Assembly: GCA_016935665.1 (NCBI GenBank) | Contig: JAFGQN010000081.1 | Coordinates: forward strand, 1-64,000 | DNA: 64,000 nt | Direction of reading: 5' to 3' | DNA from: Deltaproteobacteria bacterium | Lineage (GTDB): Bacteria; Myxococcota_A; Polyangia; JAAYKL01 | In this document: piece after piece, positions 1-64,000 of the stretch | How the letters are laid out: each line of letters begins with the position of its first letter | How positions within the stretch are numbered: position 1 is the first letter of the stretch | Program-made: the position numbers and the translations under genes | Notes under the pieces: model-generated | What the model saw: the letters and a program-made list of their open reading frames with translations, nothing else | Databases searched by the model: none | What the model was told of the DNA's origin: nothing

Positions 1-181
1 TTCATCACAAACTCCTCAAATAAATTCGGTTTTTGGATTTCGGCCTACCCAGGCGCGCGACAGACCGTCGACAAGCTCCCCGATGGTGATCCCCATCCGG
101 TATGATAACCCTGCGCCAGTTACTGCGGTCTATATACTTCCTCCCGAAACCGGGTTCAAGGAAAGAAGACGAAATCTGGCC

Positions 182-316
182 TCAGGTGGCGTTTGACGGT
201 ACGCGAATGCGCAGGCAGACAAAAAAACCGGCGATGGCGGTGATGGCGGTCAGTATAAACACCCTGCGAAATCCAAAGCTGCTCCATATATAACCGGACA
301 GGACAGGCAGGCTCAT
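182..316 (-). pseudogene. C-terminal remnant of an MFS-type transporter
   Basis: A 44-codon minus-strand frame reads MSLPVLSGYIWSSFGFRRVF and continues with one hydrophobic helix (ILTAITAIAGFFVCLRI) to a stop. The pattern 'SGYIW..FGFR.VF' followed by a final membrane helix and a short polar tail is what the last transmembrane segment of major facilitator transporters looks like. No upstream part follows it: the sequence breaks into short direct repeats at 321-353. I read it as a decayed fragment; the family call rests on this short stretch only. Confidence 0.4.
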
Positions 317-320
317 GGGA

Positions 321-353
321 CGACTACGGGGCGACTACGGGGCGACTACGGGA
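321..353. repeat. Triplicated 11-bp direct repeat
   Basis: The unit CGACTACGGGG occurs three times head to tail, the last copy ending in a instead of g. It sits exactly at the broken edge of the transporter remnant, so it may mark a slippage or rearrangement point. Confidence 0.8.
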
Positions 354-398
354 CGTTGTCCCACTTCGTATTCTTCGAGCTCACGGAATCATCAAAAA

Positions 399-444
399 AA
401 TTAACAGCACCTGTCGCTATCAATTAACAGCACCTGTCGCTATC
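399..444. repeat. 23-bp tandem duplication
   Basis: Two identical adjacent copies of a 23-bp unit beginning AATTAACAGCACC occupy 399-421 and 422-444. There is no gene here. Confidence 0.85.
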
Positions 445-466
445 AAATTACTTAGCGAGGTCGCCT

Positions 467-490
467 GTTGACTGCAGCACTTCAGTCAAC
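467..490. other. Perfect 8-bp inverted repeat
   Basis: GTTGACTG and CAGTCAAC flank an 8-base loop about 80 bases beyond the CotH stop codon. It could form a hairpin in the 3' region of that transcript but has no T-tract, so I do not call it an intrinsic terminator. The rest of 1-572 shows no intact gene. Confidence 0.4.
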
Positions 491-572
491 GCGCAATACC
501 GCTCTCAATCAGTCACTGCAGGAGGCAGGGAAATTTCCTATTTTTTTTGCAACGAATTTCGGGAGTAGTAGA

Positions 573-2678
573 TCAGGGATACAAGTTCGCGTCCTGGAGT
601 TGTTCAATCACAATATCCGTGCGTACTGCAAAGAACTCGTCTCGAATGCGCGCCAACATGGGAAGCCAATGATCGTTTTTGGTGAGCGGACCATCTATGC
701 TATCTGCCCAGGGGGACGCCGTAGCGAATTCCTGCGCATCCCCCCAACGCGCCGACTCTCCGATAATGGCCAACTCCAGTTCCTTCACCCGGGCATCAAA
801 CAATCGGATTGACGATTCCGACGAAAACAACCCGTCGCTCAACGCCGCCTCTACGCGCTGGGCAAACCGTTCCCGATAACGACTGTTTTCCGTCAGGCGG
901 TGGTGCAACCATTGGGGATGAAACTCCTGGTAACGAGTTACAATCATCGTTTCGTCACGAAACCCGGTTCCTTCCACCTGCAAATCCACCCGATTTTCGG
1001 TCACGCCCACGGTAACCCAATCGTCATCAATTCGAAGCGTGTGCTCATTGTCATGAGCGAAAAAAACAAACCCGCGGTCCATGGCCCCCCTATCGATGGC
1101 CGCATAAAAGTTATTGGGCATCTGATTGTTAAAAAACTTACTCACCGGCGCATCGAAATTTCCCGTATAAAAAATCACCAGCATGTAATCTATCAGATTG
1201 TCAATATCCACATATACCGGCAGGGACGTATCCCGATCACCATTTTCGTCCTTCCCTTCCAACGCAAAGTATGCCGCATCATCAGCGAAACCCTGCTCTG
1301 TCAGATTCCACACCGTTTGCCAGGTGTCATCCGAACCATCCGCCGCTTCAATGACCAACGTATTTTCCGTTACGCGAGTCGCCTTAATCACATCAATATC
1401 GTCTTTATCCCCCCCCAAATAACTTTTTACAAAATCTGAATCCACCCGCTCCTGAGATTGAAACAGCCCCCAATACACCCCATCCAGGTACAAATGATAA
1501 TACCGGCTGCGCGTGTAGGGTTGTCCCATTTCCCGTTGCAGGTCCCGCGAAAACACATCTCGATTCATCGTGTTTTTATCCGATCCTTCAAAACTCCATG
1601 AATAATTGCCACTCGTCCGAAAATCCAACCGATCGAATTCATCCACGCCTTCATCCCCAAAAAGTGGATAATGAAGTTTGCCGGCGCCGTAGGCGCCCCT
1701 GAAATAACACTTGAATGCATGCTTTGGATTGCCGCCGTCTCGACTGACCCCGCCCCGAATGCGAATTCCCGCATTGGCCTGCACCCCATCACTATCGGGA
1801 TACAAAAACTCCAGCGACCCCTCTCGCTCCCACCCGTGTTCCACTTCCAATGGATCGGGATCATCTGTTCGCATTTGTGCATTCACAAAGATGCCGTATT
1901 CTGAATCAAATAAAAACGGCAAATCGGTCACCATGGAAACACTGGGAATATCCAGCATCACCGATGCAATCAAATCCGCATAAGCGGGATCATTTACAAT
2001 ATCTCCATCCATTCCATAATCCATCCACTGACCGTTGGTCTCGTCAGACCCCTTTCCAGGCTCCGGCCACCCGGCTCCCGGACTTTGACCATCGGGAGAG
2101 AGTTCGACAACCCGCGTGGCAAACAAGTACGTATGGGTGCTCACTTTTTCTGGTCGTGGCGTATCATCACGCGGCATCGCGCGAATCACCACCCCTGGCG
2201 CCAGGTACCGATGGGTTGTATCCAAAGGATCAATTCGAATAGTTAACGGCAACGATTCCACCATTGCAGAATCAGAGAACCGAGGGTTGCTGCTATCCAT
2301 GGTGTACACGACCTCAGTCGCGGTGGGATGTGAGATGATCAAATCAAAAGCGTCTTCGTAGAGTCCGCGCTCATGACTGAATTTCAACTCGGAACCTGAG
2401 TGATCTCTAATGATTGTCGCCCCATCGTCTGTATCGCTATCGCTGTCGCCATCACTGTCACTGTCGCTGTCGCCATCACTGTCACTGTCGCTGTCGCTGT
2501 CACTGTCACTGTCACTGTCACTGTCGCTGTCACCATTCGTGTTGGAATCATTGTCATGACTTTCGTCAAGCGAACCAGAACACGACAACAACGCCCCGCT
2601 CAATAGCGCTGCACTTATCAGCATTACCAACTTCACCATTTTGTCTGTACCCCATACATTTCTATCAACTGCGAACAT
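573..2678 (-). CDS. CotH kinase family lipoprotein with Ser-Asp linker
   Basis: 701 residues from the ATG at 2678, chosen because GGGAGG lies just upstream; an internal Met 13 codons later (2639) would also suit the lipoprotein signal. The N-terminus has a hydrophobic stretch ending LLSC, then a long (SD)n/GD linker. Residues ~75-180 resemble an FN3-associated/chitobiase C-terminal beta-sandwich ('VVYTMDSSNP'). The rest carries CotH features: 'RIRGG', 'KHAFKCYFR', 'LYLDGVYWGLF' and a late 'HDNEH'. CotH proteins are secreted atypical kinases, best known from Bacillus spore coat, where CotH phosphorylates coat proteins. Here the product is probably an outer-membrane or surface lipoprotein. Substrate unknown. 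Confidence 0.85.
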   Translation of the reverse strand: MFAVDRNVWGTDKMVKLVMLISAALLSGALLSCSGSLDESHDNDSNTNGDSDSDSDSDSDSDSDSDSDGDSDSDSDGDSDSDTDDGATIIRDHSGSELKFSHERGLYEDAFDLIISHPTATEVVYTMDSSNPRFSDSAMVESLPLTIRIDPLDTTHRYLAPGVVIRAMPRDDTPRPEKVSTHTYLFATRVVELSPDGQSPGAGWPEPGKGSDETNGQWMDYGMDGDIVNDPAYADLIASVMLDIPSVSMVTDLPFLFDSEYGIFVNAQMRTDDPDPLEVEHGWEREGSLEFLYPDSDGVQANAGIRIRGGVSRDGGNPKHAFKCYFRGAYGAGKLHYPLFGDEGVDEFDRLDFRTSGNYSWSFEGSDKNTMNRDVFSRDLQREMGQPYTRSRYYHLYLDGVYWGLFQSQERVDSDFVKSYLGGDKDDIDVIKATRVTENTLVIEAADGSDDTWQTVWNLTEQGFADDAAYFALEGKDENGDRDTSLPVYVDIDNLIDYMLVIFYTGNFDAPVSKFFNNQMPNNFYAAIDRGAMDRGFVFFAHDNEHTLRIDDDWVTVGVTENRVDLQVEGTGFRDETMIVTRYQEFHPQWLHHRLTENSRYRERFAQRVEAALSDGLFSSESSIRLFDARVKELELAIIGESARWGDAQEFATASPWADSIDGPLTKNDHWLPMLARIRDEFFAVRTDIVIEQLQDANLYP

Positions 2679-2746
2679 TAATTGGCTCCCTCCCAACTCC
2701 TCACAACACGGGGTAAGGAATCGGTTCTATGTAATAAACCGTAACT

Positions 2747-2783
2747 GAAGGGAAAAATGGCTCAATTAAAGGGAAAAATGGCT
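2747..2783. repeat. Short direct repeat upstream of the CotH gene
   Basis: AAGGGAAAAATGGCT occurs at 2748-2762 and 2769-2783 in the gap between the CotH and SEC-C genes. Two close copies in a leader could be a binding site or plain slippage. Confidence 0.5.
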
Positions 2784-2874
2784 GCGTATCGACGCAATCA
2801 AACGGCACAGGGAATTCGTTGCACGTTACGTTGAGGCGTTAAATGGATGGAAAATAAGGAGCGACAACGAAATT

Positions 2875-4350
2875 TTATACAGAGTTCGGGCTGTTTGCTG
2901 TTTGGGACTCGGACTGGCGAAGACAGCACTTTTTATATTTTTTTTTGCTCCCGCATGGACACGGGTCGTTTCTTCCAGGGGATTTATCAACTGTGACAGG
3001 AATTGCTTTGCCCAGTCGATCTCTTTCATCGTCCAGCAGTTTGCGGGCTTCATCAGCACTCCATGGCTCATGAAGCGCTTCGTGTATCTCCCTGGGAAGA
3101 TACAGTTCTTCGGCCTCGCATTTTGCAATCCAGGGGATAAGAAGGAGGATATGCATCAGCAATGGAGGGTTCTTCTGGAAATTGCCAGGATGGTGGGCCG
3201 CCAGGGTGTAGGCAGGCGCTAACGGTACGTCGTCTTTTGTTTCCCAATTGTAAACTGTGTTTATTGCGCACTGACCATAAACCTGAAAGGCAAAATCTCT
3301 TACGGCTTGTTCTCGTAAATCATCCGTTTTCTCAGGACATTCTATTATGGAAAACATATTGAGAATTAATGTTTCGAAATTATCGTCCATTTTTGCCATC
3401 AACCGAAGGATGCCAGGATGGAAATCTTTGGCCGATTTGAACATGGCGCTGAGCGACTTTTTAGCCTGCCCTCGGCACTTTTTATGACGAAGACCAATAA
3501 CCAGTGCGCCAAACGTTCCAAGCACCCACGATTCCGGAATGTCGGGATGAAGCATCATCTGACGGCAATGGGAGAAGCAGGTGGGACCAATTTTCCCGAT
3601 AAGCCAAACAACACGTATCACGTTAAACACACGGCCCGCGCGAAGCAGGGCGGAGAATGCATTGATGAGGTTTAAGTCTATTTTCTTAAAAAGAGGGCGG
3701 AGCCCGCTGATATTGTTCATGCCGGAAAGTACGGCAAGATGCCCGGCAGAAAAATGATAGTTCCAATAATTTTGCAAGTGGCGATTTTCCTTTGAGCCAA
3801 CCCGTTTTCGACTGATGAGATAGCGGCTGAGCTCACGGGATGCGATGACCGCATCAATGGCCCAGATAAAAAAATGCACCTGCAGTGCGGGTTGCAGTGC
3901 AGAGATAGCCAGAAGCTCCTCCCTGGAGAACTCATCTGCTTTGGTCCGAATTCGCACGTACAGCTTCTCGAGCTCTCCACCTTCACCGACAAGCTCTCTT
4001 GCCAATGCCATTCGTCTGCGAAGCTCTTCATTTTTTTCAATGTGGGCAAAAAGCTGTTCATGAGGAATAAGCTTTAGTCCTTTTATGGACATCCCATTGC
4101 CTAAACAAGTGATGAATCGACCATTTTGGGTGGAAACGACGAGATAAGGCCCATTGTCAGCCGCATCCAAAGAAACGGCACATCGATCACCCTTTTGGGC
4201 AATACCAATGCTGCGAAGAACGTCCCTTAGCAACTCCGGGTCCTGATAAAGCTGCAGGGCCAATTCCGCCGCTTCTCCATCGGCACGCTCCAGTCGTTTT
4301 AAAAAATGAATCGCATGACCCTTTTGTTTTTCGGCACAATACATTTCCAT
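2875..4350 (-). CDS. SEC-C zinc-binding motif protein
   Basis: About 491 residues from the first ATG (4350); a TTG seven codons upstream is possible and neither has a strong ribosome site. The C-terminus carries the SEC-C motif 'GRNDPCPCGSKKKYKKCC', a short zinc-binding module also found at the end of SecA and appended to many unrelated proteins. The preceding 460 residues are predicted largely helical, cytoplasmic, without signal peptide, and I do not recognise them. Near the N-terminus is 'CAVSLDAADNGPYLVV'. No operon partner is evident: the upstream side is copy A of the dispersed repeat. Function unknown. Confidence 0.7.
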   Translation of the reverse strand: MEMYCAEKQKGHAIHFLKRLERADGEAAELALQLYQDPELLRDVLRSIGIAQKGDRCAVSLDAADNGPYLVVSTQNGRFITCLGNGMSIKGLKLIPHEQLFAHIEKNEELRRRMALARELVGEGGELEKLYVRIRTKADEFSREELLAISALQPALQVHFFIWAIDAVIASRELSRYLISRKRVGSKENRHLQNYWNYHFSAGHLAVLSGMNNISGLRPLFKKIDLNLINAFSALLRAGRVFNVIRVVWLIGKIGPTCFSHCRQMMLHPDIPESWVLGTFGALVIGLRHKKCRGQAKKSLSAMFKSAKDFHPGILRLMAKMDDNFETLILNMFSIIECPEKTDDLREQAVRDFAFQVYGQCAINTVYNWETKDDVPLAPAYTLAAHHPGNFQKNPPLLMHILLLIPWIAKCEAEELYLPREIHEALHEPWSADEARKLLDDERDRLGKAIPVTVDKSPGRNDPCPCGSKKKYKKCCLRQSESQTANSPNSV

Positions 4351-4400
4351 AATGCTACGTAGTTTATCCAAATTTGGATTTCTGTAAAGAGTACCCCCAA

Positions 4401-4584
4401 ACGTGCTGATTGCGCTGTAACCATTTTCCTAAAAGCCCTGTTGGAGCCCGTGTTGGTGAGGAGGCAACGTCCAAACCAGCCGTCTCGCTCGGGCAGTTAT
4501 GCTTCAGCTGAACCGGCCCTTCGAGGCGCCTCATATGGTCGTTTGGTTTCCTCATGAACACGGTTCCCTGTGTATCTTTTTTCT
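4401..4584 (-). repeat. Dispersed ~200-bp element, copy A
   Basis: The reverse complement of this stretch aligns with 51966-52184 on the plus strand from AGAAAAAAGATA at one end to CAGCGCAATnAGC at the other. A 24-base block containing GGCTGGTTTGGACGTTGCC is identical in both copies. Copy A lacks about 40 bases that copy B has in its middle. Both contain GAGGA/TCCTC blocks that could pair, so a structured RNA or mobile-element relic is possible. A short open frame exists but its frame is not kept between the copies. Confidence 0.75.
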
Positions 4585-5086
4585 TCCGCTATCTTAAACT
4601 CTGCTGTGGTGCGCGTTTCCAACAACGCAATGATCTCAAAACAACGCAAGCCAGGCCCAAAGGATGTGGGGCTCCCTGAGGAGCGTCATGGTGCTCGTCT
4701 GGCAGGCGGTGTGCGCCTCTCCGATCCCCATCCGTCTACATCAGATTCCAAATGCGTTCGACGGATACCTGGAACGTCTCGAAAGAAGCAACAAGCATTC
4801 TCGAAAAAAACAAATACCCGCGTATGTGAAGCGGCTTATAGATACTCATGCGTTCGGTTAACGCCAATGAGGGACAGGGTGGGGTACGACACGTTGGGAG
4901 GAACAGCTGTGCAAAAAAATCATTTGCACAGATAGCAATTTTTCAGCCAGTGCTTTTGGGCAACACCCCCTAAACACTTGACCCCTGATCCTTGACAACC
5001 CCTGATCCTTCAGAGAACGTTCCAGCCCCCCTTTCTTTCGATGAGAAAGCAGTGAGGCTATACGACATCAATTTGATGCGTAACAA
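4585..5086. other. Gap with no recognised gene; half copy of a MITE-like end
   Basis: Short open frames here lack ribosome sites and recognisable products. At 4971-4985 TAAACACTTGACCCC matches one end of the inverted-repeat element at 11086-11178 exactly. It is followed by a local duplication of CCCCTGATCCTT (4982-5008). The stretch looks like debris from mobile or repetitive DNA. Confidence 0.5.
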
Positions 5087-5296
5087 TTAATTCAGCAGCG
5101 GCGCCAAAGAAATCAAAACTATGCCCCCCCCAGTCACAACGAACAAAATAGTAAATACGGGAACCCAAACATCTTCAGTTCCGGGAAACCAGTAAAGCGA
5201 CGTTGAATAATCATAGCCCTTACGGGAAATTTTGCCGCTAAAAAGTATAAGGCAAATTCCTATGCAAAATACAAAAACTTGAAAAAGCCAATCCAT
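5087..5296 (-). CDS. Small two-helix membrane protein
   Basis: 69 residues. GGGAG lies five bases before the ATG at 5296. There are two hydrophobic segments (residues ~5-20, with 'FQVFVFCIGICLILF', and ~46-66), separated by a polar loop 'SRKGYDYSTSLYW'. I do not recognise a family. It lies downstream, on the same strand, of the Rhs-core scrap and the small genes trailing the Rhs gene, so it could be an orphan immunity protein (inference from position only). Confidence 0.55.
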   Translation of the reverse strand: MDWLFQVFVFCIGICLILFSGKISRKGYDYSTSLYWFPGTEDVWVPVFTILFVVTGGGIVLISLAPLLN

Positions 5297-5634
5297 ATAA
5301 ACTCCCAGTGTCTTCTTCTAAATTGAACACTTTTCAACCAATCCGGGAACGGCGCTCCTGTTCCGCCCGGCTGCATCCACGCAATTGCGGAGCAGGAGCT
5401 CCGCGTTCCCAGGAAAAAAAACAGAACGCGACTGCTCTGCCTGGCCACCCTATGCCCAAATCATCATTCCAATACGACCAATTGGGCCACGAAAACCACG
5501 GACTTCCCCATCAATCCTGCTCGTCACATCGTATCGTTGCAAAGTTCTTACGACAAAACCGGCAACTATTTACGATGTCAATGTGGAATTCGGCTGAAAA
5601 TCATACGACGGGAATTCGGCAAGACGATACGATG
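5297..5634. other. Intergenic stretch containing the palindrome
   Basis: Apart from the hairpin at 5345-5410 I find no supported gene. A plus-strand open frame running through it has no ribosome site and includes the palindrome arms, so I leave it out. Confidence 0.4.
5345..5410. repeat. REP-like imperfect palindrome
   Basis: GGGAACGGCGCTCCTGTTCCGC (written here as 5345-5366) pairs, with a few mismatches, with 5387-5410, leaving a 20-base loop. Such GGGAACGC...GCGTTCCC hairpins often behave as repetitive extragenic palindromes. Only this copy is visible in the window. Confidence 0.65.
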
Positions 5635-5730
5635 TCAAATCGGCCAGTAACAGTTGAACAGGTACATGGCTTCGTTCAGCACACCGCTTTGATAGTAAGT
5701 GGCTTTGGCGATCCAAAGCGAGTCACGCAC
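5635..5730 (-). pseudogene. Orphan Rhs-core fragment
   Basis: An open stretch of 31 codons between two stops reads 'SLWIAKATYYQSGVLNEAMY' then LFN. The intact Rhs protein has 'AYVTGGVLNETMYLFN', and the DNA for GVLNE.MYLFN is nearly identical (compare 8525-8555). There is no start, and stops bound both sides. It is a displaced scrap of an Rhs core, as found in Rhs loci where C-terminal cassettes have been replaced by recombination. Confidence 0.7.
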
Positions 5731-5822
5731 TTAAAATTGCGTCCAATATGTCGTTTCGACTATCCTGGATGTAGTTTCTTTGTAGCTGAAGTTGACAGCT
5801 GTCTCTAACAGTCCGTCCATCA

Positions 5823-6233
5823 CTAAATTCTATTATATAGTCGAATTTGATTTTTACATTTTTTTGCAGAAACGTTCACTCCATCCCATGTAAAAAAGCA
5901 TTGCGTTTTCAATGCACCATATTCGCAAATTGGCTCCTTCTGCGGAATGGCTACCGGTGACTGGTTGTCGAGCAATTCAAAATTCAAAACTGAAATCTCT
6001 TTAATATGCGTTTCACTTTTTACCCAGAGATGCAACTCATATGGTTTCGAACAAGTAGTCACTTGTTCGTTATGTGTGCAAGTGCTTAGTAGCCGTGCGC
6101 CGAACTCCATCTCATTGGATTCAATTTTCTCAATATTGTACTCATATCGGCGATATTGGCGTTCCTTTCGCATGAAACAAATAGCAAGAAATCCAAAAGC
6201 AATTACTGTGAATATCAAAATTCCCTTCTTCAT
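5823..6233 (-). CDS. Membrane-anchored hypothetical protein, possible orphan immunity
   Basis: 136 residues from the ATG at 6233, which puts a clean N-terminal anchor first (MKKGILIFTVIAFGFLAICF). The frame is open further upstream, but that part crosses a GC-rich segment and the 3' end of the preceding gene. The body holds four spaced cysteines ('STCTHNEQVTTCS', 'PICEYG', 'TQCFF') suggesting disulfides in the periplasm. No family recognised. It follows the next gene by 70 bases on the same strand within the Rhs locus. The ribosome site is weak. Confidence 0.55.
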   Translation of the reverse strand: MKKGILIFTVIAFGFLAICFMRKERQYRRYEYNIEKIESNEMEFGARLLSTCTHNEQVTTCSKPYELHLWVKSETHIKEISVLNFELLDNQSPVAIPQKEPICEYGALKTQCFFTWDGVNVSAKKCKNQIRLYNRI

Positions 6234-6303
6234 TGCTTCGAAATAGGTCGCACCCTGCAGTCGGGCAGCACCATGCGGACGGGCCGTATCCTGCACACGC
6301 TCC

Positions 6304-6948
6304 TCAATTTTGCGTGCCATCAGTAATATACAAGGTAATGGCATCCTCCCCTTGTTTAAGAGAAATTCGGCCCTGTTCACATTGAAAAATCGTTGCGCCT
6401 ATTCGTAACTCCTTTTGACAATCATTGAATAACTTCAATAGCTCTGCAAACGAATCCACTGGCAATGGCTTTTCTGCAAATCGAATGCACCCATTCTTTT
6501 CGGGATTCAATTTCACTGACACAGATTCCAATTTCAGGTCAGCATTCATGACAATTTTATATTCGCCTTCCACAACGAAAAGCCTTCCCACTTCTGGAGA
6601 ATGGTCTATCACTTGCACAAATTCAGTCATTGACGCACCGCCTGTGTCCATCTGGGTTGCACGCCGAATTCTTCGAATTTCATCAATTGTCATCCCAAAT
6701 ACAAATGGCCCGAATCGTTTACCAGGATAAATATCCAACGGACATGACAACGTAGTTGGAACTGCTTTGTCGAGTTCCCCTATGTTTTCTGCCTTCGGTT
6801 TCTGAGACATTTGCACTCGTGTTGTTTTATCCTTCTCTTTTTCACTTCTATTGATGTCAATTGAGTTATATTGTTCAACAACCTTCTTTTCTCCGCATCC
6901 AATAGTTGAAGCAAGCGCTATCAACAGGGCTATCAATCGGATCTTCAT
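6304..6948 (-). CDS. Lipoprotein in the Rhs locus
   Basis: 214 residues. The ATG at 6948 follows AGAGG by eight bases and begins a lipoprotein signal (MKIRLIALLIALASTIGC). After a charged Glu/Lys-rich linker comes a globular part with 'YPGKRFGPFVFGMTIDEIRR', a pattern seen in small periplasmic proteins of unknown function. I cannot name the family. It lies about 80 bases downstream of the candidate immunity gene and shares its strand, so it may be a second immunity or accessory protein of the toxin locus (inference). Confidence 0.65.
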   Translation of the reverse strand: MKIRLIALLIALASTIGCGEKKVVEQYNSIDINRSEKEKDKTTRVQMSQKPKAENIGELDKAVPTTLSCPLDIYPGKRFGPFVFGMTIDEIRRIRRATQMDTGGASMTEFVQVIDHSPEVGRLFVVEGEYKIVMNADLKLESVSVKLNPEKNGCIRFAEKPLPVDSFAELLKLFNDCQKELRIGATIFQCEQGRISLKQGEDAITLYITDGTQN

Positions 6949-7031
6949 TTTCAAGCCTCTTTCTAAAAATGAAATGATTGTATCCCAACCCATGAAGCAG
7001 GACATTGTGATGTCAATGCGGCCAGTAGCAT

Positions 7032-7382
7032 TCAACTTTGCCGCTGATCATTCAGAAACTGCTGGTACGAATAGTAGCAATTGGCGCATCTCATTTTTTT
7101 GTCGGCGCTCAAAAAGTAGTTTATCCCAACGCCACCACATCTCGGACATTTAATTCTCGTTGCTCGGAAATGATGATACAGGATCACAACGTTATAAAGA
7201 ACAAAGACAAGAATAAATTGGTGCGGTGCATATTGCGCACCAAAAACAGCAGCGAAGGCATACACTTCAAGAATCATAAAGGGTATGAAGCTCACTGTGA
7301 GCAGCAAAAGATACTTGCGTATTCTTTTAATTTTCTCCCAGTATCTCTTTTCGAGTCCGGTCTCAATAACATACTTAGTCAT
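7032..7382 (-). CDS. Candidate immunity protein: two-helix membrane protein with zinc ribbon
   Basis: 116 residues. The ATG at 7382 is preceded by TTGGAG, and the gene overlaps the last eight bases of the Rhs gene, the arrangement expected for an immunity gene translationally coupled to its toxin. It has a basic N-terminus, two membrane helices (~27-45 and ~55-75), and a C-terminal CxxC...CxxC pair ('IKCPRCGG' and 'MRCANC') typical of a zinc ribbon facing the cytoplasm. A membrane location would fit a toxin tip that acts on membranes. The immunity role is inferred from position. Confidence 0.65.
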   Translation of the reverse strand: MTKYVIETGLEKRYWEKIKRIRKYLLLLTVSFIPFMILEVYAFAAVFGAQYAPHQFILVFVLYNVVILYHHFRATRIKCPRCGGVGINYFLSADKKMRCANCYYSYQQFLNDQRQS

Positions 7383-10300
7383 GGTAAAACTCCAATATTT
7401 CACCAAGAGTTGGAGATGCGCTGATATGTGTTTCCTGAATCCCGGTTGCAACCATAAGGCCAACTCCCGCCCCCCAACGACCTTGTGCAAATCCAATGTC
7501 AATATCGCTCAATGAAATACTATCTTTATAGAATATTGATGAATCCAAATCCAAAGAACCGCCTCCAGCTCTTTCCAACCCTATATTCACTTCAGTATGG
7601 TGCGAAAGGCTTACATTGTCATAAGGCAGAGGCCCCTCACTGAAGCCAGCTCCCAACTCGATGCCACCTCCAAGATATCCACCCGCTCCTGCAACCCCAG
7701 CCACACGTTGATACGAAAACAATTGAACATCTAATGGTGACGAAAGCGAAAAGGAGATGCCCCAACCAAATCCACCACTGCCTCCAAAACCACCAGCCCC
7801 AAAAACAGGCGCAAGGACCGCGCCTCCTACTCCAGTTGAAACCTGAAAATGTGTATTGTTGCCATTTGCCGAAGCTGTCTGCTGTTTATATCCGTTGGAT
7901 ACATGAGTTGATGCCGTTGACAGTGTTCCATTGCTAGCTGCGCCCGCGGTCGCATCATACACGGATTCCTGCCAAAAATCCGACTCGCTCGCGTTCATCG
8001 ACGAATATGAAGAATAATCCACAGAATAATCTGGCAGTTCGAATGAGTAGTCCGGGATGTTAACCGTTACATCTTCCCATCCTGATGAAAAATAGTCGGC
8101 GGAGAAATCTTCGTATAGGCCTGTTAAATCTGTGAATATCAGTGGGTTTCCCTTTGCATACACATAGTGGTTCAATCCATCCATCGCCGGATCTGGCGAG
8201 ATGAACACCCCATTTTTCGGATCGTAATACCTCGCATTAAAATAGTACAGGCCGGTTTCCTCGTCGTAAATCTGGTTGGTGAATTTGCGGTCATTGTCGG
8301 CGCCGCCATTCATGCTTTGTTCGAAAATGGCGTTGCCGAATGGATCGTACATTGCCTTTGACAGCACCTGGGCTGCGAAGTTGGTGACCAGCACGGTGCT
8401 GCCCAGATGGTCTGGGGTATAAAACAGAACCTTGCTTTCATCGCCGCGAAGTTTTGTGGCCACCACGTGGCGACCATCGGAGATGTGGTTATTGGCAGCG
8501 CCGTTTTTCCTTGAGTAGAGGTTGAACAGGTACATGGTTTCGTTCAGCACGCCACCCGTTACATATGCGCGTTTAAAAACGCGGTTGCCAAACGCATCGT
8601 AATTGAACCGAACATAGGTATCCGCCGTATACGCATTGGCGAGAGTACCATCGCTGTTAAAATCAAATTCTTTGCTTTCGCTGTCCTCGAGTATTCCACC
8701 AACTGTTTTGTCAATGTTTGTAAGTTCGCCGAAGTTATTGTACCGGTATTGGATTTGCTCACCGGTTTCGGTTATTTTCACATTTGCCGGGGCGGAACTG
8801 TTGGGCACGATATCGGTTGTTATTCTGCTTTGCCCTGAAACAAATGAACTCTCCAGGCGCGTTCCGTCATCAAAATTGTAGGCGTTGGTCAAACTCCAGT
8901 CACCCGAATCGGCAGAACCATGAGCGCCCGCAATTCGGCCAAATGAGTCATATGAATAGTCGAGTACGAAATGATTTTCAGTATTGACCTTGTCCTTGTC
9001 GTTTTCAACCGTATCCAGCAACCGTCGGTTATCGTATGTATACGTTAAATTCAACAAGTCTTCCAGCGTGCCATACGGATTAAACTTGCTGTTATATACT
9101 CGCATATTCCGAAGCTGATTGCTGGCTGAATCGTACTCGTACTTACGGCTGATGCCATTGCCGCTTGTGATAAACTCACGCAGATTTTCTTTGTTGTATG
9201 TAATACCACCAATGTAGGGCACATCACCCACAATACTGTGAAGGCGCCCAGCCACATCATAGCTGTAATTGACCATTTCACCATCCGGATACTTGATGGC
9301 GCTTGTGCGACCGTACGCATCTGAATAGTATGTCATTGCGGCAGACGGACCGAAGTTTCCACTGCCACCGCCTTTGGGAATAATATGACGCCATTTTGTT
9401 ACGTAGTCTTTGCCGTATTCAAATGAGGTGGTTAAATCCGCGTTCTCCACATTGGCAACATCGTTAAAACCAACAGCAATGGAGCAGACTTTGTTTCGAC
9501 TCCACACATTGGCAAATGGTCCGCAATAGGTAAACTTCACGTCTCTCTCGTTGTCTTCATTGTCCACATACTCAATGCGCCCAAACGTATCATAATAGTA
9601 AGCGGTGGTCGAAGATTCTGCGCCTGGATTTCTGCCGTACCGGGTCACCGTCTCCAGTTTTCCATTTGCTTTATAGGCATACACCGTCTCGCCCGCATCC
9701 GGCGTATTAATACGTATTAAACGCCCCAGCGAATCAAGTGTGTACGTACTCGACTTTAATTGGGGATCCAGAATCTCCATCTCGTTCATGGAATGGATGA
9801 TTTTTTGCGTGGTCAGCATTTCACCATTGGCAGAGATGTGGGTTTCTTCGAGCGTGTTCCCATGAATGTCCTTAACAGTGCGAAGCTTACTGACTATTTG
9901 ACCGCCGTTTGGTTCACCGGAGTGATCCTCAACATATTGCAGAAATATGGTCTGGTTGTATCTTGAACCATTGGTGCTCGAGAGCCCAGGTACGGTACTG
10001 TACATGAATTGCTGAAATTTGCCATCAATGTCCGTAATTCTCTGCACTCTCCCCTGAGGATCGTACTCATAGGACACTTCTTCCAACAATTCCGGGTCTG
10101 TCCCCGACAGGTAATGGTACTGCTCGGGATCGATAGTGAGATCGAGAACAACCGGTTTTCCTTTGGCTCTGATTCTATCTGCACTGTCATAGGAAGTCTG
10201 ACCGGCGCGAATCCACTGTTCAACACCGCCTACTGTGGCGCGTTTTAACGTTTGGCCCAACCGTCCAGTGGCATCCACCGTATGGTATATTTCAATGGGT

Positions 10301-11055
10301 TGCCCCGCCTGTTGCCCGGTTACCTTTACGCCAAAGAAGCCACGGCCATCACGCGAGTTTGAAAAATAGTTATAGCGAATATGCATACCGCCCGCGATGT
10401 GATTGCCTTTGGCATCAGGTCGCCCCATATAGTCATAGGAGAAAAACTCCACCGCTCCATCATTTATCGATGATTGCACCAGATGATTCTGGTAGTCGTA
10501 TTGTTCCCGAGTGATGGTGCCATCGGGCGATGTGGTTGTTTTTTGCAGCGCACATCGGGTTCCATCTATACTCACGGTATCAAAATCATAGTCAAACCGG
10601 GTAACGTGGTTTTCAATATCGGTTGTGGTTTCCGGCAAGCCGTTGGGATATTGTGTGTACCCCAACGTCAGCCAGTTATTATCGACATCGTTCCATTTGG
10701 CCTCCTGCCGCAGGTTGCCGTTGGGCCAATAGTCATAAGATTCGATGGCTGCCGGTTTGTCGATGTTTCCTGTGCCAGGGTTAAACTGGTGGGTTTTGCT
10801 CTTTGTCTTTTTAACAATGTTTCCTGCGCCAATCCGCTCGTACTCCGTTATCTCACGGCGGTCATCGTAGGTGACCTGTGAGTCGCCATAGTCGGTGGAC
10901 ACCTTGCGGGTAATCACGCCGTTTTGCGTATCCAGTTCTATTGTGGTGGCTTTTTTCTCACGCTGCAGGCAAACCCCATTGCCGTTATCGCCCCATAGGC
11001 ACCAGCCAGCCGTAAACTGACTGGTATACTCTTCGCTCGGATACACCAGCCGCAT
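7375..11055 (-). CDS. Rhs/YD-repeat polymorphic toxin, 5'-truncated
   Basis: 1226 residues from the first ATG. YD repeats fill residues ~70-930 ('YDSFGRIAGAHG', 'YSYDVAGRLHSIVG', 'YDPQGRVQRITD'). The Rhs-core end signature 'YFNARYYDPKNGVFISPDP' follows, then 'YAKGNPL' near residue 975. The last ~248 residues are a distinct tip: Ser/Asp/Tyr-rich, then strongly Gly-rich ('GAGGFGGSGGFGWGISFS'), unlike the usual nuclease or deaminase tips. There is no signal peptide and no N-terminal delivery domain. The frame stays open upstream of the first Met and stops inside the inverted repeat at 11086-11178, so the 5' end looks cut. Rhs proteins act in contact-dependent killing. The downstream overlapping gene is the likely immunity gene. 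Confidence 0.85.
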   Translation of the reverse strand: MRLVYPSEEYTSQFTAGWCLWGDNGNGVCLQREKKATTIELDTQNGVITRKVSTDYGDSQVTYDDRREITEYERIGAGNIVKKTKSKTHQFNPGTGNIDKPAAIESYDYWPNGNLRQEAKWNDVDNNWLTLGYTQYPNGLPETTTDIENHVTRFDYDFDTVSIDGTRCALQKTTTSPDGTITREQYDYQNHLVQSSINDGAVEFFSYDYMGRPDAKGNHIAGGMHIRYNYFSNSRDGRGFFGVKVTGQQAGQPIEIYHTVDATGRLGQTLKRATVGGVEQWIRAGQTSYDSADRIRAKGKPVVLDLTIDPEQYHYLSGTDPELLEEVSYEYDPQGRVQRITDIDGKFQQFMYSTVPGLSSTNGSRYNQTIFLQYVEDHSGEPNGGQIVSKLRTVKDIHGNTLEETHISANGEMLTTQKIIHSMNEMEILDPQLKSSTYTLDSLGRLIRINTPDAGETVYAYKANGKLETVTRYGRNPGAESSTTAYYYDTFGRIEYVDNEDNERDVKFTYCGPFANVWSRNKVCSIAVGFNDVANVENADLTTSFEYGKDYVTKWRHIIPKGGGSGNFGPSAAMTYYSDAYGRTSAIKYPDGEMVNYSYDVAGRLHSIVGDVPYIGGITYNKENLREFITSGNGISRKYEYDSASNQLRNMRVYNSKFNPYGTLEDLLNLTYTYDNRRLLDTVENDKDKVNTENHFVLDYSYDSFGRIAGAHGSADSGDWSLTNAYNFDDGTRLESSFVSGQSRITTDIVPNSSAPANVKITETGEQIQYRYNNFGELTNIDKTVGGILEDSESKEFDFNSDGTLANAYTADTYVRFNYDAFGNRVFKRAYVTGGVLNETMYLFNLYSRKNGAANNHISDGRHVVATKLRGDESKVLFYTPDHLGSTVLVTNFAAQVLSKAMYDPFGNAIFEQSMNGGADNDRKFTNQIYDEETGLYYFNARYYDPKNGVFISPDPAMDGLNHYVYAKGNPLIFTDLTGLYEDFSADYFSSGWEDVTVNIPDYSFELPDYSVDYSSYSSMNASESDFWQESVYDATAGAASNGTLSTASTHVSNGYKQQTASANGNNTHFQVSTGVGGAVLAPVFGAGGFGGSGGFGWGISFSLSSPLDVQLFSYQRVAGVAGAGGYLGGGIELGAGFSEGPLPYDNVSLSHHTEVNIGLERAGGGSLDLDSSIFYKDSISLSDIDIGFAQGRWGAGVGLMVATGIQETHISASPTLGEILEFYHD

Positions 11056-11085
11056 ATCGTCAACGCCATCGGGAACTGAGCAAAT

Positions 11086-11178
11086 GGGGTCAGGTAATTA
11101 CAATTGACATACACAGGAAGAATAATTGATAAAGAGGCAGTGGCGACTCATATATGTCAACTATAAACACTTGACCCC
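11086..11178. mobile_element. MITE-like inverted-repeat element
   Basis: GGGGTCAGGTAATTACAATT... (11086-11111) pairs with the complement of 11151-11178: both arms start GGGGTCA and end TTGACATA, differing at a few inner positions. The 93-bp element has no coding capacity and no obvious target duplication. The Rhs frame remains open up to it and stops (TAA, 11098-11100) within the first arm. A matching half end lies at 4971-4985. Such GGGGTCA-ended palindromes resemble substrates of REP-associated or Y1-type transposases (inference). Confidence 0.65.
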
Positions 11179-11188
11179 TTTTACTCTT

Positions 11189-11390
11189 TTACTCACCGGA
11201 AGGACACCCTGCATCTTCTGTTGCAAACTGAGCTGTACATGCCCCGATTGATCCACCAATGCGCCCAATATTCCCGTCAGAATATTCGCCTATAATCAAC
11301 ACATTCAACGCACGTTTAAAATTTTTGGCATTTCCTATTGCCTGGAATTTAAATAATCCGAGTGCGGTATTTTGAGTGATCCCCCCCCCC
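11189..11390 (-). pseudogene. Orphan C-terminal fragment preceded by a G10 tract
   Basis: Between a stop and a run of exactly ten G (minus strand, 11381-11390) an open frame reads 'ITQNTALGLFKFQAIGNAKN' and ends 'GACTAQFATEDAGCPSGE'. It has normal codon usage and a natural-looking ending but no start: an in-frame stop lies just before the G tract. I do not recognise the family. It is probably the tail of a lost secreted protein. Confidence 0.35.
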
Positions 11391-11418
11391 TTATCTCAGT
11401 CAATTCAGACAACAACAG

Positions 11419-11844
11419 TTATTTTTTTGCTTTTGTGAAAATATATCTCATGCATGGGATTCCAACTATTAAAAACATTCCTAACGCGTTTCCCAAGGTA
11501 TCCGTACCCAACCCTCCCCAAAAAGGTTCCTTGCCACTCACCACATCGGGAATTTCCGCAGCTACATATATTGAACTCGCCAAAATCAAAATCCCGCATA
11601 CAATTTTTAAAGACCACCTATTTTTTTTAGGATGGAATAAACCTATAGAAAGGAACAAATAAACAGCAGATACAGGGACAAGAAAATACACCAAATCTGA
11701 ATTCCAAATCATTGGGTCAAAAACAAGTGCCAACCACCATGGGAACAAAGCAAGAAAACCCAATACCGAAAAAAACCAGAATACAGAACGATTTCCAGAA
11801 AAAAAGCCATCTCCTCTATTATTCGTTTCTTTGGAAAGCTTCAT
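11419..11844 (-). CDS. Four-helix membrane protein of unknown function
   Basis: 141 residues. The ATG at 11844 follows AAAGGA at seven bases; the open frame continues upstream but without a better site. Residues ~20-130 form about four hydrophobic segments ('SVFWFFSVLGFLALFPWW', 'LVYFLVPVSAVYLFLS', 'IVCGILILASSIYVA', 'LGMFLIVGIPC'), separated by short polar loops, ending in KAKK. I do not recognise it. Placement in the Rhs locus suggests an orphan immunity protein against a membrane or wall-targeting toxin (inference only). Confidence 0.6.
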   Translation of the reverse strand: MKLSKETNNRGDGFFSGNRSVFWFFSVLGFLALFPWWLALVFDPMIWNSDLVYFLVPVSAVYLFLSIGLFHPKKNRWSLKIVCGILILASSIYVAAEIPDVVSGKEPFWGGLGTDTLGNALGMFLIVGIPCMRYIFTKAKK

Positions 11845-11929
11845 ACCAAATCCTTTTGAATTCATCACCATCCGAAAGGCAATAGTCCTATAAAAGCGGC
11901 TGATTCTCTGTGAAAATCGCTCCATCCAA

Positions 11930-12094
11930 CTATTTGTTGAACATCCGGCTCTGTCCAGCCTCCACCAGTGCCTCCTCCACCCGTTCCGTTTCCACCGTTG
12001 GAGACAGTTTGCTGTCGCGCGTATCGCCGGAACAACCCGTAATTGGGGGAATACACAGTAAAGAAAGGATTAAACACAGGACCACTCGATTCAT
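11930..12094 (-). CDS. Small lipoprotein, possibly frameshifted
   Basis: 54 residues. GGAGG lies seven bases before the ATG at 12094, and the product starts with a clear lipoprotein signal (MNRVVLCLILSLLCIPPITGC). The remainder is short and acidic. In the next frame a Gly-rich run ('NGGNGTGGGGTGGGW') continues for a further 65 bases past this stop, so a single-base shift near 12000 may have shortened a longer lipoprotein. Both versions are open here and I cannot decide between them. Confidence 0.5.
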   Translation of the reverse strand: MNRVVLCLILSLLCIPPITGCSGDTRDSKLSPTVETERVEEALVEAGQSRMFNK

Positions 12095-12327
12095 TGGAAC
12101 CTCCGATTCAACAAACAGCTGCAGTAGCCGAACAATTACAAAAACAGCTCTGGTTGAGTTACACACACAACAGCGAACCTTATTTAATTTGACGACGACA
12201 TTACCGTTGGCAGCTGCATTATCAAACGAAAAAAACATTTCCCGATTGCTTTCGCGCGAGAGCATCCGCTGGTGGCGCCATATCATTTATAAAACCATTT
12301 AATCAGTAATTTTCTTCAAATCCCCGC
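12095..12327. other. Divergent intergenic region
   Basis: The gap between the small lipoprotein (minus) and the 256-aa gene (plus) holds no supported gene. It must contain both promoters, one of which is called separately. Confidence 0.4.
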
Positions 12328-12357
12328 TTGACACAAATTCCATCTTTCGCGTAATCT
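12328..12357 (+). promoter_or_regulatory. Sigma-70-like promoter
   Basis: TTGACA (12328-12333) and TAATCT (12352-12357) are separated by 18 bases. The start codon at 12412 and its GGGAGG ribosome site lie 55 bases downstream. The -35 box is a perfect consensus and the -10 box differs at two positions. Confidence 0.5.
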
Positions 12358-12411
12358 CATTCGCATACAAATTATAAAGTCAGCCTATTCAAATCACGGG
12401 AGGATGTGTGA

Positions 12412-13182
12412 ATGCCTGTTATTAACAGCGAAGAAGCGTATGAGCAGTGTATTGCGGCCATTATGGCCATTGCCCAGGAGAAGGTGCGCCACGCCAATAT
12501 GCCCACCGAAGTGGCCACGGCGGAGGCGCGGGAGCTGGGGGAGGCGGCACGGCAGGACAGGGAGGCGATTTTGTCGCTGAATGTGGCCGCGGAGCTGGTG
12601 GATTCTTTGCCCGTTCGGGCGGCGGCGTTTACCCATGCGGTGGGGTTGTACGAGGCGTGCATTGCCGGGGACCCCGAGGCGGCGGCGCGGTTGAAGGAAC
12701 TGTTGCCAAAAGGGTATGCGCTGCAAAAGTATTTGGATAAATACATGTCGTATGCGTATCGCAACGATATTCCGTATTCCAAAAAGATGGACGAGGTGCG
12801 CAAAGGGCACGGGCACAGGGACATGACCATGGACCTGAAGACATACAATATTATTGCCAGGGATAATCCCGAGCCATTGCGACGCATGCCGGCGTTTGAC
12901 TTTAATAAAGTGGCAGAGGCGCTGGCCACCCATGACGCCATTATGGACGCGCAGGCCAAAGCGGGCGTGGACCCCCAACAGGCCGAAGAAACCAAAGATA
13001 TAATGAACCGGGCGTACACGTATTACAAAATGGCGGCCGACGAAATCATCACCGCCGGTCGCTTTTTGTTTGAAGGCACCGAGCGCTACAACAACTACAT
13101 TAGCGAGTACCGCCAAAAGCTTTCCAAAAAAGCCGCCCGCACTGCCCAAACCGCCAACCCGGACACCGCCGAAGCGGTTTAG
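12412..13182 (+). CDS. Unrecognised helical protein
   Basis: 256 residues with GGGAGG eight bases before the start. No signal peptide and no long hydrophobic segment. The sequence is Ala/Glu/Lys-rich and looks almost all alpha-helical, with a conserved-looking central stretch 'LDKYMSYAYRNDIPYSKKMD' and a basic C-terminal tail. It has its own promoter and is separated from the TIR-WD40 gene, on the same strand, by a 600-bp repeat-rich spacer, so co-function with that gene is possible but unproven. Base composition of its first third is clearly GC-richer than its flanks. I cannot assign a function. Confidence 0.7.
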   Translation: MPVINSEEAYEQCIAAIMAIAQEKVRHANMPTEVATAEARELGEAARQDREAILSLNVAAELVDSLPVRAAAFTHAVGLYEACIAGDPEAAARLKELLPKGYALQKYLDKYMSYAYRNDIPYSKKMDEVRKGHGHRDMTMDLKTYNIIARDNPEPLRRMPAFDFNKVAEALATHDAIMDAQAKAGVDPQQAEETKDIMNRAYTYYKMAADEIITAGRFLFEGTERYNNYISEYRQKLSKKAARTAQTANPDTAEAV

Positions 13183-13222
13183 CCGCCCCCAACGTGATCT
13201 CTTTGTCCCTTTTGATAAACCT

Positions 13223-13635
13223 TTTGCCAAATAATGGGCGCTTTTTGCCAAATACGGGCCACCCATCACCATGGCCACCTGAGGGGTTCGCCAAATTCGG
13301 GGAACCTTTTGCCAAATTTGGGGAACCCTGCAATATGATTACATGAGGGTTTTGCCAAACTGGGGCAGCCTTTTGCCCAATTCGGAGAACCTGTTGCCAA
13401 ATACAGGGAACCCAACACGATGACCACCTGAGGGGTTTGCCAAATTCGGGGAACCTTTTGCCAAATTTGGGGAACCCTGCAATATGATTACCTGAGGGTG
13501 TTGCCAAATTGGGGCAGCCTTTTGCCCAATTCGTGGGACCTTTTGCCAAATTCGGGGAACCCAACACTGTGACCACCTGAGGGGTTTGCCAAATACGAGC
13601 AGATTTTTCCCCAAATCCGGTAGCCCAGCAGGGCG
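13223..13635. repeat. 149-bp higher-order tandem repeat of a 21-bp motif
   Basis: The basic unit is about 21-22 bases, TTGCCAAATTCGGGGAACC plus two or three. Unit pairs alternate with spacers ending ATGATTACnTGAGGG or TGACCACCTGAGGGG. The spacer block CCACCTGAGGGG begins at 13275, 13424 and 13573, giving two full 149-bp periods and a partial third. All three minus-strand frames are open through parts of it, as heptapeptide-like GSPNLAK or FGKRFPE series. Because 149 is not a multiple of three, the repeat does not keep a frame, so I treat it as non-coding. Confidence 0.85.
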
Positions 13636-13724
13636 AGTATCGTCGACGGAGGTTGCCGCTTTGAAAGTGCCGTAAAAATTCCCCAAAACACCAATGATTT
13701 GGTATAGCGGTTATGACGCATTCA

Positions 13725-13763
13725 CAGCAGCAGGGCACAGCAGCAGGGCACAGCAGCAGGGCA
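13725..13763. repeat. Three 13-bp tandem repeats before the TIR gene
   Basis: CAGCAGCAGGGCA occurs three times end to end, followed by two decayed copies. The 13-bp unit would shift frame each time, so the upstream ATG at 13713 is an unlikely start for the next gene. The bases around the two candidate starts (GCGGTTATGAC) are themselves duplicated. Confidence 0.75.
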
Positions 13764-13790
13764 CAGAAGCAGACACAGAAACAGGCGGTT

Positions 13791-16700
13791 ATGACAACAT
13801 CGGTTGAATCCAAATACCAATATGACGCGTTTATCAGCTACCGTCGCAAAGATGGGCGGCATATCGCCATGTGGCTGCGAAAACGCATTCAGCGATATCG
13901 GCTTCCTTTGGCATTTCGAAAACAGGCGGCCCATTTGTTTCCCCGGCAACTCAAAGTTTACCTGGATACGGCGTATGAGACCGCGACGGGGGATTTCTTT
14001 GACAACACCATCAAACCCGCTCTCTTGAAATCCAAACACCTGATTATCATTATTACACCCAGCGTTGCACAGCTGGATGCCGACAGTGCCGATAACTGGA
14101 TGGCCCGGGAATATCGGGATTTTTGCGCCAGGACCGACAGTTCGGCCGATAACGACAGAGACATCCTGTTGGTTTTGGCCCAGGGCGTCCATCATCCCGG
14201 CCCCTTGCCGGCGTATCTGGCAGCGGATTTTCCACGTGCCGAAGTGTTGGATTTTAGAAACTGGGCATCCAAATGGCCCCCGTCAAAATCGTATATGGCA
14301 AGGGAGTTTGAAAAGATTGTGCCCCCTCTGTTTGGTATTCCGTCCAGTGAGCTGCCCGCGCTGCGACAGGAAGAACAGCGCGCTGCCTTTCGAAAAAGAG
14401 CGCTTTGGACAACCACTGCCATCGGGTTGATTCTTACCTTTATGGCGCTGTTTCTGTGGAACGCTTCATTGCGAAAACAGGCCGAACAGGAAAAGGCGCG
14501 CGCGCAGCAGGCACGCCGTGTGGCGGAGAAAAATGAGCGGGTCGCCAACTATCATTTGGCACACATGTTTGAGGAAAAAGCCGATGCTGCGCTAAATGCC
14601 GCCAAATCCGGTTCCGGCGAGGGGGCATACCAGCAGGCATGGCTCTACACGTTGTCAGCCCTAAATCAAAAGATAGGCAAAACGCGCCATTTACCGACAT
14701 CGCTGGGCCAGCTTGGAAATTTGAACCTTCGGCGCGGGATACGTCAGGCGCTCTGGACATCTCCGAGTCTTCCGGAGACAGGCATTGCCGTGGCGTTCAG
14801 CCCCGATGGCAGGCGCATGGTTACCGGTTCATTCCATAATACGGTCTACCTGTTCGATGTGGACACCGGCAAAGAAATGGCGATCTATGACGGCCACGAA
14901 AATACCGTTCACAGCGTCGCCTTCAGCCCCGATGGAACGCATGTGGCGTCAGGATCTTTTGACAGAACCATCCGCATTTGGAATGTGAAAACCGGTACAC
15001 CGCGCCACATCCTGAAGGGACATGACGAATTGATCACCCGCATCGCATTTTCTCCCGATGGCCGTCGCATCGTCTCCGCATCATGGGATAACACCGTACG
15101 GCTTTGGGATGCCCAAACGGGCCAGTTCATCCGGGTTTTTAAAGGACACGACGATAGCGTTCAGGATGTGGCGTTTCATCCCAACGGAAAACAAATCGCC
15201 TCATGCGCAAAAGACAAAACAGTGCGCCTGTGGGATGTGGAAAAAGGAAAAACTCTCGCTGTTTTAAAGGGACACACCGGGGCGGTGAACAGCGTCGCCT
15301 TTTTTTTGGATGGCACGCGACTTGTCACTGGGGCCTCCGATAACAGCGTTCGGATATGGGATCTGAAAACGGAACAGGAGATAGCATTGCTCGAGGCACA
15401 CAATGATGGGGTGACAACCGTGACCGTCAGCCCGGATGGCCAAAAAGTCGCTTCCGGGTCCAATGACATGACGGTGCGCCTGTGGGACGCGACCTCCGGC
15501 AAATCGCTCGCCGTGCTCAAAGGCCACACCAGAGAGGTGTCGAATGTCGCGTTCAGTCCGGATGGACAATATCTCGCTTCCGCAGCATGGGATGAGACGG
15601 TGCGCCTCTGGAGCGCCGCCACAGGCAAAGCGCTGTCCAATTACACCGGGCATGGGGACAGCATTGAAGGCGTGGCCTTTAGTCCGGATGGAAAACGCGT
15701 GGCGTCCGGCGGCTCTGGCACAAGAGACAATACGGTGCGGCTGTGGGACGTTGAGACAGGTAAAGAACGGGCTGTTTTTTCAGGACACACAGATGACGTC
15801 AACAGCATTGCATTTAGTCCAAATGGACGATGGCTGGTGACGGGCTCAACGGACAAAACCATACGTCTGTGGGATGCAGGGGATGGTAAACCGCGTATCG
15901 TCTTTAAGGGGCATGAAAAAAGTGTGCGTATGGTCGCCTTCAGTGCCGATGGAAAAAAAGTGGTTTCGGGGTCAGATGACACCACCGTGCGGCTGTGGGA
16001 CGCAGGCAACGGCAACGCCCTGGCGGTTTTGGAAGGTCATGAAAAAAGTGTGCGCAGTGTGGCGCTCAGCCCGGATGACCGGTATATGGTTTCGGCATCG
16101 GACGATAAAACAATACGCCTGTGGGATTCGGTGAATCGCAGGGAACTGGCGTCGCTTAAAGGGCATGAAAAGGGCGTGGGCAGTGTCGCTTTCAGCACTG
16201 ACGGAAAACATGTCGCATCCGCTTCCGCCGATCATACAGTTCGTCTGTGGGACATACCGACAGGAGAAGAAGTTGCGGTGTTCAAAGGGAATCCCGATTC
16301 CCCATGGGGCTTTCACAGCGTGGCGTTCAGCCCGGACAACCAACTGCTGGCGTCCAGTTCCGAATCTACCATACAGCTGTGGCATATTCAAACCGGGAAA
16401 AATATTGCGGTGTTCAAGGGTCACAACGGAACGGTTCACAGTATCGCGTTCAGCCCGGATGGAAAACGCCTTGTCTCGGGCGCCGGCGATGGAACAATGC
16501 GTCTTTGGGATGTGCAAAGCTGCAATGTCGCGTCCTTCTTCTTTGGCGAGAACCTTTGGTTTCGCGCGATGACATTTAGCCCGGATGGGAAGCGCATGGC
16601 CTTTGGATTATGGGATATGCAGAACCCGTCGGATTCGTTAAAGCAAACCGTCCGCCTGTGGGACGCGGAAAAAGGCATGGAACGCGCTGTGTTCAAAGGG

Positions 16701-17678
16701 TATTCAAACACGGTCATCAGCCTGGCGTTCAGCCCCAATGGGCAGCTTTTGGCGTCTGGCACGTCGGAGGGAACCGTACGCGTCACAGATGTGAAAACAG
16801 GCAAAGAACTCGCCAGGTTACACGGCAATGACGGGGAGATTAACAGCGTGGCGTTCACTTCAGACGACAATCAGGTCATATCTGCCTCCAGACTGGGGTT
16901 CATACGCAAATGGGAGTTTGCCACCGGCAAAGAAGTCGCCTCACCGATTAAAGTGCCTGCGCGAACAAATAACATTGTCTTGAGCAAAGATGGCGCCTAC
17001 TGCGCGATGCATGACACGTTTAGTGAAGCTATCTCCCTTTGGGATACCCAAACCGGGAAAGCGCCACGGGTACTCAAGGGACATGAAAGTTATGTCAGCG
17101 CTCTGGCATTCACCCCCAGCGGAAACCACCTTGCATCCGGCGCATGGAATGGCGCCATACGTCTGTGGGATGTCGCAACAGCAAAGGAGATTGGGGTGCT
17201 TAAAGGACACGAAAAAAAAGTGGTCGATGTGGCCTTCAATGCCACCGGCGAGCGCCTTGTCTCCTGCGCCAGGGATGGCACAGTCCGACTGTGGGATGTA
17301 AAAACCGGTGCAGTACTCGCCGCTTTGGACGGATATGACCATCGCCTGGCACGCGTTGCATTTAACCCAAACGGCGACACCATTGTGTTCACCAGCACCA
17401 TGGCCAATTTCAGCAGCTTGGGCAACACGCTGCATCATTGGAAACTGGATTTGATAAACGCCTGGCTTGAATCCAAAAGAGAGGCGCCAATGTTCAAAAC
17501 GCTGTTCGATGCCTCCTTTAAATTGCTCCCCTGGCGCCTGGACGGCATCCGGCTGGTACCCGACCCAGAGCCCCGCGCCATTCCACTGAAACATGTTAAA
17601 AATACGAATGAACGATTCTTTGGTCCCCGTCCTTTGGGAGAGGATTTTGTGGATGCGCTTACGTCCAACATTGACTGA
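13791..17678 (+). CDS. TIR domain - membrane helix - 21 WD40 repeats
   Basis: 1295 residues from ATG 13791 (an ATG at 13713 is in frame but lies across slipped 13-bp repeats). Residues ~11-175 form a TIR domain: 'YDAFISYRRKDG', 'KVYLDTAYETATGDFF', 'LIIIITPS', and a W-x-x-x-E ('NWMAREYRDF', Glu107), which is where NAD-cleaving TIRs carry their catalytic glutamate. A single membrane helix lies at ~205-223, followed by a short charged coiled coil. From ~330 on there are 21 WD40 repeats (AFSPDG...VRLWD...GH), which would make three seven-bladed propellers, then ~70 residues without repeats. The TIR half is probably cytosolic and the propellers periplasmic or vice versa; topology is not settled. 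Likely a signalling or defence effector; substrate unknown. Confidence 0.85.
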   Translation: MTTSVESKYQYDAFISYRRKDGRHIAMWLRKRIQRYRLPLAFRKQAAHLFPRQLKVYLDTAYETATGDFFDNTIKPALLKSKHLIIIITPSVAQLDADSADNWMAREYRDFCARTDSSADNDRDILLVLAQGVHHPGPLPAYLAADFPRAEVLDFRNWASKWPPSKSYMAREFEKIVPPLFGIPSSELPALRQEEQRAAFRKRALWTTTAIGLILTFMALFLWNASLRKQAEQEKARAQQARRVAEKNERVANYHLAHMFEEKADAALNAAKSGSGEGAYQQAWLYTLSALNQKIGKTRHLPTSLGQLGNLNLRRGIRQALWTSPSLPETGIAVAFSPDGRRMVTGSFHNTVYLFDVDTGKEMAIYDGHENTVHSVAFSPDGTHVASGSFDRTIRIWNVKTGTPRHILKGHDELITRIAFSPDGRRIVSASWDNTVRLWDAQTGQFIRVFKGHDDSVQDVAFHPNGKQIASCAKDKTVRLWDVEKGKTLAVLKGHTGAVNSVAFFLDGTRLVTGASDNSVRIWDLKTEQEIALLEAHNDGVTTVTVSPDGQKVASGSNDMTVRLWDATSGKSLAVLKGHTREVSNVAFSPDGQYLASAAWDETVRLWSAATGKALSNYTGHGDSIEGVAFSPDGKRVASGGSGTRDNTVRLWDVETGKERAVFSGHTDDVNSIAFSPNGRWLVTGSTDKTIRLWDAGDGKPRIVFKGHEKSVRMVAFSADGKKVVSGSDDTTVRLWDAGNGNALAVLEGHEKSVRSVALSPDDRYMVSASDDKTIRLWDSVNRRELASLKGHEKGVGSVAFSTDGKHVASASADHTVRLWDIPTGEEVAVFKGNPDSPWGFHSVAFSPDNQLLASSSESTIQLWHIQTGKNIAVFKGHNGTVHSIAFSPDGKRLVSGAGDGTMRLWDVQSCNVASFFFGENLWFRAMTFSPDGKRMAFGLWDMQNPSDSLKQTVRLWDAEKGMERAVFKGYSNTVISLAFSPNGQLLASGTSEGTVRVTDVKTGKELARLHGNDGEINSVAFTSDDNQVISASRLGFIRKWEFATGKEVASPIKVPARTNNIVLSKDGAYCAMHDTFSEAISLWDTQTGKAPRVLKGHESYVSALAFTPSGNHLASGAWNGAIRLWDVATAKEIGVLKGHEKKVVDVAFNATGERLVSCARDGTVRLWDVKTGAVLAALDGYDHRLARVAFNPNGDTIVFTSTMANFSSLGNTLHHWKLDLINAWLESKREAPMFKTLFDASFKLLPWRLDGIRLVPDPEPRAIPLKHVKNTNERFFGPRPLGEDFVDALTSNID

Positions 17679-17876
17679 GCCCGCATTGCCTTTAAAACGC
17701 TTCGGCATATCATCCATGTCCTGTATCCATCTCTTTGGAAAAAAGGATTAATGAGAATACAATGACGGTTCCTTTGAACGCGCTTTAATACAGGATTCAG
17801 CAACTGTTTCGTTTCTCTTCGAGATGCACTTTCTGGATGACACAAATGATGTGGTGCAACTTCCATGCGTTTCTGT

Positions 17877-19676
17877 TTAATATGTGGTGGGACCGTTGCA
17901 GTAGCCGGCGCGCTGGAGCCATTCGTGTGGATAGTCAATGGGTTGCATAATACTGTTGGGCCCAGTCGTGACACATCCGTCATTGAACTTTACAATCAGT
18001 CGGGTTGCCAGCTGCCACCATTGATTCATCACATTTTCCACGTGTCCGGCACAAAGCGATGACAACTCGGATGTATCCTGGGAGCGCATGGCATGGTTCA
18101 CCATGGCTTCTGCACGAGCTTCCATCTCTTTTTGTACTGCGGTGACCTCCTTCATCATGTACTCGTAGTTTAGATTTGAAAGATTGGCCACAAAGTTGAA
18201 TGCCCACCAGGCGCTTGGGCCATTGAATTCAAATTCCAGCACATTCATGGTTTGCAATTTCGATGGCAGTGTTTCCATCTGTGTGAACAGCGGCATCAGA
18301 CAATTGGCTGCCGGACGATCACAGGCGTTCCACGACACCCCAATGGTCCTGTCTTTGAAGGCCTTCGCCTGGTTAATCCAAAACATGCCACATCGATAAA
18401 TCGAAATGGGACGCTCCCATGCGCCGTTTAATTTGTAGGTATTTAAATTGAAGGAATCGCCCTGATCCGGGTTGCCTTCATAGCGCACCGGGTTGCGAAA
18501 CGGTCCTGCCGCCGGTCCGACCGTCATATCAAATGCGGTTCCCTCATAGTGGTCCCTGTACACTGCGGCCACATCCAGAACGGACAGCTTCTTTTCCGGT
18601 TTCAATGAAAACGGATATGCACGAGTGTATCCATCCGTTACCTTCGCTGGTAAAAATACCCGTGGCGCCACTTTCGAAAATGCACGCCACACCCTGCGAA
18701 GCGAGTAATAGGGATGACTGTACTCGCCGTAACTGACCGCCGGCAGCCAATCCAGCATTTCTGCGCCTTTTTCTATCCAGCCCTTATCTTCACATACCTT
18801 AAACAGGTTAGCGGAATACAGCACATCGGCGTCTTCTGCTTTGGCCCCTGCGGCGACGGCAGATTTAAAATAGCGCCCATTGCTCAAATTGGCACTTCGT
18901 TCATCATTGGCATTGATAAAAATATCCCGAATTCGAAACTCGTTGGCGGCCACGAAAAATTCATCGTCCGGTACCCGCCTTGCCACCCACAGGCCATCTG
19001 TACCATCCATGTCATAACCACACATTTCCATCACCCACGCTTCGTCGGCATCACCCACCAGCAGGGTTTCTCCAGTGCCATAATAACCGTATTGCAAAAT
19101 GAGAGATCCCATCAGCAGCACGGCATCCCGCGCTTTGGTGCATCGTTCAAGGGCAACCCGGGACAGTTCCGCGGAATAAAACAGCCGTTTAACAGGGTCG
19201 GGATATGGTTGCACCCGGGCGCCACAGGTACATTCCCCAATCATCAGGTTTCGCTCGTTCATCACACCGTAACTGCCATCGAAATAGGCAAAGGTCTCCT
19301 TCATGGAATCATCTTCGGGAATCTGGCCAATGGGGCGACTGTTGTAACACAACTGCGGATTCAAATGATACCGGTTCCGGTAGTCCGCTTTGTCTTTTTC
19401 GATGGTGTCGTATCCAGGCCCCCGATCTTTGCCAATATACCGACGAATATCATTGCAGTTGTAGCCTTTGTATGATCCCAGACTGCAGTCATCATAATAC
19501 ACATTTCGCATGGCGCCTTTGGCAATGGGCCGTCTCGGCACATGAATCAGTCTGGCGTCGGAGACATCATCGTCGGAATGCGCCACAATCACGGAACCAT
19601 CTGCGGTGGCGTCTTTGCCCACAATCATGGTGGTGCATGCATAACTGCGGGTATTTCTGTGTTTTGATTTGTTCAT
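17877..19676 (-). CDS. Peptidase family C69 (dipeptidase-like, Ntn hydrolase)
   Basis: 599 residues, AAGGAGGAG before the start. After 13 residues comes 'YACTTMIVGKDATADGSVIV', the family's nucleophile Cys (Cys14, which becomes N-terminal after processing) with the 'D.T.DGS' motif. Further family features are 'YGVMNERNLMIGECTCGAR' and 'LLVGDADEAWVMEMCG'. C69 enzymes are dipeptidases with an Ntn-hydrolase fold. Length is a little above the usual ~480-550. No signal peptide, so cytoplasmic. It starts about 50 bases downstream of the broken phosphatidylserine decarboxylase gene, probably in the same transcript, and converges on the TIR-WD40 gene. Confidence 0.85.
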   Translation of the reverse strand: MNKSKHRNTRSYACTTMIVGKDATADGSVIVAHSDDDVSDARLIHVPRRPIAKGAMRNVYYDDCSLGSYKGYNCNDIRRYIGKDRGPGYDTIEKDKADYRNRYHLNPQLCYNSRPIGQIPEDDSMKETFAYFDGSYGVMNERNLMIGECTCGARVQPYPDPVKRLFYSAELSRVALERCTKARDAVLLMGSLILQYGYYGTGETLLVGDADEAWVMEMCGYDMDGTDGLWVARRVPDDEFFVAANEFRIRDIFINANDERSANLSNGRYFKSAVAAGAKAEDADVLYSANLFKVCEDKGWIEKGAEMLDWLPAVSYGEYSHPYYSLRRVWRAFSKVAPRVFLPAKVTDGYTRAYPFSLKPEKKLSVLDVAAVYRDHYEGTAFDMTVGPAAGPFRNPVRYEGNPDQGDSFNLNTYKLNGAWERPISIYRCGMFWINQAKAFKDRTIGVSWNACDRPAANCLMPLFTQMETLPSKLQTMNVLEFEFNGPSAWWAFNFVANLSNLNYEYMMKEVTAVQKEMEARAEAMVNHAMRSQDTSELSSLCAGHVENVMNQWWQLATRLIVKFNDGCVTTGPNSIMQPIDYPHEWLQRAGYCNGPTTY

Positions 19677-19727
19677 ATTACATCTCCTCCTTTGGCCACA
19701 GCGATTTGATTTCCCATGGCAAATACG

Positions 19728-20264
19728 TCACCTTTTTCCGCATTGAACTGAATATTGGCTTTCTTCTGGAAAATCAGACAATAATCCGTGATAGTCAACG
19801 GCGCACAGGAACGCCTGATACACATCCCCTCCGACAAAGCGTTTTGCGCGGGGATTGTAATTAAGCATTTCCCTTAAAGAGCAGGGCTGCGTTTTAATCC
19901 AGAACTGGCCCATTTCGCGTACGTTGCGCTGAACCTGAAACACAGTGGAATCCGCGGAACTGACGATAACGCTGTGGTGGTTCACATGGTCGATGGAACG
20001 AGCGCCATCGCGCCGTTTTCGGGTAAAAAAGTCATTCCATGAATTGAATCCCCAATATGGGGCATCTTTGTCGTAGATATAATTGTCCATATGCAGTTTC
20101 TTCTGTGCATCAGCGCACATCCATCCCTTTTTCATTTTGCCCGCTTCGTGTTTTGATTCGAATTAATCTGCAATCACATATCGCGAATACGGACTCGACA
20201 GAAAATTCTTCCAATAGTCGAGAATTTCTTTGAGCATGACATTGACTTCAGGAATAATTTTGAG
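19728..20264 (-). pseudogene. Phosphatidylserine decarboxylase-like gene, broken
   Basis: A minus-strand frame opening at 20264 reads 'MLKEILDYWKNFLSSPYSRY', meets TAA at 20163-20165, and continues in the same frame with 'GWMCADAQKKLHMDNYIYD', 'YWGFNSWNDFFTRK' and 'GGDVYQAFLCAVDYHG'. These are successive conserved blocks of the plant/fungal-like decarboxylases, in the right order and spacing. After 'DYHG' the frame leaves the family and ends, so the C-terminal self-cleavage site (LGST/GGST) is missing. One nonsense codon plus loss of the 3' third means it is not functional as decarboxylase. Translation could restart at 20135. Confidence 0.75.
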
Positions 20265-20836
20265 TCAAATATGCCTTAAAATATCAGGCGTGCAAGTTCT
20301 AAAGAATTAAAGCTGTCTTTGATTCGCTTCGTTGTATAGCGGTTGTTGAATGCGTGTAAATGGAGAAATCCATTGCGTCGTTTATATCTTCGCAGGCGTC
20401 GTTCACTTGCCCAGGCACGTGAAAAAAAATGAGTGAGAGAGAGTATGTGGCTCGCCCGCCACCGGCCGCCGAAAGACGGCAACAGATTTCAGACGAGGAA
20501 TACGCTTTCAATTTGTGGGCTGCATTGTTGCCGCACACCTTCAATCTTCAGATGAAGGTGTGTGTGCACTGCCATGGCAAATTGCAGCTGGTCGCAGCCA
20601 TTTCCGAAACCGCCGCCATAGAGAAATATCCTGGGTGGGCGCACGGGCAATCGCAAAGTCGCAATTGATAGAAAAATATTGAAGGGCGGTAGATTATCTG
20701 CCGCCGCAACCCGTTTTCGGCCGGAGATACCCCCGGGCTCTACATTATTTTGCTGCAGCGACGACTTCGCGATTGCCCTGTCTTTCATCCCGTTCGATTG
20801 TGTCGTCAGTTCGAATGGGAATTCATGGCAATGCAA
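20265..20836. other. Intergenic stretch with one hairpin
   Basis: No supported gene. At 20534-20562, CACACCTTCA and TGAAGGTGTG form a perfect 10-bp stem with a 9-base loop. It lies some 275 bases beyond the peroxidase stop codon and lacks a T-tract. The open frames over this region have no ribosome site. Confidence 0.4.
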
Positions 20837-22042
20837 TCAGGGCGTATACCCGTCGGAGAGGGTTTGCAAAAAGGCGACAAGTGCCGCTTCTTCCTGGAGC
20901 GTGAGTCCAAGGTCCCCGATTTCATTAGACACGTTCTGCGGTATTTCTGCCGCGGGCCAGGGAACCCCCATCCATCCGGCGCCGGGAACATCGCGGGTGT
21001 TGTAAAAATGCACCAGTTGCGCCAGCGACTTGAAGTACCCATTGTGTCCAAACGCTTTAACAAACGCACCTCTGCCGGGCCTGCGATCGACATTTCGCAG
21101 CGTGGGCACGCGATGTTTCCCCCACTCGGTTTCGTACACATCGACCCCGTAGCCCAGATTGCGCAGGGTATTGCCCAGCCCCGGGTCCACCCACTTCGCA
21201 CCGTCGGGATTCCATTCTTCGGGCATGGTGTAAAAGGGATTGTTCTCATTTTTGGGCAATCCAAGGTTGGCGTATGAAAAATCGGTGAAGAGGGGAGCGC
21301 CTCCGCTCGGCGCAGCAGTCACCGAATGGCAACTGGCGCACCCCGCGACGCCTTCAAAAAGCTGCAATCCCTGGGTTTCGGCTGCATTCAACGACACCTC
21401 GCCCAAAAGATACGCATCGTACCTGGAGCTGTATGGATTGACCTCGGCGGAGTGTTCGTACGCGGAAATGGAAAAACCGATGCGTTCATAGGTACCCTGC
21501 ACATCTCCCACACAATCAATGGCGCCCGGCCCCCAAACTGTTTCAAACAGGGCGCTGTACGGCGCGGTTTCCACTGCCTGACACACCGACGCGGCGTCGG
21601 GATTGTTCTGCTCCAACGGATTTAAAAACGGCCCCAGCGCCTGCTCTGCCAGTGGATCCCCAAGAGTCCACCCCGTCGCGCGACCATCCCAGAAAAGTCC
21701 GCCTGTCCATTCGGAGAGGGCGGGGTTGTAATCCAGAACAGGCACATCCCCGGCGTATGCGGCCGCCGGTGGTTTCCGATTGCCGAACCGACTGGCAACA
21801 GCCCCGGGATATACCGCCGTCTCCCGGTTGATTCTGGAATTGGGACCTGTAAATCCGACTTGTTTGCCATGACAGCTGGAACAGGCCTGACCCTCTGGAT
21901 TGGACAGGCTGTGGTCATTGAAAATCGCCTTACCCACTTGCTCCATACGAGTCAGAGATCGTTGCGCCCGTAACTGGAGGGGAACCAGCCCGATACCCAG
22001 CGCAAGCACACTTACAGAAACTGCAAACCTCTTTTTTAACAT
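20837..22042 (-). CDS. Di-haem cytochrome c peroxidase (CCP/MauG family)
   Basis: 401 residues with AGGAGG before the start and a signal peptide (cleavage near residue 26). Two haem c sites are visible: 'CSSCHGKQ' near residue 54 and 'CASCHSV' near residue 230. Family blocks 'GKAIFNDHSLS', 'GLFWDGRA' and 'VPTLRNVDRRPGRGAFVKAFGHNG' are present. These periplasmic enzymes reduce hydrogen peroxide with electrons from small cytochromes, or oxidise other substrates in the MauG branch; I cannot tell which applies. It is transcribed divergently from the sulfur operon across a 549-bp region with inverted repeats. Confidence 0.9.
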   Translation of the reverse strand: MLKKRFAVSVSVLALGIGLVPLQLRAQRSLTRMEQVGKAIFNDHSLSNPEGQACSSCHGKQVGFTGPNSRINRETAVYPGAVASRFGNRKPPAAAYAGDVPVLDYNPALSEWTGGLFWDGRATGWTLGDPLAEQALGPFLNPLEQNNPDAASVCQAVETAPYSALFETVWGPGAIDCVGDVQGTYERIGFSISAYEHSAEVNPYSSRYDAYLLGEVSLNAAETQGLQLFEGVAGCASCHSVTAAPSGGAPLFTDFSYANLGLPKNENNPFYTMPEEWNPDGAKWVDPGLGNTLRNLGYGVDVYETEWGKHRVPTLRNVDRRPGRGAFVKAFGHNGYFKSLAQLVHFYNTRDVPGAGWMGVPWPAAEIPQNVSNEIGDLGLTLQEEAALVAFLQTLSDGYTP

Positions 22043-22251
22043 ATTTTCCTCCTGTGGTTGTTACTGGCGAACACTTGCATTCCCGGTAGAATCCACCCAG
22101 CCCGCAAACGCGTTTGCCATCTGAAAGAGCTCTGGGAACGCCACCAGTTGTTTCGATTTCGAAGCGCGTTCACTGCAAAAATTACACCTGAATATAAAAC
22201 TGGATCTTTCCACGAACTTAAGAATTTCACGTTCGAGAAAATCGACAAAGT

Positions 22252-22290
22252 CTCGACCATTCGGTCGAAAAACTCGACGTTATGGTCGAG
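22252..22290. promoter_or_regulatory. Inverted repeat in the peroxidase/sulfur-operon divergent region
   Basis: CTCGACCAT (22252-22260) and ATGGTCGAG (22282-22290) are perfect mirror arms. TCGA-containing words repeat between and just before them (five within 60 bases). The site lies between two divergent genes, so an operator for one or both is plausible. The remainder of 22043-22591 holds no supported gene. Confidence 0.4.
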
Positions 22291-22591
22291 TCCATTTCAG
22301 CGCCAACATCTATCGCAACCAACATCAAAGGCGTGCTTTGCGGCGCATTTCAAGCATCCAGAATGAATACAGACAGGACCAACCATTGATAACGTTTGAA
22401 ATTTTTAAATGCAAAGCGACCTGGACAGGTAAATGGACCACTAACACTACAATCGATACACATCCGTTTGGCGCTATTTATGCTTGCGTGCATGCCCACA
22501 CCGCTCTGAAATTTATTTGTAAACAAAAGTACTGTATCGGCCCAATCACCTGACGCATTCCCATCTTGCATGGGGAAAGGAGATGCAATAA

Positions 22592-24580
22592 ATGAGACAT
22601 TTTGTCATTGGTATTATTCTCGGTTCCTTTGTTCTTGTGGCGTCCGCAGCGACCATCAGGGACGGCGAATCCGCCAGTCATGGCGACGAAGCGGCAACCT
22701 ACCGGATTGTGGATACGTACCGGTTTGATGGATTTGAACTGGTCCAGTTCAATCTGGCTGTGTTGTCCCACTATTCTTACATTCTTATCAGCGCCAAAGA
22801 GGCTCTGATTGTAGATCCCGGCCGGGATGTGGATGTGTATCTGACGTACTGCGAAAAGAGAGGGCTGAAAATAAAAGGCGTTTTTCTGACCCACTCCCAT
22901 GCGGATTTTGTTGCCGGTCACAGTGAGCTGGCTCAGGTGCCGGGGGTTGCGGTGTACTCCGGTATCCACAGTGGCGCGAAGTTTCCCCACAAATCGGTAA
23001 AGCAGGGGTCCCGGATAAACATCGGGACTGCCGTTGTCACCGTCTGGGAAACACCGGGGCACACACCGGATGGCCTCTGCGGCATCGTTGGCGCCGGCGA
23101 TGGTCCGCCGCAGCTGGCCCTGACCGGAGATACGCTTTTTATTGGCAGCGTCGGGCGCCCCGACCTGATGGGCGGTAAAATGTCGGCCGCATCACTGGCG
23201 GCCATGGGATTCGATACATGGATGACCAAACTATCGACACTGCCCGATTCGGTGGCCATTTTTCCGGCCCATGGCGCGGGCTCTCTATGTGGCGCACACC
23301 TGAGTGACGCCCCCACATCGACAATTGGAGAACAGCGAAAAACCAATCCTTATTTGCAATATACAAGTCGAAACGATTTTATCACCGCAGTGCTCGATGG
23401 CCTGCCCGAGGCGCCCGCGTATTTCAAGCACAATGCCGCGATGAATCAGAATGGACCGCCACTGGTGGATTGGACGGCGCCACCTGCACAAACCGCCGCC
23501 ACTGACACCTTGACCGATCCGTCGAAATATTATGTGGTGGATGTGCGGGACGCCGCCAGCTACGCCGAAAAACACATTCCCAATTCGGTCAATATCGGCC
23601 TGCGGGGACGGATTGAAACCTGGGTGGGCATCATGGTGCCCTGGGATGCCGAACTCGTTCTGACCGGAAGCGAGACGGAACTGGACGAGGCGGTGCAGCG
23701 ACTGCATCGGGTGGGATACGAGGGAAAGGTGCTCGCGTTTAAAAACTGGGAAAAATCCGGCCTGAAAACGAGACGCAACGACCTGATGACCGCCGAGGAA
23801 CTGCGCCGCCAGATGATAGACGGGAAAAATCCGATTATCGTGGATGTGCGGCTGCCCACAGAATGGATGGGATTGCGAATTGGCCAGGTCATCAACATAC
23901 CGCTCAACAAATTGGCAGAGCAGTCGACAAAGCTGAACGCGGAGGAGCCAGTAGTCGCGGTGTGCAATTCCGCGTTTCGATCGAGTATGGCAGTGGGGAT
24001 TCTGGAGCGCAACGGATTCAGCAAGGCAGTGAGCCTCAAAGGCGGTAGCCAGGCGTGGATTGAGGCGGGATACCCCACCTACTCCACCCAGATGACCCAA
24101 TCCCTTGCCTCTACCAAAGTGGAGAATCGCGAAATTGAGGCGCCGGAACGAATTTCCACCGATTCCCTCGGCAGAATGATGGTGGATATGCCAGGCAGTT
24201 TCGAAATTGTTGACATTCGCCCGCCACAGGCGTTTGCCGAATACAATCTGCCCCTGTCCGCCAATATCCACTACGCCGACCTGATTACGGATTCCCACTT
24301 TGTCGAAAGCCGCAAACCGCTGGTGATCGTCGACAGGGACGGGTCGCTGGCGATGGCCGCCGGTGGTATTCTCTCTCAAAAAACAAACCGCCGGATAATG
24401 GTGCTGCACGGTGGATTGACCGACTACTGGAAGAAGTCCATGTACGGCATCGGACAAAGTGGCACCCAGTCAGAGATCCCGGTGCTGGATGTGAAACCGG
24501 CGTCGGCCCCTGTTCAATTGCCCTCAGAGGCCCCTTTGGCCAGGCCCAAAACCAAAAAGAAAGTGAGCGCGGGGTGTTGA
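22592..24580 (+). CDS. Exported metallo-beta-lactamase/rhodanese sulfur protein
   Basis: 662 residues, AAAGGAG before the start, signal peptide to ~Ala20. Residues ~45-260 are a metallo-beta-lactamase fold like persulfide dioxygenase (ETHE1/BlhLike): 'THSHADFVAGH' (101-110), His157 in 'PGHTPDG', Asp180 in 'LTGDTLF', His227 in 'PAHGAGS'. Three rhodanese domains follow: ~312-390 (no catalytic Cys), ~398-495 (active loop Cys458 in 'VAVCNSAFRSS') and ~522-615 (Asp in place of Cys). Known two-domain relatives oxidise glutathione persulfide. Periplasmic location and one live plus two dead rhodaneses point to sulfane-sulfur handling outside the cytoplasm. First gene of the operon. Confidence 0.85.
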   Translation: MRHFVIGIILGSFVLVASAATIRDGESASHGDEAATYRIVDTYRFDGFELVQFNLAVLSHYSYILISAKEALIVDPGRDVDVYLTYCEKRGLKIKGVFLTHSHADFVAGHSELAQVPGVAVYSGIHSGAKFPHKSVKQGSRINIGTAVVTVWETPGHTPDGLCGIVGAGDGPPQLALTGDTLFIGSVGRPDLMGGKMSAASLAAMGFDTWMTKLSTLPDSVAIFPAHGAGSLCGAHLSDAPTSTIGEQRKTNPYLQYTSRNDFITAVLDGLPEAPAYFKHNAAMNQNGPPLVDWTAPPAQTAATDTLTDPSKYYVVDVRDAASYAEKHIPNSVNIGLRGRIETWVGIMVPWDAELVLTGSETELDEAVQRLHRVGYEGKVLAFKNWEKSGLKTRRNDLMTAEELRRQMIDGKNPIIVDVRLPTEWMGLRIGQVINIPLNKLAEQSTKLNAEEPVVAVCNSAFRSSMAVGILERNGFSKAVSLKGGSQAWIEAGYPTYSTQMTQSLASTKVENREIEAPERISTDSLGRMMVDMPGSFEIVDIRPPQAFAEYNLPLSANIHYADLITDSHFVESRKPLVIVDRDGSLAMAAGGILSQKTNRRIMVLHGGLTDYWKKSMYGIGQSGTQSEIPVLDVKPASAPVQLPSEAPLARPKTKKKVSAGC

Positions 24581-24581
24581 G

Positions 24582-25094
24582 ATGAATAAACCTGCCAAAC
24601 GATATATAAATCCGTATCTGGGCGGCATGTTGCTGGGCGTCCTGCTGGTGATGACGTATCTGTTGCTGGGCACCGGTTTGGGGGCGTCTGGCGGACTGGC
24701 GCGGATCGCAGCGAGCATTGAGGGTATCTTCGCTTTGGACCACGTGCGAAACAGCGCCTATTTCGGGCAATGGGGAGACGCGCCCATGCGGTATTACCTG
24801 GTGTTCATGCTGATTGGTGTGTTTGTGGGCGGCGGCATATCCGCATTTTTAGGCAAGCGGTTGAAGCGAGGCGTTGAAAAAGGCGCCGCCGCATCCATCA
24901 AACGTCGCATGACATATGCCCTCGGCGGCGGGATTCTAATCGGTTTTGCCAGCCGGCTGGTTCGCGGATGCACGTCCGGTCAGGCGCTTTCCGGTGGTGC
25001 GCTGCTGTTGACCGGGAGTCTGGTTTTCGTTTTTTCACTTTTTGTCAGCGGATACATTTCCGCCAGATGGTTCAAGGAGCAGTGGCATGATTGA
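24582..25094 (+). CDS. YeeE/YedE (TsuA-like) transporter, first half
   Basis: 170 residues, starting one base after the preceding stop. About four membrane helices and the family signature 'RGCTSGQALSGGA', whose Cys is part of the sulfur-relay path in the thiosulfate transporter TsuA. Full-length YeeE proteins are about 350 residues with two such half-repeats. Here the halves are separate genes that overlap by eight bases. It probably moves thiosulfate or another reduced sulfur species across the inner membrane. Confidence 0.85.
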   Translation: MNKPAKRYINPYLGGMLLGVLLVMTYLLLGTGLGASGGLARIAASIEGIFALDHVRNSAYFGQWGDAPMRYYLVFMLIGVFVGGGISAFLGKRLKRGVEKGAAASIKRRMTYALGGGILIGFASRLVRGCTSGQALSGGALLLTGSLVFVFSLFVSGYISARWFKEQWHD

Positions 25095-26253
25095 CACCTT
25101 CTTTATGAACGGACAATTAAACGAAGCGACGGGATTCCTGGTGGCGCTGGCGATTGGAATTCTATTTGGGTTTATTTTGGAGCAGGTGGGATTCGGCAGT
25201 TCGAAAAAACTGAGCGGCGTCTTTTATTTTCGCGACATGGTGGTGTTCAAATTCATGGCGTCCGCCCTGACGACCGCTGCTGTTGGCATGGGCATCCTGT
25301 GGTCGCTTGGGCGGATGGGACCTGAAAACACATATGTGCTTCCGACGGTGTGGGGCGCGTATGTCGTGGGGGGAGTCCTGTTTGGCGTTGGGTTCGCCAT
25401 GTCGGGATGGTGTCCGGGAACGGGAGCGGTGGGACTGGCGTCGGGGAAATACGACGCCGGTGTATTCATCGGTGGTGTGCTGATAGGGTCGATCGTTTTC
25501 AACGAGTTGTATCCGGTGATAGCCCCGCTCTATACCTGGGGGGATCAGGGGGTGGTATATCTTCATGAATCCCTTGGCATTTCAAGACACGGCGCATTGG
25601 TGCTGGTCGCAATCATTGCGGTTGCGACCATCGGCGTCAGTGAGTGGATTGAACGCCGGGACATTTCAAAGCCGGCTCCGGCACACATCGGTGCGAGGAT
25701 TCTCTCCATCTGGCAGGTCACCCGGGAAACCGCCCGGGCGGATCGCGGGTTTCTGATTTTTCTGACAGGGATTGGCGCATTCACCCTGGTTTTGCTGATG
25801 GTGACAAAAGATTACACTTCCGAGCAGGCCATGCTGAAAAAAATCGCCGCCGGAGAAGACCACATCGAGCCGGACGTGCTGGCGCGTCGCATGCTGAAAG
25901 CCAATACCAATCTGCTGGTGGTGGATATACGTCCCAAAGAGGAATACGAGGCATTTCATCTGAAAGGCGCCATCAATGTGGAATTGCCCAACTTGCCAGG
26001 GGTACTCGCCCGTCAACCTCGCGATATGGATATTGTGCTGTACTCCAATGGAATGACTCACCCCGCCCAGGCAAGAGATGCACTGGAAAGGGCCGGTTTT
26101 GACAACGTCTATCTGCTGACCGACGGGCTAAACGGGTTTATCGACAGATGTCTCACACCGGTATCCCTCAGAAGCGAACCCGTACCGGCACCTTTGGCCA
26201 CGGAAATCCGACTGTGGCGACAACACTTTCTGTTGGCTGCGCTCACAAAATGA
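25087..26253 (+). CDS. YeeE/YedE second half fused to a rhodanese domain
   Basis: 388 residues; AAGGAG lies seven bases before the ATG, which overlaps the stop of the first-half gene. Residues ~1-240 carry membrane helices and the second signature 'SGWCPGTGAVGLASGKYD' (Cys109). Residues ~262-352 form a rhodanese domain ('LLVVDIRPKEEYEAFHLKGA') whose active-loop Cys is replaced by Asn ('VLYSNGMTH', Asn321). A C-terminal tail follows. Transporter plus tethered inactive rhodanese suggests sulfur binding or docking rather than transfer. Final gene of the operon; function inferred from family. Confidence 0.85.
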   Translation: MIDTFFMNGQLNEATGFLVALAIGILFGFILEQVGFGSSKKLSGVFYFRDMVVFKFMASALTTAAVGMGILWSLGRMGPENTYVLPTVWGAYVVGGVLFGVGFAMSGWCPGTGAVGLASGKYDAGVFIGGVLIGSIVFNELYPVIAPLYTWGDQGVVYLHESLGISRHGALVLVAIIAVATIGVSEWIERRDISKPAPAHIGARILSIWQVTRETARADRGFLIFLTGIGAFTLVLLMVTKDYTSEQAMLKKIAAGEDHIEPDVLARRMLKANTNLLVVDIRPKEEYEAFHLKGAINVELPNLPGVLARQPRDMDIVLYSNGMTHPAQARDALERAGFDNVYLLTDGLNGFIDRCLTPVSLRSEPVPAPLATEIRLWRQHFLLAALTK

Positions 26254-26603
26254 AACAGTGTGGTCCGGCAGACTTACCACGAGACTAGCCAGGAGTGAGG
26301 TCGAAGAATGTCACGAAAGGCACCCTGTCGTCCCTCCTGCACTTTTGCCTTACCGGCTCGTTTTTTCCAGCAGCCTATCGATGGTCGAATATTTTTTTCG
26401 TTTATTACCCCGTTGCCCGATACGTTGATTTTACAATAGATTACAGGCCATTAATCGATCAAACCGTTCTCTCCGATTGGACCTGGACACTTCGCGGATA
26501 AAGAACGTACCTTTTCGCTTAACTGCTCCCAAAATGTGCCGATAGGCACTACATCGAATTAACCGAGATTCATAGCAAACCGCAGCCAAAAAAGGGGGAC
26601 GTT
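26254..26603. other. Intergenic stretch, nothing recognised
   Basis: No supported gene, repeat or hairpin. The last 20 bases contain the GGGGG ribosome site of the next gene. Confidence 0.4.
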
Positions 26604-27044
26604 ATGTATAAGATTGAAAAGGACAGATTGGGACATATGGACTTATTTCGACTTAAACTGGGCGGGTTCATGAAATCCGATGAAGTGGAGCGATGCGTAG
26701 CAGATTCCACCAGTGCGCTCGGCGATGGCATATCGCCGTTTTCAGTGGTGATGGACATACGCTCGCTCATGCCGCTTTCCGAGGATGCCATGAACACCAT
26801 GAAAGAAGGACAGCAGCGCCTCAAGGAAAAAGGTATGGTGCGTTCGGCAGTGCTGGTGCCCAATATCATGACCAAACTGCACTACGAACGCCTCGCAAAG
26901 GAATCCGGCGCCATTTTGTGGGAGCGGTACTTTGCCGCTGCGGAACCCAATTTCGAAGAGGCCATGAACAACTGGATGGAAAACGGAAAATATGATGAAT
27001 CCCCAATTGCGCCGTTGGACATCACCAAACTGATTACGGTGTAA
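26604..27044 (+). CDS. Small SpoIIAA/STAS-like protein
   Basis: 146 residues preceded by a GGGGGAC ribosome site. The pattern is a short strand pair ('DLFRLKLGGFM'), a helix, 'FSVVMDIRSLMPLSEDAMNT', then 'RSAVLVPNIMTKLHYERLAKESG' and 'ERYFAAAEPNFEEAMNNWM'. This matches SpoIIAA-like (STAS-fold) single-domain proteins, in which the phosphorylatable residue is often lost. No signal peptide. Role unknown; possibly regulatory. It is followed within 62 bases by the acetyltransferase gene. Confidence 0.6.
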   Translation: MYKIEKDRLGHMDLFRLKLGGFMKSDEVERCVADSTSALGDGISPFSVVMDIRSLMPLSEDAMNTMKEGQQRLKEKGMVRSAVLVPNIMTKLHYERLAKESGAILWERYFAAAEPNFEEAMNNWMENGKYDESPIAPLDITKLITV

Positions 27045-27105
27045 ATGCGCCGCCGGGCATTCACTTTTCTTGATTTTCACATGGGAAACCACTACCCATC
27101 TGAAT

Positions 27106-27621
27106 ATGGACAATCCATATCATGTGCTCGAAACCAATCGTCTGATACTGCAGACATTTCAGTGGGATTTGTTCCCGGAACTGTCCCGGTTGCTGGCCAA
27201 TCCGGTGGTGCATCGATATTTTCCCCATCCCCTCAATGAACTCGAAGCGAAGGAATTTATGTCGCGGGTACTGGATCAGCAGACACTGAACGGGTATTCG
27301 TTATGGGCAGTTTTTAAAAAGGACAACAGTGACTTTATTGGACTGTGCGGCCTTCTCAAGCAGCTGGTGGATGCAATCGAAGAGGTGGAAGTGGGCTATC
27401 GGCTGGACAACGCGTTCTGGGGCCATGGTTTTGGCGCCGAAGCGGCGGCCGGGTGCGTCGAATACGCCCGGAATGTGTTGCGGGTCCCATCGGTTATCAG
27501 TCTCATTCGCCCCATAAACACGCCATCCATTCGCGTGGCCGAAAAAAACGGATTTGTGCCTGAAAAAGAAACGCTGTTTTGTGGCTTGCCCCATTGGGTG
27601 TATCGGAAACAACTGATTTGA
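27106..27621 (+). CDS. GNAT N-acetyltransferase (RimJ/RimL type)
   Basis: 171 residues from ATG 27106, where 'YHVLETNRLILQTFQ' gives the usual family N-terminus; no good ribosome site is visible. The body shows 'DFIGLCGLLKQ', 'EVGYRLDNAFWGHGFGAEAA' (the acetyl-CoA binding turn of GNAT enzymes) and 'IRPINTPSIRVAEKNGF'. Closest to ribosomal-protein or small-molecule acetyltransferases. Substrate cannot be told from sequence. Confidence 0.85.
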   Translation: MDNPYHVLETNRLILQTFQWDLFPELSRLLANPVVHRYFPHPLNELEAKEFMSRVLDQQTLNGYSLWAVFKKDNSDFIGLCGLLKQLVDAIEEVEVGYRLDNAFWGHGFGAEAAAGCVEYARNVLRVPSVISLIRPINTPSIRVAEKNGFVPEKETLFCGLPHWVYRKQLI

Positions 27622-27761
27622 CCGCTGCAAAAGTGGGCTCGGTTTTGTCCGCCCTGATTTTTATTGCATTCCACAAACGTGACCTTCGCTGATGCATGCG
27701 GGGCACATTGGTTGAGACACGGACCTTAAATTCCAGTTCCCCAGGGAGGAAAACAACCAAT

Positions 27762-29456
27762 ATGCTTCGTCAAATGATCCTTGCAATACTGATTGGAATG
27801 CTGCCCCAGCTGTTGGGCTGCAACGACAAACCCGCCTCGGATTCAGACACTGAAAGCGATACAGACAGTTACGGTGATGCGGATAGCGACAGCGACGGCG
27901 ATGCAGATACGGACTCCGGTACTTCTGCTGACGGAGATACGGATTCGGATGGGGATACCGATACAGATGGCGATTCAGACTCCGATGGGGATACCGATGC
28001 CGATAGCGACTCGGACTCCGATGGGGATACCGATGCAGATGGCGACTCGGACTCCGATGGAGATACCGATGCAGATGGCGACTCGGACTCCGATACCGAC
28101 ACGGGACCTGTCCGCACGGCAGATTGTGAGGAGCTGATTTCCAATCCAGAGGTTAACTGGCGGGAATCCGCCCTCAAGACCGACCAGGAAATCGTGGCCT
28201 GTCTGGCGTCCTCCCTGGGCACGCCGGTGGGATACGGCGAAAAAGCCACCGGCGGATATGACCCGGGCGGCAACAGCAATCTGGTGGTCATTTCGAAAGG
28301 CGGCGATGTGTCGGTGGAACAGCAGCTGCTCGATGCCATCCGCAGCGAAGAATATAACTGGATTGTTTTTGACAAAAAGGATTTCAAAGCTGAACAGTCC
28401 ATCGCCATGTATCGCCTCTACTGCAGCGACAGCGCGGTTCTGGCTGCGCTTGACAACGCCACCCAGGCGGAATGTCTCAATCACGAACTGTGGTGCAGCA
28501 ACCGGAGCGTCAGTGGCGCCAATTGTCTCGACACATTTTTCAACGACAGGCTCAATGACAGTGACCTGCCCATTCGCAACGCGCGCATCAATTCCCATAC
28601 CACCATTGATGGGCGGCAAAGCGAGGCGTTCATGCTGTTTAACGGTTTTGCCATTGGTGGCGACAGCGGCGGCGAACCCACAGAAACCGCCACCAGTGTT
28701 ATTGTGACCAACATGCGCTTTCAAGGCGCCGGACACACCGAAGACCACGGACTGGACCCGGATATGATTCGCTCCACCGGCGCCTCCCACGATATCTGGA
28801 TTCATCAGAACACCTTTGATTTGACCGGCGATTCCGCGTTTGATGTGAAAGTGGGGGCCTACGACATCACCATGTCGTACAACCTGGTGCAGAACGTGAA
28901 GCGCGCCGCCCTGCACGGCAGTAGCGACAGCCGGGAAATCAACGAACAGATTACCACCACCATGCATCACAACGCGTTCATCACTGGCGACGAGTACTAC
29001 GAAACATTTGGCAACACCGCCAGACGTGTCCCCCTGATACGTCGCGGCAAATCCCATATGTTCAACAATGTATTTTACAATTATCGCAAGGAAATTCTGA
29101 GCGTGCGTGTGGGTGGACGCGTGGCCTTTGAAGACAATATGTTCCTGGTAAATCCCGCTGCGTCCGATGACGGGGACGACTTGGACTACTGGGTAGAAAA
29201 TCTGCTGCGCGGCTTTGAAGAAGGCGGCCTCGAAATCACCGGCAGCAAAGTGTGGATATCCAATTCCAGTTACCAGTTATCCGGCGATGCCCCAGGCGAT
29301 CTGACCGCATCCCACGGCAGCACACCCAACATGATTGACGACTACAGCATTGGGTCCCAATCCTGGATATCCGACCATCGAATGACCGTGGGACAGGACC
29401 TGGTCAAACACGTCATGGACAGAGCCGGTAAAGGCGCGCAACCCGCATTCCAGTAG
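27762..29456 (+). CDS. Pectate lyase (PL1-type) lipoprotein
   Basis: 564 residues from ATG 27762 (GGGAGG 12 bases upstream). Lipobox 'LPQLLGC', then ~90 residues of Asp/Ser/Gly repeats built from 18-24 bp DNA units (about 27840-28110), then the enzyme. Parallel beta-helix lyase features: '[21 protein letters not shown]' type block, '[10 protein letters not shown]', 'MHHNAF', '[20 protein letters not shown]'. The R-x-P-x-x-R arrangement holds the catalytic arginine of PL1 enzymes. Exported and lipid-anchored; would cleave polygalacturonate or a related uronic acid polymer. Single gene. Confidence 0.85.
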
Positions 29457-29605
29457 GCACGTTTCGTCCAGACGGGCCTTCGCGCCCAGCCCCAACGCAT
29501 TTTCTGAAAGACACAACAATTTGCCCGCATGCATAAACGGCCTATTGGGACGGTCGCTGGGCCCCACGAGGAATTGAAAAGCGTTTATTGGGTTGGCTTT
29601 CTGTT

Positions 29606-30820
29606 CTACATTTTTCGGTTTTCGGGCAAGCCGTATTTGTTGACCACGAAGTCAATGTCTTTGTCGCCGCGGCCACTTAAGTTGACCAGGATGGACTGAC
29701 GAGGGTTTTCTTTGGCCAATTGCAGCGCACAGGCCACTGCGTGAGCACTTTCCAGAGCGGGAATAATGCCTTCTTTTCGACTCAAAGTGTAAAAGGCGTC
29801 AATCGCTTCGGCGTCCGTGGCCACAACGTAATTCACCTTTTGGGTGTCTTTCAGCATGCTGTGCTCCGGTCCCACGCCCGGGTAATCCAGCCCACTGGCC
29901 ACGGAGTACACTGGCAGCGGTTCACCTTTATCATCCTGCAGGTTGTAGCATTTGAATCCGTGAATGAGCCCGTCGGATACACCGTAACTCATCGTAGCCG
30001 CATGGTCGCCGACTTTTTCGGAGACACCACCGGGTTCCACACCCCACAACGTGCAATCCTCTTCATCCAGAAATGCGGAGAAAATTCCCGCCGCATTGCT
30101 GCCTCCGCCCACACAGGCCACCACATTGTCCGGCAGTTCGCCAGTCATTTCCGTATACTGCGCCCTGGCCTCAATCCCGACCACGCGCTGAAAATCCCGC
30201 ACCATCATGGGGAACGGATGAGGGCCCACAACCGAACCAATGCAGTAAATGGTGGTAACCGGATCGGCCAGGTATGCCTCAAAAGCGGAATCCACTGCTT
30301 CCTTCAACGTCTTTAGTCCGTGAGTTACCGGCACCACAGTGGCGCCGAGGATTTGCATGCGCACCACATTGGGGTGTTCTTTTTCAATGTCCACTTCGCC
30401 CATATGAATTTCGCATTCCAGCCCAAAATAGGCCGCGGCTGTCGCCAGCGCCACGCCGTGCTGTCCCGCGCCGGTTTCGGCGATCAGTTTCTTTTTTCCC
30501 ATGTACCTGGCCAGCAATGCTTCCCCCATACAATGATTGAGCTTGTGGGCGCCGGAATGGTTCAAATCCTCCCGTTTCAGATAAATGCGTCCACCGGTCA
30601 TCTCACTGAGCTTGTTGCAGTAATAAACCGGCGTGGGGCGCCCCTGAAAGTGTTTGCGAATGCTACGAAGCTCCGAAATAAAATTGTGGGATTTGCTGAT
30701 TGTAAAATAGGCATCCGTGATTTTGTCCACTTCCACCTGCAAATCGGGGGGCAAAAAACTGCCACCGTACTTGCCAAAAAAACCCTCTTTATCCGGAAAC
30801 TGTTTGAAATAACTCTTCAT
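29606..30820 (-). CDS. trpB: Tryptophan synthase beta chain
   Basis: 404 residues from ATG 30820 (AGGAGG seven bases upstream; an adjacent TTG is in frame). PLP lysine in '[11 protein letters not shown]', followed by '[20 protein letters not shown]', 'VGPHPFP', '[12 protein letters not shown]' and 'LSGRGDKD'. It makes L-tryptophan from indole and serine in the alpha2-beta2 complex. Full length. No trpA or other trp gene is adjacent, so it is a solo locus here. Confidence 0.93.
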
Positions 30821-30908
30821 CAAAATACCTCCTGCACAGAGTTCGCATAAAACGATTTACGTCAACGTACATTACACTTAAATGAGTCCACTATCGATGA
30901 AAAAAATT

Positions 30909-33287
30909 TTATGCGGAAGGGGAAGTCGGCACTGACCCAGCGAACCGAAAGTGATTTTTCCCCGAATCCTTTACCACATACATGGCCACATCAGCGCGCT
31001 GAATCAAGCGTTCGAACTCCGTGCCATCGTTCGGATACATGGCAATTCCGATACTGCAACCAATATGTATTAATGCCGCATTTTGAATGTTCATTGGCTG
31101 ACTCAGTGTGGAAACCACCACCTCTGCCACACGTTCCACTTCCTCTTCGTGGCGACATCCGTCGACAATGATTAAGAATTCATCGCCCCCGATGCGCGCG
31201 ACCGTGTCACTTTTACGAACCGCCGACAAAAGCAGATTCGCCACCTCTTTCAGCACCAGATCGCCCACCTCGTGGCCATAGGAATCGTTAATTGGCTTGA
31301 AACCATCCAAATCCACAAACAGAAACGCTGTCATATTACCGTTGCGCATGGAGCGCTGTATGGCCATTTGACCTCGGTCCAGGGCCAATCGCCGCGTGGG
31401 CAGTCCGGTTAAATCATCGTGATTGGCCAGATGCTGCAACTGTTCCTGGGCCCGCTTCAATTCGGTAATATCCAAATGCGTGCCCGTCATCCGTACGGGA
31501 TTTCGCTGGTCGTCCCATTCCACCACTTTGCCGCGGTCCAGCACCCATACCCAGTCACCGCTTTTATGTTGCATGCGGGCTTCACATTCGTAGAAATCCG
31601 TCTCTCCTTTAAAATGGGCCTCCAAACGCTTGCCCGATTCCACCAAATCATCCGGGTGCGCCAGATTCTGCCAGGTCTCAACGGTGGTGGGCGCCAGTTC
31701 CGACAGCCGGTACCCTACAATCTCTGCCCAGCGATCATTAAACACCACTTTGCCAGAAGGAATGTGCCAGTCCCACAGGCCCGAATTGGTCCCTTTCAAG
31801 GCCAGTTCCATCCGTCGGCGCGTTTCCTGCACCTGCGAATCCACTTTGGTCCGCTGATGGATATTCACCAGTATTTCGGAGAACAATTTTAACAGCCCAA
31901 GCTCCGCCTCGGTAATGCTGTGCCTGGAAGACATCCAATCAAACCCAACGAACCCCAGCAACTCGCGATTGTACAGCATGGGCACCGCCAAAAGGCTTTT
32001 TATCCCCACGGGTTCCAGTATATTTCGAAGGCCCCCTTCGGGCAAATCCCGGGTCAACTCTATTTGAACCGGGAGTCCCCGCTCGTGAATGGTCAGCCAA
32101 TCCTGTATCTGGTAGAGTGGAATGTTTTGCAGATTCGCTTTTCTGGAGGGCACTCCAAACTGGCACCACTCGTGGGTATTGGAGGCGGTGTCTTTCACCA
32201 TGTCGTACTTGAACACATATGCCCGGTCCGCGCCCACAAACATGGCCATCTCCCCCAGCGCCTTGTAAATGGACGGCTGCAGTTCATGGGTGGATACATT
32301 GATATAGTTTGTGGCGATATTCATCAGAATGCCCTGCATATCGGACTGATGCCGAAACGTTTGCTGGGTGATTTCCTGTTCCGCCACCTCCAGCTGCAGC
32401 GCCATTTTCTCATCGGCAATATCCCGCCGTTCCTGATAATTTTTCAAGGCGATATGCGCAACGAAACCCAGCAACAGCGCCATTACAATGCCAATCACCA
32501 GCACGATTTCCTGCAAATGATTGTGCAGATAGGTAATGACCGCGGGGTCCGGGGCATACCTCACCACAAATTTGTGGTCCAGGCTGATAAACACATTGTT
32601 TCCAACAAAAATGGGTTGGGACTGCGTTGCCCCCGAAGTGGCGTATACTTTTTCGCCATCAATGTGGACAATTAGAGACAGATTTCCCTGCTCCAGATCA
32701 TTTATCTCCCCCTGAAGGATGTAATCCATCCACCTGTCCACCTGAAATACAGCGGTCAGAAACCCCTGAAACTCCCCTCTGACGTGAATAGGGAAATACA
32801 CAATAAAGCCTTTACCCCCCTGCACCAGATCAATCACTCTGGACATGGTAGGTGTTTTTATATGTTTGGCCCGATACAATGCAATGCGACGGTTTTCGTC
32901 AATCGCCACGTTCATATTGAGCACCCGCTCGTTTCCCGCCAGCGGAATCAGCCACTTTATTCTGAAATCGCTGTTAACCCACTGAATGGCCTGAAATCCC
33001 GGATATTCGAGCAGCATCGTGCTCATAATGGTATCGAACTCATCCCGACTCATCGCTCCCCGCTGTTCCCATGTACTGGCAAACCACTGCAACGCCTGGA
33101 TTCGACGCCGAAAGTCCCTGCCAATCACGTCTGAAATCTGACGGGTGCGGTTCTGTGTAAACATGAAAATTTCATTGTCGCGATGCTCTTTAAAATTCCA
33201 CCACAAAAGTCCAGTGAGCACCATAATCGTAGCCGACAGGAATACCGGTACCATGAGCACACTTGGATGTTTTTTGGGTCTATGCAT
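30909..33287 (-). CDS. Membrane diguanylate cyclase with CHASE, GAF, PAS and GGDEF domains
   Basis: 792 residues. Membrane helix ~11-29, periplasmic CHASE-type sensor ~45-255 ('YPGFQAIQWVN'), second helix ~268-290, GAF ~340-490, PAS ~505-625 ('LWDWHIPSGKVVFNDRWAEI') and GGDEF ~635-785. The active site 'ARIGGDEFLII' is intact and an RxxD inhibitory site ('RKSD') sits five residues before it, so the enzyme should make cyclic di-GMP with product inhibition. The ligand is unknown. The ribosome site is weak. Confidence 0.88.
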   Translation of the reverse strand: MHRPKKHPSVLMVPVFLSATIMVLTGLLWWNFKEHRDNEIFMFTQNRTRQISDVIGRDFRRRIQALQWFASTWEQRGAMSRDEFDTIMSTMLLEYPGFQAIQWVNSDFRIKWLIPLAGNERVLNMNVAIDENRRIALYRAKHIKTPTMSRVIDLVQGGKGFIVYFPIHVRGEFQGFLTAVFQVDRWMDYILQGEINDLEQGNLSLIVHIDGEKVYATSGATQSQPIFVGNNVFISLDHKFVVRYAPDPAVITYLHNHLQEIVLVIGIVMALLLGFVAHIALKNYQERRDIADEKMALQLEVAEQEITQQTFRHQSDMQGILMNIATNYINVSTHELQPSIYKALGEMAMFVGADRAYVFKYDMVKDTASNTHEWCQFGVPSRKANLQNIPLYQIQDWLTIHERGLPVQIELTRDLPEGGLRNILEPVGIKSLLAVPMLYNRELLGFVGFDWMSSRHSITEAELGLLKLFSEILVNIHQRTKVDSQVQETRRRMELALKGTNSGLWDWHIPSGKVVFNDRWAEIVGYRLSELAPTTVETWQNLAHPDDLVESGKRLEAHFKGETDFYECEARMQHKSGDWVWVLDRGKVVEWDDQRNPVRMTGTHLDITELKRAQEQLQHLANHDDLTGLPTRRLALDRGQMAIQRSMRNGNMTAFLFVDLDGFKPINDSYGHEVGDLVLKEVANLLLSAVRKSDTVARIGGDEFLIIVDGCRHEEEVERVAEVVVSTLSQPMNIQNAALIHIGCSIGIAMYPNDGTEFERLIQRADVAMYVVKDSGKNHFRFAGSVPTSPSA

Positions 33288-33405
33288 TCAGTTTGCCAGG
33301 AACCGGCTATGTGCCCCAAACGAGACACCGTGGTTATTTTATTGTAACGACGATGTTATCTGGATCTTAATATGTGGCAGGCAGGAAAACAGGCGAAAAT
33401 GCCTC

Positions 33406-35307
33406 TCAGACCATCAGTTTGGCCACCAGTTTAGCAAAACCGGCGGGATCGGGCAGCGGACTGCTTTCCGCCAGCAATGCCTGGCCCAGCAGCAACTGTG
33501 CCGCATCCGCCACTTCAGCGTCGCTCATCCCCGCGTCAAAACGAGCCTTGAGTCTCTCCACCACTTCGTGGCCGGCATTGAGTTCCATAACCCGTTTCTG
33601 ATTGGGAATGGCCAGTTTGCTTTGACGCATCATGCGTTCAATGTGCGGACTCAAATCTCCTTCGGACCCCACCAGACAACAGGGCGAAGATGTCAAACGG
33701 GCAGAAAGTTGAACGGATTTCACGTGCTCCTCAATGGGTTTGGCCAGCGCTTCGAGCAAAGAACTGTAATCTTTCTGCTTTTCTTCCAGCTCTTTTTTCT
33801 CCTCGTCACTGCCCAGTTCCACATCGCCTTTGCCAATGGATTTCAGCTTTTTACCATCGAACTCGGGTAGCCCTGACACCATAAAATCATCAATGGGATC
33901 GGTGAAAAAGAGAACCTCAAAGCCTTTTTTGGTAAACGCCTCAAGGTGCGGCGAATTTTCCACCACTTCGCGCGACTCACCTGAGAGGTAGTATATTTCC
34001 TCCTGCTCCTCTTTCATGCGGGATTTGTAATCCTCCAGCGACGTCAGTTTTTCCTTGTCGTTGGTGGATTGGAAAAGCAGCAGTGGCAGCAGCTTATCCC
34101 TGTTTTCAAAATCCGAATGCACCCCTTCTTTAATCACCGCGCCAAACTGCTCAAAGAACTTGAGATACTTCTGCTCATCATTATCTTTCAGCTTTTTAAG
34201 CTCGGTGATAATTTTTTTCGTCAAGGTGCTGCGGATGGCGGTAATCTGACGATTGTTTTGCAGGGTTTCCCTTGAGATGTTCAGTGGCAAATCCTGCGCA
34301 TCCAATACACCTTTCACAAATCGCATATACTCGGGCAACACATCTTCGCATCGATCCATAATCTTCACGTTTCGTGCGTACAGCTGCAAACCGCGTTTGT
34401 AAGACTGTGAGTATAAATCGAATGGCGCATTGCCAGGAATAAACATCAGCGTCTGATACTCGTATCGACCTTCCGCTTTCATGGCGATGTGCAACATGGG
34501 ATCGGACCAGTCACTGGCCACGTGCTTGTAAAACTCGTTCAGTTCCTCTTCCTTCATGTCGCTCTCTGACTTTTGCCATATCGCTTTCATGGAGTTCAGA
34601 GTTTCGTCCTTCACGACTTTCTTTTTGTCGTCGCCCTCGCCTTCTTCCCGCTCAACGGGTAAAATCACCGGATATCGAACAAAATCGGAATACTTTTTAA
34701 CAATCCGTTTAATAATCCACTCCGACGTAAAATCTTCGAGCCCATCGTCGGGGTCGCTGTCTTTGAGCTTCAATACGATCGTTGTGCCCTGGGTATCGCG
34801 GGTGCCTTCTCTCACTTCATATGATTCACCGCCGGAATATTCCCATACGGTGGCAGTGTCCTCCCCGGCCTTTCGGCTGGTCAATGTGACTGAGTCGGCC
34901 ACCATGAGGCAGGAATAAAATCCAACGCCAAACCGGCCAATCAGTTCTGCGGGCAGTTTTTCGGCCTTTTGTTTTTCCAGGGATTTCATCAGCTCATGGG
35001 TCCCGGAACGGGCGATGGTACCGATATTCGAAATCACTTCGTCGTACGTCATACCAATGCCATTGTCAGAAATGGTGAGCGTTCGATTTTGCGAGTCAGG
35101 CAGAAGTCGAATTTCTCCAGTAAAACCGTCCGGTATCAGACTGGCGTCGGTGATAGCGGCAAACCGCAATTTGTCCAATGCATCCGACGCGTTGGAAATC
35201 AACTCCCGAAGAAATACCTCTTTTTCGGTATATAGGGAATTGATCATGATTTCGAGGAGTTGCTTGGTCTCGGCTTCAAATTTCATGCTCTTTTTATCGA
35301 TCGTCAT
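33406..35307 (-). CDS. htpG: Molecular chaperone HtpG (Hsp90)
   Basis: 633 residues, TGGAG before the start. ATPase features: 'FLRELISNASDALDKLRF', 'ISDNGIGMTYDEVISNIGTIA', 'IGRFGVGFYS', 'GTTIVLKLK'. Middle and dimerisation domains follow with normal length; the C-terminus 'AKLVAKLMV' lacks a eukaryotic MEEVD. Bacterial cytosolic Hsp90, ATP-dependent. It lies between the two diguanylate cyclase genes. Confidence 0.95.
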   Translation of the reverse strand: MTIDKKSMKFEAETKQLLEIMINSLYTEKEVFLRELISNASDALDKLRFAAITDASLIPDGFTGEIRLLPDSQNRTLTISDNGIGMTYDEVISNIGTIARSGTHELMKSLEKQKAEKLPAELIGRFGVGFYSCLMVADSVTLTSRKAGEDTATVWEYSGGESYEVREGTRDTQGTTIVLKLKDSDPDDGLEDFTSEWIIKRIVKKYSDFVRYPVILPVEREEGEGDDKKKVVKDETLNSMKAIWQKSESDMKEEELNEFYKHVASDWSDPMLHIAMKAEGRYEYQTLMFIPGNAPFDLYSQSYKRGLQLYARNVKIMDRCEDVLPEYMRFVKGVLDAQDLPLNISRETLQNNRQITAIRSTLTKKIITELKKLKDNDEQKYLKFFEQFGAVIKEGVHSDFENRDKLLPLLLFQSTNDKEKLTSLEDYKSRMKEEQEEIYYLSGESREVVENSPHLEAFTKKGFEVLFFTDPIDDFMVSGLPEFDGKKLKSIGKGDVELGSDEEKKELEEKQKDYSSLLEALAKPIEEHVKSVQLSARLTSSPCCLVGSEGDLSPHIERMMRQSKLAIPNQKRVMELNAGHEVVERLKARFDAGMSDAEVADAAQLLLGQALLAESSPLPDPAGFAKLVAKLMV

Positions 35308-35523
35308 AAATCAAACTCTCCATTTTGCGGTAAAATTCGACTTGAACAATGCACTGCTCAAGGGTTGAAAAGTGACCAGTAAGTAATCCCCGATGATTCA
35401 ATGTCAAGGGATTCAATGGATTTTTATCAAAAACATCAACTCAAGATTCAAAATCCGCTTTGATCTTGCGTGAGTACCGACGTTAATGTCACGGTTTTAA
35501 ACACAGTATATTTTACAAAGGCC

Positions 35524-35555
35524 CCCAAATTGGGTAAATTAATTCCCACGTGGGA
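35524..35555. promoter_or_regulatory. Two palindromes before the LacI-type sensor gene
   Basis: CCCAAATTGGG (35524-35534) and TCCCACGTGGGA (35544-35555) are perfect palindromes centred 20-21 bases apart, i.e. two helical turns, and end 43 bases before the start codon at 35598. Such a pair looks like an operator. The regulator is unknown, since the downstream LacI-like protein has no DNA-binding domain. Confidence 0.5.
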
Positions 35556-35597
35556 GGCACTCCGATTGAATCAACCAAATGACAGGGCACGCAGTAT

Positions 35598-37880
35598 ATG
35601 GCATCAGATACAAAAACACTGAAAATCGGAGTATTGCTGGATTGTCTGCATGAATCATATCAGTCCGCCATCTGGCGCGGCATCGAAACCCAGGCACGTC
35701 AACTGCAAATAAACCTTGTATCATATGTTGCCACATCCCAGGATCGGACGAGTCATTTTCACACGCACTACGACATAATAAAAGACTTCATTGCCAAATC
35801 AAATATTGATGGGCTCATCGTATTCACCGGCCCAATGAGCGAGCATCAGGGCGTTCCCTTTACCTCTACGTATTTGAAAAATTTCGCCCATATTCCTCTG
35901 ATTTGCATATCGGCTCCGGTGGATGACCATCCCGGCGTCACCATCAACAATCAGGAAGGGATTATCGAATTGATGGATCATTTTGTCGCCGTCCATCACG
36001 CGAAAAACATCGCGTTTCTAAGTGGTCCAAAGGGACACAGCGAAGCCGATGATCGCATGACGGCGTATCGAAAGGGTCTCGAAAAGAACAATCTGATATT
36101 CGATGAAAAACTCGTTCTCCGGGGGGATTTTTCCAAAGGATGCGGCCATCGGGCTGTGGCCACTCTCATGGACAGCCAAACGCCAGTGGACGTTATTATG
36201 GCCGTCAACGACCAATCTGCGCTTGGGGTGATTGAAGAGCTGAAAAAACGCAAGCATCACATCCCCACGGAGATCGCAGTATCCGGTTTTGATGATGTGG
36301 GAGAAGCGTCCCTCAGCATGCCGGCACTAACGACAGTGCGACAACCTCTGCAGGAAATGGGCGCCGTGGCACTGAACAATGTCATTTGTCAAATCAAAGG
36401 CGATCCGTTTGAACGGATCATTCGGTTGGCGGCCGTTCCCGTGTATCGAAGGTCCTGCGGATGCTTTGCCGAAGTCATCCGTGCCGCTGCGCCCAATATG
36501 ACGCAAACCGCGCGCTACTCCACCGAAGAGATCATGGATATCACTTGCGCCCATGCGGAATCCTTTTTGCGCAGGGACCTGCCGGGGTGTCCTTCTCCCA
36601 ATCGTGTCCGCGCGTATCTGACGGATTTGGTGGATAGTCTGGTCTGGGATGTCAGCAAAGCATCCATTCGCGAAATCTTTTTAAACGAAGTGGATATGCT
36701 GCTGTTCAAATTTGAGGACTTTGCCGACAACGTGGCTATCATGAACGCGGTGATAAACGATTTATCCTTTTTCCTGCCGTCTCTTTTCCGCCAGCGGGAA
36801 CAGTTGACCTGCGCCACGGCCATTTTGCAGCAGGCACACACGCTGATTCGGGAGCACCGACTCAATTCCGCGCAGACGTCCTTTTTGCAGGACACCTTGT
36901 TCCAGTTGACCATCCGTGAGACATCACAGAGTATTATTACCACCTTCGAACAGCGCAAGCTGCTCCAGGCCATCTCTTCCAGCTTCCCTCAGTTGAACAT
37001 CAACAGTCTGGTGTTCGCGATATACGAGAGGCGCCCGGAAGACGGTCCACTCACCGACGAAAACTGGGGGTTGCCCAGACACAGCCGTTTGCTGCTCGGC
37101 TACGACCAGCAACGGGACGTATTGAGTTATCCCAGAGGAAACAAACTGTTTTACTCCAAAGACCTGTTTCCCTCTGACATGTACGAAGAAGATAATGCCG
37201 GTGCATTTGTATTCATGCCGCTGTTTTTTGAACAGGAACAGCTGGGATTTGCTCTGTTCGAATATGCCAAAGGCATCCCACTGTTTATGTTTGAAGAACT
37301 CCGACTGCATATGAGCAGCGCGCTTAAAAGCTCTTTCCTCATGAAGGAACTGCGCATCCAATCCATGCTTGATGAACTGACGGGACTTTACAATCGCCGG
37401 GGATTCATGAGTGAGGCGCCACGGATGTTTCGGCATCGCAAAGTGAGCGAACAGCGCATCATGATTTTTTTTGCCGACATGGACGATTTGAAAGTCATCA
37501 ATGACAACTATGGCCACGAAGAAGGCGATGTGGCCATTTCGGGGGCTGCTTCCGTGTTGCGCCAAACGTTTCGCGAACAGGATTTGGTGGCCCGTATTGG
37601 CGGTGATGAGTTTATTGCCATGCTCGTTGGGGACGGTCACATCAAAAATCTGGAAGCCCAAATCATGGATCGACTCAAATTGAGTTTGCACACATACAAC
37701 GAAATCATGGAAAAGCCCTATGAGCTGTCCATCTCCATGGGCGTCACTACCGCCGATGTGCATCAGACAGGCTCTCTCGAAGATCTGATGCGCGAAGCCG
37801 ACGAACAACTGATGATCATCAAACGCAAAAAAAACCGAGGCCGCCCCACCACCCATCCACCCAATCCGGTGGTGGATTAA
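35598..37880 (+). CDS. Diguanylate cyclase with LacI-type ligand-binding sensor
   Basis: 760 residues. Residues ~8-285 match the periplasmic-binding-protein fold of LacI regulators ('LKIGVLLDCLHESYQSAIWRG', 'DGLIVFTGP', 'FLSGPKGHSEADDRMTAYRKG', 'PTEIAVSGFDD'), but there is neither a helix-turn-helix nor a signal peptide, so it should sense a cytoplasmic sugar-like ligand. A ~290-residue linker, including a GAF-like part, leads to GGDEF ('ARIGGDEFIAML') with an RxxD site ('REQD'). Likely an active, product-inhibited cyclase. The C-terminus is basic and Pro-rich. Confidence 0.85.
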   Translation: MASDTKTLKIGVLLDCLHESYQSAIWRGIETQARQLQINLVSYVATSQDRTSHFHTHYDIIKDFIAKSNIDGLIVFTGPMSEHQGVPFTSTYLKNFAHIPLICISAPVDDHPGVTINNQEGIIELMDHFVAVHHAKNIAFLSGPKGHSEADDRMTAYRKGLEKNNLIFDEKLVLRGDFSKGCGHRAVATLMDSQTPVDVIMAVNDQSALGVIEELKKRKHHIPTEIAVSGFDDVGEASLSMPALTTVRQPLQEMGAVALNNVICQIKGDPFERIIRLAAVPVYRRSCGCFAEVIRAAAPNMTQTARYSTEEIMDITCAHAESFLRRDLPGCPSPNRVRAYLTDLVDSLVWDVSKASIREIFLNEVDMLLFKFEDFADNVAIMNAVINDLSFFLPSLFRQREQLTCATAILQQAHTLIREHRLNSAQTSFLQDTLFQLTIRETSQSIITTFEQRKLLQAISSSFPQLNINSLVFAIYERRPEDGPLTDENWGLPRHSRLLLGYDQQRDVLSYPRGNKLFYSKDLFPSDMYEEDNAGAFVFMPLFFEQEQLGFALFEYAKGIPLFMFEELRLHMSSALKSSFLMKELRIQSMLDELTGLYNRRGFMSEAPRMFRHRKVSEQRIMIFFADMDDLKVINDNYGHEEGDVAISGAASVLRQTFREQDLVARIGGDEFIAMLVGDGHIKNLEAQIMDRLKLSLHTYNEIMEKPYELSISMGVTTADVHQTGSLEDLMREADEQLMIIKRKKNRGRPTTHPPNPVVD

Positions 37881-37917
37881 AAAAATTACAATCAATTCGA
37901 GTTTGATGCGTTTCGAG

Positions 37918-37937
37918 GGCGCACACGCGGGTGTGCC
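37918..37937. terminator. Hairpin between convergent genes
   Basis: GCACAC and GTGTGC around a GCGG loop, extended by GG/CC with a bulge, lie between the cyclase and EF-G stops. There is no T-run, so a termination role is only suggested by position. Confidence 0.3.
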
Positions 37938-38032
37938 TCTGCAGAAAATTCGCAATACCCATCGCAGGTGCAGACCCATGTGTCTGTCCTGACCCGGTTT
38001 TTAAGCCGACAACAGGTTTGGAGACAGGAAAC

Positions 38033-40108
38033 CTACTCTTCTCTGCCCAGGCGTTTGCGGGCGGCTTCGAGTACTTTCTCTTTCAGGTTCTCGGGCAGAG
38101 GCTGGAAGTTTTTCATTTCCATGCCGTGGTTGGCGCGACCGGAAGACAGTGAACGAACCGAAGTAGAGTATCCAAACAGTTCCATCAGTGGTGCTTCGGC
38201 CAGAATCTTTTGAGAGCCTTTGCGATAGCGGCGCATGCTGTGTACTTTGCCGCGACGACGGTTGATATCGCCCACCAAATCGCCGATAAAATCGTCGGGA
38301 GTGGCAAGGTCCAGTTTCATGATGGGCTCCAGCAATTGAGGGGACGCCTTTTTAAATGCCTCACTGAAGCATTGACGTCCACAAAGTTTAAATGCCATCT
38401 CGGAGCTGTCCACCGCGTGGAAACTACCGTCCACCAGCGTAACTTTCACATCCACCACGTTGTAGTCGGCCAGAATACCGTGATCCATGGCTTCTTCGAT
38501 ACCTTTGCGCACAGCAGGAATGTATTCTTTGGGAATGGTTCCACCCACAATGGCATTCACAAATTCAAAGCCATTGCCGGGATTGGGCTCAACTGTCATA
38601 ATGGTATGCGCAAACTGACCTTTACCACCGCTCTGCTTCACGTGGCGATACTCATGCTGTACCGCTCTGGTAATGGTTTCCTTGTATTCCACCGAAGGCT
38701 CGCCGACCACAGCTTCCACACCAAACTCGGTTTTCAGACGGTCCACAATAATCTCCAGATGGAGTTCGCCCATACCGGCGATAATCGTTTCGTTGGTGCG
38801 CTCGTCGGTGCGAACCGTGAAAGACGGATCCTCAAGGGTCATTTTCTTGAGAGCAATATGCAGTTTCTCCAGCTCCTTGCGGGTAGCTGTAGCGGCGGAA
38901 ACGCTGATAACGGGCTCTGGAATATTCAGTGACTCCAGCAAAATGGGCTGTTTCTCGTCACACAGAGTATGCCCCGTATACGTGTTTTTCAAACCAATCA
39001 ACGCAACGATGTCGCCAGGTCCCACTTCGGAAACTTCAATTCGGTCTTTGGCTTTGATACGCAAAAGACGGCTCACACGCTCGGTCTTTCCGGTAGTGGC
39101 ATTCAGGACGCGGTCACCGGCCTTCAAAGTGCCGGAGTAGGTGCGGACAAATGTCTGCTGTCCCACATAGGGATCGGTGATGACTTTAAACGCCAATGCG
39201 CTGAAGGGTTCATCGTGTTCGGGATGGCGACGATGCGCTTTTTCCGAATCGTATATATCCTGTCCCACAATGGTTCCTTTGTTCAAAGGACTGGGCATAT
39301 AAGCCACCACGGCATCCATCAAAGGCTGCACACCCACATTTTTATAGGCGGAACCGCAAAAACACGGGGTGAACAGATTTTTAAGCACACAATCTCTGGT
39401 CACGCTGTGAATCAACTCTGATGAAACTTCCTGTTCTTCAAGGAAAAGCTCTGCCAGTTCGTCACTGAACTCAGAAAGTTTTTCAAGCAGATTCTCCCGC
39501 CACATCTCCACTTCATCTTTCATCTCGGCAGGGATTTCTCTTACCTCAACGTTTCCTTCGGGAAAGTACATGGCTTTCAACTCAACCAAATCGACGATAC
39601 CTTCCAGATTTTCCTCGGCGCCTATGGGAAGCTGGTACGGAACAGCGTTGGCTTCCAGCATATCGTCGAGCTGTTTGACAACGTCGAGGAAATCCGCGCC
39701 CTGGCGATCCATCTTATTTATAAAAGCGAATCTTGGAACGCGATAGCGATCTGCCTGTCCCCACACTGTCTCGCTCTGGGCCTCCACGCCGCCCACGGCG
39801 CAGAACACAGCCACGATACCGTCGAGCACACGCATGGAACGTTCCACTTCGATGGTGAAATCCACGTGCCCGGGGGTGTCGATAATATTGACGCTGTGAT
39901 CTTTCCAGGCACACGAAATCGCGGCAGAAGCGATTGTAATACCGCGCTCCTGTTCCTGTTTCATAAAGTCCATGGTGGCGGCGCCATCGTGCACCTCACC
40001 AATTTTTCTGGTCGTTCCAGTATAAAAAAGAATCCGCTCTGTAACTGTTGTTTTGCCGGCGTCAATGTGCGCGGCAATTCCGATATTCCTGGTTTTTATA
40101 ATACCCAT
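38033..40108 (-). CDS. fusA: Elongation factor G
   Basis: 691 residues from ATG 40108, which gives the standard EF-G length and start ('[15 protein letters not shown]'); a TTG 12 codons upstream is in frame. GTPase boxes are intact ([20 protein letters not shown]), followed by '[10 protein letters not shown]' and domains II-V. It drives ribosomal translocation. It stands alone here rather than in the usual str operon with rpsL, rpsG and tuf, so it may be a second copy. Confidence 0.93.
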
Positions 40109-40337
40109 TTTCTTTGCTTTCTCTAGTTTTGGCCCCCCAGCCAATAAAGGCGGGCTGTATAGCGGACAAATTTCGCTTTGTCGACGAAAAAAGCGCTTAG
40201 TTCATGAAATTATTTCCTGTCGCTGAAAATCTGTTCAAAAACGAAATCCAATTTTCAAAAATAACGGAAAGTAAAGGATAAACTATTCATTGAGGTATCG
40301 GTTACATCTGGGAAATATGAAATAAAACATGGAAAAT

Positions 40338-41450
40338 CTATCTTTCGGACACGGATTGAAGCGTTTGAAGATACGCTTTGCCCGCCGACATCACCTCAAC
40401 AAAATCAGCTTCGCGGTTGGATTCCACAATCTCAATAATTTCTCTGACGCTGCGCAAAAGCGCCTGTTGCGGACCATGGCGATATTCATTGAGACGCTGA
40501 ATTTCGAAATAGAGATGCGGATTCTCCTCAGCGATTTTATGAGCCACCTTCAGCTGCGCATCGAATGATGTGCTCGACATGCTTCGCAGACGTTCCGCCT
40601 GCTCGCCGCTGTTTCCAAGCGCCGTAAAAAACGCGATGTTCAATAAATGAGAAAGTCCAAGCACATAGGCGATCAATTCGTCGTGTTCATCCAGCGTCAT
40701 ATCCACGCAGGTGGCCATAGTGTCTTTAAAGAGCGCCCGCGTCTGCTGATGGGCTTCTGAATGTCCCACGTCCATAAAAATCACGTGGCGTCCGCTCAGC
40801 ATGGTGGTATCCGGACCAAACATGGGGTGGACCGATGTCACCCGGCATCCCGCCGCCAGCAGCGCCGCCAATCCCTCCTTGACCGGGCCTTTTAATGACG
40901 CAACGTCAAATACTGTTCCTTTGGGCCTGCGGGCCGCAAGGGCCGACAATATATCGCCACTCATCCCCAGCGGTGTGGCAACCACAATGATGTCTTCATC
41001 GAGCGCATCACTTTGCCAGTCGGTCATGGTTTTGGCGCTGACGTGACACACACCGGGATCGGCGATGCGCACATCATATCCCGAAGAGAGTAGAAAACGT
41101 GCAAACCACGCACCAATTTTGCCGCATCCACCGATCACCAGCGCCGATTTTCCGGTGCCCCCACGCGCCTCTTCCACTCTATCGCGCTCCTGTATTTCGA
41201 GCGCGTGTTTTACCAGACTGTCCAAAACAGAGGTGGCCAGCGCCTGTGGAACCCCCAGCCTTTTTGCCTGCTCCATGGCATGGGCCATCACCTTTTTTTC
41301 GCGGGTAAAACTTCTCACCGGCAGCTGCTGCCGTCGCTTGGCCTTCCCAATCTCAGATACCACTGCCAGACGTTTGGCCACCGCCTCCAGGATTTCCCGG
41401 TCCACCGCCAGCAACTCATCTCTCAACTCATCCAGATTTTTTTCGCTCAT
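40338..41450 (-). CDS. tyrA: Chorismate mutase / prephenate dehydrogenase (T-protein)
   Basis: 370 residues from ATG 41450 (GGAG six bases upstream; ATG 41465 is a weaker choice). Residues ~1-85 are an AroQ chorismate mutase ('LDELRDELLAVDREIL', 'RLAVVSEIGKAK'). From ~100 on is a prephenate dehydrogenase with NAD-binding 'VIGGCGKIGAWFARFL', 'VVATPLGMSG', 'SVHPMFGPDT' and 'YVLGLSHLLNIAFFTALGNS'. This is the gammaproteobacterial TyrA layout. It catalyses two steps towards tyrosine. No other aro gene is near. Confidence 0.9.
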   Translation of the reverse strand: MSEKNLDELRDELLAVDREILEAVAKRLAVVSEIGKAKRRQQLPVRSFTREKKVMAHAMEQAKRLGVPQALATSVLDSLVKHALEIQERDRVEEARGGTGKSALVIGGCGKIGAWFARFLLSSGYDVRIADPGVCHVSAKTMTDWQSDALDEDIIVVATPLGMSGDILSALAARRPKGTVFDVASLKGPVKEGLAALLAAGCRVTSVHPMFGPDTTMLSGRHVIFMDVGHSEAHQQTRALFKDTMATCVDMTLDEHDELIAYVLGLSHLLNIAFFTALGNSGEQAERLRSMSSTSFDAQLKVAHKIAEENPHLYFEIQRLNEYRHGPQQALLRSVREIIEIVESNREADFVEVMSAGKAYLQTLQSVSER

Positions 41451-41476
41451 TTGTGCTCCATTCATCCCCCTTTAAA

Positions 41477-41666
41477 TCACGACGATGGTGGAACACAAGC
41501 TTTTACGGTGGTTTTTGAATCGGTAAACTCGATATTGGATGAACAGTTAGACAGCACGTCGGCCTCGCGATTGAGATTGCATTCATCTTCGTCCTGACAA
41601 ATACGAAAGCAGTAATTCACGCCGTCGTTATGCGCCACGCAGGCAGAGCCGTAAGGATGTGACCAG
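41477..41666 (-). other. Displaced C-terminal coding stretch of the giant gene
   Basis: Directly beyond the giant gene's stop, the -1/+1 shifted frame continues with protein-like, Cys-containing sequence: 'SWSHPYGSACVAHNDGVNYC', 'ICQDEDECN', and ends 'KTTVKACVPPSS' before a stop at 41477. This fits the Cys-rich tail it follows. A one-base indel near 41665-41690 would join them. Either a recent frameshift in the genome or a sequencing error. Confidence 0.6.
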
Positions 41667-44600
41667 CTAATTATTAGTGCACCAGGAAGTGGAACCGTTG
41701 TTTTCACAGTGCTGAGTGGAACTGCAGGCCGTACATGTGCTTCCACAGTATTCATTGGAAGAACAGAACTTGCATCCCTCAATAGAACCAACGCATCGCT
41801 CGTAGCTTCCACAGGCTTCCCAACCACCCGCGCCATCTCCGCAATGGTCTCTGGTATTGGCTTCAACACAGTACCTGCTGTCACCGCAATAGAAGTTGTC
41901 CGGACACTGGGCATCACCGGCCGTATCTGCGCTGGGACAGGTCTGTTTCATACGGCAACAGCGGAAGCCCAGATTTTCCAGCCGATAATCTGCAGCCGAC
42001 CCATCGGCGGCAGAGAAGTCGAAATTGCAGGCCAGCCCATTGGCCAGGTCATTGAACGAACCACCGCGGATACCATACAGCGTCACACCTGTTCCCAGTT
42101 GTCGTGCAGTCCCCGTCCATTCCTCCACGTTGCCCGACAGGTCCATAACCAGAGAAGGATCAGTGTCAACATCCGGCCAATCCGCAATGCAATCCTCCAA
42201 ATCCGTATCACCGGACGGCCGCGCTGAAATATCCGTATCGGCGATACCAAAATCCAGTCCGTTGCAGGCAAGCGGGTCATACAATGCATCGTACGGATAA
42301 ACCAAATCAGTATCCGTCGCAAACAGAATTTCTCCCGCACAGGCATACTGCCATTGCTGCACGGTGCACAAATCCCAGCACCCTGCCGTATCATCTTCAC
42401 ACCCAGGCTGATTCAGCAAATCGCAGGCCGCTTCGGCATCGGCAAAATTGACATAGTTCCAGGGCATTCTGTCTGACCGCGAGCAGGCGACCGTGTGGCC
42501 GGACCCGCCCGCCGTGTCACTGGCATCCCAGCGGGAGGATTCGTATTTAAAAATCTGGAAAGAAAGTGATGTTCCCGCAGTATTGACATATGGTATCTCC
42601 ACATATTCCACATAGCCATCGGCGCCTTCGTCGGCAGTACCGTCGCAATCATTGTCAATGCCATCCGGAATGGTTCCTTCCGGTTTCTGATGCGCTGTCG
42701 AAGATAACATATTGATGATGTTGTCAGAATCACAGACGTACGGGTCCGAATTGGACAAATCACAGCAAACCGTGCCCTGACCATCCGGGTTGCACAGATA
42801 TTTGCCATAGCGCAAACACCCACCAACCGGCGTTGGAACAAGACCTTCATTGGAACACTCCGCCATCAACGGATCTGTATCGGTGTCTTCAGCGAACGAC
42901 TCATCCACCACACCGTCGCAGTTGCCATCCACACCGTCACACACGGCTTCACTCAGGGCGGGATTGGGCGCATCACCCAGCGCGCATTCGAGACCATCTC
43001 CGCCCAATCCGTCATCGTCGCAAACATAATCGCAGGCCCATTCTCCCGCATCAGTGTCACAGTAGTCACCGTTTACGTAGCCGGCATCACAGAGCCCATT
43101 GCAGGCGCCGGGATTGCTTAGTCCTTCGTCCACATTGCCATCGCAATTGTCGTCTATCCCATTGCATTCCTCCAGTGTAATGTCTTCATCAATCTGACCG
43201 TCACAATCATCATCCACGCCATACTGACTATTGACGCCATCACATCTATCGCAGGCCGTATCACCATCACAATAGGTATTGTATTCGCATTCGCACCCGT
43301 CCGTCTTTCCGTTTTCAACATCGTGATACCCAAAAACGCAGGTCTTCAGTTCGCAAACTCCGGCCTGGCAATAGTATTCCGCGACATGCAAGTCCGTATC
43401 CGCCAGCAGAGTGGTGCAATCACTGTCGCATCCACCGCAGTGATGCACGTTGTTGTCAAACTGAAAATCCTCATCCGCTGTGCCATCACAGTCATTGTCG
43501 ATACCATCACAAAGTGTTTCCACACTGGCATGAGTGTAACAGTTGGCGTCTCCGCATTCCACGCCGGCAGCCGAGTCGTACTGACATGTCCAGTCGATGG
43601 CGCCGCCGCATACCGCCGCTTTGGTCCCCGGGCAGTTAGCGTTGCACAATGTATCCGTATCCGGTGGCGTCAACCCTTCATCCACCTCGCTGTCGCAGTC
43701 ATTGTCCACACCGTCGCATTTTTCGATGTCGTGATCAGTTCCCACCTCATCACAATACATGCCGGAAGCGCCGCATTTCCATAGTCCCTCTTCACAAAGA
43801 TCGGAATCCTCATCCCCGTCACAGGCTTCATAGTAGTTGGGCTCGTCAAAACCGTTTGGGGTATCGGGATTGCAATCCTCATCATTGTCAGCGGGATCAC
43901 ACAATTCGGCTCCCGGAGTCGGTTCGTTCGCACAGTAAATAAGGCCATTGGTATCACACTCCAGATTTCCCCCGGTGCACGGAGACCCACAGGGACGATC
44001 AGAATCCTGTCCATAAAATGCGTCTTCATCCACGTCACCATCGCAATCGTTGTCCAGGCCATCACATATGTCACAATGCCCCGGAGTGGCGCAATCGTCG
44101 TCCGGGCCTACTTCCCATCTACATATTCTAAGATCTGTCCCCGTTTCAGTATCGTCGGTGTCTCTGCAGCTGCGCTGGCCCCCCTGACATATACCCCGAC
44201 TGTAGTCATCGCCGCAACGGGTGTCCGTGTCTGCGAAGGCGCAGACAACATCAATGGAACCGCCGCATCGATAATTCTCCAGCTCATCCACAATGCCATC
44301 ACAGTCATTATCCAGGCCATCACAATCAATTTCCAGGGATGTCGGCATATAGGCGCAGCCAGGCGCAGCCTTGCCATTGGTATCGGTTTCGCATCGCTGC
44401 AGATACTCGCCGCATACACCTGCGCCACAGGTCTGCTTCAGGCGGTTGTCATACATGGAAATGTTGTTGTTGTTTCCATCCGCATCCGTATCCTCATCCA
44501 CCAGCCCGTCGCAGTCATTGTCAAGACCATCGCATACCTCACCCGATGGCCCCACTGCGCCCGAACATCCTGCACTGGTATCGTAGACGGGATACGAGAC

Positions 44601-47600
44601 ATCCAGATCCGCTGAAATGCAACGCGCCACCCCGGATTGACAGCTGCCGACATTTGGATCCGTGCCGTCAGCGCCGCCACAGGCGATGGTCAGTCCTTCA
44701 TCTGTAATGCCATTGCAGTTGTTGTCGATACCATCACATATTTCAAGAGCTGCCAGTGTAAATCCCTGACATTGTAAATTACCATCCACACATACATTGG
44801 TTCCCGGCGCGCAGATACCTGGACAATCCGTATCACCAAAAGGCGCAACACAGCCACTGGATCCCGCAGGATAGCACGGCGTATTGTACTCAGGATATGA
44901 TTCGTCAATCTGACCATCACAGTTGTTGTCCTTCGCGTCACACACTTCATCTGTGTCCATATTTCCATCAGAGTCGTCGTCGGAAATCACACACGGATGC
45001 TCACAACCATTGGCGCTGTTGCTGTCGTTGTTCCACCAGTTTGCATCGCAATCCCCCATGACACACGCTCCACCCACACAAAGCGCGGCCGCATGATCGA
45101 AACGACAGATATGACCGCAGTATCCACAGTTATTGGCATCGGTTTGAAAATTCACATCTTCGTCGAGCAGACCATCGCAGTCGTTATCCTGAGGCACGTA
45201 ATTGTCATTTTCGGGATCTGCTGAAGACGCAATTCCATCGCACTTATCCGCGTTGTCCGCCATATCCACAGTGGGTTTGCAATAATACTCACACCCATCC
45301 GCACTGTTGCTGTTCACATCCGACCAGTACGTTTCACAGGACATCAGCGTACACGTTCCCGCCACACAGGTGGAGGACGCATGGGGAAGAATACACACCG
45401 CACCGCATGCGCCGCAGTTGGAGGGATTGGTCTGCACATCCACACAGAACTCGTACCCCGCATCGTTCGTACAACACGTTTCGCTGGTGTCACAGGCGCT
45501 GCATCCCAACAAAGAGGTATCTGTTGTTGTATCACTGTCACTGATGGAATCCGAGACGGAATCCAATCCACTGGTGCCATCGGTGCCGCTGGTATCCCCG
45601 CTGGTGGAATCACTGTCGCTTCCACCGTTGTCACCGCCAAACGTGGACGTACCGCCATGTATCGGTCGACCATCCGTACCGTCGGCTCCTTCAAATTCAA
45701 ACGGGTCCACTGAACACCCCACCGTCAGAAGCAGCAGCAGTGCCCACAACCCAACCCGCATGGCTTTGGTCATCAACGTCTTTTTGTCCCTTTGACGCAT
45801 CAATCTGAACATGGCAATTCCTCCAGCCAGAAGTACAAATATCCACCCGCCAAACGTCGCGGGGCCAGACCCGGGTGCCGTGCTGCACATGCAACCGCCG
45901 GAACCGGATGCCAACACCCTGTCGAGTCCTTCGTAGTCATCTGTTTTTTCCGGCTCGGCCGGTTTGCCGCTATCAGAATCCTGTGCATCGTCTGAGGCGG
46001 TGTCGTTTGCGCCGGAATCCGTCCCATCCGTATCGCCCGTTCCGGATGTATCTTCGCCTGCCACGGTAACAAAGCCGCCTGGGGCATAACACGATCCATC
46101 TTTACATACCGTGCCATTGGGACAGGTCACGTTCATGCAGTCATCAAAGATGCACGAACCATCCACACAGGTTTCATAGTATTCGCACACCACGCCTTTG
46201 CAGCTATTGGTGAGGGTATTGTCACATTTCCCGGTCGCTGGATTACACAGCACACCGGTGGAACAAATAACGCCGGCACACGCGTCTGTCACACACACAC
46301 CGTCCTGACACCCCTGACCCGCCGGACATTCAACTTCTACACAGGTGCTCACACAGGTACCGCTGGTATTGCAATACTGCCCCTCCTCGCAGGTCACCGT
46401 CCAACATGGATCCGCAACACACAGCGTGCAGGGTTCCTCGGTGCACTGCGCAATGGCTTCGCACCGCTGGCCATCGGGACAGCCGGTAATCATGCAGCCT
46501 TCAGTGGTGGCATGGCAACGGCCGTTGTCTTCGGGAATGCACGCCTCTCCATCCGGACACGTCTTGCTGTAACAGACATCCACACACAGACCGGCCAACG
46601 GATCACAGGAACACGGCCCCACAAAATCATAGCCGGGTGTGCAATAATACTCATTAAATACGCACGGCAGCGCATCGGGCCGTGTGGGTTCACACAGCGT
46701 CGACAAACAGATCTTCAAACCACCGCGCACCTCGATGCACGATTTGCCCACAGGACATTCAAACTCACCAGTCCCGCACGGTTCCGCGCACTCCCCTTCA
46801 ATACACGAGGATCCCGCAGACGGACATTCCACCTGGTCTTCCTCATCCACCAAGCCGTCACAGTCGTTGTCCAGACCGTCGCATACCTCGGCGGTGGGTC
46901 CTGGTACATCGCAGATCCATTCACCTTCAACGCATTTCTCCACCGATGCCGGACACTCGCCAATGCCATCCGGATATGTGGTCTGCATCGCCGGGTCACT
47001 CATCCAGAACGGGGTTTTGGAACAGGGATCCCGCGTCAGATTCTCGTCGGTTTGCCCATCACAGTCGTTATCCAATCCGTCACAGATTTCCGCGCTTCCC
47101 GACGAGCCCCCCAGACATACTATTTCATATCCGTTTATCGCCGATCCATCTGTATCCCCCGTGTACATGCACTGGTATACGCCTGGTGTGCATACGCCAA
47201 GATACGATCCACAATCCTGTCCATTCTCAGCAACATCGTCGATGTTGCCGTCACAATCATTGTCGATACCATCGCAGATTTCCTGAGTGGGCAGGCTCGG
47301 TTCAATGCATTCGCTGTCAGAATCCCAATGTGCCGCGTCACAGCATTGGAGATCATGTTCGCTGTCTGTCAGTATGCACTTTAAAATGCCTCTTTCACAT
47401 GCGCCCTGCCCAACCTGACAAATGACTTCGACATCCCAGTTTTCGTCTGTTAATCCATCGCAGTCGTTATCAATGCCATCACACGCTTCCGCAACCGGAT
47501 TCACTTCGCCATAGCACGCCGGATCCCATGCGCCGGCCACTTCATCGCAGTACTGGTATCCCTGCTCGCAGGCGCCGGCAGCCGGGTCTGTATCGATGCA

Positions 47601-50600
47601 GTCCCAATCCGTATCCACCCCCACTTCGCAGCCGCCGCACGGAACGGGCGCGATGCCATCATCGGGAACACCATTGCAGTTTTCATCCAGGCCATTGCAT
47701 TCTTCATCTGTTGCGATGGCGCTGTTGCATTCCAGCTTGTACGAGCCAAATTGTCCCTCCGGCACGGCATTATCGCGAACACATTCGTAAACGCCGTTGC
47801 AGGACCCACAATCCAGCCCAACAAACGATTCCACCTGATTGAAGCGCAGGTCATCGGTATCGTCCCCATCATTCAATCCATCACAGTCGTCATCAAGACC
47901 GTTGCACAATTCGCCCTTGGGAATATTGCCTCCCACACAGGCTCCCCACATGTCTGAATCCGATTCAGTATCTCCGTCACACTGCCGCACACCAAAGGCG
48001 CATTCTCCAAGTGGCGGATCCGTGACGTCGTTTGTATCCCAGCCATCTGGAACACAGCTTTGAGTCACCCCTTCGTCTACAGCATCATTGCAATTGTCAT
48101 CCAGGCCGTTGCATACTTCCGTCACCGGATCCTGGTAACCGCCACACTTCAGGGATCCGTCAATGCAGTCAACTGTTCCAATATGGCAAAGCCCCAAACA
48201 ATTCCAGGAGCCAGGACTGCTCGTATCTTCTTCACAGCCACTCAACCCGCTGGGGTAGCAGTCGTTTCCAAAGGGCGCCGCATATTCCGTATCCTCATCG
48301 ACCTCACCATCGCAGTCATCATCCCTGCCGTTGCATTTTTCCGCCACCGGATCCTGCCACGATGTCAAATCGGAATCACAAATAAACACGGCGTTGTCCG
48401 TGGAGGATTCGGCCGGGTCGCACAGACCGAGCCCCGTGCGGCACTCACCTGCGCCCGGATTGCCAGAAACGCAGCTGAAACTGGTGTCCGTATCAAAACG
48501 GTAATCGCACCCGCCGCACGCGCCATAAACGCCTTCGTCCACGGTGCCATCGCAGTTATTGTCCAGTCCGTCACACACTTCCACCTGTGGTCGAACAATA
48601 TCCATACCGCCATCGCCAACACACGAATAAGAGCCATTTTGGCACACATAATGCCCCGGGTTGCATATGGATTGGCCGCCCACCACCCATCCATCGGCGC
48701 CGACGGGACATACCCCCCCCAGGGGCGCATCTTCATCGACGCTGCCATCACAGTCTTCGTCAATCCCGTTGCATGTAGCGTCCGTGTCATAGCTTCTCGT
48801 CACCTGGGTGACCGTGTTGCATCCCAGGGTATCGCTTTCGGTATCGCAGTACAGCAGTCCGGCGCGACAAACGCCTTTACAGTTTTCTCCATCTGCGTCG
48901 CATCCGCTGTCCGTGCCCGTGTAACAGCCGTCGCCCTTCCCCTGAAAGTTTTCATCCACCTGGCCGTTGCAGTTGTCATCCAGGCCATTGCATTCCTCAA
49001 GGCCGGCCGGCGTGTCGCCCTGACAATCCCATGTGCCGGGACTCACACAAACGTATGTGCCTTCCGAGCATTCACCAACAGCAGAGCCGCAGGGGCCGCC
49101 GGTCAGCCCCCAATTGTCCAAATCCGCATCGCCATTTTCATCAATCAACCCATCACAGTCATTGTCCACGCCATCGCATTGCTCCACATTGGGACCAATA
49201 TAATTCACACAGGTTTTACCATCGCCCCCCTGAATGCATTTCCATGTGCCCGCCCGGCACGGAGCCAAAAGCGTTCCGCTACCGCTCAACTGCGTTGCCA
49301 GGTAGGGATAGGCCACAGCATCCGCAGCACTTATACATGACTGTCCAAAATCCGGGTCTTCACTGGTGTCCCACGCGCCATCATCGGGCGTTTCATCGAC
49401 AACGCCGTCGCAGTTGTCGTCGATTCCGTCACATACGGTTTCGCCCGGATCTTCACACACGTTGGGCCAATAGCTGTTGGTCCCCTGCGTTCCCAGCACA
49501 TTGTGCATATCGCACGGGGATCCGGGATTATCCGTATCAGTGTTAATAACACCTTCATCGATTTCGCCGTCGCAATCGTCATCCAGGTAGTTGCACTGCT
49601 CAAAAGCGAGAGATTCGCTAACGATATAAAACAGGGCTGCGGAGAGGGCTTCCTGGGAGTACGCTGTAAACGCAGAACCAAAGTTATCCGGATCATAATG
49701 TCCACCTCCCAATTCGGCCATGTTGTCCAAATCCTCATCGGAATATGCCAACCCAATTACCCATGTATCAATGCCTGCCGCCTGCAACGCAGCAACTGGT
49801 CCAATATCGGGATCAGTATTGGAACTTGTTGGGTCGATACTGCCATTCCAGGCCCCGTCTGTCAGCATAATGACTGTATACTTTCTGCAGCTGGAATAGC
49901 TGTCCATCGACTTTGCGTCGGCGATATAATAGTATGCCGCACGCATCGCCTCGCCCAGAGGCGTCCCTCCACTGGCGCGCAATTCCTGCTCCAGTCCGTC
50001 TCCAGTAGGACCAGGATACTGTGATGTATCTGCTGATGGTCTTCCGGAGGTATCAAGAACAGGCAGCCCACTTGTGTCCACGTCAGTATCGATGGCATAC
50101 TCATGATGATCCATCCAAGTTAAGATTTCATATCGACTGTTCTCCGTATTTACACTTCTACCATAAAGCAAATCTGTTCCAGTTGAACTATAGTCCCCAA
50201 ATCCAACCGCCAAATAATTGGAGACGATGCCCCAATCGCCATTCCCGGCATAACGAAATCTGTCGTACCATCCGCTGCGCTGATTATCCTGGTAATACGT
50301 AGCGCGATAGGTATTGTTGTCATACGCAGGTTGTTCGCTCTGATAATCTTGAGAAAATTTTAATAGGCCGAATTCAATTTCACCGGAAGCATTTAACATC
50401 TGCACCATTGCTTCTTTGGCTGCATAAATCCGGGATTGCTGCCCCGCCGCAAGTGACGTTCCAGGACAACACTTTCTGCCCGAAAGCCACGGATCGTAGC
50501 TGCCATCACCCAATACGTAAGTCCCGTCAAAGTCCCACGCCATACTCCCCGAAGTATCGAACACGATGAGGATACGCGGTTTTATCTCGTACAATGTCTG

Positions 50601-50684
50601 TGCACTCGCGGGTGTGGCGCACAGCCATACCGCGGATATGAGAACTGCAAAGAACAATACTGGATTGATTCGCAGAGAATTCAT
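41667..50684 (-). CDS. Giant surface polyprotein: VWA, MopE-type repeats, MYXO-CTERM-like tail, internal lipoprotein signal, FGE-like domain
   Basis: 3005 residues from ATG 50684 (AAGGAG seven bases upstream; signal peptide ends ASAQ). VWA domain ~30-340 with metal site 'VFDTSGSMAW' and 'IMLTDGAWNG'. Then 14 repeats of the type CDGLDNDCDGLVDE, a Cys-rich run, and 'GGCMCSTAPGSGPATFGGW' leading to a helix and 'RLMRQRDKK', which looks like a MYXO-CTERM sorting tail. Without any stop the frame goes on 'TLMTKAMRVGLWALLLLLTV' to Cys (codon 45714-45716), a full lipoprotein signal. The second half has an Asp/Ser/Thr linker, about 13 more repeats and an FGE-sulfatase-like domain ('GNVEEWTG', 'RGGSFND', 'NLGFRCC'), then a Cys-rich end. 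MopE-type repeats bind metal (calcium or copper) in known cases. Confidence 0.8.
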   Translation of the reverse strand: MNSLRINPVLFFAVLISAVWLCATPASAQTLYEIKPRILIVFDTSGSMAWDFDGTYVLGDGSYDPWLSGRKCCPGTSLAAGQQSRIYAAKEAMVQMLNASGEIEFGLLKFSQDYQSEQPAYDNNTYRATYYQDNQRSGWYDRFRYAGNGDWGIVSNYLAVGFGDYSSTGTDLLYGRSVNTENSRYEILTWMDHHEYAIDTDVDTSGLPVLDTSGRPSADTSQYPGPTGDGLEQELRASGGTPLGEAMRAAYYYIADAKSMDSYSSCRKYTVIMLTDGAWNGSIDPTSSNTDPDIGPVAALQAAGIDTWVIGLAYSDEDLDNMAELGGGHYDPDNFGSAFTAYSQEALSAALFYIVSESLAFEQCNYLDDDCDGEIDEGVINTDTDNPGSPCDMHNVLGTQGTNSYWPNVCEDPGETVCDGIDDNCDGVVDETPDDGAWDTSEDPDFGQSCISAADAVAYPYLATQLSGSGTLLAPCRAGTWKCIQGGDGKTCVNYIGPNVEQCDGVDNDCDGLIDENGDADLDNWGLTGGPCGSAVGECSEGTYVCVSPGTWDCQGDTPAGLEECNGLDDNCNGQVDENFQGKGDGCYTGTDSGCDADGENCKGVCRAGLLYCDTESDTLGCNTVTQVTRSYDTDATCNGIDEDCDGSVDEDAPLGGVCPVGADGWVVGGQSICNPGHYVCQNGSYSCVGDGGMDIVRPQVEVCDGLDNNCDGTVDEGVYGACGGCDYRFDTDTSFSCVSGNPGAGECRTGLGLCDPAESSTDNAVFICDSDLTSWQDPVAEKCNGRDDDCDGEVDEDTEYAAPFGNDCYPSGLSGCEEDTSSPGSWNCLGLCHIGTVDCIDGSLKCGGYQDPVTEVCNGLDDNCNDAVDEGVTQSCVPDGWDTNDVTDPPLGECAFGVRQCDGDTESDSDMWGACVGGNIPKGELCNGLDDDCDGLNDGDDTDDLRFNQVESFVGLDCGSCNGVYECVRDNAVPEGQFGSYKLECNSAIATDEECNGLDENCNGVPDDGIAPVPCGGCEVGVDTDWDCIDTDPAAGACEQGYQYCDEVAGAWDPACYGEVNPVAEACDGIDNDCDGLTDENWDVEVICQVGQGACERGILKCILTDSEHDLQCCDAAHWDSDSECIEPSLPTQEICDGIDNDCDGNIDDVAENGQDCGSYLGVCTPGVYQCMYTGDTDGSAINGYEIVCLGGSSGSAEICDGLDNDCDGQTDENLTRDPCSKTPFWMSDPAMQTTYPDGIGECPASVEKCVEGEWICDVPGPTAEVCDGLDNDCDGLVDEEDQVECPSAGSSCIEGECAEPCGTGEFECPVGKSCIEVRGGLKICLSTLCEPTRPDALPCVFNEYYCTPGYDFVGPCSCDPLAGLCVDVCYSKTCPDGEACIPEDNGRCHATTEGCMITGCPDGQRCEAIAQCTEEPCTLCVADPCWTVTCEEGQYCNTSGTCVSTCVEVECPAGQGCQDGVCVTDACAGVICSTGVLCNPATGKCDNTLTNSCKGVVCEYYETCVDGSCIFDDCMNVTCPNGTVCKDGSCYAPGGFVTVAGEDTSGTGDTDGTDSGANDTASDDAQDSDSGKPAEPEKTDDYEGLDRVLASGSGGCMCSTAPGSGPATFGGWIFVLLAGGIAMFRLMRQRDKKTLMTKAMRVGLWALLLLLTVGCSVDPFEFEGADGTDGRPIHGGTSTFGGDNGGSDSDSTSGDTSGTDGTSGLDSVSDSISDSDTTTDTSLLGCSACDTSETCCTNDAGYEFCVDVQTNPSNCGACGAVCILPHASSTCVAGTCTLMSCETYWSDVNSNSADGCEYYCKPTVDMADNADKCDGIASSADPENDNYVPQDNDCDGLLDEDVNFQTDANNCGYCGHICRFDHAAALCVGGACVMGDCDANWWNNDSNSANGCEHPCVISDDDSDGNMDTDEVCDAKDNNCDGQIDESYPEYNTPCYPAGSSGCVAPFGDTDCPGICAPGTNVCVDGNLQCQGFTLAALEICDGIDNNCNGITDEGLTIACGGADGTDPNVGSCQSGVARCISADLDVSYPVYDTSAGCSGAVGPSGEVCDGLDNDCDGLVDEDTDADGNNNNISMYDNRLKQTCGAGVCGEYLQRCETDTNGKAAPGCAYMPTSLEIDCDGLDNDCDGIVDELENYRCGGSIDVVCAFADTDTRCGDDYSRGICQGGQRSCRDTDDTETGTDLRICRWEVGPDDDCATPGHCDICDGLDNDCDGDVDEDAFYGQDSDRPCGSPCTGGNLECDTNGLIYCANEPTPGAELCDPADNDEDCNPDTPNGFDEPNYYEACDGDEDSDLCEEGLWKCGASGMYCDEVGTDHDIEKCDGVDNDCDSEVDEGLTPPDTDTLCNANCPGTKAAVCGGAIDWTCQYDSAAGVECGDANCYTHASVETLCDGIDNDCDGTADEDFQFDNNVHHCGGCDSDCTTLLADTDLHVAEYYCQAGVCELKTCVFGYHDVENGKTDGCECEYNTYCDGDTACDRCDGVNSQYGVDDDCDGQIDEDITLEECNGIDDNCDGNVDEGLSNPGACNGLCDAGYVNGDYCDTDAGEWACDYVCDDDGLGGDGLECALGDAPNPALSEAVCDGVDGNCDGVVDESFAEDTDTDPLMAECSNEGLVPTPVGGCLRYGKYLCNPDGQGTVCCDLSNSDPYVCDSDNIINMLSSTAHQKPEGTIPDGIDNDCDGTADEGADGYVEYVEIPYVNTAGTSLSFQIFKYESSRWDASDTAGGSGHTVACSRSDRMPWNYVNFADAEAACDLLNQPGCEDDTAGCWDLCTVQQWQYACAGEILFATDTDLVYPYDALYDPLACNGLDFGIADTDISARPSGDTDLEDCIADWPDVDTDPSLVMDLSGNVEEWTGTARQLGTGVTLYGIRGGSFNDLANGLACNFDFSAADGSAADYRLENLGFRCCRMKQTCPSADTAGDAQCPDNFYCGDSRYCVEANTRDHCGDGAGGWEACGSYERCVGSIEGCKFCSSNEYCGSTCTACSSTQHCENNGSTSWCTNN

Positions 50685-50929
50685 CGACAACTCCTTCGGG
50701 CTAAAGTGGCCGCACGTCGCCGGTGCGGCATTCGTCATTTCTTTTCTATACGGGTGTGTGCCCCCGTGAATTAATAGATGCGTCAGCTTTTCCGGTTTTA
50801 TGAAAAAATTTTAATGAAATTAATACTTTAGAGAGTCTTCACTGACCCAGATGAGTGCATTTTGACCGGTGTTTTTGTGCAGGGGTGCAACCGCTTTTTT
50901 GTATTCGTTTTTTTTGGCGTCAAAATCAC

Positions 50930-51628
50930 TCACGCCCCATCACAGTATCCATCCGCCACATATGCCGCGCAGGCCCGATCGCAGGCGCTGCAATACACGC
51001 ACGACTGGTAACTCCAGTACGTTGCGGTGGCCGTATCACCCGCGGTCACCAAACACAGCAGTCGCGCCTCTTCATCGTCCCCCGAAACCACCCCTGCATT
51101 AATGCACTGTTCCAGCTCTGCGCAGGCCGCATCGCTCCAGCAATCCTGTGCGACACCTGCACACGGACCATACAAAACGGCCCATCCCACGCAATCCAGT
51201 TCTGCGCCCGCATCCGCATCTGAGCAGGGATATCCCGGATGGTTAAAACAATTGTCGTCCGTAAGCGCGCAGCCGGCGATGGGTATGGTTTCAGAGTCGT
51301 CATCCGCCCCCGGATTGCCCACCGGCGTTGTCGCCACACATCGCGCATCCCCCGACGTTTCAGAGCATCGGGCGCCGCTCACTCGGCAATCCATCACCAG
51401 ACGCCAGTTGCCAAGCACGCATAAATTCACCGCATCGTCGTAACACAGCGTCTCTCCGGTGCCGCAGTTGGCGGGTAGCGAGGCCCTGGAATCCGTGTCC
51501 TTTGCAGATGACGTATCGGCATTTTTTAACTTTGCCGCATCGGTATCCTCAGACAAATCCCAAAACTCCCCATCGCACCCCGCACCCCCCAACATTAAAA
51601 GGCAAAGCACTGCGACCATCCGTTTCAT
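50930..51628 (-). CDS. Cysteine-rich lipoprotein
   Basis: 232 residues from ATG 51628 (AAGGAG six bases upstream). Lipobox 'LGGAGC', a short Asp/Ser/Thr linker, then about 20 cysteines in paired spacing ('LCYDDAVNLC', 'CVYCSACDRACAAY'), indicating a disulfide-rich extracytoplasmic protein. The last part has the form seen in short myxobacterial secreted Cys-rich modules. No catalytic motif. It precedes the giant gene by 245 bases on the same strand and has the same CCCGAAGGAG leader, so co-expression is likely. Confidence 0.7.
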   Translation of the reverse strand: MKRMVAVLCLLMLGGAGCDGEFWDLSEDTDAAKLKNADTSSAKDTDSRASLPANCGTGETLCYDDAVNLCVLGNWRLVMDCRVSGARCSETSGDARCVATTPVGNPGADDDSETIPIAGCALTDDNCFNHPGYPCSDADAGAELDCVGWAVLYGPCAGVAQDCWSDAACAELEQCINAGVVSGDDEEARLLCLVTAGDTATATYWSYQSCVYCSACDRACAAYVADGYCDGA

Positions 51629-51725
51629 TTGCATCTCCTTCGGGAATAGAGATCATTGGAATGAAACTGATATCGTCCAGCGCCCATTAAACTGTAGATG
51701 CCTGCAGGCATTAATTGGAGAACTA

Positions 51726-51833
51726 AAAAAATGAAGTCAAACACACCCCAGCCCCTGGAGAAATACAGAAGCACGCAATACCCCCAAATACAGTGCCGAC
51801 AACTTTGAATGATTTCTTTAATTGCGCTTTCAT
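51726..51833 (-). CDS. Possible 35-residue hydrophobic peptide
   Basis: Behind a G-rich leader (AAAGGGGGGGGC) the ATG at 51833 opens 'MKAQLKKSFKVVGTVFGGIA' followed by a Gly/Cys-containing hydrophobic end ('CFCISPGAGVCLTSFF') and TAG. A basic head with a short membrane segment could be a small membrane or toxin-like peptide. There is no family support, and chance is possible. Confidence 0.25.
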
Positions 51834-51965
51834 GCCCCCCCCTTTCATGCACGCTCTCCCTGGATACATAGCAATGAAAAAAAAATTCCAGTGATTGCCA
51901 CCCGATCATAATGCGGTAATTGCAATGTCGGAAACCTGCATTGTAGCAGGGCTTGAGATTGCACA

Positions 51966-52184
51966 AGAAAAAAGATACCCCAGGAACCGTGCTCGTGAGG
52001 AGCCAGACGACCATTCGTGGCGTCTCGAACGGCCGGTTCAAGCGAGCTCAACTGCCCTTGCGGTTCGAGACCTCTCAATGCATAAGTGCATTTGCCGGTC
52101 CTATGGACGGCTGGTTTGGACGTTGCCTCGCCACCGCGGGCTCAAAATGGGTCTTTACTGGAATGCTTGCAGCGCAATTAGCTC
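51966..52184 (+). repeat. Dispersed ~200-bp element, copy B
   Basis: This is the inverted partner of 4401-4584, about 80% identical over its first 100 bases by eye, with the perfect 24-base block at 52106-52129 and matching ends. It carries a ~40-base extra segment around 52058-52100 absent from copy A. It ends about 125 bases before the ATPase gene of the defence-like module. Confidence 0.75.
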
Positions 52185-52309
52185 ATAATGGAAGTTCCAT
52201 TTGACGGTTTTTTTCCTGTATGCTTTCATTTTGATGTATTTGGAAATTTAATTGTTGAAGATTTTACAGAAGAGCTATTCTCTTGTTTCAGTTCAGATGG
52301 AGCACGTTT

Positions 52310-53464
52310 ATGATAATCAGAAAAGTTAAACTCAAGAACTGGCGCAATTTTCGCAGCGTTTCGTTCGATTTAAAAAGCACAACGTATGTGCTCGGTCCCA
52401 ACGCTTCGGGAAAATCAAATCTGCTCGATGTATTTCGATTTCTTCGGGATGTCTGCAATCCACGCGGTGGTGGTCTGCAGACAGCAGTGGACCGCAGAGG
52501 CGGTATAAAAAACCTTAGATGTCTTCATGCGAGACGAGACACAGAGGTTGTTTGTGAGTTTTATTTTTCCGATGATTTTAACGAAAGCATTACATGGAAC
52601 TATATTCTTGGATTTAAACCCGAAGGAAAGGGGGCACAGAGACTCCTTGTATCCACTGAACGCGTAGTCAAAGGGACTCAAACCATTCTGGACCGCCCTA
52701 ATGATGCCGACAAAAAAGACCCGTACCAGCTTACCGAAACACATCTTGAACAGGCAAGGTCCAACCGGGAATTTCGAGAAATCTCCGATGTTTTCAGAAA
52801 AACGGTTTATCTGCATCTTGTTCCCCAATTATTGAAATACGATTCGCTATCCTCCAGCGCCAGTGTGGAGGATGATCCGTTCGGATTCAGATTTCTCGAA
52901 ATTATTGCCGCTACGCCCACCCGTACGCGGGATTCAAGGTTGAAGAAAATTCAAAATGCCCTAAAAGATGCCGTTCCCAATTTTGAACAGATTGTGTTCG
53001 AAAAAGACGAAAACACCGGGAAACCGCACTTAAAAGGCCGCTATTCTCATCATCGTCCCAATGGCGCATGGCAACGGGAAGATCAATTTTCAGATGGAAC
53101 CCTGCGCCTGATTGGCATTCTCTGGAGTTTGCTGGATGGAGAAGGACTGTTACTGGTGGAGGAGCCTGAATTGTCTTTAAACTCGGAGGTGGTCAAACAG
53201 ATTCCGATTTTAATTGAACAGATACAGAAACAGCGAAAAAAGAAAAGACGCCAGGTCATTCTCTCAACTCACAGTGAATCACTTCTAACCAATCCGGGAA
53301 TCGATTCAGAAGGTATTGTGATACTTGAACCAACCACTGACGGCACCACAATCAGAACGGTAAGCCCCCCGGAAAAAGCAGCTATCGAATCGGGAATTTC
53401 TGTCGCCGAGGTTATTCTACCCAAAATGGCGCCATCCAATGCAGGCCAGATGCGTTTACTATAG
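52310..53464 (+). CDS. AAA ATPase (RecF/OLD-like), probable defence component
   Basis: 384 residues from ATG 52310 (TGGAG eight bases upstream). N-terminal 'IRKVKLKNWRNFRSVSFDLK' and Walker A 'LGPNASGKSNLLD', Walker B 'GLLLVEEPELSLN' and a switch 'VILSTHSESLL' place it with the ABC-type ATPases of the AAA_21/OLD group. It is short, with no TOPRIM domain of its own. The next gene, 12 bases on, encodes a DUF4276 protein. Similar ATPase/TOPRIM-like pairs (OLD, PARIS) sense phage and kill or arrest the cell. The defence role is inferred. Confidence 0.85.
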   Translation: MIIRKVKLKNWRNFRSVSFDLKSTTYVLGPNASGKSNLLDVFRFLRDVCNPRGGGLQTAVDRRGGIKNLRCLHARRDTEVVCEFYFSDDFNESITWNYILGFKPEGKGAQRLLVSTERVVKGTQTILDRPNDADKKDPYQLTETHLEQARSNREFREISDVFRKTVYLHLVPQLLKYDSLSSSASVEDDPFGFRFLEIIAATPTRTRDSRLKKIQNALKDAVPNFEQIVFEKDENTGKPHLKGRYSHHRPNGAWQREDQFSDGTLRLIGILWSLLDGEGLLLVEEPELSLNSEVVKQIPILIEQIQKQRKKKRRQVILSTHSESLLTNPGIDSEGIVILEPTTDGTTIRTVSPPEKAAIESGISVAEVILPKMAPSNAGQMRLL

Positions 53465-53476
53465 TGAGGAAATCCG

Positions 53477-54082
53477 TTGGAATGGTTTGTAGCAACAGAA
53501 GATGACCTCAGTAATGCGCTGGCGAGCAAAATGGTTCATTTCATCGATAACGCCGCGATACTCCACCCTTTAGGAAAGAAGACCGGATTTGGACAACTGA
53601 AATCCAAAATTGCTTCATATTGCAGGCTGGCCGAACAGGGACATTATCCTGTTATTGTAATTACGGATTTGGACGACACATGTTGTGCCCCGTCAATGAA
53701 AAACGAATGGATTCAAGATGGAGTGCTCCCTGCCATGCTTATATTTCGAATAGCCGTTCGGGAAGCCGAAGCCTGGCTGCTGGCCGATAGCGCGCAATTT
53801 GCCAAAACATTTGGCGTATCTGAAGGAAAAATACCCCGTGATGTTGAAACCCTGACCAATCCGAAGGAACAAATGCTGGCTCTGTTGAAAAAACACGGAA
53901 ATCGAAAAAGTAAAGCGCTCCTGCCTCGCAGAGGATGTAATGCTTCTGTTTCTCTTGAATACAATCGTATTTTGACCGAATTCGTGACGCATTCATGGCA
54001 TCCTCAACGAGCGAGGAAACGGTCACAGAGCCTTTCAAAAACACTCGATAGAATCGCGGCACTATACAACAAGCGGAAATAG
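53477..54082 (+). CDS. DUF4276 protein paired with the ATPase
   Basis: 201 residues from TTG 53477 with GAGGA six bases upstream; the first ATG codons downstream would cut off conserved sequence. Family features are 'GFGQLKSKIASYCRLAEQG', 'VIVITDLDDTCCAPS' and 'MLIFRIAVREAEAWLLAD', with the acidic residues (D-x-D-D and E-x-E) expected of a TOPRIM-like metal site. DUF4276 genes commonly neighbour ATPases of the preceding type. It probably supplies the nuclease or RNA-targeting activity of the pair (inference). Confidence 0.8.
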   Translation: MEWFVATEDDLSNALASKMVHFIDNAAILHPLGKKTGFGQLKSKIASYCRLAEQGHYPVIVITDLDDTCCAPSMKNEWIQDGVLPAMLIFRIAVREAEAWLLADSAQFAKTFGVSEGKIPRDVETLTNPKEQMLALLKKHGNRKSKALLPRRGCNASVSLEYNRILTEFVTHSWHPQRARKRSQSLSKTLDRIAALYNKRK

Positions 54083-54113
54083 CGGCAGACGTCCACTGCC
54101 AGAAAGTTTCAAA

Positions 54114-55328
54114 TCACTGACCGTCCCAGCCGGCCATGCGGGCAAGGAGCCACCACATGGCTTTGGCGATGCGCAGGGCGCCGGCATTGCCGATGTGACC
54201 GGTATCGTTGCCGCTGTTGTCCGGGTGAATGGCGGGAAAATGGAACTCGACCGTTTTAATGGGACTGGCCCATACTTCCATATGGCGATCACCGGCGTCA
54301 TTGTACGCCAGTATGTCGGCGTAATCAAAAAGCACCCGGCCTGTGCCCTGTTTCACATAAGCGCGAATGGCCTCATGTTTGAGGAATCGCTGGTACCCCT
54401 GCTCTCCGGAAGCGGATTGACCATCCACCGGACCGGTGGAAAAGATGCTTTTGGTGATGATGCCATTGGTCGTGGCGAAGGCATTGTACTGATCCACCAC
54501 ATTCAAATACGTCTGCAGAGAAACGCTGTTGCCGGTGATGGCAACGTCACTGCTGTCAAGTCCCCAGATATGATCGCCGTCGGGCCCCCCCGCACTGGAA
54601 CCAAACCAATGCACCCCGAATTCGAGGTCATAATCGTTCGAACCGCTGTTGGCCGGTCCTTCAGTCCGCGTCATGTCCCAGCACCAGGCCTGGAACAGCA
54701 CATGGATGGGGTTTCCCGCTGTGTGCTGCGCAACGATAACGCTCTTAATCGTGTCTATCGCCGCCGCATTGGTCCAAAAATCCTCCTCGCCCACCGACGC
54801 ATGTCGCCCCAGGCGCAATGCGTCCGTGGTGGCTGCGGGAATGCTGCCATCAAAAGAGGTAGCCGCGTATGTACTGTTTTGCGCTGCCAACACGTCAATA
54901 CCGGTTCGATACGCCTCACTGTGGGACTCACCGGCCGCATCCACCAGCCATGATTTAACGATATCCAAATATTGCTGTGGAATATTAACATACGCGTCCA
55001 CAGCAGTGTGGTCCGCTATTATATAATTGGCATTCGGCTCCACACCGGTTCCCGTATCCGCGCCCGTTCCCGTATCCACGCCCGTTCCCGTATCCACGCC
55101 CGTTCCCGTATCCACGCCCGTTCCCGTATCCACGCCCGTTCCCGTATCCGCGCCCGTTCCCGTATCCGCGCCCGTTCCCGTATCCGAGGCCGTATCGGTC
55201 CCGCCACTGGCGCTGCTGTCATCATCGCACCCCAGGGACCAAAAAATCATCAACAGCGCCGTAACGATGACCAATACCGTATTGGGGGGGCCACCATACC
55301 GATGGTTTAAATGCGTTATACTCTTCAT
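54114..55328 (-). CDS. SGNH-like hydrolase lipoprotein with DTGTG repeats
   Basis: 404 residues from ATG 55328 (AAGGAG seven bases upstream). After a hydrophobic segment and 'SLGC', a linker of eight DTGTG(A/V) units precedes a globular domain. It contains 'IHVLFQAWCWDMTRT' and ends with 'IHPDNSGNDTGHIGNAGALR', the D-x-x-H-type end block of SGNH/GDSL esterases; the N-terminal block is less clear. Probably a surface esterase. It converges on the DUF4276 gene. Confidence 0.65.
   Translation of the reverse strand: MKSITHLNHRYGGPPNTVLVIVTALLMIFWSLGCDDDSSASGGTDTASDTGTGADTGTGADTGTGVDTGTGVDTGTGVDTGTGVDTGTGADTGTGVEPNANYIIADHTAVDAYVNIPQQYLDIVKSWLVDAAGESHSEAYRTGIDVLAAQNSTYAATSFDGSIPAATTDALRLGRHASVGEEDFWTNAAAIDTIKSVIVAQHTAGNPIHVLFQAWCWDMTRTEGPANSGSNDYDLEFGVHWFGSSAGGPDGDHIWGLDSSDVAITGNSVSLQTYLNVVDQYNAFATTNGIITKSIFSTGPVDGQSASGEQGYQRFLKHEAIRAYVKQGTGRVLFDYADILAYNDAGDRHMEVWASPIKTVEFHFPAIHPDNSGNDTGHIGNAGALRIAKAMWWLLARMAGWDGQ
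55041..55193. repeat. 18-bp tandem repeat in the lipoprotein linker
   Basis: About eight copies of an 18-bp unit (CCCGTTCCCGTATCCACG or with GCG), coding in the minus direction for DTGTGV/DTGTGA. Copies are almost identical, which suggests recent slippage and variable linker length between strains. Confidence 0.85.
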
Positions 55329-55588
55329 GTTCAATCTCCTTAAAGCATGGGATTACTCCCGGCACGTCTGTCGAGTGTAACAGCTTGCACAACGAAATGA
55401 CCAACAAACCTGCAGTATTCTGTCTTTATCAAACTTGATACACGATTCAACTTCTGTCCAGCGATGGCCGGCTTTTCAAATCCATGCGGATGGAAAAAGC
55501 ACGCCTCCCCGATTGCTATCCCCTTTTGTCCGCTCTATACTTTGAGATGCCCATGGACTGTTGAACCTGTACCAGACAAGGAGCTCCA

Positions 55589-56170
55589 ATGAAAAGAATA
55601 TCAACCCTCACCGCCATGGCCGGCGCCATTCTGCTCACCCTTTCCCTGACCGCCTGCGACGACAATGACGACGGAGACGGCGGCGCCAATGTGGAAACCG
55701 TACCCGTAACCGAATACTGCAAAGCCGCTGAGAACTGGAACACAGACAACGCCGCCAAAGAACAGGCGCTCATCGATTTGGTCAACGCCCAGCGAGCAAA
55801 AGGCGCCACCTGCGGCAATAAAGGCAGTTTCAGTGCGTCTGCGCCACTCACCCGACACACCGGACTGGACTGCGCCGCCCGGGTACACACAAAAGACATG
55901 GCCGACCGTGACTTTTTCGATCACACCAACCCCGATGGCCAGGGCCCTGGTGAACGCATGAAAGCGGCGGGAGTGGAATCCTTCGGCTGGGGCGAAAACA
56001 TCGCAGCGGGCAATGGCGAGGCACAGGGGACGTTTGATCAGTGGATGAGCAGCGACGGCCACTGCGCCAATTTCATGAATCCCAACTTCACCCACATTGG
56101 CATGGGATACTACGAAGGCGGCGACTGGAACCACCTGTGGACCGCAACTCTGATGACCGGCCGAGAATAG
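55589..56170 (+). CDS. CAP/SCP-domain lipoprotein 1
   Basis: 193 residues, AAGGAG before the start. Lipobox 'SLTAC', a short Asp/Gly linker, then a CAP domain: 'EQALIDLVNAQRAKGATC', 'RVHTKDMADRDFFDHTNPDG', 'GWGENIAAGN', 'HCANFMNPNFTHIGMGYY'. The two metal-site histidines of the CAP cleft are present (FFDH and THIG region). Bacterial CAP lipoproteins are extracytoplasmic; their activity is unsettled. Tandem paralogue of the next gene. Confidence 0.88.
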   Translation: MKRISTLTAMAGAILLTLSLTACDDNDDGDGGANVETVPVTEYCKAAENWNTDNAAKEQALIDLVNAQRAKGATCGNKGSFSASAPLTRHTGLDCAARVHTKDMADRDFFDHTNPDGQGPGERMKAAGVESFGWGENIAAGNGEAQGTFDQWMSSDGHCANFMNPNFTHIGMGYYEGGDWNHLWTATLMTGRE

Positions 56171-56179
56171 GATTTCACC

Positions 56180-56923
56180 ATGTTCACTCTTTACAATCGA
56201 TTTATTCCCATCATGATGGCACTGGTTTTGGCGCTGATTTTAATAAGCTGCGCCGAAGACGACAAATCTTCAGATGCAGATACGGATACGGCCACCGCGT
56301 CAGATTCCAATGACGGGGATTCAGATTCCAGGACGGGTTCTTTCGACGGCGACAGTGCCTCGGACTCGGGCACCGATACCAACGATACGGCCACCCAATC
56401 GAACGACACGGATTGGGGCAATGGCGACACCGGCATTGTTGATACAACGTACGACACATCCCTGCCGGACTACTGCCTGCCCACCCAGGGCTGGGATGAA
56501 GCGTACGCCGAAAAGGAACTGGCGCTCATTGCACTGGTGAATGAACACCGGGCCCAAGGGGCCGAATGCGGTTCCAAAGGCTCATTTGGTCCCGCCGACC
56601 CGCTGACCCGTCATACCGGTCTCGAATGCGCGGCCCGCATGCACTCCATGGATATGGTGACGCGCAACTTTTTTGACCACGACAATCCCGATGGGGATGG
56701 GCCCAAAGTACGCATCGAAGCAGCGGGAGTGACATCCTTTGGCTGGGGCGAAAACATCGCCGGTGGCAATGAAAGCCCCAAGGACACCATCGCCCAATGG
56801 ATGGCCAGCGATGGTCACTGCGCCAATTTCATGAACCCCAAATTCACTCACATAGGCATGGGGTATTACCCGGGCGGAGAGTGGCTCCACTACTGGACCG
56901 CCACGCTGATATCCGGCCAGTAA
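56180..56923 (+). CDS. CAP/SCP-domain lipoprotein 2
   Basis: 247 residues, starting nine bases after the first CAP gene's stop. Lipobox 'ILISC', a longer Asp/Ser/Thr linker (~70 residues), then the same CAP domain ('ELALIALVNEHRAQGAECG', 'MVTRNFFDHDNPDGDGP', 'GWGENIAGGN', 'HCANFMNPKFTHIGMGYYPGG'). The domains are closely similar, so this is a tandem duplication with linker divergence, very probably one operon. Confidence 0.88.
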   Translation: MFTLYNRFIPIMMALVLALILISCAEDDKSSDADTDTATASDSNDGDSDSRTGSFDGDSASDSGTDTNDTATQSNDTDWGNGDTGIVDTTYDTSLPDYCLPTQGWDEAYAEKELALIALVNEHRAQGAECGSKGSFGPADPLTRHTGLECAARMHSMDMVTRNFFDHDNPDGDGPKVRIEAAGVTSFGWGENIAGGNESPKDTIAQWMASDGHCANFMNPKFTHIGMGYYPGGEWLHYWTATLISGQ

Positions 56924-57062
56924 CCCACGTGCCCCCCCTTTTACCGATAGTGATTCGGATTCAAACCGCGATACACACGCGCCATCCAACAGCGACGCCT
57001 GCGGCTGCACCACAGTGGGCGCGCAAACACCATTATTACTCAATTCAACGCTGACAGGCCAT

Positions 57063-57884
57063 CTACTCCACCCGTGTGTAAACGGATCCTTTAATGTCTA
57101 AACTGTCACAGCCGCCATCCGGATCTATTTGAACCAATTCACCGTCCGCGACGAAGCACAGCGTGTGTAAGCTATCGAAATCGTCTTTGTTCGAAATCAG
57201 TTTCAACTCTGTATTCGAAACCACCTCGATTTCTCCATCGTCGGTGACCTGCGGGAGCAGCTCCAGTTCAAAGTTAAATGGCGGTTCACCAATCGTTTCA
57301 AACACCTTGCTATACGAATACTCGTATGTACCATCGTCGTTTAGAGTGAACGTACCCTCACCTGCACCCAAATCACGGTTCCAATAGTTGTCCACTCGCC
57401 AGGCGTGTGCATACCAGGTTCCCTTGTTCCCGGTACCCGATTGGCGTATCAGAAACCCGGCATTATATAAGGTGTCCCCAAATATCATGTAATTCGACTC
57501 ACGGGCCACGACTCCCGGAGTGTCCCCATCGCCGCCATTATACCACAGCGCGGTTCTCAACCATCCGTCAATGGCGGACCAGCGGCCAGGATAGTGACGC
57601 GACTTGCCGGACCCCAGATAATCCCCTATATCGAGAATAGCCTCGCCGTTCTCACGAAATGTCCAGACAATCTCCACATTGTCACACTCTTCACAGGGCG
57701 AACGCCATTTGCCTACCAGGTTTGCATCAATATTATCTCCCGGCAGAGACAGTGCGTATTCATTCACACTTCCGGGTTCAGCAACAAAATTATCTCCTTT
57801 GACTTTTTCGTTATTCCCCCCATCATCGCAGGCGGCAAACAACAAAAGGAAAACCGCAACAAACAGATTTTTCATCATGAACAT
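57063..57884 (-). CDS. Lipoprotein of unknown function
   Basis: 273 residues; ATG 57884 and two in-frame ATGs within four codons compete. Signal ends 'LLLFAACDDG'. The body starts 'LVGKWRSPCEECDNVEIVWT' and continues with 'LNDDGTYEYSYSKVFETIG', a lipocalin-like or META-type beta pattern (W-R-S followed by strands), as in many 'LVGTW' lipoproteins. Outer-membrane or periplasmic, no enzyme motif. Convergent with the CAP genes. Confidence 0.65.
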   Translation of the reverse strand: MFMMKNLFVAVFLLLFAACDDGGNNEKVKGDNFVAEPGSVNEYALSLPGDNIDANLVGKWRSPCEECDNVEIVWTFRENGEAILDIGDYLGSGKSRHYPGRWSAIDGWLRTALWYNGGDGDTPGVVARESNYMIFGDTLYNAGFLIRQSGTGNKGTWYAHAWRVDNYWNRDLGAGEGTFTLNDDGTYEYSYSKVFETIGEPPFNFELELLPQVTDDGEIEVVSNTELKLISNKDDFDSLHTLCFVADGELVQIDPDGGCDSLDIKGSVYTRVE

Positions 57885-58084
57885 CCAGTGTTTAACAAAA
57901 CGAATTTGAAACGTCGAGTGCTGACTAAAACGCTACACATACTGATCACTTGTAGCACGAATTCGGTCAACCATTATCATCGCATGCGCAAAAATCCACA
58001 TCCATTATTTCAAATCATACCTGATGAATGGAATAAGGCTGTTGGCGCACAAAAGGAGGGATGACTATTCAGGGGGCGTACTAA

Positions 58085-60292
58085 TCAGAACTCGGTTCCG
58101 CCGAGCAAATGGTCATAGAGATCGTAAACGGTGACATTGTCGTTTTCCATGAAACTGCCGGAGAAAATCAGTGCGTGGGGGTCTACCAGCGATGCACTGA
58201 TGCTGGACCAGTCCTGATAGTGAATACCCAGCTGAACCTGTTCCCATGAATTGACCGGATAGGTTTGTCCGGCGGATATGGAGATATTGCTCATATCGAT
58301 TTCAACGCACCAGACACCTCCGCCCATATTGACTGCAACCGCGGATATATTGTCCGGATACCAAACTTCTGCCACCGGTGTTTTGGACGCATCAATCTGA
58401 AAACAAATCTCTGATGTAAAGCCATCCAGAGTACCCGTCCCGGTAATGTCGTAGCGAAGCTGAACAGCGGCCATGCTGTAGTTGTTCTGAATCTGTGTAT
58501 AAGTAGTGAATTCCAGAGGGGGTGCTGGAACCTGAATAGTTGCAGTGAATGCACTCAGTTCAGAAGTCATGCCCAGGGCGGCCGCAGTCCATTCATCGGT
58601 AATGGTTGCGGTAAGGTGTACAGTGCCGGGCCTCAAATCCAATCCGGGCACCGTCCATTCGAGATTTGCATCCACTGTTGCCTCTCCCAGAAATACCAGT
58701 GCGTCCAACCCGGCGGCGTCTCCTTCAAAAAGCTCAACTTTATCGCCTGGCAAACAGCTGCCAGTGGCGCAGTAACCTGTAACAAAAGACGCGGTGGCGC
58801 CTGCAAACACAGGTGGCGTCTTGCGATAGTTCAAATCGCTGTCATCAATAGCTTTGTTGCCGTTGTTGGAAAAAATAATGTTTCGGGTAAACGTGTTTCT
58901 TTCATTGTAGGGAGAGCTTTGATAGATGCCACCCAGTCCGTTATATGCAATGACGTTTCCGGCAATGCGACAATCGGATGCCCATGACACCTCAATGCCA
59001 TAGTGGTCATTTCCCATGGGAACATCAGCGCCGCTCATGCCGATCACATTGTTTTCAACAGTAAAATGATGACACATTTTGCCAATGGAGATACCGTGGC
59101 TCGTTTTAATTGTTGCAGAGGGGTTGTCAGCTTTGGCGTTGGCGATAATGCTGTCTGCAATTGTGATGTTCTGCGCACGGGAAAATACCATACCTTGTTT
59201 TACGGGCCACGCAACGGTACGCGATGGGTCCACACCAATTTCGCAATCACTGAATGTCAGATCGCTGACATTAACAAGATTGACAGCGGCATCACAATTT
59301 CCAATGCTGACATCCACGAAATCCATGCGCTGGTAATACTGACCGTAGATGCCGTTGAGTGCGTTGTTGATAACCATTGTGTCAAACGTACAGTCGTAAA
59401 CATCCTGAGCAGAGATGCCAGTGCCAATATTGTTCATTTCAACATTAGAGAACGCGACGTTGCGCACATTCATAAACTCAAATCCCGACGCACTGGGAAT
59501 GCCAGTGCCGGTATAATGGGTTTTCGTATCATCAATGGTTACGTTCCGGATTTCGCCGCCATCCACAGTAGCCAGCGCAATTCCCCGTCCATAACCTGGG
59601 GCCACAAAATCGATATCCAGGCCATCGACAATCAATTCATCGACAGATCGAAGCGAAAGCCCGTATCCCTGCTCTCGGGTACTGGCCACAGATACATCAT
59701 TTAGAGTAACCGTAGTGCCATCGTAAACATAAAGACCATCACCGTTGGAAATGGATATATTGGTCAAATCAACAGTGCCCCGGTTGTAGGACAGTGAAAT
59801 GGAGTAGGTATCGCCCGCATTATCAACGGTCACATCACTCAGAGAAATGTTGCCGCAATTGTATGCATCAATTTTTCCATCCACCACATCAACATTGGAA
59901 AGCGTTACCGATTCTCCATATCCCACGGATACGCCGCCCTGAACTACCACATCCTGCATCGTAAACGCAATGTCCTGTTCAGTGGAATCATTCGCGTATA
60001 CTCGCGCATTCAACGAGTATTTTGCACCAGCGCTGCTTCGAATTGTAATGACGGTGCTTTGACCCGGGTCATTGTCGAGACTGCCGTAATAGGAAAAAGT
60101 CTTGTTGGCTGCACAGACGATGTCATTCATCAGTACAATTTCCGCGTCGGGTGGCGTTCGGTAGTCCCCCCATGCCGCTTCAAGCTCGGCGCAGGTGGAT
60201 ACATTTGTTGCATATGCAGGCGCCACCATCATAAGTGATATGAGCATGCACAGCATGAACAGAATTTTTTTTGGTCCTTTGTAGAATTTCAT
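58085..60292 (-). CDS. Secreted right-handed beta-helix protein
   Basis: 735 residues from ATG 60292 (AAGGAG eight bases upstream), signal peptide ending 'PAYA'. Residues ~80-480 consist of short turn repeats of the NosD/pectin-lyase-like kind ('ISLSDVTVDNAGDTYSISLS', 'LTFSDCEIGV', 'HFTVENNVIGMSGADV', 'CRIAGNVIAYNGLGGIYQSS'). A beta-sandwich-like C-terminal part follows, with 'CFQIDASKTPVAEVWYPDN' and a cellulose-binding-like look. No catalytic triad recognised. Extracellular binding or lyase function possible. Confidence 0.75.
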   Translation of the reverse strand: MKFYKGPKKILFMLCMLISLMMVAPAYATNVSTCAELEAAWGDYRTPPDAEIVLMNDIVCAANKTFSYYGSLDNDPGQSTVITIRSSAGAKYSLNARVYANDSTEQDIAFTMQDVVVQGGVSVGYGESVTLSNVDVVDGKIDAYNCGNISLSDVTVDNAGDTYSISLSYNRGTVDLTNISISNGDGLYVYDGTTVTLNDVSVASTREQGYGLSLRSVDELIVDGLDIDFVAPGYGRGIALATVDGGEIRNVTIDDTKTHYTGTGIPSASGFEFMNVRNVAFSNVEMNNIGTGISAQDVYDCTFDTMVINNALNGIYGQYYQRMDFVDVSIGNCDAAVNLVNVSDLTFSDCEIGVDPSRTVAWPVKQGMVFSRAQNITIADSIIANAKADNPSATIKTSHGISIGKMCHHFTVENNVIGMSGADVPMGNDHYGIEVSWASDCRIAGNVIAYNGLGGIYQSSPYNERNTFTRNIIFSNNGNKAIDDSDLNYRKTPPVFAGATASFVTGYCATGSCLPGDKVELFEGDAAGLDALVFLGEATVDANLEWTVPGLDLRPGTVHLTATITDEWTAAALGMTSELSAFTATIQVPAPPLEFTTYTQIQNNYSMAAVQLRYDITGTGTLDGFTSEICFQIDASKTPVAEVWYPDNISAVAVNMGGGVWCVEIDMSNISISAGQTYPVNSWEQVQLGIHYQDWSSISASLVDPHALIFSGSFMENDNVTVYDLYDHLLGGTEF

Positions 60293-60484
60293 TTCAACTA
60301 CTCCTTTTGTCGCGTGCCACATGTGCGGCACAATTCCTGCAGGCCATCACATTGAGACAAATGATTTACGTTTTCCGGGGGGTTAATGCGATGCAGCCGC
60401 ATTTGGTTGCAAAAAAAATCAGCAAATCTGCAACACAATAAAAAAGGAAGACGCCGATGACTACCCTGTTTCGCTTTTCGTGTT

Positions 60485-61069
60485 TCAGCGATTTCCAGAA
60501 GGACTCATTGAGCTTGTTGAAAAATCCCTGGCATCAGACCACAGAACGCTGGCGGTCCATACAACTTTATCGTCGTGAAATTCACAATCCAAACCCAGCG
60601 CTTTATTCAGCGTCAGCACTCGAATACCAATCGCTTCAAGGGAATTTCTTGCGCGGTTCGGATACGCACAGGGATTTTTTTTTTCAGCGTTACAGGGTGT
60701 GCACACAATACAGTGCCCCCCGGGCATGCCCCACACACGCGCAATCCCCAGTGATTTCAGATACTGCTCCACCGCTATCACCAGATCATAACTGGCCTGT
60801 TGAGTGCGATTTACATAGTCCGTATCGTTTGCCTTATCGACCAGATGTTCCTGCTGAAAAAGCACCCCAGCGTTAAAATCGCCCAACTTCCGGGCTATTT
60901 CATCGAAAGATCCGATATGAGGCGGGCACATGTAGTTGCACCCATAGTGATTGCATCGATTGCGGACACAGGCCGCGCGCACATCTTCATTCGGCACCAG
61001 CATATGTACCGGTAAAGACACACACCTGGTTGCGCCCAACCACAATACTTTTGCAATAATGGTTTGCAT
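60485..61069 (-). CDS. DUF2284 metal-binding protein
   Basis: 194 residues from ATG 61069 (an ATG at 61111 is also possible; neither has a clear ribosome site). The cysteine pattern 'CVRNRCNHYGCNYMCPPHIG' (Cys34, 39, 44, 48) and later 'GGHCIVCTPCNAEKKNPC' is that of DUF2284, predicted iron-sulfur or zinc-binding proteins related to corrinoid and methyltransferase metabolism. Cytoplasmic. Role in this organism unknown. It sits 60 bases downstream of the FGE-like lipoprotein gene on the same strand. Confidence 0.8.
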   Translation of the reverse strand: MQTIIAKVLWLGATRCVSLPVHMLVPNEDVRAACVRNRCNHYGCNYMCPPHIGSFDEIARKLGDFNAGVLFQQEHLVDKANDTDYVNRTQQASYDLVIAVEQYLKSLGIARVWGMPGGHCIVCTPCNAEKKNPCAYPNRARNSLEAIGIRVLTLNKALGLDCEFHDDKVVWTASVLWSDARDFSTSSMSPSGNR

Positions 61070-61129
61070 GACGGCTGTTATTGGCAAAAACAATTGCCCC
61101 ATACAAGACATTTCTTTAAAGCAGTTTGT

Positions 61130-63130
61130 TTATTCGATAGCACAGTGCAGGTACCCGCCGTACAGACCATCGCTGTACAGATACAGATCATTTGGTGCAA
61201 CGCCGCACATAACGCGGGTGAATTCGATCAGATTATCCGGCATCAACTGCCACTGACAGTCGCCACTCAGAATCGATCCATCGGGTGTCACCAGCGGCAA
61301 GATTACTTCCTCATTATAAATGCCTCCTCCCAGGCTGCCGGCCCAATCCGCGTCGCCGACTTTACACGCGGAAAATGCATCCATTGGTCCTTTGAGCACG
61401 GTTCCCATCCTCCCGGTGACGCTAACGAAATTGCCTACCACAGAGGCATATGTCAATTGCACAGATAGCAGAGATTCAGTAACGGATGTTTCCACAATAC
61501 GCCAGCCCGAGGCGTCCCCGGCAACCATTTTTCCGGCATCTCCCACCGCCACCAGCAACAGGTTGTCATCGCTGATGACGCTACTGATATCATTGAATCG
61601 TCCATTGTTTTCGGGCGCGACCACTTCTGTCCAGGCGTGACCATTATAAAACGCTATGCCGTTGCCTGCGGCATAAATGTTCAGAGGATTTCCGGTTCCC
61701 ACAAAATGCGGATTTTCGCCAAGCCATGCAGGCAGCTGACCATTTTCTACGGCTTCAATCACATTCGACTCAGCGTCAAAATTAAGCACGTAAAGATGAC
61801 ACGTGTCATCATCGGGGTCACACAGCGTCACCATCATGTGAGGGGGGCCCACTCCGTCCAGGCGTTTAAGGTTTCTTCCAACCAGATTGTCCGGAATGTT
61901 TTCGAGCTGATACGTCATCACATTGACTTCACCATCCCAGCCAACCTCGCCAATCTCCACAAACGGACCGTCGCTGATGCTGTTGCCGAGAAGTGCAAAA
62001 CCGTTGTACCCGCCATCCATGTCCACATAAACGGCATCATCTCCAAACGAGTGCTTCAGCTCCAGGGTCTCAACCGGCCAGGATTCACATTCACTCGATT
62101 CAATTGGAGGGGGACACCAGTTCAGTCGCGCCGGCTCAGGCAACGCACTTCCGGGCAATGTGCGTACCGGCCGAATCCCAACATCGTAGCCTGGATATAA
62201 CGAATTGGCGCGACCTCTGTTTGCGGCGCGGCAACTGTCAAATCCCAAAATTGAACTGTGAAAGCTGCCACCTCGCAAAGAGATATACCCCATGTCCACA
62301 TCGCCGTATGGACTATCTGGCGTCTCGTTGCTGTAATGGCCCTCCCATGTCGCCAGCTCCATCACGTTGCCAATCATGTCCACCAATCCCAGATCATTCG
62401 GTTTGCCCAACGCCACCGATCTTGCATGCAGTTCGTCATTGTCGATTCCCGAAAAACCACACCAGGCAATATCTGAAAGCACGTCGGCCGCTATCTCGCC
62501 CGCAAAATTGCCGGCATAGGTGGCTCTTGTGTCGCCTGCTCTGGCCGCTCTTTCCCACTCTGATTCCGTAGGTAATCGATACCCCGGACAATGCAAAGGT
62601 GTTTTCCACTGACTTTTGTTTTTATAACATGGAGTCAATCCCATGGTTTCAGAGAGCGCATCCAGCCATGCTTTGGCCGCATCCACGCTCACCCCTGGAA
62701 CAGGACAGTCATCATCGTGGCAAATGGGTCGACAATTCCGGTCATCGTCCGCACAAACAGTGGGGTTACATAAATCTTCGTAACCGGAAGGCAGTGCCTT
62801 CCACTGAGCACAGGTCACTTCCGTTTGTAAAACGGCATATCTGTGAACGAGTGTGACATCGTGCAGCATTTCGTCAGTGCGCCGGCCGTATTCTTCTTCG
62901 GGCGATCCCATGGTAAACGTACCTTCAGGAATCTCTATCCATTTCATTTGTTTGAGAATCGCAGGAGCATCTCCGATTGCAGCGGTAGCGTTATTCGTGT
63001 CCCTGTCATCATTGCCCGTATCGTCGGCGTGGCCACTTTCAGTGGATTCAGACGGGCCTCCCGAGGATTTCCAGCCACAACTGCCGGCACACCACACAAC
63101 GGCAAACAGAATATACAAAATACGTGTCAT
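61130..63130 (-). CDS. FGE-sulfatase-domain lipoprotein
   Basis: 666 residues, AAGGGA before the start, lipobox 'CAGSC'. Residues ~60-330 form a formylglycine-generating-enzyme-like domain: 'MKWIEIPEGTFTMGSPEEEY', 'YRLPTESEWERAARAG', 'DMIGNVMELATW', 'LRGGSFHSS'. The final family motif is 'VGIRPVR' rather than GFR, and the catalytic Cys pair of true FGE is not evident, so it is more likely a binding or structural relative. The last ~320 residues are beta-rich (propeller-like 'GDAGKMVAGDASGWRI') and end with two Cys. Confidence 0.8.
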   Translation of the reverse strand: MTRILYILFAVVWCAGSCGWKSSGGPSESTESGHADDTGNDDRDTNNATAAIGDAPAILKQMKWIEIPEGTFTMGSPEEEYGRRTDEMLHDVTLVHRYAVLQTEVTCAQWKALPSGYEDLCNPTVCADDDRNCRPICHDDDCPVPGVSVDAAKAWLDALSETMGLTPCYKNKSQWKTPLHCPGYRLPTESEWERAARAGDTRATYAGNFAGEIAADVLSDIAWCGFSGIDNDELHARSVALGKPNDLGLVDMIGNVMELATWEGHYSNETPDSPYGDVDMGYISLRGGSFHSSILGFDSCRAANRGRANSLYPGYDVGIRPVRTLPGSALPEPARLNWCPPPIESSECESWPVETLELKHSFGDDAVYVDMDGGYNGFALLGNSISDGPFVEIGEVGWDGEVNVMTYQLENIPDNLVGRNLKRLDGVGPPHMMVTLCDPDDDTCHLYVLNFDAESNVIEAVENGQLPAWLGENPHFVGTGNPLNIYAAGNGIAFYNGHAWTEVVAPENNGRFNDISSVISDDNLLLVAVGDAGKMVAGDASGWRIVETSVTESLLSVQLTYASVVGNFVSVTGRMGTVLKGPMDAFSACKVGDADWAGSLGGGIYNEEVILPLVTPDGSILSGDCQWQLMPDNLIEFTRVMCGVAPNDLYLYSDGLYGGYLHCAIE

Positions 63131-63472
63131 TGCTCTTTTCCCTTTCGTTTACAGACTTTCCGAATATCGTTCCTTTCCCTGGAAATGCTGTATCCGCTGA
63201 CATTGAGAACCATTGGCAATCAAATTTTTTTATGATTCAACTCTCAACGAAAAAAAATCGGCGACGGCACAAATATTTCACTAATTTCAGATATTCCAGT
63301 TCACTCCAAGGCCCAATATCAACAAAAATAAAAAAAGATAGAATTTATGAGCAATAATCCTCAACTGCACACTAAACACCACAAATATTTTTCATTGTAT
63401 CTCATAATTTTGTGATAACATTGGAAGTCGCAAAACAAGGGAAAAGAAAACAATCAACAGATGGAGGAGAAG
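63131..63472. other. AT-rich intergenic region
   Basis: A divergent promoter region between the FGE-like lipoprotein and the rhodanese gene. It is notably AT-rich, with no gene. Its last 15 bases hold the GGAGGAG ribosome site of the rhodanese. Confidence 0.4.
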
Positions 63473-64000
63473 ATGAAACAACAGGTAAGTTTTACACTAT
63501 TTATCGCACTGATCATTGCCGCCGGCAGCGGTTTTGCCCGAAGCATTGATCCCATTGTCAGTACAGAGTGGCTGGAAACCAATCAGACCAATGTGGTTAT
63601 TGTGGATATTCGCTCTACTGAAGCATACGAAGCAGGCCACATTTCCGGCGCCATCAGTGAACCATGGGCGGTGCCGTTTTCCGCCTGGATTACAATGCCC
63701 GACTCGGGCCTGCTGCTGGAAATGCCCGCCGCAGAAGATTTGTTTGCCGCTATTGGCGCTCTGGGCATCAGCAAATACACCAAAGTGGTTGTGGTCGGCG
63801 CACCCAATCCCGGTGAGCCTGTTCATTTCGGACCGGCAGGTGTTGCGCGAGTGGCCATGACACTCCGTTATGCCGGAGTTCGCAATGTGGCGATTCTGGA
63901 TGGCGGCCACCCCAAATGGGTGGCAGAAAACCGTTCAGTGGACACGCTCATCCCGCCAGTTACTCCGGTCGAATTCACAGGTTGCATTGATACATCGCTC
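63473..64000 (+). CDS. Exported rhodanese (thiosulfate sulfurtransferase-like), partial
   Basis: 176 codons are visible before the window ends. GGAGG lies five bases before ATG 63473. Signal peptide (MKQQVSFTLFIALIIAAGSG, cleaved near FAR), then a rhodanese domain: 'WLETNQTNVVIVDIRSTEAY', 'GHISGAISEPWAVPF', 'ISKYTKVVVVGAPN', 'VAILDGGHPKWVAENR'. The position of the catalytic Cys in this first domain reads 'VVVVGAPN', so it is inactive; a second, probably catalytic, domain is expected beyond the edge. Likely related in function to the sulfur operon at 22.6 kb. Confidence 0.85.
   Translation, partial: MKQQVSFTLFIALIIAAGSGFARSIDPIVSTEWLETNQTNVVIVDIRSTEAYEAGHISGAISEPWAVPFSAWITMPDSGLLLEMPAAEDLFAAIGALGISKYTKVVVVGAPNPGEPVHFGPAGVARVAMTLRYAGVRNVAILDGGHPKWVAENRSVDTLIPPVTPVEFTGCIDTSL

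Follow-up and report, generated by a model that had tools for sequence, protein, structure and literature searches.

Three consecutive genes on the forward strand of the window, the whole 64,000-nucleotide stretch that was analysed, encode an MBL/rhodanese protein, P0001, and the two halves of a split transporter, P0002 and P0003 (Table 1). Their positions agree with those of the original prediction, and the start of P0003 was taken as the ATG at 25087 (388 aa) instead of the TTG at 25042 that opens the mechanically longest ORF (403 aa). The Pfam matches of P0001 are one MBL and three rhodanese stretches; P0002 matches the C-terminal half of Sulf_transp, and P0003 its N-terminal half together with a rhodanese.

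Table 1. Features of the three-gene locus, with positions in the window.
Feature	Position	Strand	Basis and details
P0001, predicted exported CstB-like MBL with three rhodaneses and C-terminal Cys tail	22592..24580	+	662 aa; Pfam, 40 homologous loci, 3tp9 Z 42
Predicted Sec signal peptide, residues 1-20, AxA site	22592..22651	+	Hydropathy; relatives
Mature N-terminal motif around D24-x-E26-S-A28-x-H30, predicted disordered	22658..22681	+	Conserved columns; low pLDDT 17-31
MBL domain	22700..23461	+	Proposed ligands H101 (22892-22894), H157 (23060-23062), D180 (23129-23131); C233 (23288-23290)
Rhodanese 1, CstB-type pseudorhodanese without Cys	23489..23767	+	Colinear with 3tp9 and 3r2u
Rhodanese 2, active loop C458-N-S-A-F-R	23774..24079	+	Cys at 23963-23965; C458 41/41
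Rhodanese 3, D581 for Cys (24332-24334), loop D-R-D-G	24140..24442	+	D581 38/38 rows with letters; strand 577-580 precedes D581
Disordered Pro/Lys-rich tail ending VSAGC-COOH	24440..24577	+	Cys662 at 24575-24577; pLDDT <50 for 617-662
P0002, PmpA/YedE-type half transporter	24582..25094	+	170 aa; Sulf_transp profile 174-309; C130 at 24969-24971, 38/38
Overlap of the two transporter genes	25087..25094	+	8 bp; -8 in 32/36 loci, -4 in 4/36
P0003, PmpB/YedE-type half transporter with extra TM and tethered pseudorhodanese	25087..26253	+	388 aa; Sulf_transp 4-161 and rhodanese; C109 at 25411-25413, 38/38
Extra transmembrane helix, residues 218-242, predicted to place the rhodanese outside	25738..25812	+	Hydropathy; basic preceding loop
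Tethered rhodanese with S320-N-G-M loop (26044-26055)	25858..26142	+	S320, G322, M323 38/38; N321 37/38

A genome scan recovered 40 loci homologous to P0001 in at least ten phyla, as judged from the submitters' titles, and in 37 of them the same two transporter genes lie 3' of the P0001 homologue in the same order, which argues against a chance arrangement. Divergence within the trio is correlated (Mantel r 0.73-0.76, n = 37, with none of 999 permutations as high). These related loci support the earlier suggestion that the enzyme is exported and coupled to uptake. One homologue (L049) has kept the terminal Cys and is without rhodanese 3 and without transporter genes nearby, and in a sister operon (L087) the Ser-loop rhodanese is encoded as an independent protein, which has a hydrophobic segment of its own at the N-terminus. 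Clustering of the locus neighbours revealed no regulator or further neighbour common to many loci. An ArsR gene is located 3' of the sister operon. The di-haem MauG gene at 20837-22042 was rejected as a part of the cassette, its relatives being found in the flank of only one of the 40 loci (L021; profile, E 1e-5; many flanks are short) and at the sister locus. Plasmid carriage was also rejected: the 31 plasmid records that match at E 1e-60 are all below 60% identity, only two cover 80% of the query, and in two records that were inspected the coverage was made up from two neighbouring genes. For the own-genome neighbourhoods L054, L055 and L059, single ORFs were used.

The solved structures nearest to P0001 are 3tp9 (Z 42) and 3r2u (Z 37), the latter of which we take to be CstB of S. 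aureus, and the ranking places CstB-type proteins first, ETHE1 and persulfide dioxygenases (PDOs) next (Z 25-29) and GloB after them (Z 19-21); in sequence, too, P0001 is nearest to CstB-type proteins. Residues 52-496 are colinear with both structures over the MBL, the pseudorhodanese and the Cys rhodanese. As had been claimed, the MBL keeps its metal ligands: H101, H157 and D180, the 2-His-1-carboxylate residues of PDOs in the ETHE1 superfamily (by the ETHE1 ligand numbering), are found in 40/40 alignment rows with letters, and C233 in 41/41. The binuclear HxHxDH motif of glyoxalase II is absent and reads HxHxDF or HxNxDF, with F106 replacing the second-site His in 40/40 and Asn replacing H103 in 4/40. 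Invariant H101, H157 and D180, together with a variable H103 and with F106 in place of His, fit a 2-His-1-Asp site as in PaPDO, whose ligands are given as His71, His146 and Asp163 in the part of the source used here (PMC12856154). The nearest structures, the Asp-His to Asp-Phe change and the HxN variants thus bear out that the MBL is of the PDO/CstB type and not of the lactonase/GloB type.

Only one of the three rhodaneses keeps its Cys, as originally noted: C458 of rhodanese 2, with Asp581 at this position in rhodanese 3 and rhodanese 1 being a pseudorhodanese. All 38 complete relatives end in Cys, compared with none of 25 ordinary CstB-like proteins; selenocysteine at this terminus was considered and rejected, since GC is followed by TGA in some relatives and by TAA or TAG in others. 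A signal-peptide-like N-terminus is predicted in 37 of 38 scored relatives and in two of the 25 CstB-like proteins, and P0001, which is predicted to be exported past the inner membrane, would in this respect depart from the cytosolic location of CstB-type proteins. P0001 is a CstB-type MBL/rhodanese protein with four additions, namely the signal peptide, the D-x-E-S-A-x-H motif, a third rhodanese with Asp and a Lys/Pro-rich Cys tail. CstB (3r2u), which is an already known PDO with two rhodaneses, and the 3tp9-type proteins share with it the colinear MBL-pseudorhodanese-rhodanese order, the D-F motif, the Cys of HGAGSxCG and the active Cys in the second rhodanese, but are without the signal peptide, N-terminal motif, third rhodanese and terminal-Cys tail. 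The partners of CstB in the cst operon, given as cstA, sqr and tauE in the part of PMC5480029 used, also differ from the pmpAB-type neighbours of P0001.

The split of YeeE into two overlapping genes was confirmed, although not as a novelty, since P0002 and P0003 are an ordinary PmpA/PmpB (YedE1/YedE2) split transporter: two half-length genes and two Sulf_transp halves with one conserved Cys each (C130 and C109, 38/38), as in the known pair, whose N-half is PmpB and whose C-half is PmpA (PMC11582611, in the part used). Compared to known PmpB, P0003 has the added TM helix and the outward pseudorhodanese, and in 31/37 loci PmpB also carries a tandem rhodanese whose CRTGH loop is of the active type; P0003 of the window is short and without it, and a match to it, at 30%, occurs just twice in its own genome, once at contig position 63551-64396. 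Asn had been reported in place of the Cys of the tethered rhodanese, but the position is occupied by Ser320 (38/38), which comes directly after its strand in the P0003 model and is followed by Asn321. From hydropathy and charge this rhodanese appears to face the periplasm, the P0003 model being poor in the membrane part. Import of sulfur species by P0002 and P0003 is predicted by analogy, import being known for homologues: according to the part of PMC10812762 used, homologous YedE1/YedE2 pairs import zero-valent sulfur, need both halves and are often linked to cytoplasmic PDOs. The yedE1E2-pdo operons of the same source (A. tumefaciens blh, A. baumannii pdo2) resemble the cassette in that a split sulfur importer adjoins a PDO, whereas there the imported sulfur is consumed inside by the PDO and P0001 is predicted on the outer side. 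The strongest features beyond the original prediction are the invariant C-terminal Cys tail, the N-terminal motif, the Asp of rhodanese 3 and the tandem active-type rhodanese on the transporter of most relatives.

Neither PF00115 nor a strong PF01654 match was found in 19 of the 41 host genomes, the window's included (the bins are mostly of unknown completeness), dsrA is above its cut-off in 15/41, and several hosts have haem-copper and bd oxidase matches, for example Planctomycetes bacterium CA13 (L038 in G486). Whether or not a host has oxidases, the metal site of its homologue is intact. Roughly half of the host genomes seem to be those of anaerobes; because 19 lack both oxidase markers, P0001 may have a main role other than chemistry that needs O2, and its O2-dependent persulfide dioxygenase activity is uncertain.

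With roughly even confidence, we propose that the three genes form a periplasm-facing sulfane-sulfur relay in which an exported CstB-type enzyme works with a PmpAB importer. The proposal starts from the gene order, the conservation, the intact ligands and cysteines and the terminal Cys, and uses predicted folds, export and membrane sidedness. Substrate, dioxygenation, arm function and direct hand-over we infer as follows. P0001 would collect periplasmic sulfane sulfur and pass it to PmpAB, either as such or after conversion to thiosulfate. Cys458 of rhodanese 2 would take the sulfane sulfur from a persulfide or polysulfide, with O2 present a second persulfide would be oxidised to sulfite at the mononuclear MBL metal site (H101/H157/D180), and rhodanese 2 would join sulfite and sulfane sulfur to thiosulfate. 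CstB has been reported to form thiosulfate from sulfite and sulfane sulfur in the cytosol. The flexible 45-residue tail with Cys662 may swing as an arm, either to carry sulfur or to dock on the transporter. PmpB may offer its Ser-loop rhodanese as a docking platform at the outer mouth, and PmpAB (P0002/P0003, Cys130/Cys109) would import the sulfur species. The sulfur-carrier arms of SoxY and DsrC have a conserved Cys near the flexible C-terminus; P0001 is alike by description, with the difference that its chain ends in the Cys and that the proposed arm belongs to an enzyme. In Acidithiobacillus, a periplasmic sulfur dioxygenase converting sulfur to sulfite has been proposed as a model-level activity, with no P0001-family gene named in the parts of the papers used (PMC4448039, PMC1142338). 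The independent Ser-loop rhodanese of L087 speaks for the relay. Against it count the 19 hosts without oxidase markers, the homologue L049, which has the terminal Cys but no rhodanese 3 or nearby transporter genes, and the chance that the apo-protein, once exported through Sec, takes up Zn instead of Fe outside the cytoplasm. In a bolder form, possible but on the unlikely side, the three genes would make up a sulfur-delivery machine of a new kind: the exported CstB-derived enzyme would charge the C-terminal Cys of its own flexible arm and plug this arm into outward rhodaneses on the split YeeE importer, O2-free in anoxic hosts, and the trio would have passed from phylum to phylum as one cassette.

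A plain detoxifying exported CstB, in which O2 oxidation of periplasmic per- or polysulfide to thiosulfate protects the envelope and PmpAB only recovers sulfur, neither an arm nor a physical hand-over being involved, seems unlikely to us. All CstB catalytic residues are kept, and PDO and split YedE genes are often together (pdo in 177/212 yedE1E2-containing bacteria in the part of PMC10812762 used), but the invariant terminal Cys, the disordered N-terminal motif and the conserved Asp-loop and Ser-loop pseudorhodaneses are left unexplained, and the 19 hosts without recognisable terminal oxidases speak against it. These hosts, the dsrA matches and a metal site that is intact irrespective of host oxidases would suit an MBL that acts without O2 as a metal-dependent persulfide/polysulfide transferase or hydrolase, which in anoxic hosts would supply sulfur to the importer, disproportionation and assimilation of sulfur being two possible uses. 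We consider this quite unlikely, since we know of no PDO-type relative working without O2, several hosts such as CA13 carry oxidase matches, and missing oxidases may be bin gaps. That the protein is a lactonase, thioesterase or glyoxalase-II-type hydrolase with no sulfur role is very improbable: GloB is the best NCBIfam match, but far below the cut-off (82.2 vs 200.8 bits), the second-metal His is Phe in 40/40 and HxH is broken in 4/40, CstB/PDO structures rank far above GloB, and the sulfur-transporter partners are fixed.

It seems that the cassette is a known detoxification system turned outward, in a form not described before, the new part being the combination of an enzyme and transporter rhodaneses that both appear to face the periplasm. 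Little is understood of how extracellular zero-valent sulfur crosses the inner membrane. As the enzyme, the candidate swinging-arm Cys and the importer are in one gene cluster in at least ten phyla, the hand-over would be accessible to point mutants, and Planctomycetes bacterium CA13, whose record is without a MAG tag, may make the cassette approachable. Activity of the MBL in anaerobes, should it exist, would run counter to the expectation that enzymes of this class require O2.

The original prediction of an exported metallo-beta-lactamase (MBL)-rhodanese enzyme (P0001, 662 aa) followed by two half transporters, the PmpA/YedE-type P0002 (170 aa) and the PmpB/YedE-type P0003 (388 aa, with a tethered rhodanese), held at the level of the genes: the three open reading frames are real, lie at the positions in the table and share one strand. 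One base separates the first two genes and the transporter genes overlap by 8 bases; among the relatives, with start codons positioned via alignment, this overlap is 8 bp in 32/36 loci and 4 bp in 4/36. Rfam and tRNA scans across the whole window gave no matches. The di-haem peroxidase gene is divergent from the cassette and adjoins it; its relatives occur also near locus L021 and the sister-clade operon L087, and the gene is not conserved with the family.

Features of the cassette and its surroundings in the window
Feature	Position	Strand	Description
P0001 gene	22592-24580	+	Pfam: MBL and three rhodanese stretches
P0002 gene	24582-25094	+	Pfam: C-terminal half of Sulf_transp
P0003 gene	25087-26253	+	Pfam: N-terminal half of Sulf_transp and rhodanese
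Di-haem cytochrome c peroxidase	20837-22042	-	MauG/MbnH-like
Phosphatidylserine decarboxylase-like ORF	19728-20135	-	Truncated; profile positions 1-81 of 198
3023-aa protein	41667-50738	-	Seven MopE copper-binding-type motif stretches; weak FGE-sulfatase domain
WD40-repeat protein, 1321 aa	13713-17678	+	16 repeat stretches, extremely high scores
Pectate-lyase-like protein	27696-29456	+	Long acidic S-D-S-D-G-D-T-D repeat linker close to N-terminus

Judged by sequence matches to solved structures and by the fold ranking of its model, P0001 is a relative of CstB, described as a persulfide dioxygenase-sulfurtransferase (PMC5480029, consulted passages). Residues 57-496 matched 3tp9 (E 5e-64) and 52-485 matched 3r2u (E 5e-50), colinear across the MBL, a Cys-less pseudorhodanese and the Cys rhodanese. 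The predicted structure (mean pLDDT 77.8) had the same two entries as best fold matches (Z 42 and Z 37), followed by ETHE1/PDO (Z 25-29), glyoxalase II (Z 19-21) and beta-lactamases (about Z 18). No curated NCBIfam cut-off was attained. The window's genome also encodes a separate MBL-rhodanese of 377 aa without the extra parts of P0001.

The metal site fits that of persulfide dioxygenases, which is mononuclear with 2-His-1-Asp ligands, rather than that of a binuclear hydrolase: H101, H157 and D180 are kept in 40/40 family rows with letters, the second-metal His is replaced by F106 in 40/40, and H103 is variable, being Asn in 4/40 (L024, L025, L035, L039). The sister protein of L087 has Asn at the H103 position as well. 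The first His of the HxH motif we take to be a metal ligand, by ETHE1. For PaPDO, the accessible text names His71, His146 and Asp163 as ligands (PMC12856154).

A scan of genome contigs found 40 family loci with 51-60% identity, mostly near full length, and submitters' titles assign them to ten or more phyla: Planctomycetota (15), Thermodesulfobacteriota (7), Verrucomicrobiota (4), Myxococcota (3), Pseudomonadota (3), single loci in Omnitrophota, Auribacterota, Acidobacteriota, Kiritimatiellota and Lentisphaerota, and three unplaced. Both transporter genes are downstream of the enzyme gene in 37/40 loci, the exceptions being L042, L045 (contig ends within the enzyme gene) and L049, where the enzyme is shorter (556 aa) and the fetched flank holds no transporter genes. 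Since neighbour clustering across the loci found no other gene common to more than a handful, the common unit is three genes. Sequence divergence is correlated among the three proteins (Mantel r 0.73-0.76, 37 rows without L050, whose 5' end is missing; 0/999 permutations as high). Among 144 relatives' genomes, four matches at E 1e-60 comprised two family members (the window's genome and G007) and two CstB-like proteins with two rhodaneses, and the two same-genus genomes had no match at this threshold; 377 genomes of the phylum gave 27 matches at E 1e-45, mostly at about 30-35% identity. In a quick tree of 61 rows, with SH-aLRT support only, the family with its sister pair (L061, L062) was supported at 100, the family alone at 98, and the window with L014 at 97. 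The Thermodesulfobacteriota rows are dispersed, with at least five changes forced by starred branches, which suggests that the family has moved between phyla, although bins can hold stray contigs.

P0001 carries several parts beyond the CstB plan. A signal-peptide-like N-terminus was found with a crude hydropathy test in 37/38 scored relatives (two were left out: L014, which the motif failed to catch but whose N-terminus looks signal-like by eye, and L050, with its 5' end cut) and in 2/25 controls, which are the 27 CstB-like proteins of the phylum search minus two of the sister clade. The sole negative, L036 (7827-9956), has further upstream an apparent twin-arginine (Tat-like) start in place of a Sec-type signal, suggesting folded export. 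A conserved D-x-E-S-A-x-H motif closely follows the predicted P0001 signal peptide, in a stretch predicted to be disordered. The third rhodanese has Asp581 at the Cys position in 38/38 family rows with letters. The protein ends in a 45-residue tail of low model confidence with Cys as the last residue, and a terminal Cys is found in 38/38 complete relatives (35 SAGC and one each SGGC, SVGC and DEGC) and in 0/25 controls. Only Cys233, Cys458 and Cys662 are conserved family-wide. L049 (7956-9626) has lost rhodanese 3, yet its Lys-rich tail still ends in Gly-Cys. Selenocysteine at the C-terminus was ruled out, since the stop codon differs among relatives.

Half-size YeeE proteins are known: PmpB corresponds to the N-terminal half and PmpA to the C-terminal one, and both carry a single Cys at a position required in the full-length transporter, as excerpts of PMC11582611 have it. 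The YedE1E2 pair is described as a zero-valent sulfur importer requiring both halves and, by a section title, their conserved Cys residues, and pdo genes were present in 177/212 YedE1E2-bearing bacteria (PMC10812762, in part). Here, P0002 Cys130 and P0003 Cys109 are invariant (38/38). The rhodanese of P0003 is predicted to lie outside by the positive-inside rule, as an additional sixth hydrophobic segment comes after a basic loop. Its export is independently supported by L087 (8499-9550), where the Ser-loop (S-N-G-M) rhodanese is a separate protein beginning with a hydrophobic segment; an ArsR-family regulator gene comes next. The rhodanese loop reads S-N-G-M, with Ser320 in 38/38. A tandem rhodanese with C-R-T-G-H follows it in 31/37 relatives and is absent from five (L014, L025, L029, L031, L038), as from the window's P0003; in L032 the sequence reaches the end of its contig. 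A tandem rhodanese that begins at the window's end (G000:C137, 63551-64396) is 30% identical to the PmpB-fused tandem of most relatives.

Among 41 host genomes (the 40 loci and the window's), PF00115, whose counts may take in NO reductases, matched in 17. PF01654 matched in 25, and in 18 of these the match was strong (E 1e-100 or better); dsrA was above cut-off in 15/41. A terminal oxidase candidate (PF00115 or strong PF01654) was thus present in 22/41, and 19/41 had neither, including the window's genome, which is 95% complete and the only one with a completeness figure. Going by gene content, such hosts would count against a simple dioxygenase role for P0001. An O2-dependent reaction may serve as protection from occasional O2; alternatively, P0001 may have another role.

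Our literature search on exported or periplasmic persulfide dioxygenases, with subscription papers and preprints outside its scope, found no description of a P0001-type protein or cassette. Reviews, in the portions available, propose a periplasmic sulfur dioxygenase in Acidithiobacillus (PMC4448039, PMC1142338), a Bohai Sea paper locates PDO in the cytoplasm in its accessible section (PMC12345210), the retrieved passages of a sulfide-spring study are silent on export (PMC10811913), and the Rho-PDO fusions of cable bacteria, as extracts describe them, carry the rhodanese at the N-terminus and are uncharacterised (PMC13047784). The three-gene cassette is real and conserved and, as far as the literature could be searched, apparently undescribed; it varies the CstB plus split-YeeE theme by a predicted orientation towards the periplasm and a candidate swinging-arm Cys.

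Follow-up and report, generated by a model that had tools for sequence, protein, structure and literature searches.

A single-frame gene joining two predicted surface modules through back-to-back anchoring signals: a candidate bacterial polyprotein that alternates with overlapping gene pairs

The window, by which we mean the whole stretch of 64,000 nucleotides of deltaproteobacterial DNA that was analysed, comes from an 8.16-Mb genome assembled into 249 contigs. It contains a gene of 3005 amino acids that is translated as one unbroken frame on the minus strand, from 50684 to 41667. The limits 41667-50684 were placed correctly in the initial annotation and the strand is minus; reading the same interval on the plus strand gives only stops. 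The start at ATG 50684 is preceded by an AAGGAG Shine-Dalgarno sequence, and an in-frame ATG at 50738, upstream of it, is an alternative start. The features of the gene are as follows.

41667-50684, minus: whole fused gene, with AAGGAG before ATG 50684
50601-50684, minus: predicted N-terminal Sec signal peptide MNSLRINPVLFFAVLISAVWLCATPASA, followed by Q (..TPASA/Q), read from the sequence
49560-50579 (approximate limits), minus: VWA-like domain with MIDAS residues DTSGS, GGTPLG and LTDG (VWA_2 match; invariant columns)
46842-49595, minus: MopE-type repeats of the first half, 13-14 copies (Cu-binding_MopE, E=2.2e-49)
46086-46826, minus: Cys-rich repeat region ahead of the first anchoring signal
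45789-45902, minus: internal MYXO-CTERM-like tail (TIGR03901), consisting of GSGGCMCSTAPG, transmembrane helix 1 (TM1) and basic residues
45807-45857, minus: TM1
45810-45824, minus: GGAGG, 7 nt, then ATG within TM1, a possible internal start that the paralogues lack
45768-45776, minus: TTGATGACC, with out-of-frame TGA TGA resembling the overlap of split gene pairs, and with no nearby Shine-Dalgarno sequence
45756-45806, minus: predicted basic cytoplasmic loop RLMRQRDKKTLMTKAMR, the end of signal 1 and the n-region of signal 2
45714-45755, minus: transmembrane helix 2 (TM2), ending in the lipobox TVG/C (Cys codon 45716-45714)
41670-45713, minus: second half, with acidic S/T/D/G linker, Cys-rich region, MopE repeats and FGE domain
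41952-42500, minus: FGE-sulfatase-like domain PF03781 (E=3.5e-6)

Profile matches and residue patterns show module 1, the first half, to be composed of a predicted signal peptide, a VWA-like domain, and MopE and Cys-rich repeats, ending in a MYXO-CTERM-like tail of the form GGCxC-TM-basic. The VWA assignment had been made in the initial annotation and holds at the level of the MIDAS residues (DTSGSM..GGTPLG..TDG), although the Pfam VWA_2 match (E=2.3e-4, 22.2 bits) lies under the gathering cut-off of 27. One PDB match to this region, a single DARPin with E=0.018, was judged to be due to chance. The MopE repeats (PF11617) score 165.7 and 111.7 bits, above the gathering cut-off of 27, and the 14 copies first proposed for this half become 13-14, with 13 counted by regular expression. 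Module 2 is similarly shown to start with the second hydrophobic segment and its putative lipobox Cys and to continue with an acidic linker, MopE repeats and an FGE domain. This last domain had been overlooked previously; it matches FGE-sulfatase PF03781 with 27.3 bits against a gathering cut-off of 23.3, and among the relatives many second halves terminate in an FGE-like domain. The presence of VWA and MopE repeats suggests a role in metal-dependent adhesion or in a surface layer. A strong FGE-sulfatase domain (E=2e-31) is also encoded by a separate minus-strand gene in the window, at 61130-63130.

The two modules meet at a compact junction. Module 1 ends in VLASGSGGCMCSTAPG, with the motif GSGGCMCS (GGCMC), followed by a helix and then a basic cluster, so that the conserved Cys motif, the helix and the basic cluster of a MYXO-CTERM are all present, although the tail is internal, at about residue 1600 of 3005, and not at the extreme C-terminus. 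The tail scores 22.1, 20.7 or 18.4 bits against TIGR03901 depending on the flank used, and it is a borderline member of this model (cut-off 20) because of the 18.4 bits obtained with the longer flank. The candidate lipobox, LTVG/C (LLLTVGC), fits the relaxed core with a basic n-region, but with T at -3 and V at -2 it is unlike the classical LAGC; the sequence after its Cys (45716) is SVDPFEFEGADG. This lipoprotein signal is internal in the fused form, whereas in split relatives it is N-terminal. AlphaFold2, given a 13-row alignment of the junction, predicts two helices at residues 128-147 and 154-172 of 280, separated by a short turn and with pLDDT of about 70-85, and the segment outside them is modelled as mostly disordered. 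We did not adopt the term 'lipo-invert' (invert_tail, NF058595) for the junction, as the match is 14.9 bits against a cut-off of 37 and this loose model also matches all 14 control genomes; no paper using the term was found in the open-licence literature.

The same organization is found elsewhere in the genome and in related genomes. Contig C166 carries two paralogues (3284 and 3332 codons), each in one frame and with its parts in the same order; their halves are each 46-50% identical to those of the window protein, and identity over the junction is 40%. A profile built from these three junctions (window and paralogues) identified ten junction-spanning single-frame proteins in five further genomes belonging to this family; a relative, the Deltaproteobacteria MAG 'ZodW_Metabat.284', carries one of them. 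The lipobox Cys and both Cys of GGCxC do not vary in the family alignment (13/13). The order of parts at the junction is beyond chance because it is conserved in the two paralogues, in the ten same-family proteins and in dozens of proteins across the class, and since the frames are single in paralogues and in other genomes alike, a separate error in each is not a tenable explanation. These sequence comparisons confirm that the fusion of both modules is real and long-inherited. Close relatives with two genes had been envisaged as the case that would speak against it, but all ten same-family proteins are fused. Both paralogues and one further protein (G001a) carry an additional C-terminal extension, matching PA14 in G001a (E=2.5e-5), that the window protein lacks (loci L005, 4500-14498, and L006/L007, C166 34870-44724).

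A class-wide profile search of 318 genomes returned two kinds of matches: in one the match extends over the GGC motif, within frames of about 1000-4200 aa, and in the other it starts at the second hydrophobic segment. We hand-picked 60 class-level loci from the listed matches, a non-exhaustive selection, and classified them by frame: 35 are fused by rule and four more on inspection (39 in all), and 15 are split. Three further split pairs were recognised by their upstream tails, and two loci have no such partner directly upstream. Adding the 13 family proteins brings the cases examined to 52 fused and 18 split, with fused proteins in 13 families of the class; among the matches listed from a partial sample of 237 genomes of the phylum, no fused junction was found outside the class. 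Both kinds coexist in some genomes (G314, G160 and G059). At each of the 15 split loci a matching GGC-TM-RRRR tail, in a different frame, closes the upstream gene, and all 15 pairs, which were read base by base, overlap by ATGA or GTGA (4 nt) or by TGATG (1 nt), with a GGAGG-type Shine-Dalgarno sequence just upstream of the overlapping start. The first gene stops with TGA in all of them because the stop sits within the overlap. The two halves, which the initial annotation proposed to seek as separate genes elsewhere, occur as such in 18 two-gene relatives, and the 15 of these that were read have the ATGA/TGATG-type overlap that had been imagined.

Fused and split forms are homologous in both halves, as illustrated by a fused and a split representative (G113a and G037a) that share 64% and 71% identity. 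In a tree computed from 425 alignment columns of 69 second halves, a hit-driven sample that includes two long-branch rows, eight changes between fused and split are needed and at least seven are forced by well-supported branches, with fusion indistinguishable from fission in the direction of change. The 13 family proteins form one fully supported group and are all fused.

The putative signals at the junction are well conserved among the 52 fused members. Every one has a GGC-like motif and a hydrophobic stretch followed by Cys, and in every one the inter-helix loop carries more positive charge than the flanks on both sides, with a mean net charge of +5.75 compared with -0.1 in the 25 residues before TM1 and -7.7 in the 40 residues from the Cys. 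The residue at -1 to the lipobox Cys is G in 49, A in two and S in one. A relaxed lipobox core is found in 44/52 fused and 14/15 split members, and five of the 52 fused lipoboxes are odd at -3 or -2; TIGR03901 is matched at E<=0.01 by 14 of 25 fused tails scanned. The invariance of the Cys is somewhat inflated by the choice of hits, because the loci were recognised partly by this residue, although loci that failed the first filter also have the lipobox Cys when read by eye. What the initial annotation put forward on anatomy, on topology and on two candidate processing signals holds, and it is retained in every fused member sampled.

Candidate processing enzymes are encoded in the same genome. 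A CPBP protease matches Mrt_core with 127.8 bits (cut-off 100) and has the EExxxR and HxxxN motifs, and relatives of the myxosortase-core CPBP protease are found in 14/14 family genomes searched; none of the full-length myxosortase equivalog models (MrtP, MrtC, MrtX) reaches its cut-off in the window's genome. Two adjacent LspA homologues (PF01252, Peptidase_A8) are located at G000:C82:106270-107525 (L097, L098). MrtX has been shown experimentally to cleave MYXO-CTERM tails in a manner requiring the motif cysteines, and lipidation of the MYXO-CTERM Cys is a prediction (PMC11980579). We propose that module 1 would be exported by Sec, that TM1 would bring the chain back to the cytoplasmic side, and that TM2 would export module 2. 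A myxosortase-family protease could then cut at the lipidated GGCxC Cys to leave module 1 anchored by its C-terminus, and Lgt and LspA could process the TM2 Cys to leave module 2 anchored by its N-terminus, with the hairpin discarded after both cuts. If the hairpin is discarded, a fused gene and a two-gene operon would give the same pair of proteins at 1:1, and evolution could therefore switch between the arrangements. The interchange of fused and split forms is the strongest indirect support for this scheme, because it is expected if both arrangements yield the same products. We consider it probable, judging from sequence, that the protein is a polyprotein of two surface modules that is cut twice to give two lipid-anchored proteins equivalent to the products of the two-gene form. 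With somewhat less assurance, the balance tips towards a broader proposal, that such surface polyproteins are widespread, with a myxosortase tail and a lipoprotein signal sharing one basic loop, and that double cleavage makes fused and overlapping genes equivalent, allowing free switching between them.

An unlikely but not negligible alternative is that the fused protein stays uncut, with both modules kept at the outer face of the inner membrane by the two helices, which would act as a permanent hairpin anchor. A pair of helices flanking a short basic loop is both modelled and conserved, and the helices alone would account for the hydrophobicity, cleavage being an inferred step in the double-cut scheme; however, a permanent hairpin leaves unexplained why GGCxC is conserved and why TM2 terminates in G/A/S-Cys, as well as the separate proteins of relatives that bear the same signals. 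Partial processing, in which one signal is used so that one half is lipid-anchored and the other half keeps its helix, is more doubtful still. It would fit the looseness of the lipobox at -3 and -2 in some members and the modest MYXO-CTERM scores, but both cysteine motifs are kept in the sampled fused members of 13 families.

Additional translation of the second half on its own, from an internal start at either the GGAGG-7-ATG at 45824-45810 or the ATG at 45773, is very improbable. A good Shine-Dalgarno sequence and an ATG do lie inside TM1 of the window gene, but pairs of a 5-nt Shine-Dalgarno sequence and a start occur in two of the 52 fused genes compared with 1.1 expected from codon shuffles, and since two are seen against 1.1 expected, the example in the window gene is at chance level. 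An overlap-type start with a 5-nt Shine-Dalgarno sequence, located 96 to 36 nt upstream of the Cys codon, is present in 14/15 split pairs and 0/52 fused genes, where codon-shuffled fused genes predict 0.31; the second half of the fused form is therefore not normally started alone, and these counts rule out an independent internal start as a conserved feature. Overlap-like motifs occur in 17 of the fused genes compared with 16.4 expected from codon shuffles, and we do not regard it as proven that TTGATGACC is left over from an overlap, as its presence alone is no evidence for one. An assembly or sequencing error, with a false indel joining two overlapping genes, was a reasonable idea given the TTGATGACC context and the genuine overlapping pairs in relatives, but it is scarcely credible when the fusion is repeated in two paralogues, which lie on a different contig and have about 45-50% protein identity, as well as in ten proteins from five further genomes, and when the Shine-Dalgarno sequence of the two-gene relatives is missing from the fused genes. 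The indel put forward as a rival in the initial annotation thus fails as an error or a one-off event, in view of the fusion in two paralogues and ten same-family homologues, and survives in part as history, in view of the 18 class-level pairs.

The doubly cut polyprotein that we favour resembles several known systems in part. Like MYXO-CTERM proteins processed by MrtX, such as TraA (PMC11980579), the window protein has a signal peptide, a GGCxC-like motif, one helix and a basic cluster, in a genome with a myxosortase-core CPBP protease, but its tail is internal and is followed by 1350 aa more with their own export and lipid signal. TraA and TraB are likewise encoded by two overlapping genes of which the first ends in a MYXO-CTERM (PMC11980579), but their domains differ from those of the split pairs described here and the likeness is one of gene arrangement. 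Internal MYXO-CTERM tails are reported to be rare, and one of them, in MXAN_5598, is thought by the authors to reflect a fusion of two genes and is proposed to be still processed (PMC11980579). MXAN_5598 also has a second exported module after the tail; this is described as an outer-membrane barrel with OmpA domains, whereas module 2 of the window protein is a predicted lipoprotein and its arrangement is widespread. The window's genome also encodes an internal MYXO-CTERM of another kind (G000:C28:9166-9270, L096; GGVSCLCSS-TM-RRRL), which resembles the description of MXAN_5598, with a signal-peptidase-I-like ATQAMAQDA and an OmpA-like end after the tail and no lipobox. The second signal of the window protein has the basic n-region, hydrophobic stretch, lipobox Cys and flexible linker of bacterial lipoproteins processed by Lgt and LspA, but differs from them in beginning mid-protein, after a membrane helix.

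To our knowledge, bacterial polyproteins have seldom been described. One such polyprotein, FbcH of Bradyrhizobium, is cleaved at an internal signal sequence, but it involves signal peptidase I and cytochromes and has no lipid anchors, unlike the window protein. Our search of the open-licence literature yielded no description of an internal MYXO-CTERM directly before an internal lipoprotein signal, or of its recurrence, and nothing relevant on FbcH, on bacterial polyproteins or on MopE in myxobacteria; both the pairing and its recurrence appear to be new. Back-to-back anchoring signals in 13 families, alternating with two-gene operons, constitute a natural test of whether C-terminal sorting tags and lipoprotein signals can function within a chain. 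If the proposed processing is true, the two surface proteins would be a functional unit, which would explain equal amounts in a large envelope system.

Two other regions of the window are of note. On the plus strand at 52283-54082, an AAA_21 ATPase gene is followed by a DUF4276 gene, resembling a mobile or defence-type module, and at 13713-17678, also on the plus strand, a 1321-aa protein contains many near-identical WD40 repeats.
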